From Wenzhouxiangella sp. XN24 (lineage in GTDB: Bacteria; Pseudomonadota; Gammaproteobacteria; Steroidobacterales; XN24): 64,000 nucleotides of DNA. Positions 1 through 64,000 of this stretch are shown piece by piece (within the stretch, counting starts at the first letter, position 1; the number at the start of each line of letters is the position of its first letter). The position numbers were made by a program, and so were the translations under genes. The notes under the pieces are model-generated. The model saw nothing but the letters and a program-made list of their open reading frames with translations, was not told the DNA's origin and did not search any database. The stretch lies in the NCBI RefSeq assembly GCF_011064545.1, contig NZ_JAAMFG010000034.1:372001-436000 (forward strand), in the 5' to 3' direction.

Positions 1-292
1 CGAAAATTCAATCCAGCTCGCTAGCTCGGAAGAGTGGCTTTCAGCACAGAGCCAGAATGTTGCAACGATAAAGAAGACGGAGAGGGATCTCATCGGATAT
101 TACCCGGCATGTCGACCACTTGCTTTCAGTCTGACTTACCCCGAATTGATACGGTAGTGACCAAACTCAGTCCCTGCAGATGACAATTGTCACAGCCGAC
201 TTGAGTGGTCAGCTGCCTTGGGGCAAGGAATAGTCCGACCAGTCGTTCGCGAACATCAAATATGCTTCCTCCGTGACACCGGACTTCTATCG
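1..292. other. Left edge stretch, no supported gene
   Basis: This stretch lies downstream of the class D beta-lactamase. On the plus strand a frame is open from the window edge (base 2) to a TAG at 155-157, giving 51 codons that could be the end of a gene lying outside the window. I do not recognise the peptide, and its length is compatible with chance at this modest GC content. Nothing else here is supportable. Confidence 0.25.
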
Positions 293-1093
293 CTAAGGTA
301 ATGCATCCACGGACCTGAGGACTGCCCGCCCAATCTTTTCTCTTTTGGCAAGGTCACTCAGGCGATCAGGCGTATCGATATTGAGCGCAAAAAACACCGG
401 CCCTGTTGGCCATTCGATCCATCCAACCCACCAGCCCATTGACCCCTCCCAGCCAGTCTTCGCACGGAGAATCCAGTGACGTCCGGCCTCAACGATCATG
501 ATGTCTTTCACTAAACGTTGATGCTCCACAGAGAATGGAAGTGCGTTCCGGTAAAGACGCTCCAACATCGCGATCTGCTCGTAGGCTGATATGGCAAGGT
601 TGCCATCCACCCAATAGCTCCCATCTTGGACCGTCGGATCCGCATTTCCATACGCTATCCGCTCCAGGTATTCCCGAGCTCCTTGAACGCCGATTGCGTT
701 CGCGAATTCCTGGTAAACCCAAATCGCAGAGCTGCGCATCGCCGAGCGCAGGTCCTGGTCGCGATTATGCTGTGCAAAACTCCGTTCAATCCCATCCCAC
801 GCAAAAACTTGAAATTCATCTCTGACAACTCCCGCATCAAGAGCGAACAAGGTGTGCACTATCTTGAAAGTTGAGGCGGGTGAGAACCTCACGGCCGCGC
901 GCTCGGGGGCATATACAAGAAGCTCACCTCCAGCTCCCTCGCCCTGAGTGGAACCACGGCGATCCGCTACGACAATAGTTCCCGTAGCGTCTTCATTGTC
1001 GAAGAACTTTTCCCAATCAGGGCGCTGCTGTCCAGCACCGATCGCGAGCGATGGCGTAGCGAATACCAATAGCGACAACAACCGAAGGAGCAT
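293..1093 (-). CDS. Class D (OXA-type) serine beta-lactamase
   Basis: Hydrolyses beta-lactams in the periplasm through an acyl-serine intermediate. All class D landmarks are present in order: STFK at residues 74-77 (nucleophile Ser74 and the lysine that is carboxylated in this family), SAI at 122-124 (the SxV element), YGN at 148-150, a Trp at 161 in the omega-loop region and KTG at 212-214. Residues 1-20 form a signal peptide. The open frame reaches an ATG at 1120, but the ATG at 1093 follows a strong GGAGG 6 bases upstream and begins directly with the signal peptide, so I use it. Length of 266 aa matches OXA enzymes (about 260-275). It lies 119 bases after the AraC-type gene on the same strand, so shared transcription is possible. 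The family call is secure; the substrate spectrum, including any carbapenem activity, cannot be read from sequence. Confidence 0.92.
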   Translation of the reverse strand: MLLRLLSLLVFATPSLAIGAGQQRPDWEKFFDNEDATGTIVVADRRGSTQGEGAGGELLVYAPERAAVRFSPASTFKIVHTLFALDAGVVRDEFQVFAWDGIERSFAQHNRDQDLRSAMRSSAIWVYQEFANAIGVQGAREYLERIAYGNADPTVQDGSYWVDGNLAISAYEQIAMLERLYRNALPFSVEHQRLVKDIMIVEAGRHWILRAKTGWEGSMGWWVGWIEWPTGPVFFALNIDTPDRLSDLAKREKIGRAVLRSVDALP

Positions 1094-1115
1094 TGTTCCT
1101 CCACGAGACTGGCAG

Positions 1116-1145
1116 GCCATATGGACCGTGAACGTGTCAATTCAA
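1116..1145 (-). promoter_or_regulatory. Possible promoter of the class D beta-lactamase
   Basis: On the minus strand a TTGAAT (1145-1140) overlapping a perfect TTGACA (1140-1135) lies upstream of TATGGC (1121-1116). The TTGAAT/TATGGC pair has an 18-base spacer. The -10 match is poor, so this is only a candidate. Confidence 0.3.
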
Positions 1146-1212
1146 GGATTCTTTGTGACCGTACACACTGGTCTGTGACTCGGCCTCATTGAAACCTTGA
1201 CTCGTCACCGCA

Positions 1213-2157
1213 CTATAACTGCACGACGGGGACGCAGATGCGGCAGCCAAACCGCCCCTCGGCATCACCGGGCTTCAACCCGTCCGGGTAATGTTCAAAG
1301 CAGGGACGGTGGTCGAGCTGAAGGCCGCTGGATGGCAACCATTCCCGGAGCAGCGCCGTCCATGCATCACCAATCTCGTCCGGCGTGCCAAGAAAATCGA
1401 GTACCGCGTAGCGCCCTCCGGGCAGAATCGTGCGAAACGGACGCCGGGTCAGTAATAGTTCTTTAGGTACTTCGACGCAGGCATCGTAGCGGCACAGATT
1501 TTCAAGCGTGATGTTCTGATCGTCATGGCTCACGCCGAACAGCGGCCGCGTAGAGATATGGTTTTCTTGAAGCCACGGCGAAACGACCTCCTCCCAGAAC
1601 TTGCCGACGTTTCGGCCATACGGACCGGTATAGCGAAGGTAGGCGACCGAGGCAGGGCGCAGTGTGTGAATGCGGACTTTCATGGCGGACTCCGACATTT
1701 GGGGGAACACGACCCCATGATGGCGCCCACCTAAGCCCTCCTCATGACTGGGGTTGCTCCACGCTGGACTGGATTTGCTGAGTTCAGATCCTTCGTGAGC
1801 GTTCTCGATTCGCCAATAGCGAGGGGAGCTGATGAAACGTTTTTTGAATGCGCGCGAAAAAGCCTCCACGGACTGGAAACCCACACCCAGTGCAATGTCG
1901 GTCACGGAACAGGCTGGTTGCGTAATCAGCCGCGTGGCAGCCACCTCGAGCCGTCTGCGTCGGATATAGGCGCCAAGGCTCTCACCGACCAAGGCCCGGA
2001 ACAACCTGTGAAAATGGAAGGGGGAGAATGCAGCAACCTTGGCGAGGCCTTCGAGTTCGAGCGGTTCCGCAAGGTTGTCGTCAATGTATCCAAGAACCCG
2101 ATGCACGCGGAACTGGTATGCGGCGCGACTGGAGTCAGTAGGACTGTTTCCCTTCAT
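1213..2157 (-). CDS. AraC-family regulator with GyrI-like effector domain
   Basis: A Rob/SoxS-like transcription factor of 314 aa. Residues about 18-120 form the double helix-turn-helix of the AraC family, recognisable from the FSPFHFHRLFRALVGES and VGFQSVEAFSRAFKKRF stretches. Residues about 155-314 form a GyrI-like (SOUL/BmrR-type) small-molecule pocket, with the typical opening VRIHTLRPASVAYLRYTGPY. This domain order is that of regulators sensing lipophilic or cationic drugs. The ATG at 2157 has a GAGG about 10 bases upstream. It lies between the DUF1203 gene and the beta-lactamase, all on one strand. Targets are unknown; control of the neighbouring genes is an inference from position only. 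Confidence 0.88.
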   Translation of the reverse strand: MKGNSPTDSSRAAYQFRVHRVLGYIDDNLAEPLELEGLAKVAAFSPFHFHRLFRALVGESLGAYIRRRRLEVAATRLITQPACSVTDIALGVGFQSVEAFSRAFKKRFISSPRYWRIENAHEGSELSKSSPAWSNPSHEEGLGGRHHGVVFPQMSESAMKVRIHTLRPASVAYLRYTGPYGRNVGKFWEEVVSPWLQENHISTRPLFGVSHDDQNITLENLCRYDACVEVPKELLLTRRPFRTILPGGRYAVLDFLGTPDEIGDAWTALLREWLPSSGLQLDHRPCFEHYPDGLKPGDAEGRFGCRICVPVVQL

Positions 2158-2288
2158 TCAGTGATCGCCTCGCTTTGCGCTGAGTTTCATCGCCCAGCGA
2201 AACCCATGCGCGGGGCCTTGGGAAGCCAGATATCTGGCTGGCAGGGGAACGGCGAAAGAAAAGACAACGACATCACCCGTATTCCATG

Positions 2289-2780
2289 TCAGCGCACACC
2301 CGTGGCGCGAGCAAAAAAACACCCGGCCGCCGCGAAATGGATATCCACATGACTGACGTGTTTGCTGCGAAATATATCTTTCAGGCACGAATCCAGGCTC
2401 GGTCCTTCGACCAGTTCCGCGGTCACCATCATTGCCTCGTGGTCGAACGCGCGCACCGATAACGACCGGCCAAGTAAACACGGGGGTATTTCTCCGACAC
2501 GGGAAAAACGTTCCACGCAGCCCTCAAGAACGAAGATCGCATGCGATGACCGGTATGGAGAATGCACCGCCATGTGTTCGTAATTGACAAGTATGATGCT
2601 GGCGTTCAGCGGCGCATCTCGCAGTGAGATCCGGTCTGGGAAGCCCGGTTCGGAGTCGACGCGCAGACGCCTTGCACGATGAGCTGCCAGCCCCGCATCA
2701 TCCCGGCCCCAGAGATACTCGAACCTGCGAGGATCCAGCCCTTCTATCTTGTAATCCATGTTCAGCTCCACACTTGCCAA
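2289..2780 (-). CDS. DUF1203 family protein
   Basis: A 163-aa cytoplasmic protein of unknown function. The family signature is clear: an N-terminal YKIEGLDP-like start, a PGFPDRISLRDA segment, VNYEHM followed by SPYRSSHAIFV, then LSVRAFDHEAMMVTAELVEG and a C-terminal VDIHFAAAGCFFAR. These invariant blocks define DUF1203, a small protein family common in proteobacteria and actinobacteria. It sits alone between the ABM-type monooxygenase and the AraC regulator, separated by 117 and 131 bases, so it may be separately transcribed. No catalytic role is established for the family. Confidence 0.82.
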   Translation of the reverse strand: MASVELNMDYKIEGLDPRRFEYLWGRDDAGLAAHRARRLRVDSEPGFPDRISLRDAPLNASIILVNYEHMAVHSPYRSSHAIFVLEGCVERFSRVGEIPPCLLGRSLSVRAFDHEAMMVTAELVEGPSLDSCLKDIFRSKHVSHVDIHFAAAGCFFARATGVR

Positions 2781-2897
2781 GGCGCCCGTTCAACGCACCC
2801 GTCCTGCGGCGAAGTCCTACGGAAAGTGACAAGTCGGTCGAGTGGCTAATTCCGCGGGCCAGACGGAAATCACCTCTTCTGCCCGCGTGTCGGCAAT

Positions 2898-3377
2898 CTA
2901 CCTGGGTGTAAACATCGGGACCGCTGTTTCCCCCGGTCCATCTTTCCTGATCGCCTTTCGGAGCCTCGCGGAGACCGTGCCACCAACCGGTGTTGTCTCG
3001 AACCGCTCACCGAATGTCCAAATAAGTGACCGGCCTTCCGAGATCGCATCCTGAACCGAAGGGACAGAGAGCGATGCCTCGTGGCTTTCCTTATTCTCCC
3101 AGACCTCCGTGACCCATAGCGCATCTTCGTCCTGCAGGTCATACGCCACGATGTAGCTGAGGCAGCCAGGCATACCGCCAACCCCATCAATCAGCACCCT
3201 GGCCAGGGCTTCTCGCTTGCCGTGTAAAGCGATAATTTTTCCCAATAATCCGAACATTTCATCTGGTCTCCTGGTCGAAAACACTCCGACTCCCATCAGG
3301 GCCACCGCACCACCCGCGAGCGCGAACATGAATGCTCGCCTTGCCGGCGAGTCACACTCGGTTTGTGCCCTAGTCAT
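2898..3377 (-). CDS. Exported antibiotic-biosynthesis-monooxygenase (ABM) domain protein
   Basis: A 159-aa protein whose residues about 41-130 form an ABM/YgiN-type ferredoxin-like domain, starting with the canonical FGLLGKIIALHGKREAL and containing the CLSYIVAYDLQDEDALWVTEVW strand pattern. Members are cofactor-free monooxygenases acting on quinols or polyketides. Unusually, about 40 residues precede the domain: an ARRAFM twin-arginine-like motif and a hydrophobic run (ALAGGAVALMGVGV), indicating export or membrane anchoring. The ATG at 3377 overlaps the upstream serine-hydrolase stop as ATGA, which supports this long start over the internal Met at residue 41. Translation is probably coupled to the hydrolase. 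A C-terminal extension of about 25 residues is charged. Substrate unknown. Confidence 0.75.
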   Translation of the reverse strand: MTRAQTECDSPARRAFMFALAGGAVALMGVGVFSTRRPDEMFGLLGKIIALHGKREALARVLIDGVGGMPGCLSYIVAYDLQDEDALWVTEVWENKESHEASLSVPSVQDAISEGRSLIWTFGERFETTPVGGTVSARLRKAIRKDGPGETAVPMFTPR

Positions 3378-4765
3378 ATACAGGACTTACGGGCAAGGGC
3401 CAGTACCCTGCGCTCGAAGTCACTGAATACGTCGGTGTCAGGGTTGTACTGTGGCGAGCTTTCAACCATGCGCACGGCGACCAGTCCTGCTGCAGGGAGT
3501 ACCACCAGATACTGGCCGAGGTATCCCCGCGCGCTATAGCCGATGACTTCCTCACCATCCCGGACCAGCCACCAAAGCAGCCCAACCTTATCGGTCAGTT
3601 CGGAACTGGGCTGAATACTCTCGTCGAACCACTGCTCGTCAATCAGGCGCGCACCGGCCCACTCACCTCGTCGGATGACAAGCTCACCAAGCGTGGCGAG
3701 ATCACGAGCATGGATCTGCAGACCTGCCATTCCGTGCGGGTTTCCAGCGCTGTCGCGTGACCAGCTGAAATCGGTAATGCCAAGTGCACTAAACAGGTTG
3801 TCACGCAGGAACTCGTCGAGTGGCTGACCCGAGGCTCGACCTATGACTCCGGCGAGCAGATTCGTTGCGCTATTGTTGTAGACGAAGCGTGTGCCAGGCC
3901 TCTGTACGATCGGCGACTCGAGAGCGAACCTGACGAAGTCATCACTCTCATAGATCGGATGCGTTGGCATGGGCGAAAACAGCCCTGAAGTGTGGGACAA
4001 CAGGTGACGGACGGTGATCGATTCGCGCCCCCCGGAACTCCATTCACGATAGAAATCATGAACCGGGACGTCTATGGATTCGAGAAGCCCCAGCGTTAGC
4101 AATCGGCCGATAGCCAGGTTCAGGATTGATTTCGTGGCGGACATCGCCTCGATCCTTCGGCTCTCGCCTTGGGCGTACCACTCGCCGACGAGCTTTCCAT
4201 TCAGGTTGATGACCATAGCCGTCGAGCCGCTGGCGGCGGCCGCCGTCACCATACATTCCAAGGCGGTTGGGTCAACGCTTTCCGCGGCTGGCCCTACCGT
4301 CGTTTGCTCCAGCGTGGTAATGCGCGCTGCGATCGCTGCTTCACGCTCGGCCCGTCTCTTCTCTCGCTCGACGAGGTAGCCCTGCCAGGCAACAGAGTTC
4401 TCGCGAACAAGGCGCATCGGGACGGCACGCTCACCCTGATCGTGCAACACCAGCGTGCCACGCGCTTCGCCGTCATGGACAGTGCCGCGAAATATCCGCG
4501 CGGGCGTAATGCGCATGACTAGAACATCTCCGTCTAGCTCGACGGACGCTATCGGAATATCAAGCACACCTTCGGCCGGAAGCGAAAAGGTGCCGGTCAG
4601 TCGTCCGTTTTCGCGATTGAGCGAGATCAGCACTTCGCTGGCGTCAGGGGCTTCCCCGAGTTCTCCCTCCCACGTGCCTTCGTATGTTGGCGTGAACAGT
4701 TCACCTGATGCAGTCTGTGCACCGAGCGTAAGGACTATCAATGCGATATGGGTTAGATGTTTCAT
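3374..4765 (-). CDS. Exported serine hydrolase of the class C beta-lactamase/esterase family
   Basis: A 463-aa protein with a signal peptide (residues 1-22), a beta-rich N-terminal domain of about 100 residues, and a PF00144-type domain. The catalytic SATK (SxxK) lies near residue 210, followed by HTSG, and the YNN of FVYNNSATN fits the YxN element. The family includes penicillin-binding enzymes, DD-peptidases and esterases, and sequence does not decide between them. The frame opens at a TTG at 4786, but the ATG at 4765 has AGAGG at good spacing and begins the signal peptide. It follows the FAD monooxygenase by 30 bases and overlaps the ABM gene by 4, so the three probably form one transcript. 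Confidence 0.83.
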   Translation of the reverse strand: MKHLTHIALIVLTLGAQTASGELFTPTYEGTWEGELGEAPDASEVLISLNRENGRLTGTFSLPAEGVLDIPIASVELDGDVLVMRITPARIFRGTVHDGEARGTLVLHDQGERAVPMRLVRENSVAWQGYLVEREKRRAEREAAIAARITTLEQTTVGPAAESVDPTALECMVTAAAASGSTAMVINLNGKLVGEWYAQGESRRIEAMSATKSILNLAIGRLLTLGLLESIDVPVHDFYREWSSGGRESITVRHLLSHTSGLFSPMPTHPIYESDDFVRFALESPIVQRPGTRFVYNNSATNLLAGVIGRASGQPLDEFLRDNLFSALGITDFSWSRDSAGNPHGMAGLQIHARDLATLGELVIRRGEWAGARLIDEQWFDESIQPSSELTDKVGLLWWLVRDGEEVIGYSARGYLGQYLVVLPAAGLVAVRMVESSPQYNPDTDVFSDFERRVLALARKSCI

Positions 4766-4795
4766 TGAGTTGCCTCTTGGAACCAAAAACAGGGT

Positions 4796-5995
4796 TTAAG
4801 CCGGCGCAGGAGTGATGGGTTCATGCCAATCAACGCGGTAGTCATGTATCCACGCCAGCCTTTCTTCTGTCGCGAACAGACGTAAAGCGATCGGCATCAT
4901 CAGATCCCTCAGCCATGCTGCCGCGCGATTCGGAGGAGCCTTGTAGTTTCCTCGCTGCCGACCCACCGCGACGATTCGCTCTGCACGCGGCTTGCGCAAA
5001 GCCTCGTAGCGTTCCAAAGCCGCTCGTGTCGGGGCTAGATCACGAAGGCACTTCGCCAGGACTAACGCATCTTCTATGGCCAGCGAAGCGCCCTGCCCTG
5101 CGCTTGGTGATACTGCATGAGCTGAGTCACCGACCAGGACCGCACGCCCGCGATGCCATCTGGGGATTGAAGGGATATCATGAATCGGCGCAACCCAAAT
5201 ACTCGGCGCGCGGCGAATGAGATGGGTGATGTAGGCAGGATCTGCCGAAAACAGCTCCACGAGCTTCTGGCGCCAGCTCGCCATGGAAATTTCATCCAGC
5301 TCGTCGCGTTTCGGTTCGCTCTTGTGCCCAATATTGGCAAACCACCAGGCTTCCCCGTCATCACGTACCGTGTAACCGAAGAACGCGCGACGCCCCCAGA
5401 CCATACGCATTGTGTCAACCGTAGGTTCAAGGCCAGAGTCTCGAACAATGCCCCCGAAATTCAACAGGCCCGTATAACTCGGACCAGGCGCAATAGGCGA
5501 CATGATTTGTCGGACACGCGAATGAATTCCATCGGCACCGATCAGCAGGTCCGCACACGCCTCGGTCCCGTCAGTGAAGCGTGCCGTGACCGAGTCACTT
5601 GCCACTTGGTAGGTTAAGAGCCGCTTGCCGTAGTGAAACTGAACTCCTTTTGATTGCGCGGCCACTGCGAGGGATTCCTGCAGCGCGCCTCTTGAGATGG
5701 TCACACTGGGGATTCCGTCACGCAGGCTGCCGTTGCAAACAATCCCTAAAAGTTGGCCTGCAGCATTCCGGAACTCCGACCTCGGGGTCGGGATCGTCTG
5801 TTCACGAAGGACCGGCTCCAAGAGGTCCAATTCATCGAGCGCGCGCATTCCATTGACGCCGAGCCCCAAGAAGAGACCCGGCGATTCGGGTTGTCCTCTG
5901 CGGGCTTCGTAGACAGTTGCTTCAATACCAATGTTTCGCAATGCCATTGCCGTCACGGGGCCCGCGATTCCTGCGCCGATTATCAATACCCGCAT
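4796..5995 (-). CDS. FAD-dependent aromatic-type monooxygenase
   Basis: A 399-aa flavoprotein hydroxylase of the PHBH/TetX class A group. The ADP-binding GxGxxG (IIGAGIAGP) is at the N-terminus, the LLIGADGIHSRVR (DG motif) near residue 160, and the GRAVLVGDSAHAVSPSAGQG (GD motif, ribityl binding) near residue 290. Such enzymes use NAD(P)H and O2 to hydroxylate aromatic or polyketide substrates; TetX relatives inactivate tetracyclines, but nothing here identifies the substrate. It heads the three-gene unit with the exported hydrolase and ABM protein and lies 267 bases after the TetR-type gene on the same strand. A purine-rich GAAGAGGGAC precedes the ATG. Confidence 0.87.
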   Translation of the reverse strand: MRVLIIGAGIAGPVTAMALRNIGIEATVYEARRGQPESPGLFLGLGVNGMRALDELDLLEPVLREQTIPTPRSEFRNAAGQLLGIVCNGSLRDGIPSVTISRGALQESLAVAAQSKGVQFHYGKRLLTYQVASDSVTARFTDGTEACADLLIGADGIHSRVRQIMSPIAPGPSYTGLLNFGGIVRDSGLEPTVDTMRMVWGRRAFFGYTVRDDGEAWWFANIGHKSEPKRDELDEISMASWRQKLVELFSADPAYITHLIRRAPSIWVAPIHDIPSIPRWHRGRAVLVGDSAHAVSPSAGQGASLAIEDALVLAKCLRDLAPTRAALERYEALRKPRAERIVAVGRQRGNYKAPPNRAAAWLRDLMMPIALRLFATEERLAWIHDYRVDWHEPITPAPA

Positions 5996-6262
5996 GTCCC
6001 TCTTCTTCCTCTCTAGATCAGGCCATGGCCAAGGTAGGATTCGCTCGGTTTTGCGACCGGTCTATCGGTACGCCGTGGGCCGGAAAATACTGAAGAGAAT
6101 CGGATTGGCGTACTTGACCGTACTTGCTTTTTTCGGACCATGACCACGCGCGATGGTGGTCCAGGTCGGATGCTCGTCTTTCGATCGCGGCCGAAAGCCG
6201 CCAATGATTCCCCTCGGAATGCGCGGTACATCATGGCAACTCGCTCTCCATTTCTCAGCCAA

Positions 6263-6910
6263 TCAATTGGCCAGACCGCGCAGCAACGCCGATAGTCCGC
6301 ATAAGAAATCCACCTCTCCGGGATGCTGAGCCAGGTGTGCAGCATGCCGTCGCGTATGCGGAAAGTTGGCAGCGGGAAGTCTGGTGTTTCGCGCGTGCGC
6401 ACGTGCCTGACGGTCCGTTCGATCAGGTTCGTTGAGCCGAGCCGCTTCCAGGGCGACGTGTCCTAGCGTGTACGCCAATAGAGCGCGGACAGCGCGCACC
6501 CCGTCGTTGCCGCGGATGCCCCCCTCATCGAGCCAAGCGAGCATTTTTTCGCCGAGAGCGACGGCCACAGGACCGCCGGGCCGACTCAGGAAGGCCGGAG
6601 CAAGCGTCGGGTGCGACAACACCGTTGAGCGCGTGGACAGCATGAGCATACGAAGACGTGCATCCCAAGTTGATTCTTTATCCCCGGGGATCGTGATGCC
6701 TTCGAGCACACGCTCGAGCATTGCCGCGAGCAAGGCGTCCTTGTCCGCCACATAGGTATATAGCGAGTTAGGAGCGACGCCGAGCCGTTCGGCCAGTTTT
6801 CGCATCGAGAGCCCCTCCAGCCCTTCCGAGTCCGCCAACCTGAGAGCCATCTCCAATATGTATGTCTGGGAGAGTCCGGCCCTCTCCCCCCGGCCGCGCA
6901 TATTCGCCAT
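6263..6910 (-). CDS. TetR-family transcriptional repressor
   Basis: A 215-aa repressor. The N-terminal helix-turn-helix spans about residues 10-60 (ILEMALRLADSEGLEGLSMR then LAERLGVAPNSLYTYVADKD), typical of TetR proteins, and the remaining all-helical part is the ligand-binding and dimer domain. An upstream TTG at 6922 keeps the frame open, but the ATG at 6910 has GAGGAC 8 bases before it and is preferred. The gene is divergent from the dienelactone-hydrolase-type gene at 7032, and a 21-base palindrome lies between them, which fits autoregulation plus control of the neighbour. It may also affect the downstream FAD monooxygenase unit. Ligand unknown. Confidence 0.87.
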   Translation of the reverse strand: MANMRGRGERAGLSQTYILEMALRLADSEGLEGLSMRKLAERLGVAPNSLYTYVADKDALLAAMLERVLEGITIPGDKESTWDARLRMLMLSTRSTVLSHPTLAPAFLSRPGGPVAVALGEKMLAWLDEGGIRGNDGVRAVRALLAYTLGHVALEAARLNEPDRTDRQARAHARNTRLPAANFPHTRRHAAHLAQHPGEVDFLCGLSALLRGLAN

Positions 6911-6960
6911 GTTGGTCCTCAAACAATCACCAGCTTTTTGGGATTGTTCCCGTCGTTATC

Positions 6961-6981
6961 ATATTGTACAGTGTCCAATAT
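6961..6981. promoter_or_regulatory. Candidate TetR operator palindrome
   Basis: A 21-base odd-centred inverted repeat, core TATTG-TACA-G-TGTC-CAATA, that matches its own complement except for one symmetric pair and the central base. It lies 51 bases before the TetR-type start and 51 before the divergent hydrolase start. Its size, symmetry and placement are those of TetR-family operators. On the minus strand a TATGAT overlaps its edge, so binding there would block transcription of the regulator itself. Confidence 0.68.
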
Positions 6982-7031
6982 AGCACGATTTTCTATGCCC
7001 AGGAATCATCAATCTGTGCTGAGGAGTTGCC

Positions 7032-7616
7032 GTGTCGCACGAAATCGTACTTTTCCATTCCGTCCTTGGACTGCGTCCCGCGGTAACACGCTGGGCCGAG
7101 TTGTTGCGCGCCGCAGGGCACACCGTGCACACCCCGGACCTTTACGACGGACAGGTGTTTGATGGATACCCGGCAGGGCTGGCGTTTCTCGACTCGATTG
7201 GCGGCATTGAGACATTGATGGCGAGAACGCGGGCGGCTGTCATCGATCTGCCGAAGGACGTCGTTTACGCTGGATTCTCCAATGGCGGAGGGTCGGCCCA
7301 ATACCTGGCACTTACGCGACCCGGTGCCCGCGGCATCATCCTTTATCACGCGGCACTCCCGCTTGAAGCCTTTGGCACCGCCTGTTGGCCCACGGAGCTT
7401 CCAGTGCAGATTCACTATGCAGAGGAGGATCCCTTTCGTGACCCCGCCAATGAAGAGGCACTCCTCAATGCCGCCAGGCAGGCCGATAGTCGAGGGGAGC
7501 TCTGGATCTATAGCGGCGATGGACACCTGTTCTCCGACCCTCAACTGCCGGACTGGGATGCTGCCGCCGATGCCCTAATGAAAGAGCGCACGCTGGCGTT
7601 CCTCGACGCGCTGTGA
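7032..7616 (+). CDS. Dienelactone hydrolase family protein (serine nucleophile)
   Basis: A 194-aa alpha/beta hydrolase. The nucleophile elbow is GFSNGG with Ser83 where classical dienelactone hydrolases have Cys, the acid is probably Asp133 (EEDPF) and the base His165 (GDGH). The length and the LFHSVLGL...WAELLRAAGHTVHTPDLYDG opening fit the short DLH branch. The start is GTG at 7032 with GAGGAG just upstream. It is divergent from the TetR-type gene with the palindrome between them, so it is the most likely regulated target. Family members cleave lactones or small esters; the substrate is unknown here. Confidence 0.85.
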   Translation: MSHEIVLFHSVLGLRPAVTRWAELLRAAGHTVHTPDLYDGQVFDGYPAGLAFLDSIGGIETLMARTRAAVIDLPKDVVYAGFSNGGGSAQYLALTRPGARGIILYHAALPLEAFGTACWPTELPVQIHYAEEDPFRDPANEEALLNAARQADSRGELWIYSGDGHLFSDPQLPDWDAAADALMKERTLAFLDAL

Positions 7617-7843
7617 GGTCACCGTGCGGCGGCACTACTCGTATGCAGGCGCACGCGTCGGCCAAGCATCGCGGGTTTTGGGTCCGCCAATCCGCAAGCG
7701 TGATCGAGCGTTTAATGATGGTGTTGTTCAACAATTTCCATTTCCAGACGCCGCCATGAATCAGCTTTTCGGCTTTGCAAGCCCCGGTTTTTTGCTTCGT
7801 GCAGGGTGATGGACGATAGCCGATGGCAAGGAGAGACCACGAG

Positions 7844-8542
7844 ATGTGTGGTATCAGGACGATCAATTTCCACTTGATGAACCTGATGATTATTGCAGTG
7901 GCAACGTGGTCCTCACAGCACACGGCAGCCGAAACTCAGATCATTGATCCCGCCCCGAATTTCGCATCTCTTGTTACTGAGGGAATCGAAGAAGAGGATG
8001 CAGACCTGGGGTTCCATATGTGGACGGAGCATGGCGATTTCGTCGCACTGCTACCTGGACTATCGGCTCATGACGAGCAATCACGCCCGATCCTGGGTTC
8101 AACACGGCTGCATCATTCGGAGGCAAGGCATTATCCGCCAGGGGGCGCGGTCGATCTTTTTCCGTCACATGATGCAGTGGTTGTGCAAGTCACCGCCTTC
8201 GTGGGCGCAGACGCAGTGGCTCCATCAGTTGTGCGGACGTATTTCGCCGGGATGTTCGATAACAACCCGCTCTCCGAGTCCCGGCCGGGCGGGGAGCACC
8301 TTGGCGCGGGCCGCGACTCGGAGCCCGAATGTGCAAAACACATTGATGCGGCATTAGCAGAACTCTCTCTGTTCCTTTCACGCTGGAGCTGGGATGCCGT
8401 CAGACACTTTGCCGCACGGGACACCCTCACGGGATTCGTAAGCGAAACCTATTGCGCCGGCTGGCACCTTTTCCGTCGCGTTTTGGCTAAAGTTCGGGTT
8501 GTCGGCGAACGCGTGCAGTTCTCTGGCCTGCGGATCAGATAG
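7844..8542 (+). CDS. Hypothetical protein, possibly secreted
   Basis: A 232-aa frame from the ATG at 7844, which has AGGAGA about 8 bases upstream; the frame itself opens at 7823. Residues about 10-30 are hydrophobic (NLMIIAVAT...), followed by a polar, acidic region, suggesting a weak signal peptide. I recognise no family. Codon use is less GC3-biased than in the core half and like the other left-side genes. The last 40 residues read less convincingly than the rest, so the gene may be frameshifted or end earlier. It follows the hydrolase gene by 227 bases that hold nothing I can identify. Confidence 0.4.
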   Translation: MCGIRTINFHLMNLMIIAVATWSSQHTAAETQIIDPAPNFASLVTEGIEEEDADLGFHMWTEHGDFVALLPGLSAHDEQSRPILGSTRLHHSEARHYPPGGAVDLFPSHDAVVVQVTAFVGADAVAPSVVRTYFAGMFDNNPLSESRPGGEHLGAGRDSEPECAKHIDAALAELSLFLSRWSWDAVRHFAARDTLTGFVSETYCAGWHLFRRVLAKVRVVGERVQFSGLRIR

Positions 8543-8603
8543 GTCCTCCAACAGCGATCACGCGAGGAAGCGCGTTGCGGTCCCGAAGCCCGAACCCTGT
8601 GCT

Positions 8604-9674
8604 TCACGCACGGCGCGCCGCATTCCATGCAATCCGGCTTTCGAGGTCGATGAGCTTCTGCTTGCGCCAGAGCCCGCCGCCGTAGCCGGTCAGGGAACCG
8701 TCGGCGCCGATTACGCGGTGGCAAGGGATGACGATTGCAATCTGATTGGCCCCGTTTGCGCGGGCGACGGCGCGGGCGGCCGTGGGCTGCCCGATGGCGC
8801 TCGCGATGTCGAGGTAACTGCGGGTCTCCGCGACGGGGATCCGCTGCAGTTCATCCCACACCCGGCAGGTGAAGGCGCTGCCGTGGCGCGTGAGAGGCGT
8901 CTGAAAGTCAGCACACTCGCCACGGAAGTACGCTGCCAGTTCCGTTGCGATCTGTTCGGTGGGTTCATAGCGACCGATCCCGATGCGGCCTTTTGCAAAG
9001 TCGCGCAGCTTGCGCAGTTCCGATGGCAGGGCACGCCGGTCGGCGAACTCCAGCAGGTGCAGGGTCTTGGGATCGGCCGCTGCGACCATGGGTCCAAGGG
9101 GCGTCTCGACCCAGTCGCACAGGAGGCCCTTGCCGCGGGCAAATCGCGTCGGCGCCTCCCCGAGCAGGCGTGTGAAAGCGGCGCGAAAGCCGCTGGACGA
9201 GTCGAACCCCGCGTCGAGTTGGGCATCGATGACCCTGCCCCCCGCGGAGAGCGAGCGGAAGCCCTCGCGCAAGCGATGGAGCCGCGCCATCTCAAGGAAC
9301 GTGATGCCAAAGTGGCGGCGGAAGGCCCGCCGGACAGTTGACGGGTCGTAACCCGCATCCGCCACATCGCTTTCAGTCCAGCGCCGCCCGGGGTTATCGA
9401 GTAGCCGCCGCATGAGTTCGCCCACCTGAGGGTCGGTCTCAGCCGTGGGGGTCAGGGGGTGGCAGCGCTTGCAGGCTCGATACCCCGCCTCAAGCGCTCC
9501 GGCAGCCGTCTCAAAGAACTGGCAGTGCTCGCGCCTGGGCTTGCGAGCCGGGCAGGTAAGCCGACAAAAGATGCCCGTAGTCGTTACGCCCACCCAGGCG
9601 CGCCCCTCATACCTAGGATCCCTCGCCACCAGGGCCTCGTAGAGGACTTCGTTGCTGGGAAGTTGGAAGCGCAT
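8604..9674 (-). CDS. ada: Ada: methylated-DNA sensor regulator and O6-methylguanine-DNA methyltransferase
   Basis: A 356-aa bifunctional protein of the adaptive response. Residues 1-75 form the zinc domain with Cys37, Cys41, Cys68 and Cys71 (E. coli 38, 42, 69, 72); Cys37 should accept methyl groups from phosphotriesters and turn the protein into an activator. Residues about 85-180 form the AraC-type DNA-binding domain, and the C-terminal methyltransferase carries PCHRVIG with acceptor Cys318. Length equals E. coli Ada (354). The ATG at 9674 is preceded by AAGGAAGC. It is the last gene before the tRNA-Gly junction and appears monocistronic, with no alkB or alkA alongside. Confidence 0.95.
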   Translation of the reverse strand: MRFQLPSNEVLYEALVARDPRYEGRAWVGVTTTGIFCRLTCPARKPRREHCQFFETAAGALEAGYRACKRCHPLTPTAETDPQVGELMRRLLDNPGRRWTESDVADAGYDPSTVRRAFRRHFGITFLEMARLHRLREGFRSLSAGGRVIDAQLDAGFDSSSGFRAAFTRLLGEAPTRFARGKGLLCDWVETPLGPMVAAADPKTLHLLEFADRRALPSELRKLRDFAKGRIGIGRYEPTEQIATELAAYFRGECADFQTPLTRHGSAFTCRVWDELQRIPVAETRSYLDIASAIGQPTAARAVARANGANQIAIVIPCHRVIGADGSLTGYGGGLWRKQKLIDLESRIAWNAARRA

Positions 9675-10178
9675 GCTTCCTTTATACCCTACCGTCTCAG
9701 CGCATTTGCGCCAGTTTTCGGGCGTGTATTTTTTTGAGCCGGCCCGTCGGCGATCCGGATAGCGAACTTCGATGGGCCCCCATCAGCCACCCCCTTATGC
9801 CCCAGCCTTCGGCTTGGTCGAATCAACAGGGACGCCCTGCTCGTCATATCCGCTATCGCTATGAAACACCACGACCCAAGGCCAGCCTGCCTCCCCTGCC
9901 CTCGGGCCACCGAAAGTCCTGTCAATTGCGACCATTGGACAGCGGGATCACTGCCACGATGCTGAACTTCGGGAGGACACGAGAACGAGAAGCGAACTGA
10001 TCAGGGGAATCCTGTGCAAAAAAAGGGCTCTGGCTTTACGGCCAGAGCCCTTTTGCTATGCGCTACACTACCGAGATTGCAGGCCAATCAAGCGTGCCGC
10101 CGACCGGAACATCTTCTGCGAGCGTTTTTAGTACTTTTTTGGTACTCGCCAGCACGGCACGTGTAAGTCATTGAAATC
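9675..10178. other. 504-base gene-free stretch between ada and tRNA-Gly
   Basis: It holds the hairpin terminator at 10021-10054 and, at about 10120-10140, an imperfect inverted repeat AGTAC-TTTTTTG-GTACT near the tRNA 3' end. Short frames here have no family resemblance and no good ribosome sites. It may be the scar of an insertion at the tRNA, but I found no copy of the tRNA 3' end and no integrase remnant. Confidence 0.6.
10021..10054 (-). terminator. Rho-independent terminator of tRNA-Gly
   Basis: A perfect 14-base-pair stem (AAAAGGGCTCTGGC paired with its complement) with a 6-base loop. Read on the minus strand it ends in a run of seven T, so it terminates transcription from tRNA-Gly 125 bases upstream. 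It also has a shorter T run on the plus strand and could work both ways. Confidence 0.85.
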
Positions 10179-10254
<76 letters not shown>

Positions 10255-10321
10255 GTCAGGACGCGCAATTCTAAGCCCTGGCCGCACCCTGTCAAGCTTT
10301 CCCCATGCATTGAGGGTCGGC

Positions 10322-10885
10322 TCAATAACCCCGCAGGTGCGGCCAGGCGGCCATGAGGTACTTCCCCATCGACCAGAGTGTCAGCAGCGCCGCCAGCAGC
10401 AGGAAACCGTAGCCGATTTCATACATGGGTATGAACCACAGCTTCTGGCCCCACAGCATCATGATCAGGGCCGTGATCTGCGCAGTCGTCTTGTACTTGC
10501 CGATCCCGGATACGGACACGTGCTGGCGCCCGCCGAGCTCCGACATCCACTCGCGCAGTGCGGAGACCGCGATCTCACGGCCGATGATGACCGCTGCAGG
10601 GATCGCCACGGCGAAGCCGGGATACTTCGAAACGAGCAGCACCAGCGCGGTGGAGATCATCAGCTTGTCGGCCACGGGATCGAGGAAGGCACCGAACGCG
10701 GAAGTCTGGTTCAGCTTGCGGGCGAAATAGCCGTCCAGCCAGTCGGTGATCCCTGCGAGCGAGAAGATGATCGCCGCGACCGGACCCGACCATGGCTGGG
10801 GCAGATAGAAGACCACGACGATCAGCGGGATCAGGACGATCCGGATCCACGTGAGCGTGTTGGGCAGGTTCAGCCGTGCTGACAT
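10322..10885 (-). CDS. pgsA: CDP-diacylglycerol-glycerol-3-phosphate 3-phosphatidyltransferase
   Basis: Makes phosphatidylglycerol phosphate, the committed step to phosphatidylglycerol and cardiolipin, in the inner membrane. The 187-aa protein carries the CDP-alcohol phosphotransferase signature DG-x2-AR-x8-G-x3-D-x3-D in DWLDGYFARKLNQ...GAFLDPVADK (residues about 55-81) and four to five membrane segments. The open frame extends upstream into uvrC, but the ATG at 10885 starts the conserved MSARLNLPNTLTWIRI. It lies 4 bases after the uvrC stop; uvrC-pgsA adjacency is common in gammaproteobacteria. Confidence 0.95.
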   Translation of the reverse strand: MSARLNLPNTLTWIRIVLIPLIVVVFYLPQPWSGPVAAIIFSLAGITDWLDGYFARKLNQTSAFGAFLDPVADKLMISTALVLLVSKYPGFAVAIPAAVIIGREIAVSALREWMSELGGRQHVSVSGIGKYKTTAQITALIMMLWGQKLWFIPMYEIGYGFLLLAALLTLWSMGKYLMAAWPHLRGY

Positions 10886-10889
10886 GATC

Positions 10890-12793
<1,904 letters not shown>

Positions 12794-12797
<4 letters not shown>

Positions 12798-13474
12798 GCG
12801 CCGGGCCCCACCCCGGCGAGGCGCGCGGCCCGGCTCACGACGTCCATGAACATCGACTCGGTCAGCCGTCGCGTCTGGGTGTTGTAGCGGCTGCAATGAT
12901 AAGAATCGACCAGCCTGGGATGCGCCGCCTCGAGTTCGTGCTCCGCCCCGTGAGCGAAACGGTAAGCCGAGCGACGCGCTCCGCAGGCATCCAGCGCAGC
13001 GTCGTGCGCGATGCGCCCAAGCGCGAGCACGACCCTGGGGCGGCTCTCCGCGAGTTCCGTGCCCAGCCACTTCTGGCAGCAGCGGATCTCCGCAGGGGTC
13101 GGCTTGTTCGCCGGGGGCAGGCATTTCACCGCGTTGCTGATGCGGCAACCGATCAACTCCAGCCCGTCGCCGGGGCGCTCCGAGTCCGGACGGCTGGCCA
13201 GCCCGAGCGTGTGCAATGTCCGGTACAGCAGCAGGCCGGCATAATCCCCGGTGAACGGTCGCCCGGTGCGATTCGCACCGTGCATGCCGGGCGCGAGACC
13301 TACCAGCAGCAGCGGCGCATCCGCCGGCCCGAAGGGCGGCACCGGCGCCGCATGGTAGCCCGGCTCCTTCTCGCGCACCTCTGCGAGAAAGGCGGCGAGG
13401 CGCGGGCACCGGGTGCAACCGCCGTCGAACCAGCTTGCCGGATAGTCGTTTTCGGGCAGTTTCAGGCGTGACAC
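12794..13474 (-). CDS. Family 5 (UdgB-type) uracil-DNA glycosylase
   Basis: A 226-aa base-excision enzyme that removes uracil and probably other deaminated bases. Motif A is GLAPGMHGANRTGRPFTGD (about residues 58-76), which lacks the catalytic acid of family 1 as expected for family 5. Motif C is HPRLVDSYHCSRYNTQTRRLT near the C-terminus. Cysteines at CTRC (about 20-23) and in the CRISNAVKC...RCC region are positioned to bind a 4Fe-4S cluster. The start is GTG at 13474. It overlaps uvrC by 4 bases, giving a glycosylase-uvrC-pgsA run with two DNA-repair genes. Confidence 0.88.
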
Positions 13475-13483
13475 TTCGCTTTA

Positions 13484-13489
13484 ATTATA
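13484..13489 (-). promoter_or_regulatory. Possible -10 element before the glycosylase-uvrC-pgsA run
   Basis: A perfect TATAAT on the minus strand in an AT-rich pocket, only about 10 bases before the GTG start at 13474. If used, the mRNA would be almost leaderless. No good -35 is visible. Confidence 0.3.
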
Positions 13490-13507
13490 AGTTCTATCCA
13501 CATGTTT

Positions 13508-14839
<1,332 letters not shown>

Positions 14840-14962
14840 GAGACTGTTCCGGGTGAAACGGGGGGAAGCCACGGACCACGCATCACGGGCGACGCGCCGG
14901 GCGGCGTGGGCTCTCATTATCCCTGCCGCCGCCGGGCGACTCAACTTGGGGCTGCGGGGGAT

Positions 14963-17900
14963 TCAACCGCCATCCCGACGACCGAAGGCATGCATGTACA
15001 GCGTCGGCACGAGCACGAGCGTCAGCAACGTCGAGACCAGTACGCCGCTTGCGAGCGTCAGGCCCAGCGGCTTGAGGGCCGGCTCGAAGATCAGCGAACC
15101 GCTGCCGAACATCACGGTGCCTGCAGTCAGCAGGATCGGCCGGGTCCGCAGCGCCACCGCCCGGACGAGCGCGTCGTCCACGGCCATGCCCTGCTGAACG
15201 CGTTGCGCCGTGAAATCGACCAGCAAAACGGCGTTGCGCACCACGATCCCGGCCAGCGCGATGACGCCCAATACTCCGAAACCGGCGATATCGAGCCCCA
15301 TCAGCCAGTGACCGGGAATCACGCCGATGAAGATCAACGGGATCGGCACCATGATGACCAGCGGCACCAGGTAGGACTTGAACCACGCCGACAAGAGCGC
15401 GTAGATCAGCAGGATCACCGCGAGGCCGGCCAGGCCGAGATCGCGATAGACCTGCTGCGTCATTTCCCACTCGCCGCCCCAGTAGAGCACCGGCGCCGCA
15501 TCGTCCCGGGGGACGCCGAACCAGCGTATTTCGGGCATGTCGCGCTGTTGCGCGCGAAGCTCGGCGACGATGTCCCGTTGCACGGACACCGGCTGGCTCC
15601 GGCCACGATCCACCGCTGCCGCGACGTAGCGCACCGGCAACTGGTTCTTGCGGTGCCGCGGCGGCGTCCATGCGCCCGTGTCGATCTCGACGAGGTCGAG
15701 CAACGGCACCGCACGCCCGCTTTCGCTGCGGACGTGCAGCCCGGCGAGGTCCGCCAGGCGGTTGCGCTCGGCTTCGTCCAGGCGCAGCACCACCGGCACC
15801 GGCTCCCGTTCTGCGGGCAGGTCCAGGGAGGTCGCGGTCCGACCGGCCAGCGCCATGTGCACGCTGGCCGCCACGCGGGCGGGCACGACGCCCCGGGCGG
15901 CACTGCGGACCGTGTCCACCACGAGCCGCACTTCCGGTCCCGCCGGCTTCGGAAAAGACTCGATGCCACGCACGGCCGGGTGCTCGCGCAGCAGTTCCGC
16001 CGCCCGCTCCGCGAGTGCCTCGCGCGCGGCGTCGTCCGCGGCAAAGATCTCCGCCTGGATGGCGTTGTCGCTGGAGGGGCCCGACGGGATCCTGCGCATC
16101 CATGCCCGCGCATCGAATTCGGCGAGCACCTCCACGAGGTCTTCGGCGAGAGCCTCCTCGAGTTCGAAACTGAGCATCTCGCGCTCATGCTCGGGACGCA
16201 GTTCCACGTAAACGAACGCGCGGTGAGAATCCGCCGCATCGATCTCCACCGGCCCGGGAAACGGCATCAGCAACGGCCCGGCGGTACCGGCGAACGTGGT
16301 GTAGCCCTTGACCTCCGGGTACTGCCGCAACTCTCGACCGACCGAAGTGCTGGCCGCCAGCGTACTTTCCAGCGTGCTTCCCGGCGGCAACGCAAGCTCC
16401 ACGACGAAGGCCTCGCGGTCCAGGAACGGCACCAGGGTCAACTGCACCTGGCGCAGCAGGACGATGGCGACGCTCGCCGCCAGCAACAACAGGAGCGCCA
16501 GGTAGAACAGCCATTTCAAGCCATCGGAATCGAACAGCGGCTGCACCAGCCGGCGATAGCGACGCGCGAATGCGCTCGGGGGCTGGTCGTGCTCCGCTTG
16601 TTTTCCCGCCTGCCCCTCGTTCTCCGCCCGTCCTTCGGTCGGACTCGAAGGTGCGCGCAACAGGCGAAATGCGACGTAGGGGGAGACGGTCAACGCGATC
16701 GTCAGGGAGAACAGCACGGCGAGCGACGCACCGGTCGGAATCGCGCGGGTGTACTGGCCCATTTCCCCGGAGATGAACGCCGTCGGCAGCAAGGTGGCCA
16801 CGATCAGGAACACCGCCAGGATGGTCGGATTGCCGACTTCATCCACCGCCCGAACCGTCAATTCACGGTTGCGCTTGCCGGCTTCACGGTAGTGCCGGCC
16901 GATGTTCTCCATGATGATCACCGTGTCATCGGCGACGAGCCCGATGGCCAGGATCATGGCAGCGATGGAAACGGGATTGAGCGTGAAGCCCATCAACAGG
17001 TAGACGAAAGGCACGATGGCGAGGATGGCCGGAATCAGCAGCGTGACCGCCAGCGCGGCACGCCAGCCCAGCCCGAGCAGGATGATGACGATCACGACCA
17101 CGGTGGCGATCGCGAAATTGCGCAGGACGCTGCGCACGGTCTTGTTCGCGGCCTGCCCTGCGTCATACGCGATATCGACCTGCACGTCGCCGGGAATCAC
17201 CTGCCCGACCAGTTCGTCGAGCCGCGCCTGGACACGCTGGGTCACGGCCGTGACGTTCTCGTGGGGAACGATCGATACCGCCAGGCTGACCGCCGGCGCC
17301 TCGATCGGCCACGACCGTCGCCAGTGCACGCTTTGCGATTCCGCGGGCCCGGGACCGTCGACGACGTCCGCCACGTCGCGTAACTCCACGACCCCGGTCG
17401 GTCCGGCGCCCACCTGGATCTGCTCGATGTCCTGGATGGAAGCCGGCGCCGCACCCACCCGGACCTGGCGGGTCGGGTCGCCATGCAACGCATCTGCCGA
17501 TAACCGCAGGCTCGCGGCCTCGACCGCAGCAAAAAGCCCGACCAGGTCGAGATCGTACGCGGCCAGGTCGTGCACGCGGGGCAGAATGGAAATCTGCCGC
17601 TCGTGACCGCCGTGGATGATGACGTCGCGAACGCCCTCCACCGCCATGAGTCGTGCGGCGACTTCGGAACCCAGGCGACGGAGTTCGAAACCGCTGGCCG
17701 CGGCGCTCGACAAGGTCACCATCAGGCCGGCAAGCAGGTCGTCGCCGACCATGCTGATGTTCTCGGGGCCGACACCGGGAGGCAGCCGGTGACGGCTGCT
17801 CTCGAAGACTTCCTTAAGCAGCCCGTAGGCTTCCGCATCGCCGATTCCGGTGGAGAATTCGACCTGGATCAGCGCGGCATCGACGGAAGCCACGGTCGTG

Positions 17901-18160
17901 ACCTCGTTGACCTCTTCGATCCGGGCCGCCCAGGCGCTGACCGGCCGTGCGACGAGCTCATCCACCCGCGCCACCCCGGCGCCGGGAAAGGGCACCAGGA
18001 TGCGTGCGGTCGGGACTTCGATCTCGGGCCGGTCCTGGCGTGGCGTCATGAGCAGCCCGTAAGCGCCCAGCGCCAGGGCGACCACCAGGATCAGCGGCAC
18101 CACCGGCGAGTCGATGAGGCGGCTGGCGATGCGACCGGCGAAACCTGGCGTTTCCATCAA
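14963..18160 (-). CDS. RND efflux pump inner-membrane transporter
   Basis: A 1065-aa proton-driven antiporter of the RND superfamily. It has the usual plan of 12 membrane segments with two large periplasmic loops: TM1 at about residues 20-38, the TM2-TM6 block at about 335-480, a break near 530 and the second half to the end. The paired aspartates of TM4 that relay protons are present (GLVADDTVIIMEN). The periplasmic porter region is less like AcrB than like the HAE/unclassified RND branch often encoded with lipoprotein adaptors, so the substrate is undefined. It overlaps the adaptor gene by ATGA and is the last gene of the pcm/ere-tolC-adaptor-RND operon. Confidence 0.93.
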   Translation of the reverse strand: MMETPGFAGRIASRLIDSPVVPLILVVALALGAYGLLMTPRQDRPEIEVPTARILVPFPGAGVARVDELVARPVSAWAARIEEVNEVTTVASVDAALIQVEFSTGIGDAEAYGLLKEVFESSRHRLPPGVGPENISMVGDDLLAGLMVTLSSAAASGFELRRLGSEVAARLMAVEGVRDVIIHGGHERQISILPRVHDLAAYDLDLVGLFAAVEAASLRLSADALHGDPTRQVRVGAAPASIQDIEQIQVGAGPTGVVELRDVADVVDGPGPAESQSVHWRRSWPIEAPAVSLAVSIVPHENVTAVTQRVQARLDELVGQVIPGDVQVDIAYDAGQAANKTVRSVLRNFAIATVVVIVIILLGLGWRAALAVTLLIPAILAIVPFVYLLMGFTLNPVSIAAMILAIGLVADDTVIIMENIGRHYREAGKRNRELTVRAVDEVGNPTILAVFLIVATLLPTAFISGEMGQYTRAIPTGASLAVLFSLTIALTVSPYVAFRLLRAPSSPTEGRAENEGQAGKQAEHDQPPSAFARRYRRLVQPLFDSDGLKWLFYLALLLLLAASVAIVLLRQVQLTLVPFLDREAFVVELALPPGSTLESTLAASTSVGRELRQYPEVKGYTTFAGTAGPLLMPFPGPVEIDAADSHRAFVYVELRPEHEREMLSFELEEALAEDLVEVLAEFDARAWMRRIPSGPSSDNAIQAEIFAADDAAREALAERAAELLREHPAVRGIESFPKPAGPEVRLVVDTVRSAARGVVPARVAASVHMALAGRTATSLDLPAEREPVPVVLRLDEAERNRLADLAGLHVRSESGRAVPLLDLVEIDTGAWTPPRHRKNQLPVRYVAAAVDRGRSQPVSVQRDIVAELRAQQRDMPEIRWFGVPRDDAAPVLYWGGEWEMTQQVYRDLGLAGLAVILLIYALLSAWFKSYLVPLVIMVPIPLIFIGVIPGHWLMGLDIAGFGVLGVIALAGIVVRNAVLLVDFTAQRVQQGMAVDDALVRAVALRTRPILLTAGTVMFGSGSLIFEPALKPLGLTLASGVLVSTLLTLVLVPTLYMHAFGRRDGG

Positions 18161-19287
18161 CGCGCGACGGTGACGGCTTGTGCGTCAGCCAGCTGGCCGA
18201 CGGCGTCGCCGATCACTACCCGTTCTCCGGCCCGCAGGCCGCGGGTCACCACGACCCGTTCCGCAAGGTCGCGCCCTGTCGCGAGGCTGATCCAGCGCAA
18301 CTGCGCCCGCAACTGGCCCGCGTCGTCCTCCGCCACGACGAACAGCCCGTCGAGTTGCCCGCGGCGCAACACCGCTTCCGCGGGGACACTCACAGCCTGT
18401 GCGGCCGGCTCGCCCGCAGGCAGGCGAATCTCCGCGACCATGCCGGGGGAAATCCCCGCGGGCGGGGATTCGATAGCCAGGCGCAAGCGCAACCCGACGC
18501 CCGTGTCGCGCAACGCCGACAGGACCGCAACCACCCGGCCGCTGACCGCGCCATCATGCCCGACCACGCGCATCTGCAGCCGGTCGCCGGGCGTCACCCG
18601 CGCCGCCGCCTCCTGGTCGATCCCGGCATCCACCTCCAGCTGCGACCGGTCTTCCAGTATCACCAGGGGCACCCCGGGTGCCGCGAAGGTCCCGGTCTCC
18701 GCCAGCACCTCGCTGACGACGCCGTCGAACGGCGCCTGGATCACGGCATAGTCGAGATTGATCTCGATACTTTCCAACTCCGCCCTCGCCCGCTCGAGGA
18801 CCCCGGCGGCACGCTCGGCCTGCAACTCGCGTTCCTCGAGCTGGACCTTCGCGACCAGCGAGCGGGCATACAGGCGCCGGAAGCGCTCCCGGTTGAGAAC
18901 GGCCTGTTCGCGGGCCTCGCGGGCCGCCTCGAGCTGACGCATCGCGGCCTCGCGCGCCGCCTCGAGGTCACGTGCGTCCACGCGCAGAATTTCCTGCCCC
19001 GCCGCAACCGCATCGCCCGCCTTGACCAGCACGCGGTCTACATGGCCGGCCTGGCGCGTGCTCATTCGCGCCCGACGCACGGGCCGGACGATCCCCGGCA
19101 CGACGGATGTCACCGCTGTCTCGACGGCTTCCGCGCGAACCACGCTGACGGCCTGCGATGCCTGCGCGGGTTCCGGCGCCCCGGGCTGCTCGCAGCCGGG
19201 CATCAGCATCGCGGCCACGACCACGAGCGCCACGGGAGCCGCGACCCCGGGGGCCCGGCGGCGCGAGTGCAGCGGCGCGCAGCTCAC
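18157..19287 (-). CDS. RND efflux periplasmic adaptor, lipoprotein
   Basis: A 376-aa membrane-fusion protein linking the RND pump to the outer-membrane channel. The start is GTG at 19287, which overlaps the tolC-type stop as GTGA; the frame upstream is not coding. Residues about 10-32 are a lipoprotein signal with lipobox LMPGC, so the mature protein is anchored in the inner membrane. A biotinyl-lipoyl-like half (STRQAGHVDRVLVKAGDAV), an alpha-helical hairpin rich in Ala/Glu/Arg (about 95-160), the second lipoyl half (YAVIQAPFDGVVSEV) and a beta-barrel domain follow. It overlaps the pump gene by 4 bases. Confidence 0.93.
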   Translation of the reverse strand: MSCAPLHSRRRAPGVAAPVALVVVAAMLMPGCEQPGAPEPAQASQAVSVVRAEAVETAVTSVVPGIVRPVRRARMSTRQAGHVDRVLVKAGDAVAAGQEILRVDARDLEAAREAAMRQLEAAREAREQAVLNRERFRRLYARSLVAKVQLEERELQAERAAGVLERARAELESIEINLDYAVIQAPFDGVVSEVLAETGTFAAPGVPLVILEDRSQLEVDAGIDQEAAARVTPGDRLQMRVVGHDGAVSGRVVAVLSALRDTGVGLRLRLAIESPPAGISPGMVAEIRLPAGEPAAQAVSVPAEAVLRRGQLDGLFVVAEDDAGQLRAQLRWISLATGRDLAERVVVTRGLRAGERVVIGDAVGQLADAQAVTVAR

Positions 19288-20651
19288 GGCCGCCACCGTC
19301 CGGCCTCGACGGCATCCGTGGCCAGTCGATAGCGTTGTGCAGCCAGCACCGCGTTGTAGCGGGCCACGATCTCGCGGGTCCAGGCACCCAGCGCCTCCGC
19401 CTGGGCCTGCAGGAGCGTGGTCATGTCGTCGAGCCCCTCCGCATAGCGACTCTCGACGAGCGCGAGGGCCGCCTCCGCATCCGCCACGCCGCGGGACGCG
19501 CTTTGCCAGCCGATGCGCTGGGCGTGCCACTCGGCATAGTTGTCACGGATCTGGGCCTGGCCCTGCTGGCGCAGTGCGCGCCACTCCGCGTTCGCCTGCC
19601 GTTCCACCGCCTGCGCCTCGTCCAGCCGTCCTGCCTGGCCGAAGCCGGAGAAGACGCTCCACCCCAGGCGAATGCCGACCACCCAGTCCGTCTCGTCCAG
19701 GTCCAGGGGCCGCCCCAGGTCCGTTCTCTGGTAGCGCCCCACCAGGCTGATCTCCGGCAGGTAGGCGGCCCGCGCGCGTCGCACGCCGGCCTCGGCGGCG
19801 CGAACGATTTCCTCGGCGGCGCGGACATCGCTGCGTTGCTCGACCGGTGACACGGTCGCAGGGGCCGGCAACGTGGCGGGCGGCCGCGGTACCTCGTCGG
19901 TGAGCACCCAGCTCGGCGTCTCCTCCAGTCCCAGCACCAGCCTCAGCCGTGATTCCGCAAGGGTCACCCGGCTCTCGGCCACGGCCACGCGGGCACGCAT
20001 GTCGGCGACCCGCGTGCGCGCCTGCAGGACGTCCAGCGGCGACACCAGCCCCTCTTCCAGGGCACCTTTGGCCCGGGCCAGCCCGCGCCGGGCCGCCCGC
20101 AGGCCCCGCCTTTCCGCCGTCACTTGCCGCTGGGCGCTGCGGATCCCGTAGTACGCGGCGACCGTGGCCACCGTCACTTCGTCCTCGGCCCGCTGCACAC
20201 TCAAGCGGGCGGCATCTTCCTGCCGACCGGCCTGGCGCCGCGCCTCCCAGGCGCCGAAATTGACCAGCGGCTGCACGACCTGCACGCCGACCGCGTTCCC
20301 TTCAACCGGATTGACGTCCCGCCAGCCGATCCCCGGCGGCACGCCGGGTTCGATCGTCGGCACATTCTCAAGGAGCCCGAATTCGCCCCTGAGGTAGGTC
20401 GCATCGAAGCTGATCGAGGGCAGAATTCCCTGGCGCGTGCTGAGCAGGCGCCCTTCGGCGCCGGCCTGGCGTGCACGCAATACCAGCAACTGCGGGTTCT
20501 GTGCCTGTGCCATTTCGAGGGCACGAGCCAGCGACAGCGGCGTCTCGTGTCCCCGGCCTTCGGCTCCGCCCATCGCCCCGGTCGCGAGGGCCTGGCCCGC
20601 CGCACACAGCGCGAAGGCGGTCAGCATCGACATGTGGAGCATCCTGCCCAT
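19284..20651 (-). CDS. TolC-family outer-membrane efflux protein
   Basis: A 455-aa outer-membrane channel with a signal peptide (residues 1-23) and the duplicated OEP repeat: ALEMAQAQNPQLLVLRARQA in the first half and SDVRAAEEIVRAAEAGVRRA in the second, each followed by a YLPEISL- or ILPSISF-type strand. It exports the pump's substrates across the outer membrane. It starts 9 bases after the Pcm/esterase fusion gene and overlaps the adaptor gene by 4, so all four are almost certainly co-transcribed. Confidence 0.92.
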   Translation of the reverse strand: MGRMLHMSMLTAFALCAAGQALATGAMGGAEGRGHETPLSLARALEMAQAQNPQLLVLRARQAGAEGRLLSTRQGILPSISFDATYLRGEFGLLENVPTIEPGVPPGIGWRDVNPVEGNAVGVQVVQPLVNFGAWEARRQAGRQEDAARLSVQRAEDEVTVATVAAYYGIRSAQRQVTAERRGLRAARRGLARAKGALEEGLVSPLDVLQARTRVADMRARVAVAESRVTLAESRLRLVLGLEETPSWVLTDEVPRPPATLPAPATVSPVEQRSDVRAAEEIVRAAEAGVRRARAAYLPEISLVGRYQRTDLGRPLDLDETDWVVGIRLGWSVFSGFGQAGRLDEAQAVERQANAEWRALRQQGQAQIRDNYAEWHAQRIGWQSASRGVADAEAALALVESRYAEGLDDMTTLLQAQAEALGAWTREIVARYNAVLAAQRYRLATDAVEAGRWRP

Positions 20652-20660
20652 GAAGCAGCC

Positions 20661-22661
20661 CTAAAGCCCGAACGGATAAGTCTCCGGCGCCCCAGGCTTG
20701 GCATGCCGGGGGCCCAGCGGCGTGACGGCCGAAGTCTGGTCGAACCAGACATAGGCGTCGTATTGCCGCGGGAGTCGCGTATCCGAGTAGTGGCTCATCA
20801 ATTCGGTTTCCGGTCGATAAATGACCCCGATGAAGCGCTGCAGGCGCGGATTCATCAGCGCGCCCCGCGCTGCGGCGCCGTGTCCCGCCCGCAGATCGAG
20901 CAGGAACCGCTCGATGCCGGCGTCATGGCACAACCGTTCGTAGCTCTCGGCATGCGAAGGCCGCACCCGTTTCACTTCCATGTCGCCGTCCCAGTCGTCC
21001 GCGGCCGCCACCGTCCCCGCGTGGGTGCCGAAGCCGATCAGCGCCGCTGCGTCGCCGAACTTCTCGCGACAGAGCTGGCCGATATTCAGCTGGTCGCGCG
21101 CTACGCCCATGTCCGTGTAGCGGGCGTCGCCGATGTGCGAGTTGTGGGCCCAGACCACCGCCCTGGATTCCTCGCCCCGTGCTGCCAGCAGGTTCTCCAG
21201 CGTCTCGAACATGTGCGTATCGCGCAGGTTCCAGGAAGCCGCGCCGCCGTAATACATGATCCGGTAGTACCGTTCGGCCGCGGCGACCAGGCGGGCGTTC
21301 TGCGTGGCGTCGAGAAACTCCTCGCCGTCACGCGCGATGTACTCGAGGCGCCGCTCCAGGAGGTCACGGCATTGCTCGACCACGACCTGCTCGCATTTCT
21401 CGTAGCCGGCACTGAGCACGGCGCGACCATAAGTCGCGGGATCTTTCTGCCAGGGCGTCAGGCAACCATAGCGCTCCCGCGCCACGGCGGCCGCTTCCGG
21501 ATCGACCTCGTCGAGATAGGCCAGCACTGCCTGGATCGAGCCATTCATGTTGTAGATGTCGAGGCCGTAAAAACCGGTCCTCGCGGACAACCCAGGGATG
21601 CCCGCATTATGTTTCCGCAGCCATTCGACCAGGTCCTCTACATCCGTGTTGCGCCACATCCAGGTCGGAAAACGCTGGAACGGCGCCTCGGTGCCGGGCC
21701 GGAACGGACGATGCCGCACGTGACGATCGACGGCCGCCGCATCCGGCCAGTCGGCTTCCACCGCGATGATGTCGAAACCGTGCTCGGTGACCAGCCGTTT
21801 CGTGATCGCCGCGCGCGCCCGGTAGAACTCGGAAGTGCCGTGCGAGGCTTCTCCTAGCAGCACGACGCGGCTGTCCGCAAAGCGGTCGAACAGGGCACCG
21901 AAGGCCGGGTCATCGAATTCCGGCAGGGGCTCCGCCGACTCCGCGATGAGCTCCGGCACGCTGCGCTTGCGGGCGTGGCCGGGCGCGTGGTTGCTCGCCC
22001 CGCGCTCGCCGTTTTCGCTCCAGCCCTGTTCGCCGATCAGCGGCACGAAACGCACCGAAGCCAGCTTTTCTTCCTCGAACTCGGTCTCGCTCGTTCGCCG
22101 CACCCGCACCAGGACCTGGTGCATGCCCATTTCACCCACCGGGATCACCAGTCGTCCGCCCACGGCGAGCTGCTGCTTCAGATGCTCGGGCACGGCAGGG
22201 CCGCCAGCCGCCACCAGGATCGCATCGAAGGGCGCCGCATCCGCCCAGCCGAGCGTGCCGTCGGCGATACGCACGGCCACGTTGTCATAGCCGAGCCTTG
22301 CACAGCGATTCGCCGCTTTTTCACCGAGCGCGGGGAGCCGCTCGATGGCATGGACCTTTGCGGCGATACGGCTCATCACGGCGGCGGCATACCCGGAGCC
22401 CGCGCCTACTTCGAGCACGGTATCCTCCGGGCCGAGCTCGGCCGCCTCGATCATGAAGGCGACGATATAAGGCTGAGAGATCGTCTGGCGTTCGCCGATG
22501 GGCAGCGGCGAATCCTCGTACGCGAACTCTTCGTAGCCCGGCTCGACGAAGGCCTCGCGCGGCACGCTGCGCATCGCGTCGAGCACTGCGGGGTCGCGGA
22601 TTCCCCGGCGCGCGAGATGCACGTCGACCATGCGATCACGAGCGCGTTCCAGGTCTTTCAT
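20661..22661 (-). CDS. Fusion of protein-L-isoaspartate O-methyltransferase and erythromycin-esterase-like domain
   Basis: A 666-aa two-domain protein. Residues 1 to about 215 are a Pcm-type repair methyltransferase: RIxDPAVLDAMRSVPREAFV, SPLPIGERQTISQPYIVAFM, and the SAM-binding LEVGAGSGYAAAV. After a polar linker (about 215-240), residues to the end match the erythromycin esterase family (EreA/EreC, PF05139), with VVLLGEASHGTSEFYRAR holding the conserved His and Glu, EADWPDAAAVDRHVR, WMWRNTDVEDLVEWLR and AVVWAHNSHIGDARYTDMG. The ATG at 22661 is chosen by alignment to Pcm; no strong ribosome site is visible. It leads the RND efflux operon. Whether the esterase half acts on macrolides is unknown, since many family members do not. 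Confidence 0.9.
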   Translation of the reverse strand: MKDLERARDRMVDVHLARRGIRDPAVLDAMRSVPREAFVEPGYEEFAYEDSPLPIGERQTISQPYIVAFMIEAAELGPEDTVLEVGAGSGYAAAVMSRIAAKVHAIERLPALGEKAANRCARLGYDNVAVRIADGTLGWADAAPFDAILVAAGGPAVPEHLKQQLAVGGRLVIPVGEMGMHQVLVRVRRTSETEFEEEKLASVRFVPLIGEQGWSENGERGASNHAPGHARKRSVPELIAESAEPLPEFDDPAFGALFDRFADSRVVLLGEASHGTSEFYRARAAITKRLVTEHGFDIIAVEADWPDAAAVDRHVRHRPFRPGTEAPFQRFPTWMWRNTDVEDLVEWLRKHNAGIPGLSARTGFYGLDIYNMNGSIQAVLAYLDEVDPEAAAVARERYGCLTPWQKDPATYGRAVLSAGYEKCEQVVVEQCRDLLERRLEYIARDGEEFLDATQNARLVAAAERYYRIMYYGGAASWNLRDTHMFETLENLLAARGEESRAVVWAHNSHIGDARYTDMGVARDQLNIGQLCREKFGDAAALIGFGTHAGTVAAADDWDGDMEVKRVRPSHAESYERLCHDAGIERFLLDLRAGHGAAARGALMNPRLQRFIGVIYRPETELMSHYSDTRLPRQYDAYVWFDQTSAVTPLGPRHAKPGAPETYPFGL

Positions 22662-22760
22662 CACTATGGGCCAATGCAACGGGGCGATGCCAAAGGTATA
22701 GGCAAGATCTGCCCGGCCTTCAACGTGAGCCCGCAAGTGGGCCCTGTATCGCGATGGAAC

Positions 22761-22793
22761 GAAAAAGGCCCCGGGGCATTGCCGCCGGGGCCT
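22761..22793 (-). terminator. Rho-independent terminator after aceA
   Basis: On the minus strand AGGCCCCGG pairs with CCGGGGCCT around a short loop and is followed by TTTTTC. It lies 24 bases after the aceA stop. Confidence 0.85.
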
Positions 22794-22816
22794 CTTGTCA
22801 TGCGAACCGACGGGAA

Positions 22817-24100
22817 TCAGCTGCTCTTGGCGAACTGCTCCTCTTCGGTCGATCCCGCGAGGGCGCTGAGCGAAGACTGTCCGGCAGTCACGACCTGGGT
22901 GACGGCATCGAAGTAGCCGGCGCCGACCTCGCGCTGGTGCTTGGTGGCCGTGTAGCCGTCCTTCTCGCTGGCGAACTCCGCCTCCTGCAGCTCCACATAG
23001 GCCTTCATCTGGCTTTCCTTGTAGCCCTTGGCCAGCGTGAACATGCTGTAGTTCAGGGCGTGGAAGCCGGCCAGGGTGATGAACTGGAACTTGTAGCCCA
23101 TCGCCCCGAGCTCCTTCTGGAACTTGGCGATCGTGGCGTCGTCAAGGTGCCGCTTCCAGTTGAACGACGGCGAGCAGTTGTAGGCCAGCATCTGGCCCGG
23201 GAATTCCTTGTGCATGGCCTCCGCGAATTTCTTCGCCATGCCGAGGTCCGGCACGGAAGTCTCGCACCACACCAGGTCGGCCAGCGGCGCGTAGGCGAGG
23301 CCGCGGGCGATGGCCTGGTCGATCCCGGCGTTCACACGGAAGAAGCCCTCGGAAGTGCGCTCCCCGGTGATGAAGGGGGCGTCACGCTCGTCGATATCCG
23401 ACGTCAGCAGGTTGGCCGCATCGGCGTCGGTGCGCGCCACGAGCAGGGTCGGCACGCCGCAGACGTCGGCCGCGAGCCGCGCCGCCGCCAGCTTGCTGAC
23501 GGCCTCGCTGGTGGGCACCAGCACCTTGCCGCCCATGTGACCGCACTTCTTGGCCGAGGACAGCTGGTCCTCGAAATGCACGCCCGATGCCCCGGCGTCG
23601 ATCATGTCCTTCATCAGCTCGAAGGCGTTGAGCACGCCACCGAAACCGGCCTCGGCGTCCGCCACGATCGGCTGCATCCAGTCGATGCTGTCGTCACCCT
23701 CCGCATGGTGCAGCTGGTCGGCCCGCAGCAGGGTGCGGTTGATCCTGCGCACGACGGCCGGCACCGAGTTGGCCGGATAAAGCGACTGGTCGGGGTACAT
23801 CTCACCGGCCAGGTTGGCGTCGCCCGCCACCTGCCAGCCCGAAAGGTAAATGGCGTTCAGGCCGGCCTTCACCTGCTGCATCGCCTGGTTGCCGGTCAAC
23901 GCGCCGAGCGCATTGACGAAAGGCTTTTCATGCAGGTAGCCCCACAGCTTCTCGGCACCCTGGCGGGCGAGCGAATACTCGATGTCCACGGTACCGCGGA
24001 GACGGGTCACGTCCTCGGGTGCATACGGACGGGTAACGCCCTTCCAGCGGGGGTTCTCGTTCCAGTCCTTCTTGATCTCGTCAGCCGAAAGGCGTGTCAT
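22817..24100 (-). CDS. aceA: Isocitrate lyase
   Basis: Cleaves isocitrate to succinate and glyoxylate, the first glyoxylate-shunt step. The 427-aa cytoplasmic enzyme has the catalytic KKCGHMGGK loop near residue 190, the metal-binding [10 protein letters not shown] and HFEDQ segments, and the [12 protein letters not shown] motif of the substrate pocket. Length fits the E. coli-type enzyme (434). The ATG at 24100 follows AGAGGAA. It lies 33 bases downstream of aceB, with a terminator after it, so aceB-aceA is a two-gene operon; no aceK is present. Confidence 0.98.
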
Positions 24101-24133
24101 CGCGCGTTCCTCTTTGATTGTGTCCCGATACCC

Positions 24134-25732
24134 TCAGTCGATGGCCTCGTAAGCCACCAGCGTCAGGAAGTCCATGCAATAGTCCTCACCCGTGATCTGG
24201 TCGAGAAGCCCGGCCGCCTCGCGGTAGTGCCCGCCCGAGAACGCCTCCTCGCCCACTTCATCCTTGATCTTCTCCAGTTCCTCGTCGCGGACCTGCTCGT
24301 ACATCGCGTACGTGACACGTCGGCCGTCGGTCAGCACTCCCTGCGGGTGACGGATCCACTGCCAGACCTGGGCCCGCGCAATCTCGGCGGTCGCCGCGTC
24401 CTCCATGAGGTTGTGCAAGGGAACACAGCCGTTGCCGCCCAGCCATGCCGCCAGGTACTGGATGCCGATGGAAACGTTGCTGCGCAGCCCTGCCTCGGTG
24501 ATCTCGCCTTCCGGCACCTTGAGCAGGTCGGCTGCACCCACCTCGACATCCTCGCGCAGCCTGTCCAGTTGGTTCGGACCGGGCATGTGCTTGTCGAATA
24601 TCTCCGTCGCCACCCCGACGAGGCCGGGATGCGCGACCCAGGTGCCGTCATGCCCGTCGCCGGCCTCGCGCTCCTTGTCGGCGCGGACCTTGGCGAGAGC
24701 CGCCTCGTTGGCCTCAGGGTCGCCCTTGATCGGGATCTGCGCCGCCATCCCGCCGATCGCCAGCGCGCCGCGACGATGACAGGTGCGGATCACCAGCTGC
24801 GAATAGGAACGCAGGAAATGCGTGGTCATGGTGACCTGCTGGCGGTCGGGCAGCGTGAACTCGGGATAATTCTGGAATTTCTTGATGAAGCTGAAGATGT
24901 AGTCCCAGCGGCCGCAGTTCAGCCCGACGATGTGCTCACGCAGCTCGTAGAGTATCTCGTCGATCTCGAACGCCGCCAGGATCGTCTCGATCAGCACCGT
25001 GCACTTGATGGTGCCGCGCGACAGGCCGAGGGTGTCTTCCGCGAAACGGAACACCTCGGCCCACAGCCGTGCCTCGAGGTGACTCTCCAGCTTCGGCAGG
25101 TAGAAATAAGGTCCCGAGCCGAGCTTCGCGGTGCCTGCGGCGTTGTGAAAGAGATACAGCCCGAAATCGAAAAGGCCGCCGGGAATGCGCTCGCCGTCGA
25201 CGGCGACGTGTTTCTCGAAGAGATGCCAGCCACGCGGCCTGACGAACAGGGTCGCCACGTCGCCTTTCAGCTGGTAGCGCTTCCCCTCGGGGGAAGTGAA
25301 ACTGATGGTCCGCGAGACGGCATCGCGTAACGCGATCTGTCCGAGCACCAGGTTGTCCCAGTCCGGCGTCATCGAGTCCTCGAAGTCCGCCATGAACACC
25401 TTCGCGCCCGAATTCAGCGCATTGATGATCATCTTGCGATCGACGGGACCGGTGATCTCGACACGCCGGTCGCGCAGGTCGGCCGGGATCTCCCCGACCC
25501 GCCAGTCACCCGCGCGCACATCGGCGGTCTCGGGAAGGAAATCGGGCATCCGGCCGGCATCGATCTCGGCCTGGCGGGTCTTGCGCCGCTCGAGCAATTC
25601 GTGCACCTGGGGACCGAAACGTCGCGCCAGGGTGGCGACGAAGCCCATGGCTTCAGGCGAAAGAATGGCTTCGTAACCTTCCCGGATGGGACCGAGAATC
25701 TCGTATTCAGCGTCCGTGCGTTGCTTGGTCAT
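24134..25732 (-). CDS. aceB: Malate synthase A
   Basis: Condenses glyoxylate with acetyl-CoA to malate, completing the glyoxylate shunt so that acetate and fatty acids can feed biosynthesis. The 532-aa protein matches Ace[25 protein letters not shown], the [11 protein letters not shown] catalytic region, [12 protein letters not shown] and the C-terminal [18 protein letters not shown]. Length fits E. coli AceB (533). AAGG lies about 8 bases before the ATG. It is the first gene of the aceBA operon, with a promoter about 110 bases upstream. Confidence 0.98.
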
Positions 25733-25846
25733 GGCATGCCTTCAAGTTCCAGGGCCAGGGATAGCGTGACCGCTGCCCGTTCGGCTCGAGCGCCAGCCGG
25801 GGCACGGCCGGTTGAAGCCCGGCAACAGCGGTTACTGCACCGCGTC

Positions 25847-25875
25847 ATATTAAGCGGCGATCCCGGCCAATGCAA
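25847..25875 (-). promoter_or_regulatory. Promoter of aceB-aceA
   Basis: Minus strand: TTGCAT (25875-25870), a 17-base spacer and TAATAT (25852-25847), a close sigma70 match. The start of aceB is about 110 bases downstream, leaving a leader long enough to hold regulatory sites. Confidence 0.55.
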
Positions 25876-25923
25876 AAATTCGCCGCTCTCCCGGAAAGAA
25901 TAGTGCCCGTGGCGTTCGGCTGC

Positions 25924-27045
25924 CTAACCGCCCGCCTGCGCGCGTTGCTGGCGGACGAACTCCAGCTGGCCGGTGTAGGTCACGCGAGCCGCATCTCCTG
26001 GCTCAGTCAGCTCCACGGCGCGCAAAAAGGCCGCCTCGGCAGCCGCGAGATCGCCCTGGCGGCGCAGGATCCGGCCGTGGGCCGCATGAAAACGCGCCGC
26101 CTGGTCCGGAAAATCCTTCACGGCCGCGCGCGCCCGCTGCTCCGCGTCGGCCAGCAACAACTCCGTGGGATCACGGAATGCCAGGTAGAGATAACGCGCC
26201 GTGGCGTCGGGATCGTCAATGCCGGCATAGGCCTCGCGGACGAAAGCCAGGGCCGCATCGCGTTCGCCCAGCGACAACAGGGACCACGCGCGCGCATAGA
26301 CATATTCAGCCTCCTCCCGTCCTTCGGGATAGGCCGCGGCCCAGGCGTCGAGCTCGGCCAACGCCCGTCGATGATCCTTCTCGACTCGCTGGGTGGGCTG
26401 CAAAACCGACTGGAGAGCGACTGCACGGCGTTCCTCGTACGACAATTCCTCGCGCAGCAGCACGGACTGGAAGATGCGCCGTGCCGCGTCGGCCTGGCCC
26501 GCGGCCAGGTAGGCACGGGCGAGTTCCTGCAGCGATGCAGCGTCGTTGCGCTCGCGCACCAGTACCTGCGCCGCCGCGATGGCGTCATGGCCGGCCGCGG
26601 CGCGCGACAGCTGCTCGAGATAATCCTCCGGGAAGCCGACGATCGCAGCGAGTTGCCGCGCGTCGCCGAGCCGTTCGTCATCGGGCCCCGGCTTGAGAAG
26701 CAGGGTCGTCGGCGTGCCGAGGAAACCGAGTCCCTGTGCGGCCAGCACGGAGGCATCGGGCTCGTCATACCCGAGGATCTCGAGCACCACCCAGTCCTCG
26801 GTCAGTTCCGCCACCTCGTGCGCCTCGGGGTTACGCAGCAGCGCACGATCCAGCTGGATGCAACCCGGACACCAGTCGGGCTGAGTGATGACCACCATCA
26901 CGTTGGCATCCCGCGCGGCCGCCCCTTCGATCACGGCGTCGATGGTGTCCGGCGACCATTCCGCGAACCGCACCGCGCCCAGCGCGGGAATGCTGGACAT
27001 CAGCAGGAGGCCGGTTCCGACAAGCGCGCGCATTACCTTGGTCAT
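25924..27045 (-). CDS. Periplasmic thioredoxin-fold protein with TPR-like repeats
   Basis: A 373-aa protein with a signal peptide (residues 1-24), a thioredoxin-like domain (about 25-150) carrying a WCPGC active-site motif, and a helical C-terminal region (about 170-370) rich in Ala, Leu, Glu and Arg whose spacing suggests tetratricopeptide repeats. The expected cis-proline is seen in FLGTPTTLLLK. The redox domain suggests disulfide reduction or exchange on an extracytoplasmic substrate, the repeats a partner-binding surface. AGGAACTGATC precedes the ATG. The M28 peptidase gene lies 80 bases upstream on the same strand, so the two may be co-expressed. The specific substrate is unknown. Confidence 0.8.
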   Translation of the reverse strand: MTKVMRALVGTGLLLMSSIPALGAVRFAEWSPDTIDAVIEGAAARDANVMVVITQPDWCPGCIQLDRALLRNPEAHEVAELTEDWVVLEILGYDEPDASVLAAQGLGFLGTPTTLLLKPGPDDERLGDARQLAAIVGFPEDYLEQLSRAAAGHDAIAAAQVLVRERNDAASLQELARAYLAAGQADAARRIFQSVLLREELSYEERRAVALQSVLQPTQRVEKDHRRALAELDAWAAAYPEGREEAEYVYARAWSLLSLGERDAALAFVREAYAGIDDPDATARYLYLAFRDPTELLLADAEQRARAAVKDFPDQAARFHAAHGRILRRQGDLAAAEAAFLRAVELTEPGDAARVTYTGQLEFVRQQRAQAGG

Positions 27046-27125
27046 GATCAGTTCCTGAAAAATCGAAGCCTGTCTATTGCGACCTGCCGGCCGCCCCCGC
27101 GTTTCACCGCTCCGGACCGGCCCGC

Positions 27126-28808
27126 TCAGTCGGCCGGCCGCTGGATGTCGCGGATGGCGCGGAATTCGTTGCCCGGCGTCCAGTTCGGCCAGTCGGAAGA
27201 CATCGCCAGTGCCCGCCCGATGTCGAAATACAGGAGCAAATCGAGCGCGCCGCCGCGCCAGTCCTGCGTCGGCGAATACTCGTCGGCCGGCTTGTGGTAG
27301 CGCTCATCGTTGTAGGCCTGCGAAAGCGCCTTGCCGCGGGCCGTGCCGCCGTCCAGCAAGTCCAGGCCCATCCTGGGGTACAAGGCGGGCACACCGCGCT
27401 TGGCCAGGTTGAAATGATCGGAACGATAGTAGGAGCCCGCCTCCGGACGCTGGTCAGGCAATACCTTGCGGCCCTGCTTCGCGGCCGCCTGATCGACGAA
27501 CTCATCCAGTTCCGAAGCGCCGTAACCCACGACGGAGATATCCCGGGTCGGACCGATGTAATTCAGCCCGTCGATGTTGATGACCGCGACGGTGTTCTCG
27601 AGCGGGAATGCCGGCTGTGCCGCGTAATGCGCCGACCCCAACAGGCCCTGTTCTTCCGCGGTCACGGCGACGAAGGCGATGCTTCTTGCGGGCGGCGGAT
27701 CCATTTTCGCGTAGGCCTCCGCCAGGACCAGCAGTCCCGCCGTCCCCGAAGCATTGTCCACCGCGCCGTTGTAAATCTCCGCCCCATCACGGCCGAGGTG
27801 GTCCCAGTGGGCGGTGAACAGCACGACCTCCTCCGGCCGTTCGCTGCCCGGTATCACGGCGACGATGTTGTAGGAGTCGGACTCGGCCAGGCGGCTCTGC
27901 ACGCGCGCGGTCGCGCGCAACTCGCCGAGCGCGCGGGCCCGGAAGCCGGGGCGTTGAGCGGCGGCTTTCAAGGTGTCGAAATCCTCCCCGGCCGCGGCGC
28001 AGAGGCGCCGTGCCGTCGCAGCGCTCAGCCAGCCCTCCACGGTTGCCATGGCTTCGTCCCGGTTCGCTCCACGCAGGCCGCGGCGTTTCGTGGCGCCCTG
28101 TGCAATGACCTCCCAGCCATAGCTGGCCGGCTCATCCTCGTGGACCACGAGCACCGCCGCTGCGCCCTGTCGCGCCGCCTCCTCGAACTTGTAAGTCCAT
28201 CGGCCGTAGTAGGTCATGGCCCGCCCGGTGAACAGTGCCGGATCCCCGGTCGCAAAGCCCGGGTCGTTGACCAGCACGACCACCGTCTTGCCGCGCACAT
28301 CCAGGCCCGCATAGTCGTTCCAGCCATACTCCGGCGCCACGATGCCGTAGCCGGCGAACACGAGCGGGCTGTCCTGCACTGTCACTTCCTCGCGCAACAG
28401 CCCGGTCGAGGCAATCATATCCACGCCGAATTCGAGATCCGCCTGGAAATCCGGGCCCGCCACCGACAGCGTCGGCGCCGGGTCGAAGGTCCAGGACACC
28501 AGCGGCACTGCCTGCCGGTAACTGTCACCGTAGGCCGGCTGCGCGCCCGCGGCCGCAAAACCCTTCTCCAGGTAGTCGAGCGTGAGGACCTCGCCCGGCG
28601 TCCCGGGGAATCGTCCGCCGAAGGCGTCCGAGGCGAGCGCCCCGATGTGACGATGCAGCGCCGCATCCGTGAATGACGGGTCCGGCTCGGTCGGCGTGGC
28701 GGCCACGACGATCGTGCCGGCCAGGGAGAGCAGGAATCCTGCGCTGCTGGAGACGAATGCGCGCCGGCGGCGCGTCGCAGGCTGCCTGCGGGGGGTGTGC
28801 TGTTTCAA
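27126..28808 (-). CDS. Exported M28-family metallopeptidase with PA domain
   Basis: A 560-aa zinc aminopeptidase-type protein. An RRRAFV twin-arginine-like motif and a hydrophobic stretch at residues 18-36 point to Tat export. A PA domain insert (about 120-260) precedes the catalytic core, in which zinc ligands are visible: His in FTAHWDHLG, Asp in GAVDNASG, Glu-Glu in TAEEQG, Asp in VINIDGLN and His in RYHKPADE. The family releases N-terminal residues from extracellular peptides. The only upstream start is a TTG at 28808. It probably shares a transcript with the thioredoxin-TPR gene downstream. Confidence 0.9.
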   Translation of the reverse strand: MKQHTPRRQPATRRRRAFVSSSAGFLLSLAGTIVVAATPTEPDPSFTDAALHRHIGALASDAFGGRFPGTPGEVLTLDYLEKGFAAAGAQPAYGDSYRQAVPLVSWTFDPAPTLSVAGPDFQADLEFGVDMIASTGLLREEVTVQDSPLVFAGYGIVAPEYGWNDYAGLDVRGKTVVVLVNDPGFATGDPALFTGRAMTYYGRWTYKFEEAARQGAAAVLVVHEDEPASYGWEVIAQGATKRRGLRGANRDEAMATVEGWLSAATARRLCAAAGEDFDTLKAAAQRPGFRARALGELRATARVQSRLAESDSYNIVAVIPGSERPEEVVLFTAHWDHLGRDGAEIYNGAVDNASGTAGLLVLAEAYAKMDPPPARSIAFVAVTAEEQGLLGSAHYAAQPAFPLENTVAVINIDGLNYIGPTRDISVVGYGASELDEFVDQAAAKQGRKVLPDQRPEAGSYYRSDHFNLAKRGVPALYPRMGLDLLDGGTARGKALSQAYNDERYHKPADEYSPTQDWRGGALDLLLYFDIGRALAMSSDWPNWTPGNEFRAIRDIQRPAD

Positions 28809-28946
28809 TGCTGGCCTCGCTTCTCGTTCGATGGGCGGCCCAATGATGCCAGATTAGCCGGCGGCCGCGGCAGGGTTGCCGCGACTCGATGAGCCCTGGA
28901 ATGTCGTCTGCCCGTTCAGACCGGCGGGTGCGAAACCCGGATTGGC

Positions 28947-30299
28947 TCAGCGACCCCGCAGATCGGCGATCCGCATCGCGAGTTCGAGCGCCTGCTCGTA
29001 GTTCAGCCGAGGATCGACCTGCGAAAGGTAGGCGCGCTCGAGATCGGTCTCGGTAAGGCCCCGCGCGCCCCCGATGCATTCGGTGACGTCGTCGCCGGTC
29101 AGTTCGAAATGCACCCCGCCGAGGTAGCTGCCCATCTCCTCGTGGATGCGGAAGGCCTGTTCCACCTCGGAGAGAATACGGTCGAAACTGCGCGTCTTGA
29201 CGCCGGTCGAGGTGTTCTCCGTGTTGCCGTGCATGGGGTCGCAGACCCACAATACGGTGGCCCCCGCAGCCTGCACCGCCTCGATCATCGGCGGCAGGTG
29301 CGACGCGATATTGCCGGCGCCGAAACGATGGATCAGCGTCAGCCGGCCCGGCGTATTGTCGGGGTTGAGCGTGTCGATCAGCCCGCGCAGCCAGTCGTTG
29401 CTCATGCCGGTGCCGACCTTCACCGATATCGGATTAGCGATCCCGCGGAAATACTCGACATGCGCGCCGTCGAGTTGCGCCGTGCGCATGCCGATCCACG
29501 GATAGTGCGTGGACAGGTTGTACCAACGGCCGCTGCGCTCGATGAAACGCGTCTGCGCCTGCTCGTACAACAGGTGCAGACCCTCGTGCGAAGTGAAGAA
29601 ATCGATCCGCCGGGTGCGATGGACGGGCTGCCCCGAAATGAACTCGAAAAAATCCATCGAGTCGGTGATGCTCTTGACGATCTGCTTGTAGGCATGCTCG
29701 AAGGGCGTCGACTGGGCAAAGCCGATGTTCCAGTATTCCGGATGATGCAGATCGGCGAAGCCGCCTTCGGCGAGCGCACGAACGAAGTTCAGCGTCAGCG
29801 CGGCGCGATGATAACCCTCGAGCATCAACTCCGGGTCGGGAACGCGGTCCGCCGATGTGAAGCCGTTCCGGTTGACGAGGTCGCCGCGGTAACTGGGCAG
29901 TGTCTCGCCGTCGCGCGTCTCGTTGTCAGCGGACCTGGGCTTGGCATACTGGCCGGCCATCCGTCCCACGCGGATCACGGGACGCTTGAGGCTGTGCAGG
30001 AGCACCACGCTGACCTGCAACAGGATCTTGAGCTTGCGCGCGATCTGGTCCGAGTTGCAGTCGGCGAAATTCTCGGCGCAATCGCCGCCCTGGAGCAGGA
30101 ACGCCTCCCCGCGCTGGGCCCGGGCGATCTTGTCCTGCAAGGCTTCGACTTCCCAGGACACCACCAAGGGCGGCAGCATGCTGAGCCGCTGCACGACGGA
30201 GGCGACGGCGTCGGCATCGGGGTACATCGGCTGCTGGCTGGCGATCTTGTCCTGCCAGCTTGCCGGATGCCACTGCTGGGGCTTTGTCTTGGCGTTCAT
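28947..30299 (-). CDS. Class II 3-deoxy-7-phosphoheptulonate (DAHP) synthase
   Basis: Condenses phosphoenolpyruvate and erythrose 4-phosphate in the first step of aromatic amino acid synthesis. The 450-aa protein is plainly class II (plant/mycobacterial/phenazine type): WHPASWQDKIASQQPMYPD start, LLQGGDCAENFADC, RVGRMAGQYAKPRS, ATVLWVCDPMHGNT and the C-terminal DPRLNYEQALELA. AGGA precedes the ATG. It stands alone and is divergent from the lysine-degradation unit across 182 bases. Class II enzymes are often allosterically controlled by more than one end product, but that cannot be read here. Confidence 0.96.
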   Translation of the reverse strand: MNAKTKPQQWHPASWQDKIASQQPMYPDADAVASVVQRLSMLPPLVVSWEVEALQDKIARAQRGEAFLLQGGDCAENFADCNSDQIARKLKILLQVSVVLLHSLKRPVIRVGRMAGQYAKPRSADNETRDGETLPSYRGDLVNRNGFTSADRVPDPELMLEGYHRAALTLNFVRALAEGGFADLHHPEYWNIGFAQSTPFEHAYKQIVKSITDSMDFFEFISGQPVHRTRRIDFFTSHEGLHLLYEQAQTRFIERSGRWYNLSTHYPWIGMRTAQLDGAHVEYFRGIANPISVKVGTGMSNDWLRGLIDTLNPDNTPGRLTLIHRFGAGNIASHLPPMIEAVQAAGATVLWVCDPMHGNTENTSTGVKTRSFDRILSEVEQAFRIHEEMGSYLGGVHFELTGDDVTECIGGARGLTETDLERAYLSQVDPRLNYEQALELAMRIADLRGR

Positions 30300-30481
30300 G
30301 TCGTCATCCTACCGCGCATTGCCGCAGTGCAAAAGCCGTCCTGCCGACGCCTCGGCTGGCGCCATGCGGCGAGAGTCGCGATAATTGCCGGATATCGTCA
30401 GGCATCCCCCGGAACGAACGCGCCCCGCAGGCGAGGGACGGGCCGGACACGTCTCAAAAAAACAATCCTGGAGTCACCTTG

Positions 30482-31645
30482 ATGCATCGAGTACTCGTTC
30501 TCGGGGCCGGCAAGATCGGAGCCCTGATTTCCGGCCTGTTGGGCGAATCGGGCGATTATCGTATCGATCTCGCAGACCTCGACGGCGCCGCGGCGGAAAG
30601 CGTCGTCAAGGCCCATGGGCTCGCCAATGTGCGGGCTTTCGCCCTCGATGCCACCGCGCCGGAGGACCTGGCCGCCCATCTCGATGCCCATCCCGTGGAT
30701 GCCGTGATCTCGGGATTGCCGTACTTCTGCAACGTGCCGGTGGCGGCGGCCGCCCGGCAGCGGGGCATGCACTATTTCGACCTGACGGAAGACGTCGCCG
30801 TCACCGAGGAGGTCCGCACGCTCGCGGCCGGCGCATCCACGGCGTTCGCCCCGCAATGCGGGCTCGCACCCGGCTTCGTCAGCATCGCGGCCAACGAGCT
30901 CGCCGCGCATTTCGACGAGATCCACACCGTCAAGCTGCGCGTCGGCGCCCTCCCCCAGCACCCGAACAACGTCCTGAAGTACTCCCTGACATGGTCGACC
31001 GACGGGTTGATCAACGAGTACGGCAACATGTGCCAGAGCGTGGAGGATGGCAGCATCATCAATGTGCTGCCGCTGGAAGGGCTGGAGGAAATAGAGATCG
31101 ACGGCAACGTCTACGAGGCCTTCAATACCTCGGGCGGCCTCGGGTCGCTTGCCGACAGCTGGCACGGCCGCGTGACCGAGATGAACTACAAGACCATGCG
31201 CTACCCCGGCCACTGCAACCAGATGCGGCTGCTCATGAACGGCCTCAAGCTCAATCATGATCGCGACACCCTCAAGCGCATCCTCGAGAACGCGGTGCCC
31301 CGGACACTGCAGGACGTCGTGATCGTCTATGTTTCGGTCGTCGGGCTGCAGGACGGCGAGTTGCGTGAGGAGAACTACGTCAACAAGGTCTACCCGCAGA
31401 TCATCGCCGGGCGGCTCTGGTCCGCCATCCAGGTGACGACCGCGGCAGGGGTCTGCGCCGTCGCCGATCTCGTCATCTGTGATCCCGAGTCGCATCGCGG
31501 TTTCGTCACGCAGGAGAGCTTTCACCTGAAAGACGTGCTCGACAACCGCTTCGGCCGGTTCTATGCCCATGGCGGCACCAATGAAGTATCGGCGCGAATG
31601 ATCGCGACCGGGGCCGTGGGCCATCAACGCGCAAAGGGAGCATGA
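30482..31645 (+). CDS. Saccharopine dehydrogenase / lysine 6-dehydrogenase family protein
   Basis: A 387-aa NAD(P)-dependent oxidoreductase. The N-terminal Rossmann fold begins [17 protein letters not shown], followed by the family's [15 protein letters not shown] and [12 protein letters not shown] blocks, and the C-terminal domain contains [14 protein letters not shown]. Both saccharopine dehydrogenases and lysine 6-dehydrogenases share this length and fold, and either activity yields 2-aminoadipate 6-semialdehyde or its cyclic form. The ATG at 30482 has GGAG upstream; the earlier in-frame starts are not supported. It lies 1 base before the aldehyde dehydrogenase gene, which oxidises the same product, so the pair is a lysine-degradation unit. 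Confidence 0.85.
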
Positions 31646-31646
31646 A

Positions 31647-33167
31647 ATGCTGGAAATACTGAAAAGCCTCGGCCTCGGCGAGGAGAATTCGGGCGCCTGG
31701 GCGGGTTCCCGCGAGCTGCCCGGAAAGGGCCTGGTCATCAACTCGATGAACCCCGCCACGGGTGAGACCATCGCCCGGGTGCGCACGGCCTCTCCCGATG
31801 AGTACGAGGATATCGTCGCGGCAGCACGCGAAGCATTCCACCTGTGGCGGGCGATTCCCGCGCCGCAACGGGGCGAGGCGGTACGACTGTGCGCGGAAGC
31901 GCTGCGGCGACACAAGGACGCGCTGGGCAGCCTGGTCAGCCTGGAGATGGGCAAGATCAAGGCCGAAGGCGACGGCGAGGTCCAGGAGATGATCGATGTC
32001 GCCGATTTCGCCGTCGGCCAGTCGCGGATGCTCTACGGACGTACCATGCATTCCGAGCGTCCCGGTCATCGGATGTACGAGCAATGGCATCCCCTGGGCG
32101 TGGTCGGCATCATCAGCGCCTTCAATTTCCCTGTCGCCGTGTGGAGCTGGAACGCGCTGATCGCGGCGGTGTGCGGCGACGTATGCATCTGGAAGCCGTC
32201 CCCGAGCACCCCCCTGTGTGCGATCGCCGTGCAGAAGATCTGCAACGAAGCGCTCGCCGGACAGGGCTTCCCGCCGATCTTCAACCTGTTCGTCGAATCG
32301 GACGTCGCCATGGCCGAAACCTTCGTCGACGACGAACGCATCGACCTGGTGTCCTTCACCGGTTCCACTGCAGTAGGCCGCAAGGTCGCGCAACGCGTCG
32401 CCGCGCGGCTCGGCAGGTCGCTGCTCGAACTCGGCGGCAACAACGCGATCATCGTCGACGAACGCGCCAACCTGGAGCTCGCCGTGCCGGCGATCGTTTT
32501 TGGTGCCGTCGGCACCGCCGGCCAGCGTTGCACCACGACGCGCCGGGTGTTCGTGCACGAGAAGCTGTTCGACGAACTGGCCCATCGGCTGATGCACGCC
32601 TACGAACAGGTCCGCATCGGCGACCCGCTGGATCCGAGCACCCTGATGGGCCCGCTGATCAGCGCGGCCGCCGTCTCGCGCTACGAGGCGGCCCTCGAGA
32701 GAGTCATCGCCCATGGTGGCCGGGTGCTGACCGGCGGTCACGTCATCGACCGGCCCGGACATTTCGTCCAGCCCACGATCGTCAAGGCCAGCAACGAATG
32801 GCCGATCGTGCAGGAGGAAACCTTCGGGCCTATCCTGTACCTCATTCCCTATCACCACCTGGACGAAGCGATTGCGCTGAACAACGGGGTCCGGCAAGGC
32901 CTGTCGTCGGCCATCTTCACGGACGACCTGCCGACGGCGGAACGTTTCCTCGGCGCAACCGGGAGCGACTGCGGCATCGCCAACGTGAACATCGGCACCT
33001 CCGGCGCAGAGATCGGCGGCGCTTTCGGCGGCGAGAAGGATACGGGCGGCGGGCGCGAGGCCGGCTCGGACTCGTGGAAGGCCTACATGAGACGCCAGAC
33101 CAACACCATCAACTTCAGCCATGAATTGCCGCTGGCACAGGGAATCCGCTTCGACCTGGAAGGCTGA
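31647..33167 (+). CDS. ALDH7-type aminoadipate-semialdehyde / piperideine-6-carboxylate dehydrogenase
   Basis: A 506-aa NAD-dependent aldehyde dehydrogenase closest to the ALDH7 (antiquitin/AmaB/Pcd) branch. Landmarks are the cofactor site [14 protein letters not shown], the [11 protein letters not shown] loop, the general-base glutamate in LELGGNNAI, the nucleophile Cys in [12 protein letters not shown] and the EETFGPILY segment. ALDH7 enzymes oxidise the aminoadipate semialdehyde formed in lysine catabolism to 2-aminoadipate. It begins right after the saccharopine/lysine-dehydrogenase gene, so both are made together. Confidence 0.92.
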
Positions 33168-33193
33168 GTCACGACGCGATACGGAGAACGAAC

Positions 33194-33808
33194 ATGCTGA
33201 AGAGGATATTTGCCGGCGCACTGCTCGCCGCGCTGCCCATGATCACCCACGCCGGCGATCTGCCCGCCGGGTGGAGTGAACCGACGGTCGCCCACGAGGG
33301 AACGCGTGTGATCAAGGCCGGCGGCGAGACGATCGAGACGTATTACCGCTACCGCCCGCCGGGCCTGCATCGCGAGGAAATGAGCCACCAGGGCATGTCG
33401 ATGGCCATGGTCATCCGACAGGACCGGGGCGTCGTTTACACCTTCCTGCCGAACAACATGTACATGGAAACGAGCATCGACAAGCCCGGGATGATGGGCG
33501 AAAGCGACCCCCTCCCCGACGCGGAAAACATTGTCGAGTTCACGGAAATCGGCGCCGAGGAAATCGACGGCTGGCCGACGACCCGCTACCACGTCATCAC
33601 CGTGGACGAGGGCCAGCGCGCGGAGGGTGATTTCTGGGTCACGGAACACTGGATTCCGATCCGCATGGAGTTCACGAGCAGCGAACGGCCGGGCGAGACC
33701 ATGAGCATGGAAATCCGGGACCTGCGCATCGGTGAGCAGGACCCGGCATTGTTCGAAGTGCCGCCGGGCGCCACCAAGATGCCGGGCATGGGCGGTTTCG
33801 GCGGCTGA
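33194..33808 (+). CDS. Secreted hypothetical protein (DUF4412-like)
   Basis: A 204-aa protein with a clean signal peptide (residues 1-20, cleavage after THA). The mature part alternates beta-strand segments with many Met and Glu residues (HQGMSMAMVIRQDRGVVYTFLPNNMYME), like periplasmic proteins of the DUF4412/LolA-like fold, and ends in a Gly-rich tail. GGAGAA precedes the ATG. It follows the aldehyde dehydrogenase by 26 bases and may be carried on that transcript. No enzyme motif is visible. Confidence 0.7.
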   Translation: MLKRIFAGALLAALPMITHAGDLPAGWSEPTVAHEGTRVIKAGGETIETYYRYRPPGLHREEMSHQGMSMAMVIRQDRGVVYTFLPNNMYMETSIDKPGMMGESDPLPDAENIVEFTEIGAEEIDGWPTTRYHVITVDEGQRAEGDFWVTEHWIPIRMEFTSSERPGETMSMEIRDLRIGEQDPALFEVPPGATKMPGMGGFGG

Positions 33809-33863
33809 GCTGAAGCGGCGGCTTCGCAACGGCAGCTCGCCGGCCGCCGCGCCTGCGGCAAGT

Positions 33864-34352
33864 TCAGGCCCGTAACGCCTCGAAGCGGTTCAGCTCGCGG
33901 TTCTTGCGCACGTTGTCGTGCGCGAAGATTTGCCCGTTCATGGCGATCCAGACGCCTGGCGGGCAGGTCTGCACCGCGGCGACGGCCATGCCGATATTGA
34001 ACACCGCGTCAGAACTCTGGAAACGCGCCGGGGTCAACGCGCCCGTCAGGACGATGGTTTTTCCCGCCACGGCCGCCAGCGCGGCGGCAGTCTCCACCAT
34101 GGTGTCCGTGCCGTGGGTCACGACCACACGGGTTTCCGTCCGTGCCGCGATGGCCGTGCGCATCGCGACCCGGTCGGTCGCGTCGATCTCCAGGCTGTCC
34201 TTGCGCATCAGCGGAACGACATGGGGGGTGAAGCCCACGCCCGCCTCGCGCAAAATGGTGTCGATCACGGTGTCACCGACTTCGAAGCGGCTCATGGCGT
34301 CGAAATAGATCTTGTCGATCGTCCCGCCGGTCGTCACAAAAACGATATCCAT
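33864..34352 (-). CDS. Short asparaginase-domain protein
   Basis: A 162-aa protein equal to the N-terminal catalytic domain of L-asparaginases. TTGGTID at residues 7-13 holds the nucleophilic Thr, and THGTDT near residue 80 holds the second Thr-Asp pair, followed by VLTGALTPARFQSSDA. The C-terminal domain that completes the active site across the dimer in full-length enzymes (about 330 aa) is absent. Stand-alone versions of this size are known as a family, so this need not be a truncation. The frame runs much further upstream antisense to the nfeD gene, but the ATG at 34352 gives the family start. Activity is uncertain. Confidence 0.8.
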   Translation of the reverse strand: MDIVFVTTGGTIDKIYFDAMSRFEVGDTVIDTILREAGVGFTPHVVPLMRKDSLEIDATDRVAMRTAIAARTETRVVVTHGTDTMVETAAALAAVAGKTIVLTGALTPARFQSSDAVFNIGMAVAAVQTCPPGVWIAMNGQIFAHDNVRKNRELNRFEALRA

Positions 34353-34451
34353 CGTGTCTTCACTCGATCCTGTTGGTTCACCGGACGCCAGGGGGGCGCC
34401 CGGATGCCCGCGCGACTGGCGCGGGCCCGGGCTGGACGATACCATGAGCCA

Positions 34452-35936
34452 ATGAACACGCTGCGCGCTTTTTTCCTGTGCATCGCCTGCTTTGCGGCGC
34501 TCGCCGCCGTGGCCCAGGGCGGTTCGGAGCGAGACACACAAGAGGGTTCCCGCGCGTTGTTGCTGGAGCTGAACGGCCCCATCGGACCGGCGCTCAGCAA
34601 CTATCTCGTGGACGGGATCGACAACGCCGCCGACGAGGGATTCGACCTCGTGGTCATCGAGATGGATACGCCCGGCGGCCTCGACACCGCCATGCGCGAC
34701 ATCATCAAGTCGATCCTCGGCTCGTCCGTCCCCGTGGTCACCTGGGTCTCCCCGAGCGGCTCCAGGGCCGCCAGCGCGGGGACCTACATTCTCTACGCGA
34801 GCCACGTCGCCGCCATGGCGCCCGCAACCAATCTCGGCGCCGCGACGCCGGTGCCCGTCGGTGGCGGCGGCAACCGGCCCTCCCCGCCGGACGATGCGTT
34901 CGATCCCGGCGGCGACTCCGCCCCCGCCGACGAAGAACCGGCTGCCGAAGGTGAATCCGCTGCCGACGGGGAAACCGCCGCGGACGAAGACGGAACGCAG
35001 GAAAAGGCCGATGGCGATGCCGCCGAACCCGCCCCGAACACGGGAGGTCCGGAAGCCAAGGCGATCAACGATGCGGTGGCTTATATCCGCTCGCTGGCGG
35101 AGCAGCGAGGTCGCAACGCCGACTGGGCGGAACGCGCGGTGCGCGAATCCGTCAGTCTCACGGCCGAACGCGCCGTGGAAAAGAACGTGGTCGATCTCAT
35201 CGCGGTCGATCTTGCGGGGCTCCTCACGGCGATCGACGGGCGCACGGTGACCACTGCCACCGGCGACGTGGAAATTCGCAGTGCCGGTGCCACGGTGGAA
35301 CGCGTCGGGCCGGACTGGCGCACCCGCCTGCTCGCCGTGATCACGAGTCCTACGGTCGCTTACATGCTGCTGCTGGCCGGAATCTACGGACTGATTTTCG
35401 AAGGCTACAACCCGGGCGCCGTGATTCCCGGGGTGGTCGGGGCCGTCTGCCTGCTGCTGGCGCTGTACGCACTGCAGGTGCTGCCCGTGAACTATGCCGG
35501 ACTCGGCCTGATCGTGCTGGGACTGCTCCTGATGATAGGCGAGGTATTCGTCCCCAGCTTCGGTGCGCTCGGGCTCGGAGGCATCGTCGCCTTCGTCGTC
35601 GGCTCGATCATCCTCATGGATACCGACGTGCCCGGCTATGGCATCCCGACCGCCTTGATCGGCTCGATCGCCGCCGTGGGCGGCAGCATCGTGATGGCGA
35701 TCATCTGGATGGCCATGCGCGCACGGGGTCAGCCCATCGTCAGCGGACGCGACGACTTGATCGGCGCGACGGCCGTGGCGGCCGAGGAATTCACCGGTCG
35801 CGGACACGTGCGGGTCCACGGCGAATTGTGGACCGCCGAGACTCGCGGCGTGGTCCGCAGCGGCCAGTCCCTGCGCGTCAATGGAATGCACGGGCTCGTC
35901 CTCGAAGTCGAGCCCCTCGAAACGAAGGAGAAATGA
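34452..35936 (+). CDS. NfeD-family membrane protein with ClpP-class serine protease domain
   Basis: A 494-aa member of the long NfeD (1b) group. After a signal peptide (1-21) comes a ClpP-like protease domain with the probable nucleophile Ser108 in ASAGTY and lysine 203 in EAKAIND, then four to five membrane helices (about 325-430) and a C-terminal OB-fold NfeD domain (about 435-490). Between the catalytic Ser and Lys there is an acidic low-complexity insert (about 137-200, Pro/Ala/Asp/Glu/Gly) that archaeal relatives lack. NfeD proteases cleave the C-terminus of their slipin partner, encoded 1 base downstream, so the pair acts at membrane microdomains. Confidence 0.93.
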
Positions 35937-35937
35937 C

Positions 35938-36738
35938 ATGACCGGTATGATGGGATATTTCAGCACCCTGTTGCTGGGCGCCGTCGTCCTCTTGCTGCTC
36001 AGCGCGATCAAGATCCTCAAGGAATACGAGCGCGGCGTCATCTTCCAGCTGGGACGGTTCTACAAGGTCAAGGGGCCAGGCCTGATCATCGTCATCCCGA
36101 TCATCCAGCAGATCGTCAAGACCGATCTGCGGATCGTCGTCATGGATGTGCCGTCGCAGGACGTCATTTCGCAGGACAACGTGTCGGTGAAAGTCAATGC
36201 CGTGGTCTATTTCCGCATCATCGACCCGGAGCGCGCCATCATCCAGGTCGAAAACGTCTACGAGGCCACCAGCCAGCTGGCGCAGACGACGCTGCGCTCG
36301 GTGCTCGGCAAGCACGAGCTGGACGAAATGCTCTCGGAACGCGACAAGCTCAATACGGATATCCAGTCGATCCTCGACGAGCACACGGACAACTGGGGCA
36401 TCAAGGTCACCAACGTCGAGATCAAGCACGTCGACATCGACGAGAGCATGATCCGCGCGATTGCACAGCAGGCCGAGGCCGAGCGTTCCCGGCGCGCCAA
36501 GGTCATTCATGCGGAAGGCGAAATGCAGGCGTCGGCGCGGCTCGTCGAAGCCGCGCAGCAGCTGTCTACCCAACCGCAGGCCATGCAGCTGCGCTATCTC
36601 CAGACGCTGAGCCACATCGCGAACGAGAAGACCAACACGATCGTGTTCCCGTTGCCCCTGGATCTCATCGGGCCGTTGGTCAAGGCGGTTCCCGGTGCGT
36701 TCAAGCCGCCGGAACCTCCGGCGAGCGAGGAGCGCTAG
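35938..36738 (+). CDS. Slipin (stomatin/prohibitin SPFH family)
   Basis: A 266-aa SPFH membrane protein: one N-terminal membrane segment (about residues 6-26), the stomatin opening [24 protein letters not shown], the SPFH core with [22 protein letters not shown], and a coiled-coil region rich in Ala/Glu/Arg near 185-225. It forms oligomeric rings that organise membrane domains, and the preceding NfeD protease is its classic partner. The ATG follows GGAG directly after the nfeD stop. The gene ends in CTAG, which also supplies the stop codon of the convergent degV gene. Confidence 0.95.
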
Positions 36739-37685
36739 GCCTCGCTGTCCGCCTCGGCTGCGGCCAGCCAGGCCACCGAAAAGGCGCCCGGCCCGAGGCG
36801 GACCGCCATGGTCGCGCTCATCACGGAGAGATGCAGCTCCGCACCCAGGCCCAGGGCGCGCGCCTCCAGGGACTGGTAGGCAGGCATTTCGCGAATCACC
36901 CGGGGATCCCCGCCGAAGCTCAGTGCCACCGCCCGCGCCCCCGATCCGCGGCCGATCCCGTCCTCGGCTTTTTTGAGGGCCGTGGCGCACGCTGCGTTGA
37001 AGCCGCGCGGACGCGCCACGGTGCGATAGCGTCCGGCCTTGAGCTCGATCACGGGCTTCAGATCCGAGACCACCGCGCGAATCCGGTCGAGCCGGCTGAT
37101 CGCGCTGCGTTCGCCATCCAGGCCGCGGTGGCCGAGAAACCAGGGATCCGCCGCGACGGCCAGGCATACGGTCCGCGACGCCGCCTGCCGCACGGCCCTG
37201 CGGATGCTCTCGAACCCGAGTTTTCCCGCCCGCAGCAATTGCATCGCGTGGCACACCAGCACCGCCTCCCCCGCGCAGACTGAACAGCTGTCCAGGACAC
37301 GCAACGCGAACCCCCCGTCGTGCCGGCCCGCTTCCCGGCGCTCGCGGTAATGTTGCAGGATCGCGTACGATGCCTCGGTCGCGCGCTCGAACAGCTCGCT
37401 GAACTCCGCACAGGCGCTGATCACCAGGATGCGCTCGTAGTCGGATACCAGCTCATGCAGGAAGATGTCGCTGATCTCCGCGGCGCCGCACGCGGTCGAG
37501 TGGGCGGTCGACGCCCGGTCCGCGATGTGTCGCCGGTACAGCGCCATGGTGCGATCCGGGTCCCGCTCATCCAGCCAGGTCCTGCCGTCGATCTGCAGCA
37601 CGGACGGCAGGACGCGAATGCCGTTCGACTCCAGGTAGGCATCGGGCAGATCGCACGAAGCACCGACGACGACGCCGATTCTCAT
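36735..37685 (-). CDS. DegV family fatty-acid-binding protein
   Basis: A 316-aa cytoplasmic protein of the DegV family, which binds fatty acids and in Firmicutes acts as FakB with a fatty acid kinase. The N-terminal [23 protein letters not shown] and the [14 protein letters not shown] loop (lipid-contacting serine/threonine region) are recognisable, but later blocks diverge and no fakA-type kinase is nearby. It is convergent with the slipin gene, and the two share a CTAG in which both stop codons overlap by 4 bases. Confidence 0.85.
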
Positions 37686-37740
37686 GCGGCGGGAAGAGGT
37701 TCGTTCATCGGCCGATTGTGGTTGGCGCGGTCCGCGTACG

Positions 37741-40700
37741 TCAATCGGCGAGAACGACCCCGGCCTGCAGGGACCTCACGGCGAGCCACTGCTTGTCCAG
37801 GCGCGCATGGGAGACTCGCCCCGCGACGCCCAGCTGCTGGGCGAAGAGCTGCACGCGGTACTCCTCGACCATCCAGCGATAGTCACGGAAGGCGTCGGCC
37901 GCCGCTGCGCTGGACCAGTCCGTCGCGAAACCTTCTTCCAGTCTCTGCCTCGGCAGCGCGAGCTCCAGGACCTGGCGGGCCTCGCCCTTGCCCATGGCGA
38001 GGCGCTCGATCCGCAACATGATCGCCTGCAGGTAACGCGGCATGGAACGCAGGCGCTCCGGTGGAGTGACGCGGAAACAGCCGGGAAACATGAGCTGCCG
38101 GAGCTGTCGCTCGATATCCGCTGCGGCTTCGCGCGCTCCGGGGCCGGTGAGCCCGGCCGCCAGCGCGCGACGGCAGGACGAGTTCAGGGCCAGGATCTCC
38201 GCGGCGAGGCCGAGGAAGCGTTCCCCCTCCGGAACGAGTCGCGAACGGCCTTGTTCGAGCTGCCGTCGAAAGGCGGCCTCATCCCGCGGCACCTCGGCGT
38301 CCCCCGCGAGAAACACGCCCGAGAACGCGGCCGCTACGAGGTCTTCAGGCAGGTCGGTGCCGGATGCCAGCTCGCGCCCGAGCAACACCAGGCTGCGATC
38401 CCGCCGCGCGGCCTGCAACAAGGCGCGGTGCTGCTGGGGCATCGCCAGCATGAAAAGTCGCAGGACGCCAAGGCGGTGCGCATCCGCGGCGGCTCCCGGC
38501 GTGCTGAACAACCGGCAGGAAACGCTGGACCCGTCGTCCTGGATCGCGGCGAAGAGTTGCTGCCGGGTGCGGCCGTGGCGCACTTCCAGCTGTTCCGGCG
38601 CCGCGCCGAAACGCCAGTCGCGGAACCCATCCCCCGCCCAGGCATCATCCCGGAGTGTCTCGACCGGACCGCTGCCGGGAGAATGGCGCTCCTTGAGGGC
38701 CCGCAGGTCGCGCGACGCCGCGATGGGCTCGCCCGCCTCATCCAGCACCCGGACCCGGAAGCGCAACCAGGGCTCGAGCTCCAGTTCCGCCCAGGTTTCC
38801 GGTTCGACTTCGACGCCGGCGGTTTGCCGCAGCGTCTCCGCCAGGGCCGCGCGAAGCCGTCCGACGCCGGGCCGGAGCCGGGCCAGGCATTCCCTCGCAT
38901 GATCGGGCACGGGCACGATGCGGCGGCGTGCGGCCTTGGGCAGGGCGCGCAGCATCGCGATGACCTTCTCCTCGAGCCACCCCGGGACGAGCCACTCGAG
39001 GCGATCTTCGTCGAGCAACGGCAGCAGGTGGCGCGGGACGTCCACGGTCACGCCATCCTCCTCCGCCACCGGATCGAAGTGATAATGCAGCGGCAGCCGG
39101 TTGCCGCCGAGCTCGAGGCTGTCGGGATAGGCCTCGACCGCCGGCAGGGGCGCCCCCGTCAGCAGGTCCTCGAGTGACATCTCCAGGAGGTCCGGCCGGT
39201 TTTTTTCCGCCTTGCGCCGCCAGCGCTCGAAGGCGGCCATCGAAGAGATCTCCGCCGGCACCCGTGCCGCATAGAACGCCGCCAGTGCCTCGTCGCCGGC
39301 GAGCAGCTCCCGGCGGCGCAGCTTCGCCTCGAGCAGGTGCACCTCGTCCACGAGCCGCCGGTTGGCGGCCAGGAAGCGTCCCCGGGTGCGCAGCCGGCCC
39401 GCCGCCAGCGCCTCGCGGAGAAAAACTTCGCGCGCCCCGGCCGGATCCACGCGGGCGTAATCGACGCGACGATTGGCCGCGAGCACCAGCCCGAAAAGCG
39501 TCACTTGTTCGCGTGCCGCAACGAATCCCCGGTCCGCCTGCCAGTGCGGATCCGACCAGCTGCGCCTGAGCAGGTGGGCCCCTGCCGATTCGATCCATGC
39601 CGGTTGCACGGCGGCCGCCATGCGCCCCCAGACACGCCCCGTCTCGACCAGGGCCGCCACCACCACCCACGTCGGCGGGCGACCGGCGAGGGTCGAGTCC
39701 GGGAACAACCGGAAACGGAGGTTACGCGGCCCGCGAAACTCGCCGTTCTCATCGAGCCGCCCGATATGAGACAGCATCCCAGCCAGCACCGCGCGGTGGA
39801 CCGCAGCATAATCCGCTGCGATCTCGTTTTCCTTGAGGCGCATCTCGTGGACGATGCCCACCAGCTGGCGGTGCACGTCCTGCCATTCACGCAAGCGGAG
39901 AAAAGAGACGAAATTGTCCCGGCACCAGCGACGTTGCGCGCTGCCGGAATCGTGCTTGCGCCGCGCCTGCCAGTTTTCCCAGAGTTTCACGAGGGAAAGA
40001 AAATCCGAGCGCGGGTCCCGGAACGCCGCATGGCGCTCGTCCGCACTGGCGGCCGCCTCGACGGGACGCTCGCGCGGGTCGCGGATCGATAACCCGGAGG
40101 CGATGACGAGCATTTCCCGCAGGCAGCCCTGCTCGCCCGCAGCCAGCAGCATCCGCGCGAGGCGCGGATCCACCGGCAGCCGCGCGAGGCGGCGCCCGAG
40201 CGAGGTGATCTTGCGCCCCTCGTCCACCGCGCCGAGCTCGCGCAACAGGCGGTAACCGTCATTGATGAAACGGGCATCCGGCGGATCGAGAAACGGGAAC
40301 TCGGCGATGTCGCCCAGGCCGAGCGTTTCCATCTGCAGGATGACGCTCGCCAGGTTGGTGCGGCGGATCTCGGGATCCGTGTATTCGGGCCGTGCGTCAT
40401 GCTCCGCTTCCTCGTAGAGCCGGATGCAGATGCCCTCGGCCTCCCGGCCGCACCGCCCGCGACGTTGCCAGGCGCTCGCCTGCGAGATCGGCTCGACCTG
40501 GAGCCGCTGGATCTTGGAGCGATAGCTGTAACGACTGATCCGTGCGAGGCCGGAATCCACCACGCAGCGGATGCCCGGCACCGTGAGAGACGTTTCCGCC
40601 ACGTTGGTGGCCAGAACGAAGCGCCGTCGTCCCGCGGGCTTGAAGACACGGTCCTGCTCGCTGCTGGAGAGGCGCCCGTACAGCGGCAATACCTCCACGC

Positions 40701-41556
40701 CCGGCGGATGGTGCTTGCGCAACGCCTCGGCGGCTTCGCGAATCTCGCGTTCCCCCGGCAGGAAGACGAGGATGTCTCCCGCTGGCGGCTGGCCCGGCGC
40801 GGTCAGTTCGTCCACTGCGGCGAGCACCCCGTCGGCGAGGCGGCCTTCTTCGGGATCGGTCGCCGGCCGGTAACGGACCTCGACGGGATAAGCGGTCCCG
40901 GCCACCTCGATGACGGGTGCGCCGCCGAAATGCTCCGCGAAACGCGCCGGCTCGATCGTCGCCGAAGTGATGAGAACCTTGAGGTCGGGACGGCGCGGCA
41001 GGATCCGCTTCAGGTAACCGAGCAGAAAATCGATGTTGAGGCTGCGCTCGTGCGCCTCGTCGATGATCAGCGTGTCGTAGCGCGAGAGCAGCGGATCGCT
41101 GCGGATCTCCGCGAGCAGGATACCGTCGGTCATCAGTTTCACGCGGCAATCCGGGCCCGTCCGGTCCGCGAAACGCACCTTCCAGCCCACGACCGATGTC
41201 CCGGCCGGACCGAGCTCGTCGGCAATCCGCGCCGCCACGGCGCGCGCAGCGATCCGTCGCGGCTGCGTGTGTCCGATCATGCCGTGCCGGCCGCGTCCCG
41301 AGGCCAGGCAGATCTTCGGCAGCTGGGTCGTTTTCCCGGAACCTGTCGCACCGCAAACGACCACCACCTGGTGGGCTTCCAGCGCGGCAGCGATCTCCTC
41401 GCGAGCCGCTGAAATCGGCAGCGCGGATGGAAACTCGAGGCGCAGCGCCTTGTCGGGGCGTGCCTCAACGCTCAGCTTCGGACTCCTTGGCTGCGCTCCA
41501 GAGCCGCTCCAGGGCTTCGCTGTCCACCTCGTCGACGCGCCGCCCGGACGCTGCAA
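37741..41556 (-). CDS. hrpA: ATP-dependent RNA helicase HrpA
   Basis: A DEAH-box helicase; E. coli HrpA acts on stalled or colliding ribosomes. Visible motifs are GATGSGKTTQLPK (Walker A), IIDEAHERS (DEAH box), TSATI, ATNVAETSLTVPG and QRRGRCGR, then the OB-fold and C-terminal DUF3418 region. The body aligns from LEFPSALPIS onward, so the N-terminal extension of E. coli HrpA (about 70 residues) is missing. The start is uncertain: the only standard start codon before the core is a TTG at 41556, which overlaps mazG by 92 bases, while a CTG near 41478 could also serve. It follows mazG with no gap, the last gene of the fumC-nudL-mazG-hrpA run. Confidence 0.9.
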   Translation of the reverse strand: MQRPGGASTRWTAKPWSGSGAQPRSPKLSVEARPDKALRLEFPSALPISAAREEIAAALEAHQVVVVCGATGSGKTTQLPKICLASGRGRHGMIGHTQPRRIAARAVAARIADELGPAGTSVVGWKVRFADRTGPDCRVKLMTDGILLAEIRSDPLLSRYDTLIIDEAHERSLNIDFLLGYLKRILPRRPDLKVLITSATIEPARFAEHFGGAPVIEVAGTAYPVEVRYRPATDPEEGRLADGVLAAVDELTAPGQPPAGDILVFLPGEREIREAAEALRKHHPPGVEVLPLYGRLSSSEQDRVFKPAGRRRFVLATNVAETSLTVPGIRCVVDSGLARISRYSYRSKIQRLQVEPISQASAWQRRGRCGREAEGICIRLYEEAEHDARPEYTDPEIRRTNLASVILQMETLGLGDIAEFPFLDPPDARFINDGYRLLRELGAVDEGRKITSLGRRLARLPVDPRLARMLLAAGEQGCLREMLVIASGLSIRDPRERPVEAAASADERHAAFRDPRSDFLSLVKLWENWQARRKHDSGSAQRRWCRDNFVSFLRLREWQDVHRQLVGIVHEMRLKENEIAADYAAVHRAVLAGMLSHIGRLDENGEFRGPRNLRFRLFPDSTLAGRPPTWVVVAALVETGRVWGRMAAAVQPAWIESAGAHLLRRSWSDPHWQADRGFVAAREQVTLFGLVLAANRRVDYARVDPAGAREVFLREALAAGRLRTRGRFLAANRRLVDEVHLLEAKLRRRELLAGDEALAAFYAARVPAEISSMAAFERWRRKAEKNRPDLLEMSLEDLLTGAPLPAVEAYPDSLELGGNRLPLHYHFDPVAEEDGVTVDVPRHLLPLLDEDRLEWLVPGWLEEKVIAMLRALPKAARRRIVPVPDHARECLARLRPGVGRLRAALAETLRQTAGVEVEPETWAELELEPWLRFRVRVLDEAGEPIAASRDLRALKERHSPGSGPVETLRDDAWAGDGFRDWRFGAAPEQLEVRHGRTRQQLFAAIQDDGSSVSCRLFSTPGAAADAHRLGVLRLFMLAMPQQHRALLQAARRDRSLVLLGRELASGTDLPEDLVAAAFSGVFLAGDAEVPRDEAAFRRQLEQGRSRLVPEGERFLGLAAEILALNSSCRRALAAGLTGPGAREAAADIERQLRQLMFPGCFRVTPPERLRSMPRYLQAIMLRIERLAMGKGEARQVLELALPRQRLEEGFATDWSSAAAADAFRDYRWMVEEYRVQLFAQQLGVAGRVSHARLDKQWLAVRSLQAGVVLAD

Positions 41557-42247
41557 GCGCAGCCTCCATGGCGCGGAAGCGGCGCTCGAACTTCAGGTTC
41601 GCGCGGCGCAGGGCCCCTTCGGCGTCTATCTCGAGGTGCCGCGCGAAGTTGACGATGCTGAACAGCAGGTCGCCCAGCTCCTCGTCGATGTGCGCCGGGG
41701 AAGATCCGGCGGCGGCGATCTCCAGCTCCGCGGCTTCTTCGGCGATCTTGTCGAGCACGGCCCGGGCATCGGGCCAGTCGAAACCGACTCGCGCCGCGCG
41801 GCGGCCCAGTTTCTGGGCCCGCGCGAGCGCGGGCAAGGCGGCGGGAACACCGTCCAGCAATCCCTCGTCCCGCGCGGCGCGTTCCCCGGCCTTGTGAGAC
41901 TCCCAGGCGGCGGTCTGGGCGGTGGCGTCGGCGATCCGCGCGTCGCCGAAGACGTGCGGATGGCGGCGCCGCATCTTTTCTGCGAGCCCGGCCGCGACAC
42001 CGTTGAAGTCGAAAGCCGCCTGCTCCTCGGCGAGGCGCGCGTGGAACACGACCTGGAACAACAGGTCGCCCAGCTCCTCGCGCAGCGCCTCGAGATCGCC
42101 GCGTTCGATCGCGTCGGCCACTTCGAAGGCTTCCTCGATCGTGTAGGGGGCGATGGTCGCAAACGTCTGGGCCTGGTCCCAGGGACAGCCGTCGCGGGGG
42201 TCGCGCAGCCGGCGCATCACTTCGAGCAGGTCCTCCATCGCCTTCAT
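41465..42247 (-). CDS. mazG: Nucleoside triphosphate pyrophosphohydrolase MazG
   Basis: Hydrolyses (d)NTPs to monophosphates and, in E. coli, lowers ppGpp under stress. The 260-aa protein has two MazG halves: RLRDPRDGCPWDQAQTF then EELGDLLFQVVFHARLA, and later EELGDLLFSIVNFARHL, with the EExxE-type metal ligands. The ATG at 42247 overlaps the nudL stop as ATGA and has GAGGAG upstream, so I prefer it to the GTG at 42253. Length matches E. coli MazG (263). Confidence 0.95.
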   Translation of the reverse strand: MKAMEDLLEVMRRLRDPRDGCPWDQAQTFATIAPYTIEEAFEVADAIERGDLEALREELGDLLFQVVFHARLAEEQAAFDFNGVAAGLAEKMRRRHPHVFGDARIADATAQTAAWESHKAGERAARDEGLLDGVPAALPALARAQKLGRRAARVGFDWPDARAVLDKIAEEAAELEIAAAGSSPAHIDEELGDLLFSIVNFARHLEIDAEGALRRANLKFERRFRAMEAALAASGRRVDEVDSEALERLWSAAKESEAER

Positions 42248-42860
42248 GAACACTCCTCGCGCAGCATGTCGCGGAAATTCACCAGCATGGCCGCCGTCGC
42301 GCCCCAGATCCGGTGCCTTCCCCAGGGCAGTTCGTAGTACGGCAGTCGCACCCCCATGAAACGCTTGTGGGCCAGCTGCATGTTGCCGGGCTCCAGGAGC
42401 ACCTCCAGCGGCACTTCGAAAGCTTCGCTGACTTCCTCCGCATCCACCACCGGGTTGAAGGCGGCCCCGACGAAGCCCACCACCGGCGTCACGGAGAACC
42501 CCGTGATCGTGAGGTAGTTCGGCAGGTACCCGGCGACCTCGACGAGCGACGCCGGCAGGCCGATCTCCTCTCGTGACTCGCGCAGTGCCGCTTCCAGGGG
42601 TCCGGCGTCCAGCGCATCCATGCGCCCGCCCGGAAAGCTGACCTGGCCGGCATGGTGGCGCAGCCCCGCGGCCCGGACCGTGAACAGGACGGTCAACCCC
42701 CCCGGACGCTCCACGATGGGGAGCAATACGGCAGCAGGAACCAGCGTGCGCGGCCGCAACCGCTCCAGCGCACGCGGCAGGTCCCCGGCGATCCCCGGCA
42801 CCCGGTAGATCTCCGGCGGAGCCGGTCGCGTGCCCGCGAAGCGCCGGGCGATGAGCCCCT

Positions 42861-42864
<4 letters not shown>
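42244..42864 (-). CDS. nudL: Nudix hydrolase, CoA pyrophosphatase (NudL) type
   Basis: A 206-aa Nudix enzyme that probably cleaves coenzyme A or its derivatives to phosphopantetheine and 3',5'-ADP. The CoA-specific motif is seen in VRAAGLRHHAGQVSFPGG, directly followed by the Nudix box ending ALRESREEIGLP. The start is GTG at 42864, overlapping the fumC stop as GTGA. It overlaps mazG by 4 bases, so two nucleotide house-cleaning hydrolases are translated in tandem. Confidence 0.9.
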
Positions 42865-44249
<1,385 letters not shown>

Positions 44250-44270
44250 GCGCTCTCTCCCTCTGGGCAA

Positions 44271-45780
<1,510 letters not shown>

Positions 45781-45802
45781 TTCGCCGCGGAGCCGCACGC
45801 CC

Positions 45803-46750
45803 ATGGACTACAGCGATTTCAGCGTACGCCTCGCCGACTGGGGCACCGATGAAGAGAATCTGCGCCAGCTCCGCACCACGGTGTTCGTCGAGGAGCAGGC
45901 CGTCGCCGAGGACGAGGAATGGGACGGCCTCGATCCCGTTTGCGCCCACGCGGTCGCCACCGCGCCGGACGTCGGCGCCATCGGGACAGGCCGCCTCCAT
46001 CCGTCGGGCAAGATCGGACGCATGGCGGTGCTGCCGGAATGGCGCGGCTACGGTGTCGGCGCGGCGATCCTGCGCCGGCTGCTCGAAGAGGCCGCGCAGC
46101 AGGGGCTCGAGGCGGTCTACCTGCACGCCCAGGTCCAGGTGCTCGGTTTTTATGCGCGCTTCGGCTTCGTGGCTGAAGGCCCGGAATTCGACGAGGCGGG
46201 CATCATGCATCGCCTGATGCGCCTTTCCCTACCAGGCGGCGGCACGGGCCTGACAGCGCCCGGGGAACTGACCGGCACCCGGCGCATGCTGAGCGGCAAG
46301 CTGGAATTCGCCGATGCGGTCGCCGACGTGGCTGCCCTGGCGGCCCGGTCGCTCGCCATCTTCACGCCGGACCTCGAACACGGCGTCTACGATTCGAAGC
46401 GTTTCCTGGAGATCGTGAAACGCCTGGTCCTGTCGCGCAGCCACGCCCGCATCCGGGTCCTGATCAGCGATCCGGGCCGCGTGCAACCGAGCGTCAACCG
46501 CTTCCTCTACGTTGGCCGGCGCCTCTCCACCTTCATCGAGTTCCGCCATCTGCCGGACGCTTACCAGGATCGCAGCGACGCCTTCCTGGTCGCGGACGGC
46601 ATGGCACTGGTCTACCGGCCGAAGACCGACCGCTGGGAAGGCATCGCCGACACTCGAGAGCCGCGCATGGCGCGCCGATACCTCGGACAGTTCGACCAGC
46701 TGTGGCAGCTCAGCACGGCGGCGCGCGAACTGGACGAACTGGGACTCTGA
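45803..46750 (+). CDS. GNAT acetyltransferase fused to a DUF7931-like domain
   Basis: A 315-aa two-part protein. Residues 1 to about 145 form a GNAT fold like ElaA/YjcF: LRTTVFVEEQAV, RMAVLPEWRGYGVGAAILRRL (acetyl-CoA pyrophosphate loop R/QxxGxG/A) and VLGFYARFGFVAEG. Residues about 160-315 resemble the DUF7931 domain, with IFTPDLEHGVYDSKRFLEIVKRL and a C-terminal FLVADGMALVYRPKTDRW that recalls phospholipase-D-like folds but lacks a full HKD motif. It follows purB by 22 bases and its TGA overlaps the mnmA ATG by one base, so it is translated with the tRNA-modifying enzyme. Acetylation substrate unknown. Confidence 0.82.
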   Translation: MDYSDFSVRLADWGTDEENLRQLRTTVFVEEQAVAEDEEWDGLDPVCAHAVATAPDVGAIGTGRLHPSGKIGRMAVLPEWRGYGVGAAILRRLLEEAAQQGLEAVYLHAQVQVLGFYARFGFVAEGPEFDEAGIMHRLMRLSLPGGGTGLTAPGELTGTRRMLSGKLEFADAVADVAALAARSLAIFTPDLEHGVYDSKRFLEIVKRLVLSRSHARIRVLISDPGRVQPSVNRFLYVGRRLSTFIEFRHLPDAYQDRSDAFLVADGMALVYRPKTDRWEGIADTREPRMARRYLGQFDQLWQLSTAARELDELGL

Positions 46751-47868
46751 TGGCCGCGCAGCGCGTCATCGTAGGCCTGTCCGGCGGCGTCGATTCCTCG
46801 GTCGCGGCGCTGCGCCTGCTGGAGGCGGGCCATGATGTCGAGGGCCTGTTCATGAGCAACTGGTCCGAGGACGAGGAAGGCTACTGCCAGTCCGCCGAGG
46901 ATTTCCAGGATGCGCGAGCCGTATGCGAACTGCTGGGCATCCCGCTGCACCACGCGGATTTCTCGCGCGAGTACCGGGACCGCGTGTTCGCGGCATTCCT
47001 CTCCGGCTACCGCGCCGGCGTCACGCCGAACCCGGACGTCCTCTGTAACCGGGAAATCAAGTTCGGCAGCTTTCTCGACCATGCCCGACGCCTCGGCGCC
47101 GCGCGCATCGCGACCGGCCACTATGCAAGGACCGACGCAGCCGGACGGCTGCTGCGCGCCGTAGACGCGGACAAGGACCAGACCTATTTCCTGCACGCGG
47201 TGCCGGCCGAAGCCCTGCGCCACACCGTCTTTCCGCTGGGAGAACTGCACAAGACCGAAGTGCGGGCGCTGGCGAAGCGGGCGGGACTGCCCAACCACGA
47301 TCGCAAGGACAGCACCGGGATCTGTTTTATCGGCGAACGGCCCTTTGCCGAGTTCCTGGCACGTCACCTGGAGGACGAAGCCGGCGAAATAGAGGACCTG
47401 GACGGGAGGGCGCTCGGCCGACACCAGGGACTGACCCGCTATACCCTGGGGCAGCGCCAGGGACTGCGACTCGGCGGCGTCAGCGGCGCCGACGACGCAC
47501 CCTGGTTCGTGGCCGGCAAGGACGCTGCCCGCAATGTGCTGCTCGTGGTCCAGGGACACGATCATCCCGCCCTGTTCAGCCGGCGGCTCACGGCCGTCGA
47601 GCCCCACTGGGTCGCAGGCGTCCCGCCGGCTGTTCCGCTGGAATGCATGGCGCGCTGCCGGCATCGCCAGCCCTTGCAGCCCTGCCGCCTCGAGATCACG
47701 GGCGATGGCCCGCTGGTCGTGAACTTCGCAACTCCGCAGCGTGCCCTCACCCCAGGACAGTTCGTCGTCTTTTACAGCGGCGAGAATTGCCTGGGCGGCG
47801 CCACGATCGCGACCGTGGACGCGCCGACCGCCGCCGGCCGGCTCCAATCCCGTCCCGTCTCCGCCTGA
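46750..47868 (+). CDS. mnmA: tRNA-specific 2-thiouridylase MnmA
   Basis: Puts sulfur on C2 of wobble uridine 34 in tRNA-Lys, Glu and Gln, receiving it through the Tus relay. The 372-aa protein has the PP-loop SGGVDSS at residues 11-17, catalytic Cys99 (NPDVLCNREIKF) and Cys192 (DSTGICFIGER), matching Cys102 and Cys199 of E. coli, and the C-terminal beta-barrel domains. The start overlaps the GNAT gene stop as TGATG. Confidence 0.97.
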   Translation: MAAQRVIVGLSGGVDSSVAALRLLEAGHDVEGLFMSNWSEDEEGYCQSAEDFQDARAVCELLGIPLHHADFSREYRDRVFAAFLSGYRAGVTPNPDVLCNREIKFGSFLDHARRLGAARIATGHYARTDAAGRLLRAVDADKDQTYFLHAVPAEALRHTVFPLGELHKTEVRALAKRAGLPNHDRKDSTGICFIGERPFAEFLARHLEDEAGEIEDLDGRALGRHQGLTRYTLGQRQGLRLGGVSGADDAPWFVAGKDAARNVLLVVQGHDHPALFSRRLTAVEPHWVAGVPPAVPLECMARCRHRQPLQPCRLEITGDGPLVVNFATPQRALTPGQFVVFYSGENCLGGATIATVDAPTAAGRLQSRPVSA

Positions 47869-47879
47869 CGGTAATCCGT

Positions 47880-47885
47880 TATAAT
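47880..47885 (+). promoter_or_regulatory. Candidate -10 element of acnA
   Basis: A perfect TATAAT just after the mnmA stop, 62 bases before the acnA ATG. The matching -35 position is not recognisable. Confidence 0.35.
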
Positions 47886-47947
47886 TGGGGATTCGAAAGG
47901 CCATGCGGACCGTCACGGGGGCCGCCTCAATCCATCCTGGAGGAATC

Positions 47948-50701
<2,754 letters not shown>

Positions 50702-50714
50702 GTACAGGACGCCC

Positions 50715-51452
50715 GTGGCGTCCGCCGATCTGCCGGCCGGCCTGCTGGATGCGCTCCGCCAGGCCGGCCGCGTCGTGTTCCTCACCGGCGCGGGCGTTTC
50801 CGCCGAGAGCGGCGTGCCCACCTTCCGCGACGCCCTGACCGGCCTGTGGGCCCGCTTCCGGCCGGAGGAACTTGCGACGCCCGAAGCCTTTCGTCGCAAC
50901 CCGCAGCTGGTCTGGGACTGGTACCGGGAACGCCGCCGCCAGGTCGCCGCGGTGGCGCCGAACCCGGCGCATTGTGCGATCGCCACGCTCCAGGCGCGAC
51001 TCCCCCACACCCTGCTCGTGACCCAGAACGTGGACGGCCTGCACCAGCGCGCGGGCAGCGTCGACGCCGTGGAGTTCCACGGCAATCTCTTCACCAACCG
51101 GTGTCGGGGCTGCGGCCATACAGCGCCGCAGGGAGACCCGCAACTGGCGGCGCCGCCGCCCTGCCCGGAGTGCGGCGAACTGATGGGGCCGGGCGTGGTG
51201 TGGTTCGGCGAGGCCATCCCCGGCGAGGCCCTGGAGCGGGCCTGGCGTGGCGCGAGCGAGGCGGACATCGTTCTTGCCATTGGCACCTCCGGCCTCGTCA
51301 CGCCCGCCGCCTCACTGCCCGAAGTGGCGCGCCAGGGTGGCGCGCTGGTCGTGGAGGTCAATCTGCAGCCCACGCCGCTCAGCGCGCAGGCGGATTTCGT
51401 CGTCACGGGCCCGGCCGCCCAAAGCCTACCCGCAATCGTGGCGGTCTTGTGA
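50715..51452 (+). CDS. cobB: NAD-dependent protein deacylase (sirtuin, CobB type)
   Basis: Removes acyl groups from lysines using NAD. The 245-aa protein has GAGVSAESGVPTFRD at residues 25-39, TQNVDGLH at 103-110, catalytic His122 in EFHGN, and zinc cysteines CRGC (130-133) with CPECGE further on. Tyr70 and Arg73 match the YxxR pair that makes SIRT5/CobB-class enzymes accept succinyl and malonyl groups. The start is GTG at 50715, 13 bases after acnA; the earlier frame overlaps acnA and is not coding. Central-metabolism enzymes are typical targets, so the position after aconitase is suggestive only. Confidence 0.92.
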   Translation: MASADLPAGLLDALRQAGRVVFLTGAGVSAESGVPTFRDALTGLWARFRPEELATPEAFRRNPQLVWDWYRERRRQVAAVAPNPAHCAIATLQARLPHTLLVTQNVDGLHQRAGSVDAVEFHGNLFTNRCRGCGHTAPQGDPQLAAPPPCPECGELMGPGVVWFGEAIPGEALERAWRGASEADIVLAIGTSGLVTPAASLPEVARQGGALVVEVNLQPTPLSAQADFVVTGPAAQSLPAIVAVL

Positions 51453-51504
51453 GATAAATCACTTTAATTAATAATTCTATTATGCTGTTTTATATCGGAT
51501 AAAT

Positions 51505-52794
51505 ATGGAACGAGATCGCCCGCATCCGGCGGGCTCCACACTGCGCAAGGCGCTCGGGCCGGGCCTGCTCATGGCCGCCGCGGCGGTGGGCGTATCCCAC
51601 CTGGTGCAGTCGACCCGGGCCGGTGCGGAGTACGGCCTGCTGCTGCTGCCGGTCGTGCTGCTCGCCTGCCTGCTGAAGTACCCTTTTCTCGAGTTCGGCC
51701 CGCGTTACGCGGCGGCCACGAGCGAGAACCTCCTGGTCGGATACCGGCGCCTCGGCAGGTGGGCGCTCTGGCTTTTCGGCCTGGTCACCGTCGGCACCAT
51801 GTTCATCGTGCTGGCCGTCGTGACGCTCGTGACCGCGGGCCTCGCGGGACTGTTGCTCGGTATCGACGCCTCGCCGCTGCAGATCTCGGTCGGTGTGCTC
51901 GCTCTCTGCATCGCGCTGCTGGCGCTCGGCAACTACCGCGGACTCGACCTGGCGATGAAGTTGCTCGTGTGCCTGCTGACGGTATCGACACTGCTGGCGC
52001 TGCTCCTCGCCCTCGGCAAGACACCCGACTGGAGCGGCCTCAGTGGCCTCGATCGCCTGCCCGACCTGGGCACGGCCGCGGGCATCGCCTTTTTGCTTGC
52101 CCTGGTCGGCTGGATGCCGATCCCTGTCGAGGCGGCTGCCTGGAGTTCGTTGTGGACGCGCGAGCGCGCCGCCCAGACGGGGCATGCGCCGAGCCTCGCC
52201 GAGGCCTTGCTGGATTTTCGCCTGGGCTATCTCGGCACGGTCGTGCTGGCCGTCGCCTTCGTCATGCTCGGCGCCCTGCTCATGCACGCCAGCGGCCTGC
52301 AGTTCGCCGACTCTGCGGTCGGCTTCTCCGGCCAGCTGGTGGAGTTGTACGCGAGCGGCCTCGGCGACTGGAGCCGGCCCCTGATCACCATCGCGGCCCT
52401 GAGCACGATGTTCAGCACCACCCTCGCCGTCGCCGACGCCTACCCGCGCGTGCTAGCGGCCATCGTGGACGCGGGCCGAGGCGGCGACAGCCGCACTGCA
52501 AGTGCTGCAGGCGGGCGACTGGGGTACCTGTGCTCGCTGGGGCTCGTCAGCGCAGGCGCCCTGCTGGTGCTCATGTTCGCGGGCGAAGGATTCACCCGCC
52601 TCATCGACTTCGCCACCACGCTGTCATTCGTGGCCGCGCCGCTGATCGCATGGATCACCCTGCGCGCAGTCACGGCGTCACACGTGCCGCCGGAGGCGCG
52701 GCCGGGACCTGCACTGCTCACGCTGGCATGGCTCGGCCTGGGGTCCGGCGCGCTGTTCTCGCTGGCGTGGATCGGATGGCGACTGGCGACGTGA
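51505..52794 (+). CDS. Divergent Nramp-related membrane transporter
   Basis: A 429-aa protein with about eleven membrane helices that is recognisable as Nramp-like from its ordering: LGPGLLMAAAAVGVSHLVQSTRAGAEYG in helix 1 and a LGNYRGLD-containing helix 4 region. The metal-binding signatures of true Nramp transporters are not there: helix 1 has GVSHL where DPGN is expected, and helix 6 has WMPIPVEA where MPH is expected. The substrate is therefore probably not the usual Mn2+/Fe2+, or coordination is different. It follows the sirtuin gene across a short AT-rich gap likely to hold its own promoter. Confidence 0.75.
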   Translation: MERDRPHPAGSTLRKALGPGLLMAAAAVGVSHLVQSTRAGAEYGLLLLPVVLLACLLKYPFLEFGPRYAAATSENLLVGYRRLGRWALWLFGLVTVGTMFIVLAVVTLVTAGLAGLLLGIDASPLQISVGVLALCIALLALGNYRGLDLAMKLLVCLLTVSTLLALLLALGKTPDWSGLSGLDRLPDLGTAAGIAFLLALVGWMPIPVEAAAWSSLWTRERAAQTGHAPSLAEALLDFRLGYLGTVVLAVAFVMLGALLMHASGLQFADSAVGFSGQLVELYASGLGDWSRPLITIAALSTMFSTTLAVADAYPRVLAAIVDAGRGGDSRTASAAGGRLGYLCSLGLVSAGALLVLMFAGEGFTRLIDFATTLSFVAAPLIAWITLRAVTASHVPPEARPGPALLTLAWLGLGSGALFSLAWIGWRLAT

Positions 52795-52824
52795 CGGAAG
52801 GCAGGCAAGCTCCCGGCCTCAGTC

Positions 52825-52852
52825 GAACAGACGGGGGGACGCCCCGTTGTTC
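52825..52852. terminator. Possible hairpin between convergent genes
   Basis: GAACA-GA-CGGGG pairs with CCCCGTTGTTC, with one small bulge, between the ends of the transporter and hydrolase genes. There is no clear T run, so termination here would be weak or factor-assisted. Confidence 0.35.
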
Positions 52853-52865
52853 TGAGCGCCTGCCC

Positions 52866-54950
52866 CTAAAGCGGCGCCAGGTCCCAGGCGAAGGCGAACG
52901 CGGCCAGCGACAGTGCGGCAACACCGGTCAGCGTTGCGCCGGCCAGCGTGCCGATACGTAACCCGGGCCCGGCTGAACGCGCCCGCCACACCTGGACGAT
53001 GGCCAGCAGGCCGAGCAACCCGGCCACCACGCTCAGCCAGGACGCCATGGCCGCGAGCGGGGCGAGCCCCGCGAGCAGCGCAAACTTCGAAATCTCGCTG
53101 GCCTGGTAGCCGGCCCAACCCATCAGTGCGGCGAACCCGAGCCCGCTCAGCGCTGCGAACCAGGCGAACCAACGCGCGCCGAAGGCCTGCACGACCCGAT
53201 CGTGAGCCGGCGTCCGGTCGATCGCGCGGCCGAGCCAACTCAGCGGGTAGGCGAAAAACGCGACCAGGAGCACGAGCAGCGAGGCACCCGCCCAGGCCCC
53301 GGGACCGGCCAGCGTCTTCGGCTCGTCAGCCGCCATGATGCCCGCAGTACGAATCGCGCGGGTCTCGAAAAGATCGAGATAGTCCGGTCGTTCCACGCCT
53401 TGCTCGAGACAGGAGGCGTCGAGCCCGGCGGGATCAGGGTTATCGAAAAAGGCGGTCAGTACGCCGCCGGCGCACGCGCTCATCGAGCGGGTCGGGCCAT
53501 GCCCGGCATAGGGGACTTCGATATAGCGGCCGTTGGAAAACCCGGGCGCGATGACGAGCGCCATCGCGGGCGGGGTCACCGGGTCCCAGCCGCCGTTGAC
53601 GATCAGCGCGGGAAGGCCGGACACGACGAGTGCATAGGCCTCTCGATTGCGCGGACCCAGGCCTTCTTCCTCGCAGACCTGGGCCTGGTAGGCGGCCCCT
53701 TCCGGCGTGAACACCAGGTCCCGGAAGCGCGGGTTTTCTTCCAGGTCGCTGGCCGCCACCCGGGCTGCCGCCGCGTAGTAGCCGTCATTGCACCGGATCG
53801 CGTTCGCCATGCCCTCGGACATTGGAACGCCCGCCGTCACGCCGCCGGCGCCGCCCGCGGCGAGCAGGTCGAAAACGGTCATGTCGCGTGTCTCGACCGC
53901 GGTGATGAGCGTATCCATGACGGCGGGAATGGCTGGATGCTCGTCCTGCTCGTACATCATGACAAAAGGCGCGAAAGCGAGGATCTCGCCGCCGAAGCGA
54001 ACCTTTCCTTCGGGAAACAGCTCGAGCTGATCAGTCTCCACGATCACGGGGTCGGCCTTGGCCCGCTCGAGCGCCGCGTCGAAACGCGCTTCCAGGTCGT
54101 CGCAGGCCGATGCGCCGTCGCAAGTGGAAACGATGTTCTCCAGCACGAGGTTGGCCCAGCGGCCGATCCGCATGAGATCACCGAGATCGTTCGGCACGAT
54201 GGCGTCGAGCACGATGGCGCGCACGCCTTCGGGATCCTCGCGCAGCAGCATCTGGCCCAGGTGTGAGCCGTAGGAAATACCCCAGACGTTCCACTGTTCC
54301 AGGCCCAGCGCCTCGCGCAGCGCCCGCACGTCACGGGCGTTCTCGATGGTGTTGTAGCCGGACAGGTCGATACCCGCCGCCGCCGCGGCCCGGAAGCAGG
54401 CCCGCATGCGTTCGCCCGTCTCGACCTCGGCCTCGTAAAGGCTCTCGGTCCACAGCGCCGCGCGGTTCGTGTCGCTGAAATGGGGACAGAAATCTCCACT
54501 CGCGCCGATGCCGCGCTGTTCGAGAATGTAGAGATCGCGATACTTGACCAGCTCATGCTCGCGCAGTCGCGCCACGTAGGGCCCCACGCCGACGCCGGGG
54601 CCGCCGGTGAGATAGATCACCGGGTCGTCGCGAATTTCCTTGTCCGCACCCGCTGCCGCGTTCGCGGCCTTTTCCGCGTCCAGGTCGTCTCCCGCGTCCG
54701 GGTCCCCGGTCGCCGCAATCCTGACGAAGTGAATCCGGATCAGGCGACTGTCCGGATCGGAGCGATTTTCCGGCACGGTGATGAAACCGCATTCGATTTC
54801 ACCGGGTTCGTAATCGATCTCGCCACGGAACGGACAGACGAGGTCGACCGGCCCGGGCAGGTCGCGCCAGGCAAGCGGTTCGGCGGGGTCCTGCGCGAAA
54901 GCCGCGGAAGCGGCCAGGGCCATGATGATACTGACCACTATTGCGCGCAA
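52866..54950 (-). CDS. Exported alpha/beta hydrolase (TAP-like) with C-terminal membrane domain
   Basis: A 694-aa protein. A signal peptide (1-19) precedes an alpha/beta hydrolase resembling Streptomyces tripeptidyl aminopeptidases and proline iminopeptidases: oxyanion region IYLTGGPGVGVGPY, EQRGIGASGDFCPHF, nucleophile elbow GISYGSHLGQ (about residue 224), and a TAP-like C-terminal catalytic part with NGGWDPVTPP (acid) and VPYAGHGPT (His). After about residue 555 come four hydrophobic helices, unusual for the family, which would tether the enzyme to the membrane. The start is TTG at 54950, which gives the best signal peptide; the ATG at 54923 is the alternative. It lies 10 bases after the TolB/TPR gene. 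Confidence 0.83.
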   Translation of the reverse strand: MRAIVVSIIMALAASAAFAQDPAEPLAWRDLPGPVDLVCPFRGEIDYEPGEIECGFITVPENRSDPDSRLIRIHFVRIAATGDPDAGDDLDAEKAANAAAGADKEIRDDPVIYLTGGPGVGVGPYVARLREHELVKYRDLYILEQRGIGASGDFCPHFSDTNRAALWTESLYEAEVETGERMRACFRAAAAAGIDLSGYNTIENARDVRALREALGLEQWNVWGISYGSHLGQMLLREDPEGVRAIVLDAIVPNDLGDLMRIGRWANLVLENIVSTCDGASACDDLEARFDAALERAKADPVIVETDQLELFPEGKVRFGGEILAFAPFVMMYEQDEHPAIPAVMDTLITAVETRDMTVFDLLAAGGAGGVTAGVPMSEGMANAIRCNDGYYAAAARVAASDLEENPRFRDLVFTPEGAAYQAQVCEEEGLGPRNREAYALVVSGLPALIVNGGWDPVTPPAMALVIAPGFSNGRYIEVPYAGHGPTRSMSACAGGVLTAFFDNPDPAGLDASCLEQGVERPDYLDLFETRAIRTAGIMAADEPKTLAGPGAWAGASLLVLLVAFFAYPLSWLGRAIDRTPAHDRVVQAFGARWFAWFAALSGLGFAALMGWAGYQASEISKFALLAGLAPLAAMASWLSVVAGLLGLLAIVQVWRARSAGPGLRIGTLAGATLTGVAALSLAAFAFAWDLAPL

Positions 54951-54960
54951 TGTCAGTGGG

Positions 54961-56598
54961 CTAGTGGATCTGCGCCATCATGGCGATGAAGCGAGTGTCC
55001 TCGCGCAGCGAGTCGAGGTCGGGGTCGGTCTCCAGCCAGGCCTTGTCGCCCCAGCCGTTCCGGACGGCGCGCTCCAGGAGTTCCATGGCGCGCTCGGTAT
55101 CCCCTTTCATGGCATAGAAACACGCCACGTTGTAAAGCACGACCGGCTCCTCCTGGTCGCGCCCGAGGGCGCGCTCGGCAAGCTCCTGCGCCTTGGCGAA
55201 TTCGCCTACGTTGGCGAACTGGTTGGCGCCGACATAAAGCGCCCGGGTGTCGTGAGGATTCATGTCCAGGTGTCGCTGGATCTGTTCCAGCGAGGCCAAC
55301 CGGGCCTTCATCTCGTCGTGCTTGCGGCCGAGGGAGGCATAGCTCTGGGCGATGAAGATCGGCGCCTGGTAGTCGGCCGGGTTCACTTCCATGGCCTTCT
55401 TGTACATCTCGATGGCTTTCTCGAACTCGCCCTTGGACGACCAGGCGAGCCCGAAGTAGTAGTACGGCTCCCACAGGTTCGGATTGAGCTCGATCGCCCG
55501 GCTGAATTCGCGCTCCGCCGCCTCGTAGTCGTCGCTGATGAACATGGCCAGGCCGTGCGAGGCGCGCGCTTCCGCGGAGTCCGGATCCAGCGCGACGGCT
55601 TTCTCGCTCGCCTCCACCGCCTTGCGCACGTTCTCCTGCGTCGCCTCGGCGTAGCGGTACAAGTGGGAATACGCATCGCCGATGCCGGCATAGGCCAGCG
55701 CGTACTTGTCGTCGAGCAGGATCGCCTGCTCGAACATCTGCACCGCGCACTCGTAGTCCCGGCGCGTCATGGTGTACATGTAGCTGCGCCCGCGAAGGTA
55801 ATAGTCGTAGGCCTTGGCGTCCGAGGTCGAGACCACCTGGATCGCGCGCCTTTCTTTCGGCGTCAACGTCATCTGCAGCGCATCGACGATACTCTGGGCG
55901 ATGTCGTCCTCGATCTGGAAGACGTCTTTCAGTTCGCGATCGTAGGTCTCCGACCAGAGGTGCGAATCGGTGGCCGCATCGATGAGCTGCGCCGTGATGC
56001 GGACGCGGTCGCCGGCGCGGCGGACACTGCCTTCGAGCACCGTGCTGACACCGAGCGTCGCCGCCACTTCGGGAATCCCCACGGACTTACCCTTGAAAAT
56101 GAACGAGGAGGTGCGCGAGGCGACCCGCAATTGCGGCAGCTTCACCAGCAGGTTGAGGATCTCCTCGGCGATGCCGTCGCTGAAATACTCGTTCTCCGCG
56201 CTGCCGCTCATGTTCATGAACGGCAGCACCGCAATCGACTTTCTCGCGTCCTCAGGGCGGGCGGCCGGCGGTGGCTTCGCCACGGGTGCGGCGGCAACCG
56301 CGGATGAAGGGGGTTCGGCGGGTTCTGCAGCGCTCTTCGGCGGCGTGCGGTGCACCCCGCCGGGCCCCAGGTCGAATGCCCAGGCCAGCGAAACGGCGAG
56401 CAGGAAACCGAGCACCACCAGGGCGGTCACGAGCGTGACGGACCAGTCCGGGAGATTGAGGTTGGGAAGGACGGTCGACGCGACCTCGATGACCACCCAG
56501 CCGCCGATCGCATAGAGGACGATGACCCTGATGACGCGCCGACGTTTCAGCTCCGCAAACAGCTCGCCCACGCCCGATCTTTCGACACCGTCACTCAT
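54961..56598 (-). CDS. Membrane-anchored TolB-like domain protein with TPR repeats
   Basis: A 545-aa protein with two N-terminal membrane helices (about 22-45 and 52-76), a Pro/Ala-rich linker (about 85-115), a FlgO/TolB N-terminal-like domain starting SIAVLPFMNMSGSAENEYFSDGIAEEIL (about 120-250), and tetratricopeptide repeats to the end (for example YALAYAGIGDAYSHLYRYAEA and LWEPYYYFGLAWSSKGEFEKAIEMYKKAM). In many proteins of this layout the N-terminus carries a cyclase or DNA-binding output domain; here it is only a membrane anchor. The role is probably partner binding at the membrane. It precedes the exported hydrolase gene by 10 bases. Confidence 0.85.
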   Translation of the reverse strand: MSDGVERSGVGELFAELKRRRVIRVIVLYAIGGWVVIEVASTVLPNLNLPDWSVTLVTALVVLGFLLAVSLAWAFDLGPGGVHRTPPKSAAEPAEPPSSAVAAAPVAKPPPAARPEDARKSIAVLPFMNMSGSAENEYFSDGIAEEILNLLVKLPQLRVASRTSSFIFKGKSVGIPEVAATLGVSTVLEGSVRRAGDRVRITAQLIDAATDSHLWSETYDRELKDVFQIEDDIAQSIVDALQMTLTPKERRAIQVVSTSDAKAYDYYLRGRSYMYTMTRRDYECAVQMFEQAILLDDKYALAYAGIGDAYSHLYRYAEATQENVRKAVEASEKAVALDPDSAEARASHGLAMFISDDYEAAEREFSRAIELNPNLWEPYYYFGLAWSSKGEFEKAIEMYKKAMEVNPADYQAPIFIAQSYASLGRKHDEMKARLASLEQIQRHLDMNPHDTRALYVGANQFANVGEFAKAQELAERALGRDQEEPVVLYNVACFYAMKGDTERAMELLERAVRNGWGDKAWLETDPDLDSLREDTRFIAMMAQIH

Positions 56599-56656
56599 CG
56601 CTCACGCCTCCCGCGCGCAGCACAAAAGGCATCATACATAGTTTGCCGGCAATGAG

Positions 56657-59484
<2,828 letters not shown>

Positions 59485-59540
59485 CTATCCAAGCCGGGGA
59501 ACGCTTGTTGTACCATTTGGGCCAGCCTCGGAGCCCCCAG

Positions 59541-61199
59541 ATGACTCGCATATCCATCACCGACTACGCTTTCCTGTTGACCGAGACGGCCGACAGCCCG
59601 CGCCACGTGGGTTCGCTGCAGATATTCCGTCCGCCCGAGGGCTACGCCGGGGACTTCGTCGGGGACCTGATCGAGACGCTGCGTCGGCACAAGGTCGGCA
59701 AGCCGTTCAACCAGCGGCTCAAGGTATCGCTTACCGGCATGGCGCAGTGGGTCCCGGACCGGAACTTCGACCTCGACTACCATGTGCGCCGTTCCGCCCT
59801 TCCCGCGCCGGGAAGCCGCCGGCAGCTCGCCGACCTGGCATCCCGGCTGCATGCCTTCATGCTCGATCGCGAGCATCCGCTCTGGGAACTCCATTTCGTG
59901 GAGGGCCTGGACGACGGCTGTTTCGCGATCTACACGAAAATCCACCATGCCTATTGCGATGGTGCGACGCTGGTGCGGCTCGCCAACGCTTCGCTCAGCG
60001 AGGACCCGAACGATCCGGAGGTCCGTGCTTTCTGGCAGATGACAGGTGGTGCCGGGGAGCATCCGGAACGCGATATACGTGCTGCACTCAGCGGCATCGG
60101 GGGCGGCGTCAAGGCTGCGCTGGTGATGAGCAAGGAATTGTCCGGCATCGCCGGGAAGATGGCGCTGGACCGGCTCGGCATGCGCAAATCGGCGCTCGAG
60201 GTGCCGTTCACGGCGCCGCGCACCGCCCTCAACGGCCACATCACCCGGGCGCGTCGCATCGCCGGCGGCAGCCTGGAGATCGAGCGGCTGAAGGCGGCGG
60301 CCCGCCTGACCGGCACCACGCTGAACGACGTCATCGTCACCTTGTGCGACATCTCGCTGCGGCGCTACCTGGCGCGCTATGCCGAGCTGCCGCGCAGCCC
60401 GCTCGTGGCCCAGCTCCCGGTCAACCTGCGTCGCCAGGGCGAAAACAGCTCGACCAACATCCTCGGCATCATCCCGGTGCGCCTCGCCGGCGTAAGCCGC
60501 AATCCGCTCAAGCGCCTGCGCGAGGTACACCGGTCCACCACCGAGATGAAAGATGCGCTGTTCGCCCTGTCGCGCGAAACGGTGATGGCCTATACGCTGC
60601 TGATCCAGGGCGCCGCCGTGGTCGGCGACATCCTGCACGTATCCGGCCTCATGCCGCCGGCGGGCAACATCCTGATCTCCAATCTCCCCGGCTCGCCGGT
60701 CAAGCTCTACCTGCGCGGCGCGCGGCTCGAGGAAATTTTCCCCATCTCCACGATCCCCCCGGACATGGTGATGAACATCACGGTGTTCAGCTACGCGGGC
60801 AAGATGTTCTTCGGCATGATCGCGGGCTACGAAGCCATGCCTCACCTGCCCGAGATGCGCACCTACATGTACGAGGCGCTGGAGGCGCTGGAACATGAGA
60901 TCGAGGCGCTGCTGGAGGGCTCGCCCGCAGACGACGCGGCGGCCGCGGCGGGTCCGGCCGGCGCGATCGCCGGCAAGGGGCAGCCTGGTTCCACGACTGC
61001 TGCGCCAACGCCCCGCCGCAGCCCGGCCCGCAGGAAGACGCGCAGCAAGACACCGGCACGCAAGCCGCCGGCCGCGAAGAAACCGGCCGCGCGCACTGCG
61101 CCGCCTGCACAGAAATCACCGGCCCGGGCCATGCCGGCGGCGAAAAAGCCTGCAAAACGCAAGGCCGCCGCCAAGAAAAAGCCTTCGCCTGCGCAATGA
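59541..61199 (+). CDS. Wax ester synthase / diacylglycerol acyltransferase with basic C-terminal tail
   Basis: A 552-aa WS/DGAT that makes storage wax esters or triacylglycerol from acyl-CoA. The catalytic HHxxxDG is HHAYCDG at residues 135-141; PLVAQLPVNLRRQG and NILISNLPGSPVKLYL are family blocks. The catalytic part ends near residue 460. The last 80 or so residues are a low-complexity Lys/Ala/Pro/Arg tail with repeated AAKKPA-like units, like histone H1 or AlgP. The ATG at 59541 follows GGAG. Its stop overlaps tatD as ATGA. Confidence 0.93.
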   Translation: MTRISITDYAFLLTETADSPRHVGSLQIFRPPEGYAGDFVGDLIETLRRHKVGKPFNQRLKVSLTGMAQWVPDRNFDLDYHVRRSALPAPGSRRQLADLASRLHAFMLDREHPLWELHFVEGLDDGCFAIYTKIHHAYCDGATLVRLANASLSEDPNDPEVRAFWQMTGGAGEHPERDIRAALSGIGGGVKAALVMSKELSGIAGKMALDRLGMRKSALEVPFTAPRTALNGHITRARRIAGGSLEIERLKAAARLTGTTLNDVIVTLCDISLRRYLARYAELPRSPLVAQLPVNLRRQGENSSTNILGIIPVRLAGVSRNPLKRLREVHRSTTEMKDALFALSRETVMAYTLLIQGAAVVGDILHVSGLMPPAGNILISNLPGSPVKLYLRGARLEEIFPISTIPPDMVMNITVFSYAGKMFFGMIAGYEAMPHLPEMRTYMYEALEALEHEIEALLEGSPADDAAAAAGPAGAIAGKGQPGSTTAAPTPRRSPARRKTRSKTPARKPPAAKKPAARTAPPAQKSPARAMPAAKKPAKRKAAAKKKPSPAQ

Positions 61200-61978
61200 C
61201 GCTGGTCGATATCGGGGTCAACCTCGCCCACGACAGCTTCGACGGCGACCGCGACGCGGTGATCGGCCGGGCCCGGGAAGCCGGCGTGGCCCGCATGATC
61301 ATCACCGGCAGCTCGCTGGCGTCCAGCGCTGCCGCGCTGCGCCTGGCGAGGCAGGATCCGGGACTGTTCGCGACCATTGGCGTTCATCCGCATCATGCGA
61401 CCGAGCTTGGCGAGCACGAGGTACACGAACTCGAAGCGCTGCTCGCCGATGAAAAAGCGGTCGCGGTCGGCGAGTGCGGACTGGATTTCTTTCGCGACTT
61501 CTCGCCGCGCGACCGGCAGGAAGCGGCATTCCGCCTGCAGCTGGAACTCGCCATGCGCACGGGATTGCCGGTGTTTCTCCACCAGCGCGACGCGCACGAA
61601 CGATTCGTCGCCCTGCTCGACGAGTGCGGGACGCGCCTGCCGGCCGGCGTCGCGCACTGTTTCACCGGCGGTCCGGCCGAGCTGGAGGATTACCTCGAAC
61701 GCGGCCTCTACATCGGTGTGACCGGCTGGGTCTGCGACGAGCGCCGCGGCGACGCCCTGCGCGCCGCCGTCCGCCATTTGCCGCTCGACCGGGTGATGAT
61801 CGAGACCGATGCCCCCTATCTCTTGCCGCGCGACCTGCAGCCCCGTCCGCGCACGCGCCGCAACGAACCGGTCCACCTGCCTCATGTGCTGCAGGTTCTC
61901 GCCGGGCTGATGGACGTGTCCCCGCAGGAACTCGCCGCCGCCAGCACGCGCAACGCGGAGGCCTTGTTCGGTCTCTAG
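61196..61978 (+). CDS. tatD: TatD-type metal-dependent deoxyribonuclease
   Basis: A 260-aa TIM-barrel hydrolase close to E. coli TatD itself: it begins DIGVNLAHDSFDGDRDAV and keeps GVHPHHA, GECGLDFFRDFSPRDRQ, HQRDAHERF, HCFTGG, YIGVTGWVCDERRG, and ETDAPYLLPRDL. TatD is a 3'-5' exonuclease of repair and RNA quality control. The metal ligands Glu (GECGLD), His (HQRDA, HCF) and Asp (ETDAPY) are present. The start overlaps the acyltransferase stop by ATGA, so the two are translationally coupled. Confidence 0.95.
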   Translation: MTLVDIGVNLAHDSFDGDRDAVIGRAREAGVARMIITGSSLASSAAALRLARQDPGLFATIGVHPHHATELGEHEVHELEALLADEKAVAVGECGLDFFRDFSPRDRQEAAFRLQLELAMRTGLPVFLHQRDAHERFVALLDECGTRLPAGVAHCFTGGPAELEDYLERGLYIGVTGWVCDERRGDALRAAVRHLPLDRVMIETDAPYLLPRDLQPRPRTRRNEPVHLPHVLQVLAGLMDVSPQELAAASTRNAEALFGL

Positions 61979-62021
61979 TACAATGCAGCGAAACGACACG
62001 AACGGCCAAGGGAGCCCCTCC

Positions 62022-63449
62022 ATGGACCACGCCAGGATCATCGCTTTGACGGACCAGATCTGGGACGAGACCATCGTGCCGACGCTCTGCGATTACGTCC
62101 GTATTCCCAACAAGTCGCCCAACTTCGATCCGGACTGGGAAAAACACGGCTACATGGACGAGGCGGCCGAACTGCTGGCCGAGTGGTGCCGGCAGCAGCC
62201 GATCGCCGGCATGTCCGTGGAGATCGTGCGTCTCGAGGGCCGCACCCCCGTGCTCTTCATCGAGGTGGCGGGACAGAACGACGACACCGTCCTGTTGTAC
62301 GGCCACCTCGACAAGCAACCGGAGTTCGACGGCTGGAGCGACGGGCTGTCGCCGTGGGAGCCCGTGATCCGCGACGGCAAGCTCTATGGCCGCGGCGGCG
62401 CCGACGACGGCTATGCCGTGTTCGGCTCCTTGACCGCCATTCGCGCATTGCAGGACCAGGGCATCCCGCATGCCCGGTGCGTGATCCTGATTGAGGGCTG
62501 CGAAGAGAGCGGGAGCTTCGACCTGCCGCACTACATAGATCATCTCGAGGACCGGATCGGCACGCCGAGCCTGGTGGTATGCCTCGATGCGGAATGCGGC
62601 AACTACGACCAGCTCTGGTGCACGACGTCCCTGCGAGGCAACCTGGTCGGCACGCTCAAGGCGTCCGTGCTCACCGAGGGCGTGCATTCGGGCGGTGCGA
62701 GCGGCATCGTGCCCTCGAGCTTCCGCGTCATGCGCCTGCTGCTGGACCGCATCGAGGATCCGGCCACGGGGAGCAGTCCGCTGGCCGAACTGACCGGGGA
62801 GATCCCGTCCGCGCGACACGAACAGGCCGTCGCCGCAGCCGCCGTGCTGGGCGAAGGGGTCCATCGCCGTTTCCCCTGGGCCGGAAACACGCGCCCGGTG
62901 GCGACCGACCCGGTGGAACTGCTGCTGAACAACACCTGGCGGCCGACGCTGTCGGTCACGGGCGCGGACGGCCTGCCCGCCAGCGGATCCGCCGGCAACA
63001 CGCTGCGGCCGTGGACGGCGCTCAAGCTGTCTTTCCGTCTCCCGCCGACGGTCGACCCCGAGGCGGCCGCCAGCGCGGTGAAGCGCACGCTGGAGACCGA
63101 TCCGCCGCTCGGCGCAGAGGTCGAATTCGAGGTGGATTCCGCCATGGGCGGCTGGAACGCGCCGCCCGTGGCGCCCTGGCTCGCCGATTCCATGCAACGC
63201 GCTTCGCAGGCGTTTTTCGGCAAGCCTGCGCTGTACATGGGCACCGGCGGCAGCATTCCCTTCATGGGCATGCTCGGCGAGAAATTCCCCGGCGTACAGT
63301 TCCTCGTCACGGGCGTGCTCGGACCCAACTCGAATGCGCATGGCCCCAACGAGTTTTTGCACATCGCCAAGGGCAAGCGGGTCACGGCCTGTGTCGCCCA
63401 GGTGCTCGCGGATCATTTCGAACGGGAGAAGGTCGCGGTCGCCGCCTGA
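62022..63449 (+). CDS. M20-family metallopeptidase
   Basis: A 475-aa di-zinc peptidase of the M20 family, cytoplasmic with no signal. Ligands are visible in order: His in YGHLDKQP, the bridging Asp in GADDGY, Glu-Glu in EGCEESGS, Asp in VCLDAECG, and His in NAHGPNEFLH. A dimerisation lid domain (about 195-325, with TEGVHSGGASG) interrupts the catalytic domain. The ATG at 62022 follows AAGGGAGCC; the frame's earlier Met at 61983 lacks such a site. It probably cleaves di- or tripeptides (carnosinase/PepV group). It follows tatD by 43 bases. Confidence 0.9.
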   Translation: MDHARIIALTDQIWDETIVPTLCDYVRIPNKSPNFDPDWEKHGYMDEAAELLAEWCRQQPIAGMSVEIVRLEGRTPVLFIEVAGQNDDTVLLYGHLDKQPEFDGWSDGLSPWEPVIRDGKLYGRGGADDGYAVFGSLTAIRALQDQGIPHARCVILIEGCEESGSFDLPHYIDHLEDRIGTPSLVVCLDAECGNYDQLWCTTSLRGNLVGTLKASVLTEGVHSGGASGIVPSSFRVMRLLLDRIEDPATGSSPLAELTGEIPSARHEQAVAAAAVLGEGVHRRFPWAGNTRPVATDPVELLLNNTWRPTLSVTGADGLPASGSAGNTLRPWTALKLSFRLPPTVDPEAAASAVKRTLETDPPLGAEVEFEVDSAMGGWNAPPVAPWLADSMQRASQAFFGKPALYMGTGGSIPFMGMLGEKFPGVQFLVTGVLGPNSNAHGPNEFLHIAKGKRVTACVAQVLADHFEREKVAVAA

Positions 63450-63472
63450 GGCTTGCCGGTCCTCGCATCACC

Positions 63473-64000
63473 TCAGAGTGCGCGGACCGAGGACTTGAGC
63501 GTGTCCCAGGCGCCCGCCATCTTCTGCGGCGGCCGGCCGGTGCAGGCCGGGAACTCCGCGAGCAGGTCGTCCTGCAGCAGGACGCCGGGCGGGCGTGAAC
63601 CGGCAATTTCCACGGCGCCCACCAGCAACACGCGCCCGGAAACCGGAACCGTCGGCACGATCGCATGCACGGCGTGACGCCTCGCTCTCAGGCCGGGCAT
63701 GGGATTCTCGATCACTTTGCGATGCACGCCATCGAGTACGGTCCAGCGATCCAGCTGTTCGCCCCAGAACAGGGTGCCCGCGGCCCGTCGTACCTCCAGC
63801 ACCAGGATGCCCCGCTGCGTCAGCAGGGCGAGATCGACGTGGATCTCGCCGTCCACCTCGTCCGGCACGACCACGTCGCGGAGCTGTTCCCAGGCAATCT
63901 TGCGCAGCAGGCGATCGAGGCGATGGCGGCGACGACGCACGAGCAACACGGCGGCCGCCAGCGCGAACAACAGGCAGGCCGCGCCGAGGCCGAGCAGCCA
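63473..64000 (-). CDS. NERD-domain protein, 5' end cut by the window edge
   Basis: At least 175 codons read from the window edge to a stop at 63473. An N-terminal hydrophobic stretch (LLGLGAACLLFALAAAVLLV) followed by RRRRHRLDRLLRK suggests a membrane anchor with a basic cytoplasmic edge. Then comes a NERD-like nuclease-related domain: DEVDGEIHVDLALLTQRGILVLEVRRAAGTLFWGEQLDRW. The usual acidic and EVK-type catalytic residues are partly visible (the D in HVDLAL and the E-V-R of VLEVR, where family members usually have EVK), so catalytic competence is unclear. It is convergent with the M20 peptidase gene. Confidence 0.7.
   Translation of the reverse strand, partial: WLLGLGAACLLFALAAAVLLVRRRRHRLDRLLRKIAWEQLRDVVVPDEVDGEIHVDLALLTQRGILVLEVRRAAGTLFWGEQLDRWTVLDGVHRKVIENPMPGLRARRHAVHAIVPTVPVSGRVLLVGAVEIAGSRPPGVLLQDDLLAEFPACTGRPPQKMAGAWDTLKSSVRAL

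Follow-up and report, generated by a model that had tools for sequence, protein, structure and literature searches.

In the TetR/tetO system of Tn10, the operator is an odd-centred palindrome by the promoter of its regulator, and the divergent target gene is that of an efflux pump. The locus described here, located in the window (the whole 64,000-base stretch of Wenzhouxiangella sp. XN24 DNA that was analyzed), shares with this system the domain architecture, kinship in sequence, a divergent target gene and, in the operator predicted here, the odd-centred palindromic form. It differs from it in both recognition helix and operator sequence, its target would be a hydrolase rather than an efflux pump, and its regulator, scoring 73.4 bits where the cut-off is 265, falls outside the tetracycline repressor equivalog NF010319.

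A search among solved structures places SimR (2y2z, SimReg2) and ActR (2opt) of Streptomyces among the sequence relatives of this regulator. For ActR, PMC3511530 reports repression of the divergent gene, and for SimR PMC5812520 describes repression of the divergent gene, release by the ligand and two operators. The targets in SimR/simX and ActR/actA are exporters, in contrast to the presumed hydrolase target here, and the two operators of SimR compare with one in the window. More broadly, Ahn et al. (2012; PMC3511530) report that the five TetR-family regulators which they tested at less than 200 bp from a divergent gene all repressed that gene. The actinobacterial TetRs L051, L068 and L182 (helix VAPNALYSHV or VAPNALYSYV) have the operator core, the helix type and a divergent alpha/beta-hydrolase in common with the window, while differing from it by two operators, a hydrolase of another family and a regulator identity of about 42-44%.

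The inverted repeat and its flanking genes

Between the divergent regulator and hydrolase genes (Table 1) lies a 21-base inverted repeat whose arms (6961-6970 and 6972-6981) flank one central base and pair at nine of ten positions (90% complementary), the sole mismatch being T versus C at +/-4. Outside the repeat pairing stops, the next outward bases (C/A, T/G) being unpaired. This bears out the near-perfect, odd-centred repeat of a preliminary description, and the location it had given as almost midway between the genes is exactly so, with the centre at 6971 lying 61 bases from each best start codon. The TATGAT it had reported does lie on the minus strand by the palindrome, but it overlaps the latter by three bases instead of touching it.

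How much does the symmetry itself tell? Dinucleotide shuffling of 6923-7031 (109 bases; n=5,000) produced an odd-centred 10+10 repeat of nine or more pairs in 0.28% of cases, and such a repeat at any spacing from 0 to 10 in 2.2%. As odd-centred repeats of equal quality number ten in the whole window, with three to four in each of three shuffled windows, symmetry alone is modest evidence. The search for further genomic copies that had been suggested at the outset found the palindrome only once in its own genome at up to three mismatches; no second site was found elsewhere in the 64,000 bases, nor, at up to three mismatches, any second core beyond 6961-6981 in the vicinity (6900-7040).

Both domains of the regulator score above gathering, TetR_N (PF00440) with 40.8 bits (cut-off 24) and TetR_C_1 (PF02909) with 57.7 bits (cut-off 21) in a match covering 2-143 of 146 positions, which assigns it to the TetR_C_1 branch of the TetR family. 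The open reading frame list starts the gene at TTG 6922; we prefer ATG 6910 because the GAGGA (6920-6916) precedes it at a fitting distance. The divergent gene, whose start lies 121 bp from that of tetR, encodes a member of the DLH family (PF01738, 52.7 bits, cut-off 21). Dienelactone hydrolases in the strict sense have a cysteine nucleophile; the nucleophile-elbow-like motif found here, GFSNGG, has a serine, setting the protein outside this narrower class. Since no two-hexamer sigma-70 promoter was matched in 6850-7100, the promoter is unproven. On the other side, 267 bases separate tetR from the FAD monooxygenase gene, and no promoter-like or terminator-like match was obtained in 5950-6330.

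Table 1. Features of the locus, in coordinates of the window
Feature	Position	Strand	Basis or remark
Class D beta-lactamase	293-1120	-	260.4 bits, above the class cut-off of 250
FAD-binding monooxygenase gene, downstream of tetR	4796..5995	-	Pfam PF01494, 104.4 bits
TetR-family regulator gene (tetR), 215 aa from ATG 6910, recognition helix VAPNSLYTYV	6263..6910	-	Pfam PF00440, PF02909
Ribosome-binding-like GAGGA of tetR	6916..6920	-	read before ATG 6910
TATGAT, possible -10 of the tetR promoter	6958..6963	-	sequence reading; three-base overlap with operator; no -35 match
Predicted TetR-type operator, 21-base odd-centred inverted repeat ATATTGTACAGTGTCCAATAT	6961..6981	.	symmetry, motif comparison
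Operator core TGTACAGTGTCCA (minus strand TGGACACTGTACA)	6965..6977	.	equals the site before tetR in L051 and L068
Ribosome-binding-like GAGGAG of the hydrolase gene	7021..7026	+	read before GTG 7032
Dienelactone-hydrolase-family gene (DLH), 194 aa, GTG start	7032..7616	+	Pfam PF01738

Recognition helix and site in related regulators

The best relatives of the regulator are actinobacterial. In the Pseudonocardiaceae, the family of a Kutzneria, relatives were present in 242 of 249 genomes, from which 90 loci were chosen non-randomly (the top 30, the 45 ranking directly below them and 15 from farther down). Together with the window, L004, L017-L019, L043 and the plasmid regions L160-L163, these make up 100 counted rows; left out were the copies of the window (L001, L020, L074), the pattern loci of its own genome (L075-L099) and weak relatives with tblastn E >1e-6 (among L003-L016 all but L004). 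Rows were sorted by aligned recognition helix, with L162, whose helix is unreadable, counted among the other helices, and TGKACRNTGTMCA was scanned from -250 to +60 of the start.

All 28 rows with a helix of the type x-A-P-N (hereafter APN) carry TGKACRNTGTMCA at no more than one mismatch (27/27 without the window), and 27 of them carry it exactly (26/27 without the window). Among rows with other helices, the site is found in 6 of 72 at this tolerance and in 0 of 72 exactly; the six are L117, L123, L125, L129, L153 and L157, with L153 (VYPTALYWHI) having two sites at one mismatch. Control stretches inside the same genes gave 0/100, and shuffled upstream regions 10/5,000. A Fisher test of helix against site yields 8e-19, a value to be read in the light of the APN regulators forming one clade, so that the 27 APN loci amount to few independent events, far fewer than the rows counted. 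Indeed, a tree of 98 rows (L004 and L162 dropped) unites the APN regulators, including that of the window, in one group with a support of 98/88, where the long branch of the window's regulator may, following a warning of the tree tool, join the VAPNALYSHV group falsely.

With its x-A-P-N helix and upstream TGKACRNTGTMCA site, the window belongs to the APN-helix TetR group. It stands apart in operator number: each of the 27 other APN loci has at least two sites, 18-39 bases apart (19-23 bases in 22 of the 27), the window a single one, for which its long, nearly perfect arms perhaps compensate.

A divergent ORF of at least 100 aa, picked by length and third-base G+C, is present at all 28 APN loci. 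At the VAPNALYSHV loci it matches Pfam Hydrolase_4 in 18 of 20 cases (E <=0.01), some of the scores, where shown, lying below the gathering score. As the hydrolase family differs and a profile comparison of these hydrolases with the DLH of the window was not significant, we regard the TetR-hydrolase pairs of the relatives as analogous, not orthologous. On the level of sequence, the theme of an APN TetR, its operator and a divergent alpha/beta-hydrolase-like enzyme thus recurs with different enzymes. At the seven YTYF APN loci (L044-L049, L052), the divergent gene encodes a conserved protein, hydrophobic by eye, with a DUF4386 match in one of the seven and a weak Yip1 match in one.

A motif learned without the window

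Because the scan pattern TGKACRNTGTMCA was derived from the window, a palindromic motif was also learned de novo without it, from the 27 APN upstream regions (best of 60 starts, two widths). This motif, ACTGTAC[AG][CG][CT]GTACAGT, puts the window site first among 63,984 positions, with 23.8 bits against 8.0 for the runner-up. So do the motifs of the two APN sub-groups, YSHV (20 loci; 23.1 versus 8.6) and YTYF (seven loci; 14.0 versus 8.8, the runner-up overlapping the site). The motifs of four other helix classes place the site 754th, 59th, 34th and 56th; that of the [AG]PM-with-YTYF class, in which a GTAC element is common with the APN motif, also ranks it first, by a small margin (11.4 versus 9.5 bits).

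In the reciprocal direction, the DNA pattern TTGKACRSTGTMCAA was detected in 6 of 394 actinomycete genomes, and its reversed control in 4. A TetR match within the 3-kb stretch is found at L182 alone, the other five of the six lacking one. The site at L182, ATATTGGACAGTGTCCAATAT, is the same as that of the window in 20 of 21 bases, and its palindrome, as the only one among the six matches, reaches 25 bases. It lies beside a TetR that has both TetR domains, the helix VAPNALYSYV and 42% identity to the regulator of the window; a second core with one mismatch follows 20 bases on, and the divergent ORF matches alpha/beta-hydrolase models. The original reading of the repeat as a TetR operator is thus supported both by the top rank in the window-free motif and by this twin site.

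In the own genome, TGKACRSTGTMCA at up to one mismatch gave 30 strand matches, the operator being exact and all others having one mismatch; as these are fewer than the 47 of the reversed control, we claim no wider regulon. Exact cores are also few in ten APN genomes, where each genome has between 2 and 8 strand matches; together they have 45, versus 19 for the reversed control.

The helix classes for which de novo motifs were obtained, each comprising between 5 and 27 related loci, have a common odd-centred core, A-C-R-N-Y-G-T. At +/-6, 5 and 4, the bases by helix are T-G-K for A-P-N, Y-G-T for [AG]-P-M, C-T-T for E-A-M, C-G-A for T-G-[AP]-A, C-G-N for [GA]-A-T, and G-C-T for D-P-M, this last row resting on five loci and a weak motif (10.3 bits mean). 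Upstream of tetR, palindromes of their own with the A-C-R-N-Y-G-T core occur at L059, L061, L064, L070 and L132, and likewise at E-A-M, T-G-[AP]-A, [GA]-A-T and D-P-M loci.

Distribution and genomic setting

An orthologous TetR-DLH pair was not found in searches of relatives, class, phylum or plasmids. The regulator gave distant matches only, whether it was sought in 59 relatives, in the class (369 genomes) or in the phylum (398 genomes). None of 18 TetR loci of the phylum has an APN helix, and the core site occurs at one of 18 proteobacterial loci, L167, whose helix (VFPTALYWHM) is non-APN and which yet has the core exactly, at -159. Three relatives with the helix VNPM have no site, and the 21-base pattern at up to one mismatch is confined, among the 398 phylum genomes, to the own genome. 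For the hydrolase, the best match in the 59 relatives outside the own locus has an E-value of 3.9e-9 at 30% identity. Beside six DLH relatives on plasmids (43-49% identical), no TetR is annotated and tblastn detects no counterpart of the present one. A plasmid search with the intergenic DNA was likewise negative, and a DLH scan among viruses found nothing. At L164, L169 and L175, proteobacterial TetR relatives whose neighboring FAD monooxygenase is 28-32% identical to that of the window, strong palindromes of another type are present, TGGAACGYCGTTCCA in L169 and L175.

Over its first 9 kb the window has 56-60% G+C, compared with 62-72% beyond, and a tRNA-Gly gene is located at 10179-10254. This step in composition and the adjacent tRNA-Gly make a lateral arrival of the low-G+C block (1-9700) plausible, and the block looks like a genomic island. 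It comprises an AraC/GyrI-like regulator, an OXA-type enzyme, a serine beta-lactamase-fold protein, the FAD monooxygenase and the TetR-DLH pair. A neighboring OXA-2-like gene and Cass2-like domain had suggested an integron, but no attC core pairs turned up in 1-9700, nor any 25-base direct repeats, and the idea was dropped. The class D beta-lactamase is nearest to the OXA-2/OXA-46/OXA-20 group, with 403 bits in the OXA-2 model, below its cut-off of 590. It is 66% identical to OXA-21 from a plasmid, 70% to OXA-119 and 68% to a beta-lactamase on a plasmid of [Synechococcus] sp. NIES-970, and may possibly be related to the stock behind this mobile group.

Discussion

What, then, is the role of the palindrome? 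Its motif recurs upstream in distant relatives that share the DNA-reading helix, so it is very probably the DNA docking site of the adjacent TetR repressor. We further consider it highly likely, on comparative grounds, that it is the autoregulatory operator of this TetR_C_1-type repressor and that the divergent hydrolase gene is repressed from it as well. A repressor dimer with Ala-Pro-Asn recognition helices would read the odd-centred core T-G-K-A-C-R-N-Y-G-T-M-C-A and, bound to the single operator, would block both the tetR promoter on the minus strand and the hydrolase promoter on the plus strand. Both promoters would be released once the C-terminal domain binds a small ligand, which might be an ester or lactone akin to the substrate of the hydrolase. 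We infer the control of the hydrolase from the start-to-start gap, which fits the under-200-bp rule, and from the relatives, which are divergent to alpha/beta-hydrolase-like ORFs. The locus may moreover have arrived by lateral transfer and would regulate only itself and its neighbor.

The reach of the operator could be larger or smaller than this. It might govern a larger unit, with the FAD monooxygenase and the genes behind it served by read-through from the tetR promoter: tetR and the monooxygenase gene lie on the same strand, and a FAD monooxygenase adjoins the TetR in three of 18 proteobacterial relatives (L164, L169, L175) and in actinobacterial L069. However, the gap behind tetR and the lack of a second site in the window speak against such an extension, which we regard as doubtful. 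Conversely, the site could serve autoregulation only, with the hydrolase as a bystander, since what is conserved is the association of site and regulator, and such DLH genes occur without this TetR alongside in the six plasmid regions. This is improbable given the 121-bp gap between the divergent genes, at whose very midpoint the operator lies, the repression of the divergent gene in the cases reported by Ahn et al. (2012; PMC3511530), and the alpha/beta-hydrolase-like ORF kept in the divergent place in 18 of 20 relatives.

That another regulator than the adjacent TetR binds the palindrome is very improbable, as the sites that it matches belong to TetRs with the very same type of recognition helix, and no second relative of this TetR turns up in the own genome at E <=0.001. 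That the symmetry arose by chance in A+T-rich intergenic DNA, a view to which the ten repeats of such quality in the window lend some color, is hardly credible for a site that a window-free motif ranks first by about 16 bits and that recurs nearly identically beside a related TetR.

The preferred reading, an operator for both regulator and hydrolase, describes a switch of an ordinary and known type, the divergent TetR type, with comparative support that is unusually good. The correspondence between helix and operator may be new: neither the motif nor the helix-operator table was seen in the literature searched, most subscription papers lying outside its scope, and a search with literal core strings brought up nothing related. 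For the uncharacterised repressor-hydrolase switch, our analysis offers one exact, testable predicted operator, and the switch would be a possible sensor part if its ligand is found. Whether the recognition helix predicts the operator within this branch of the TetR family is in our judgment evenly balanced. If true, such a helix code would allow operators, and with them regulons, to be predicted from protein sequence for many uncharacterised TetRs of this large branch.
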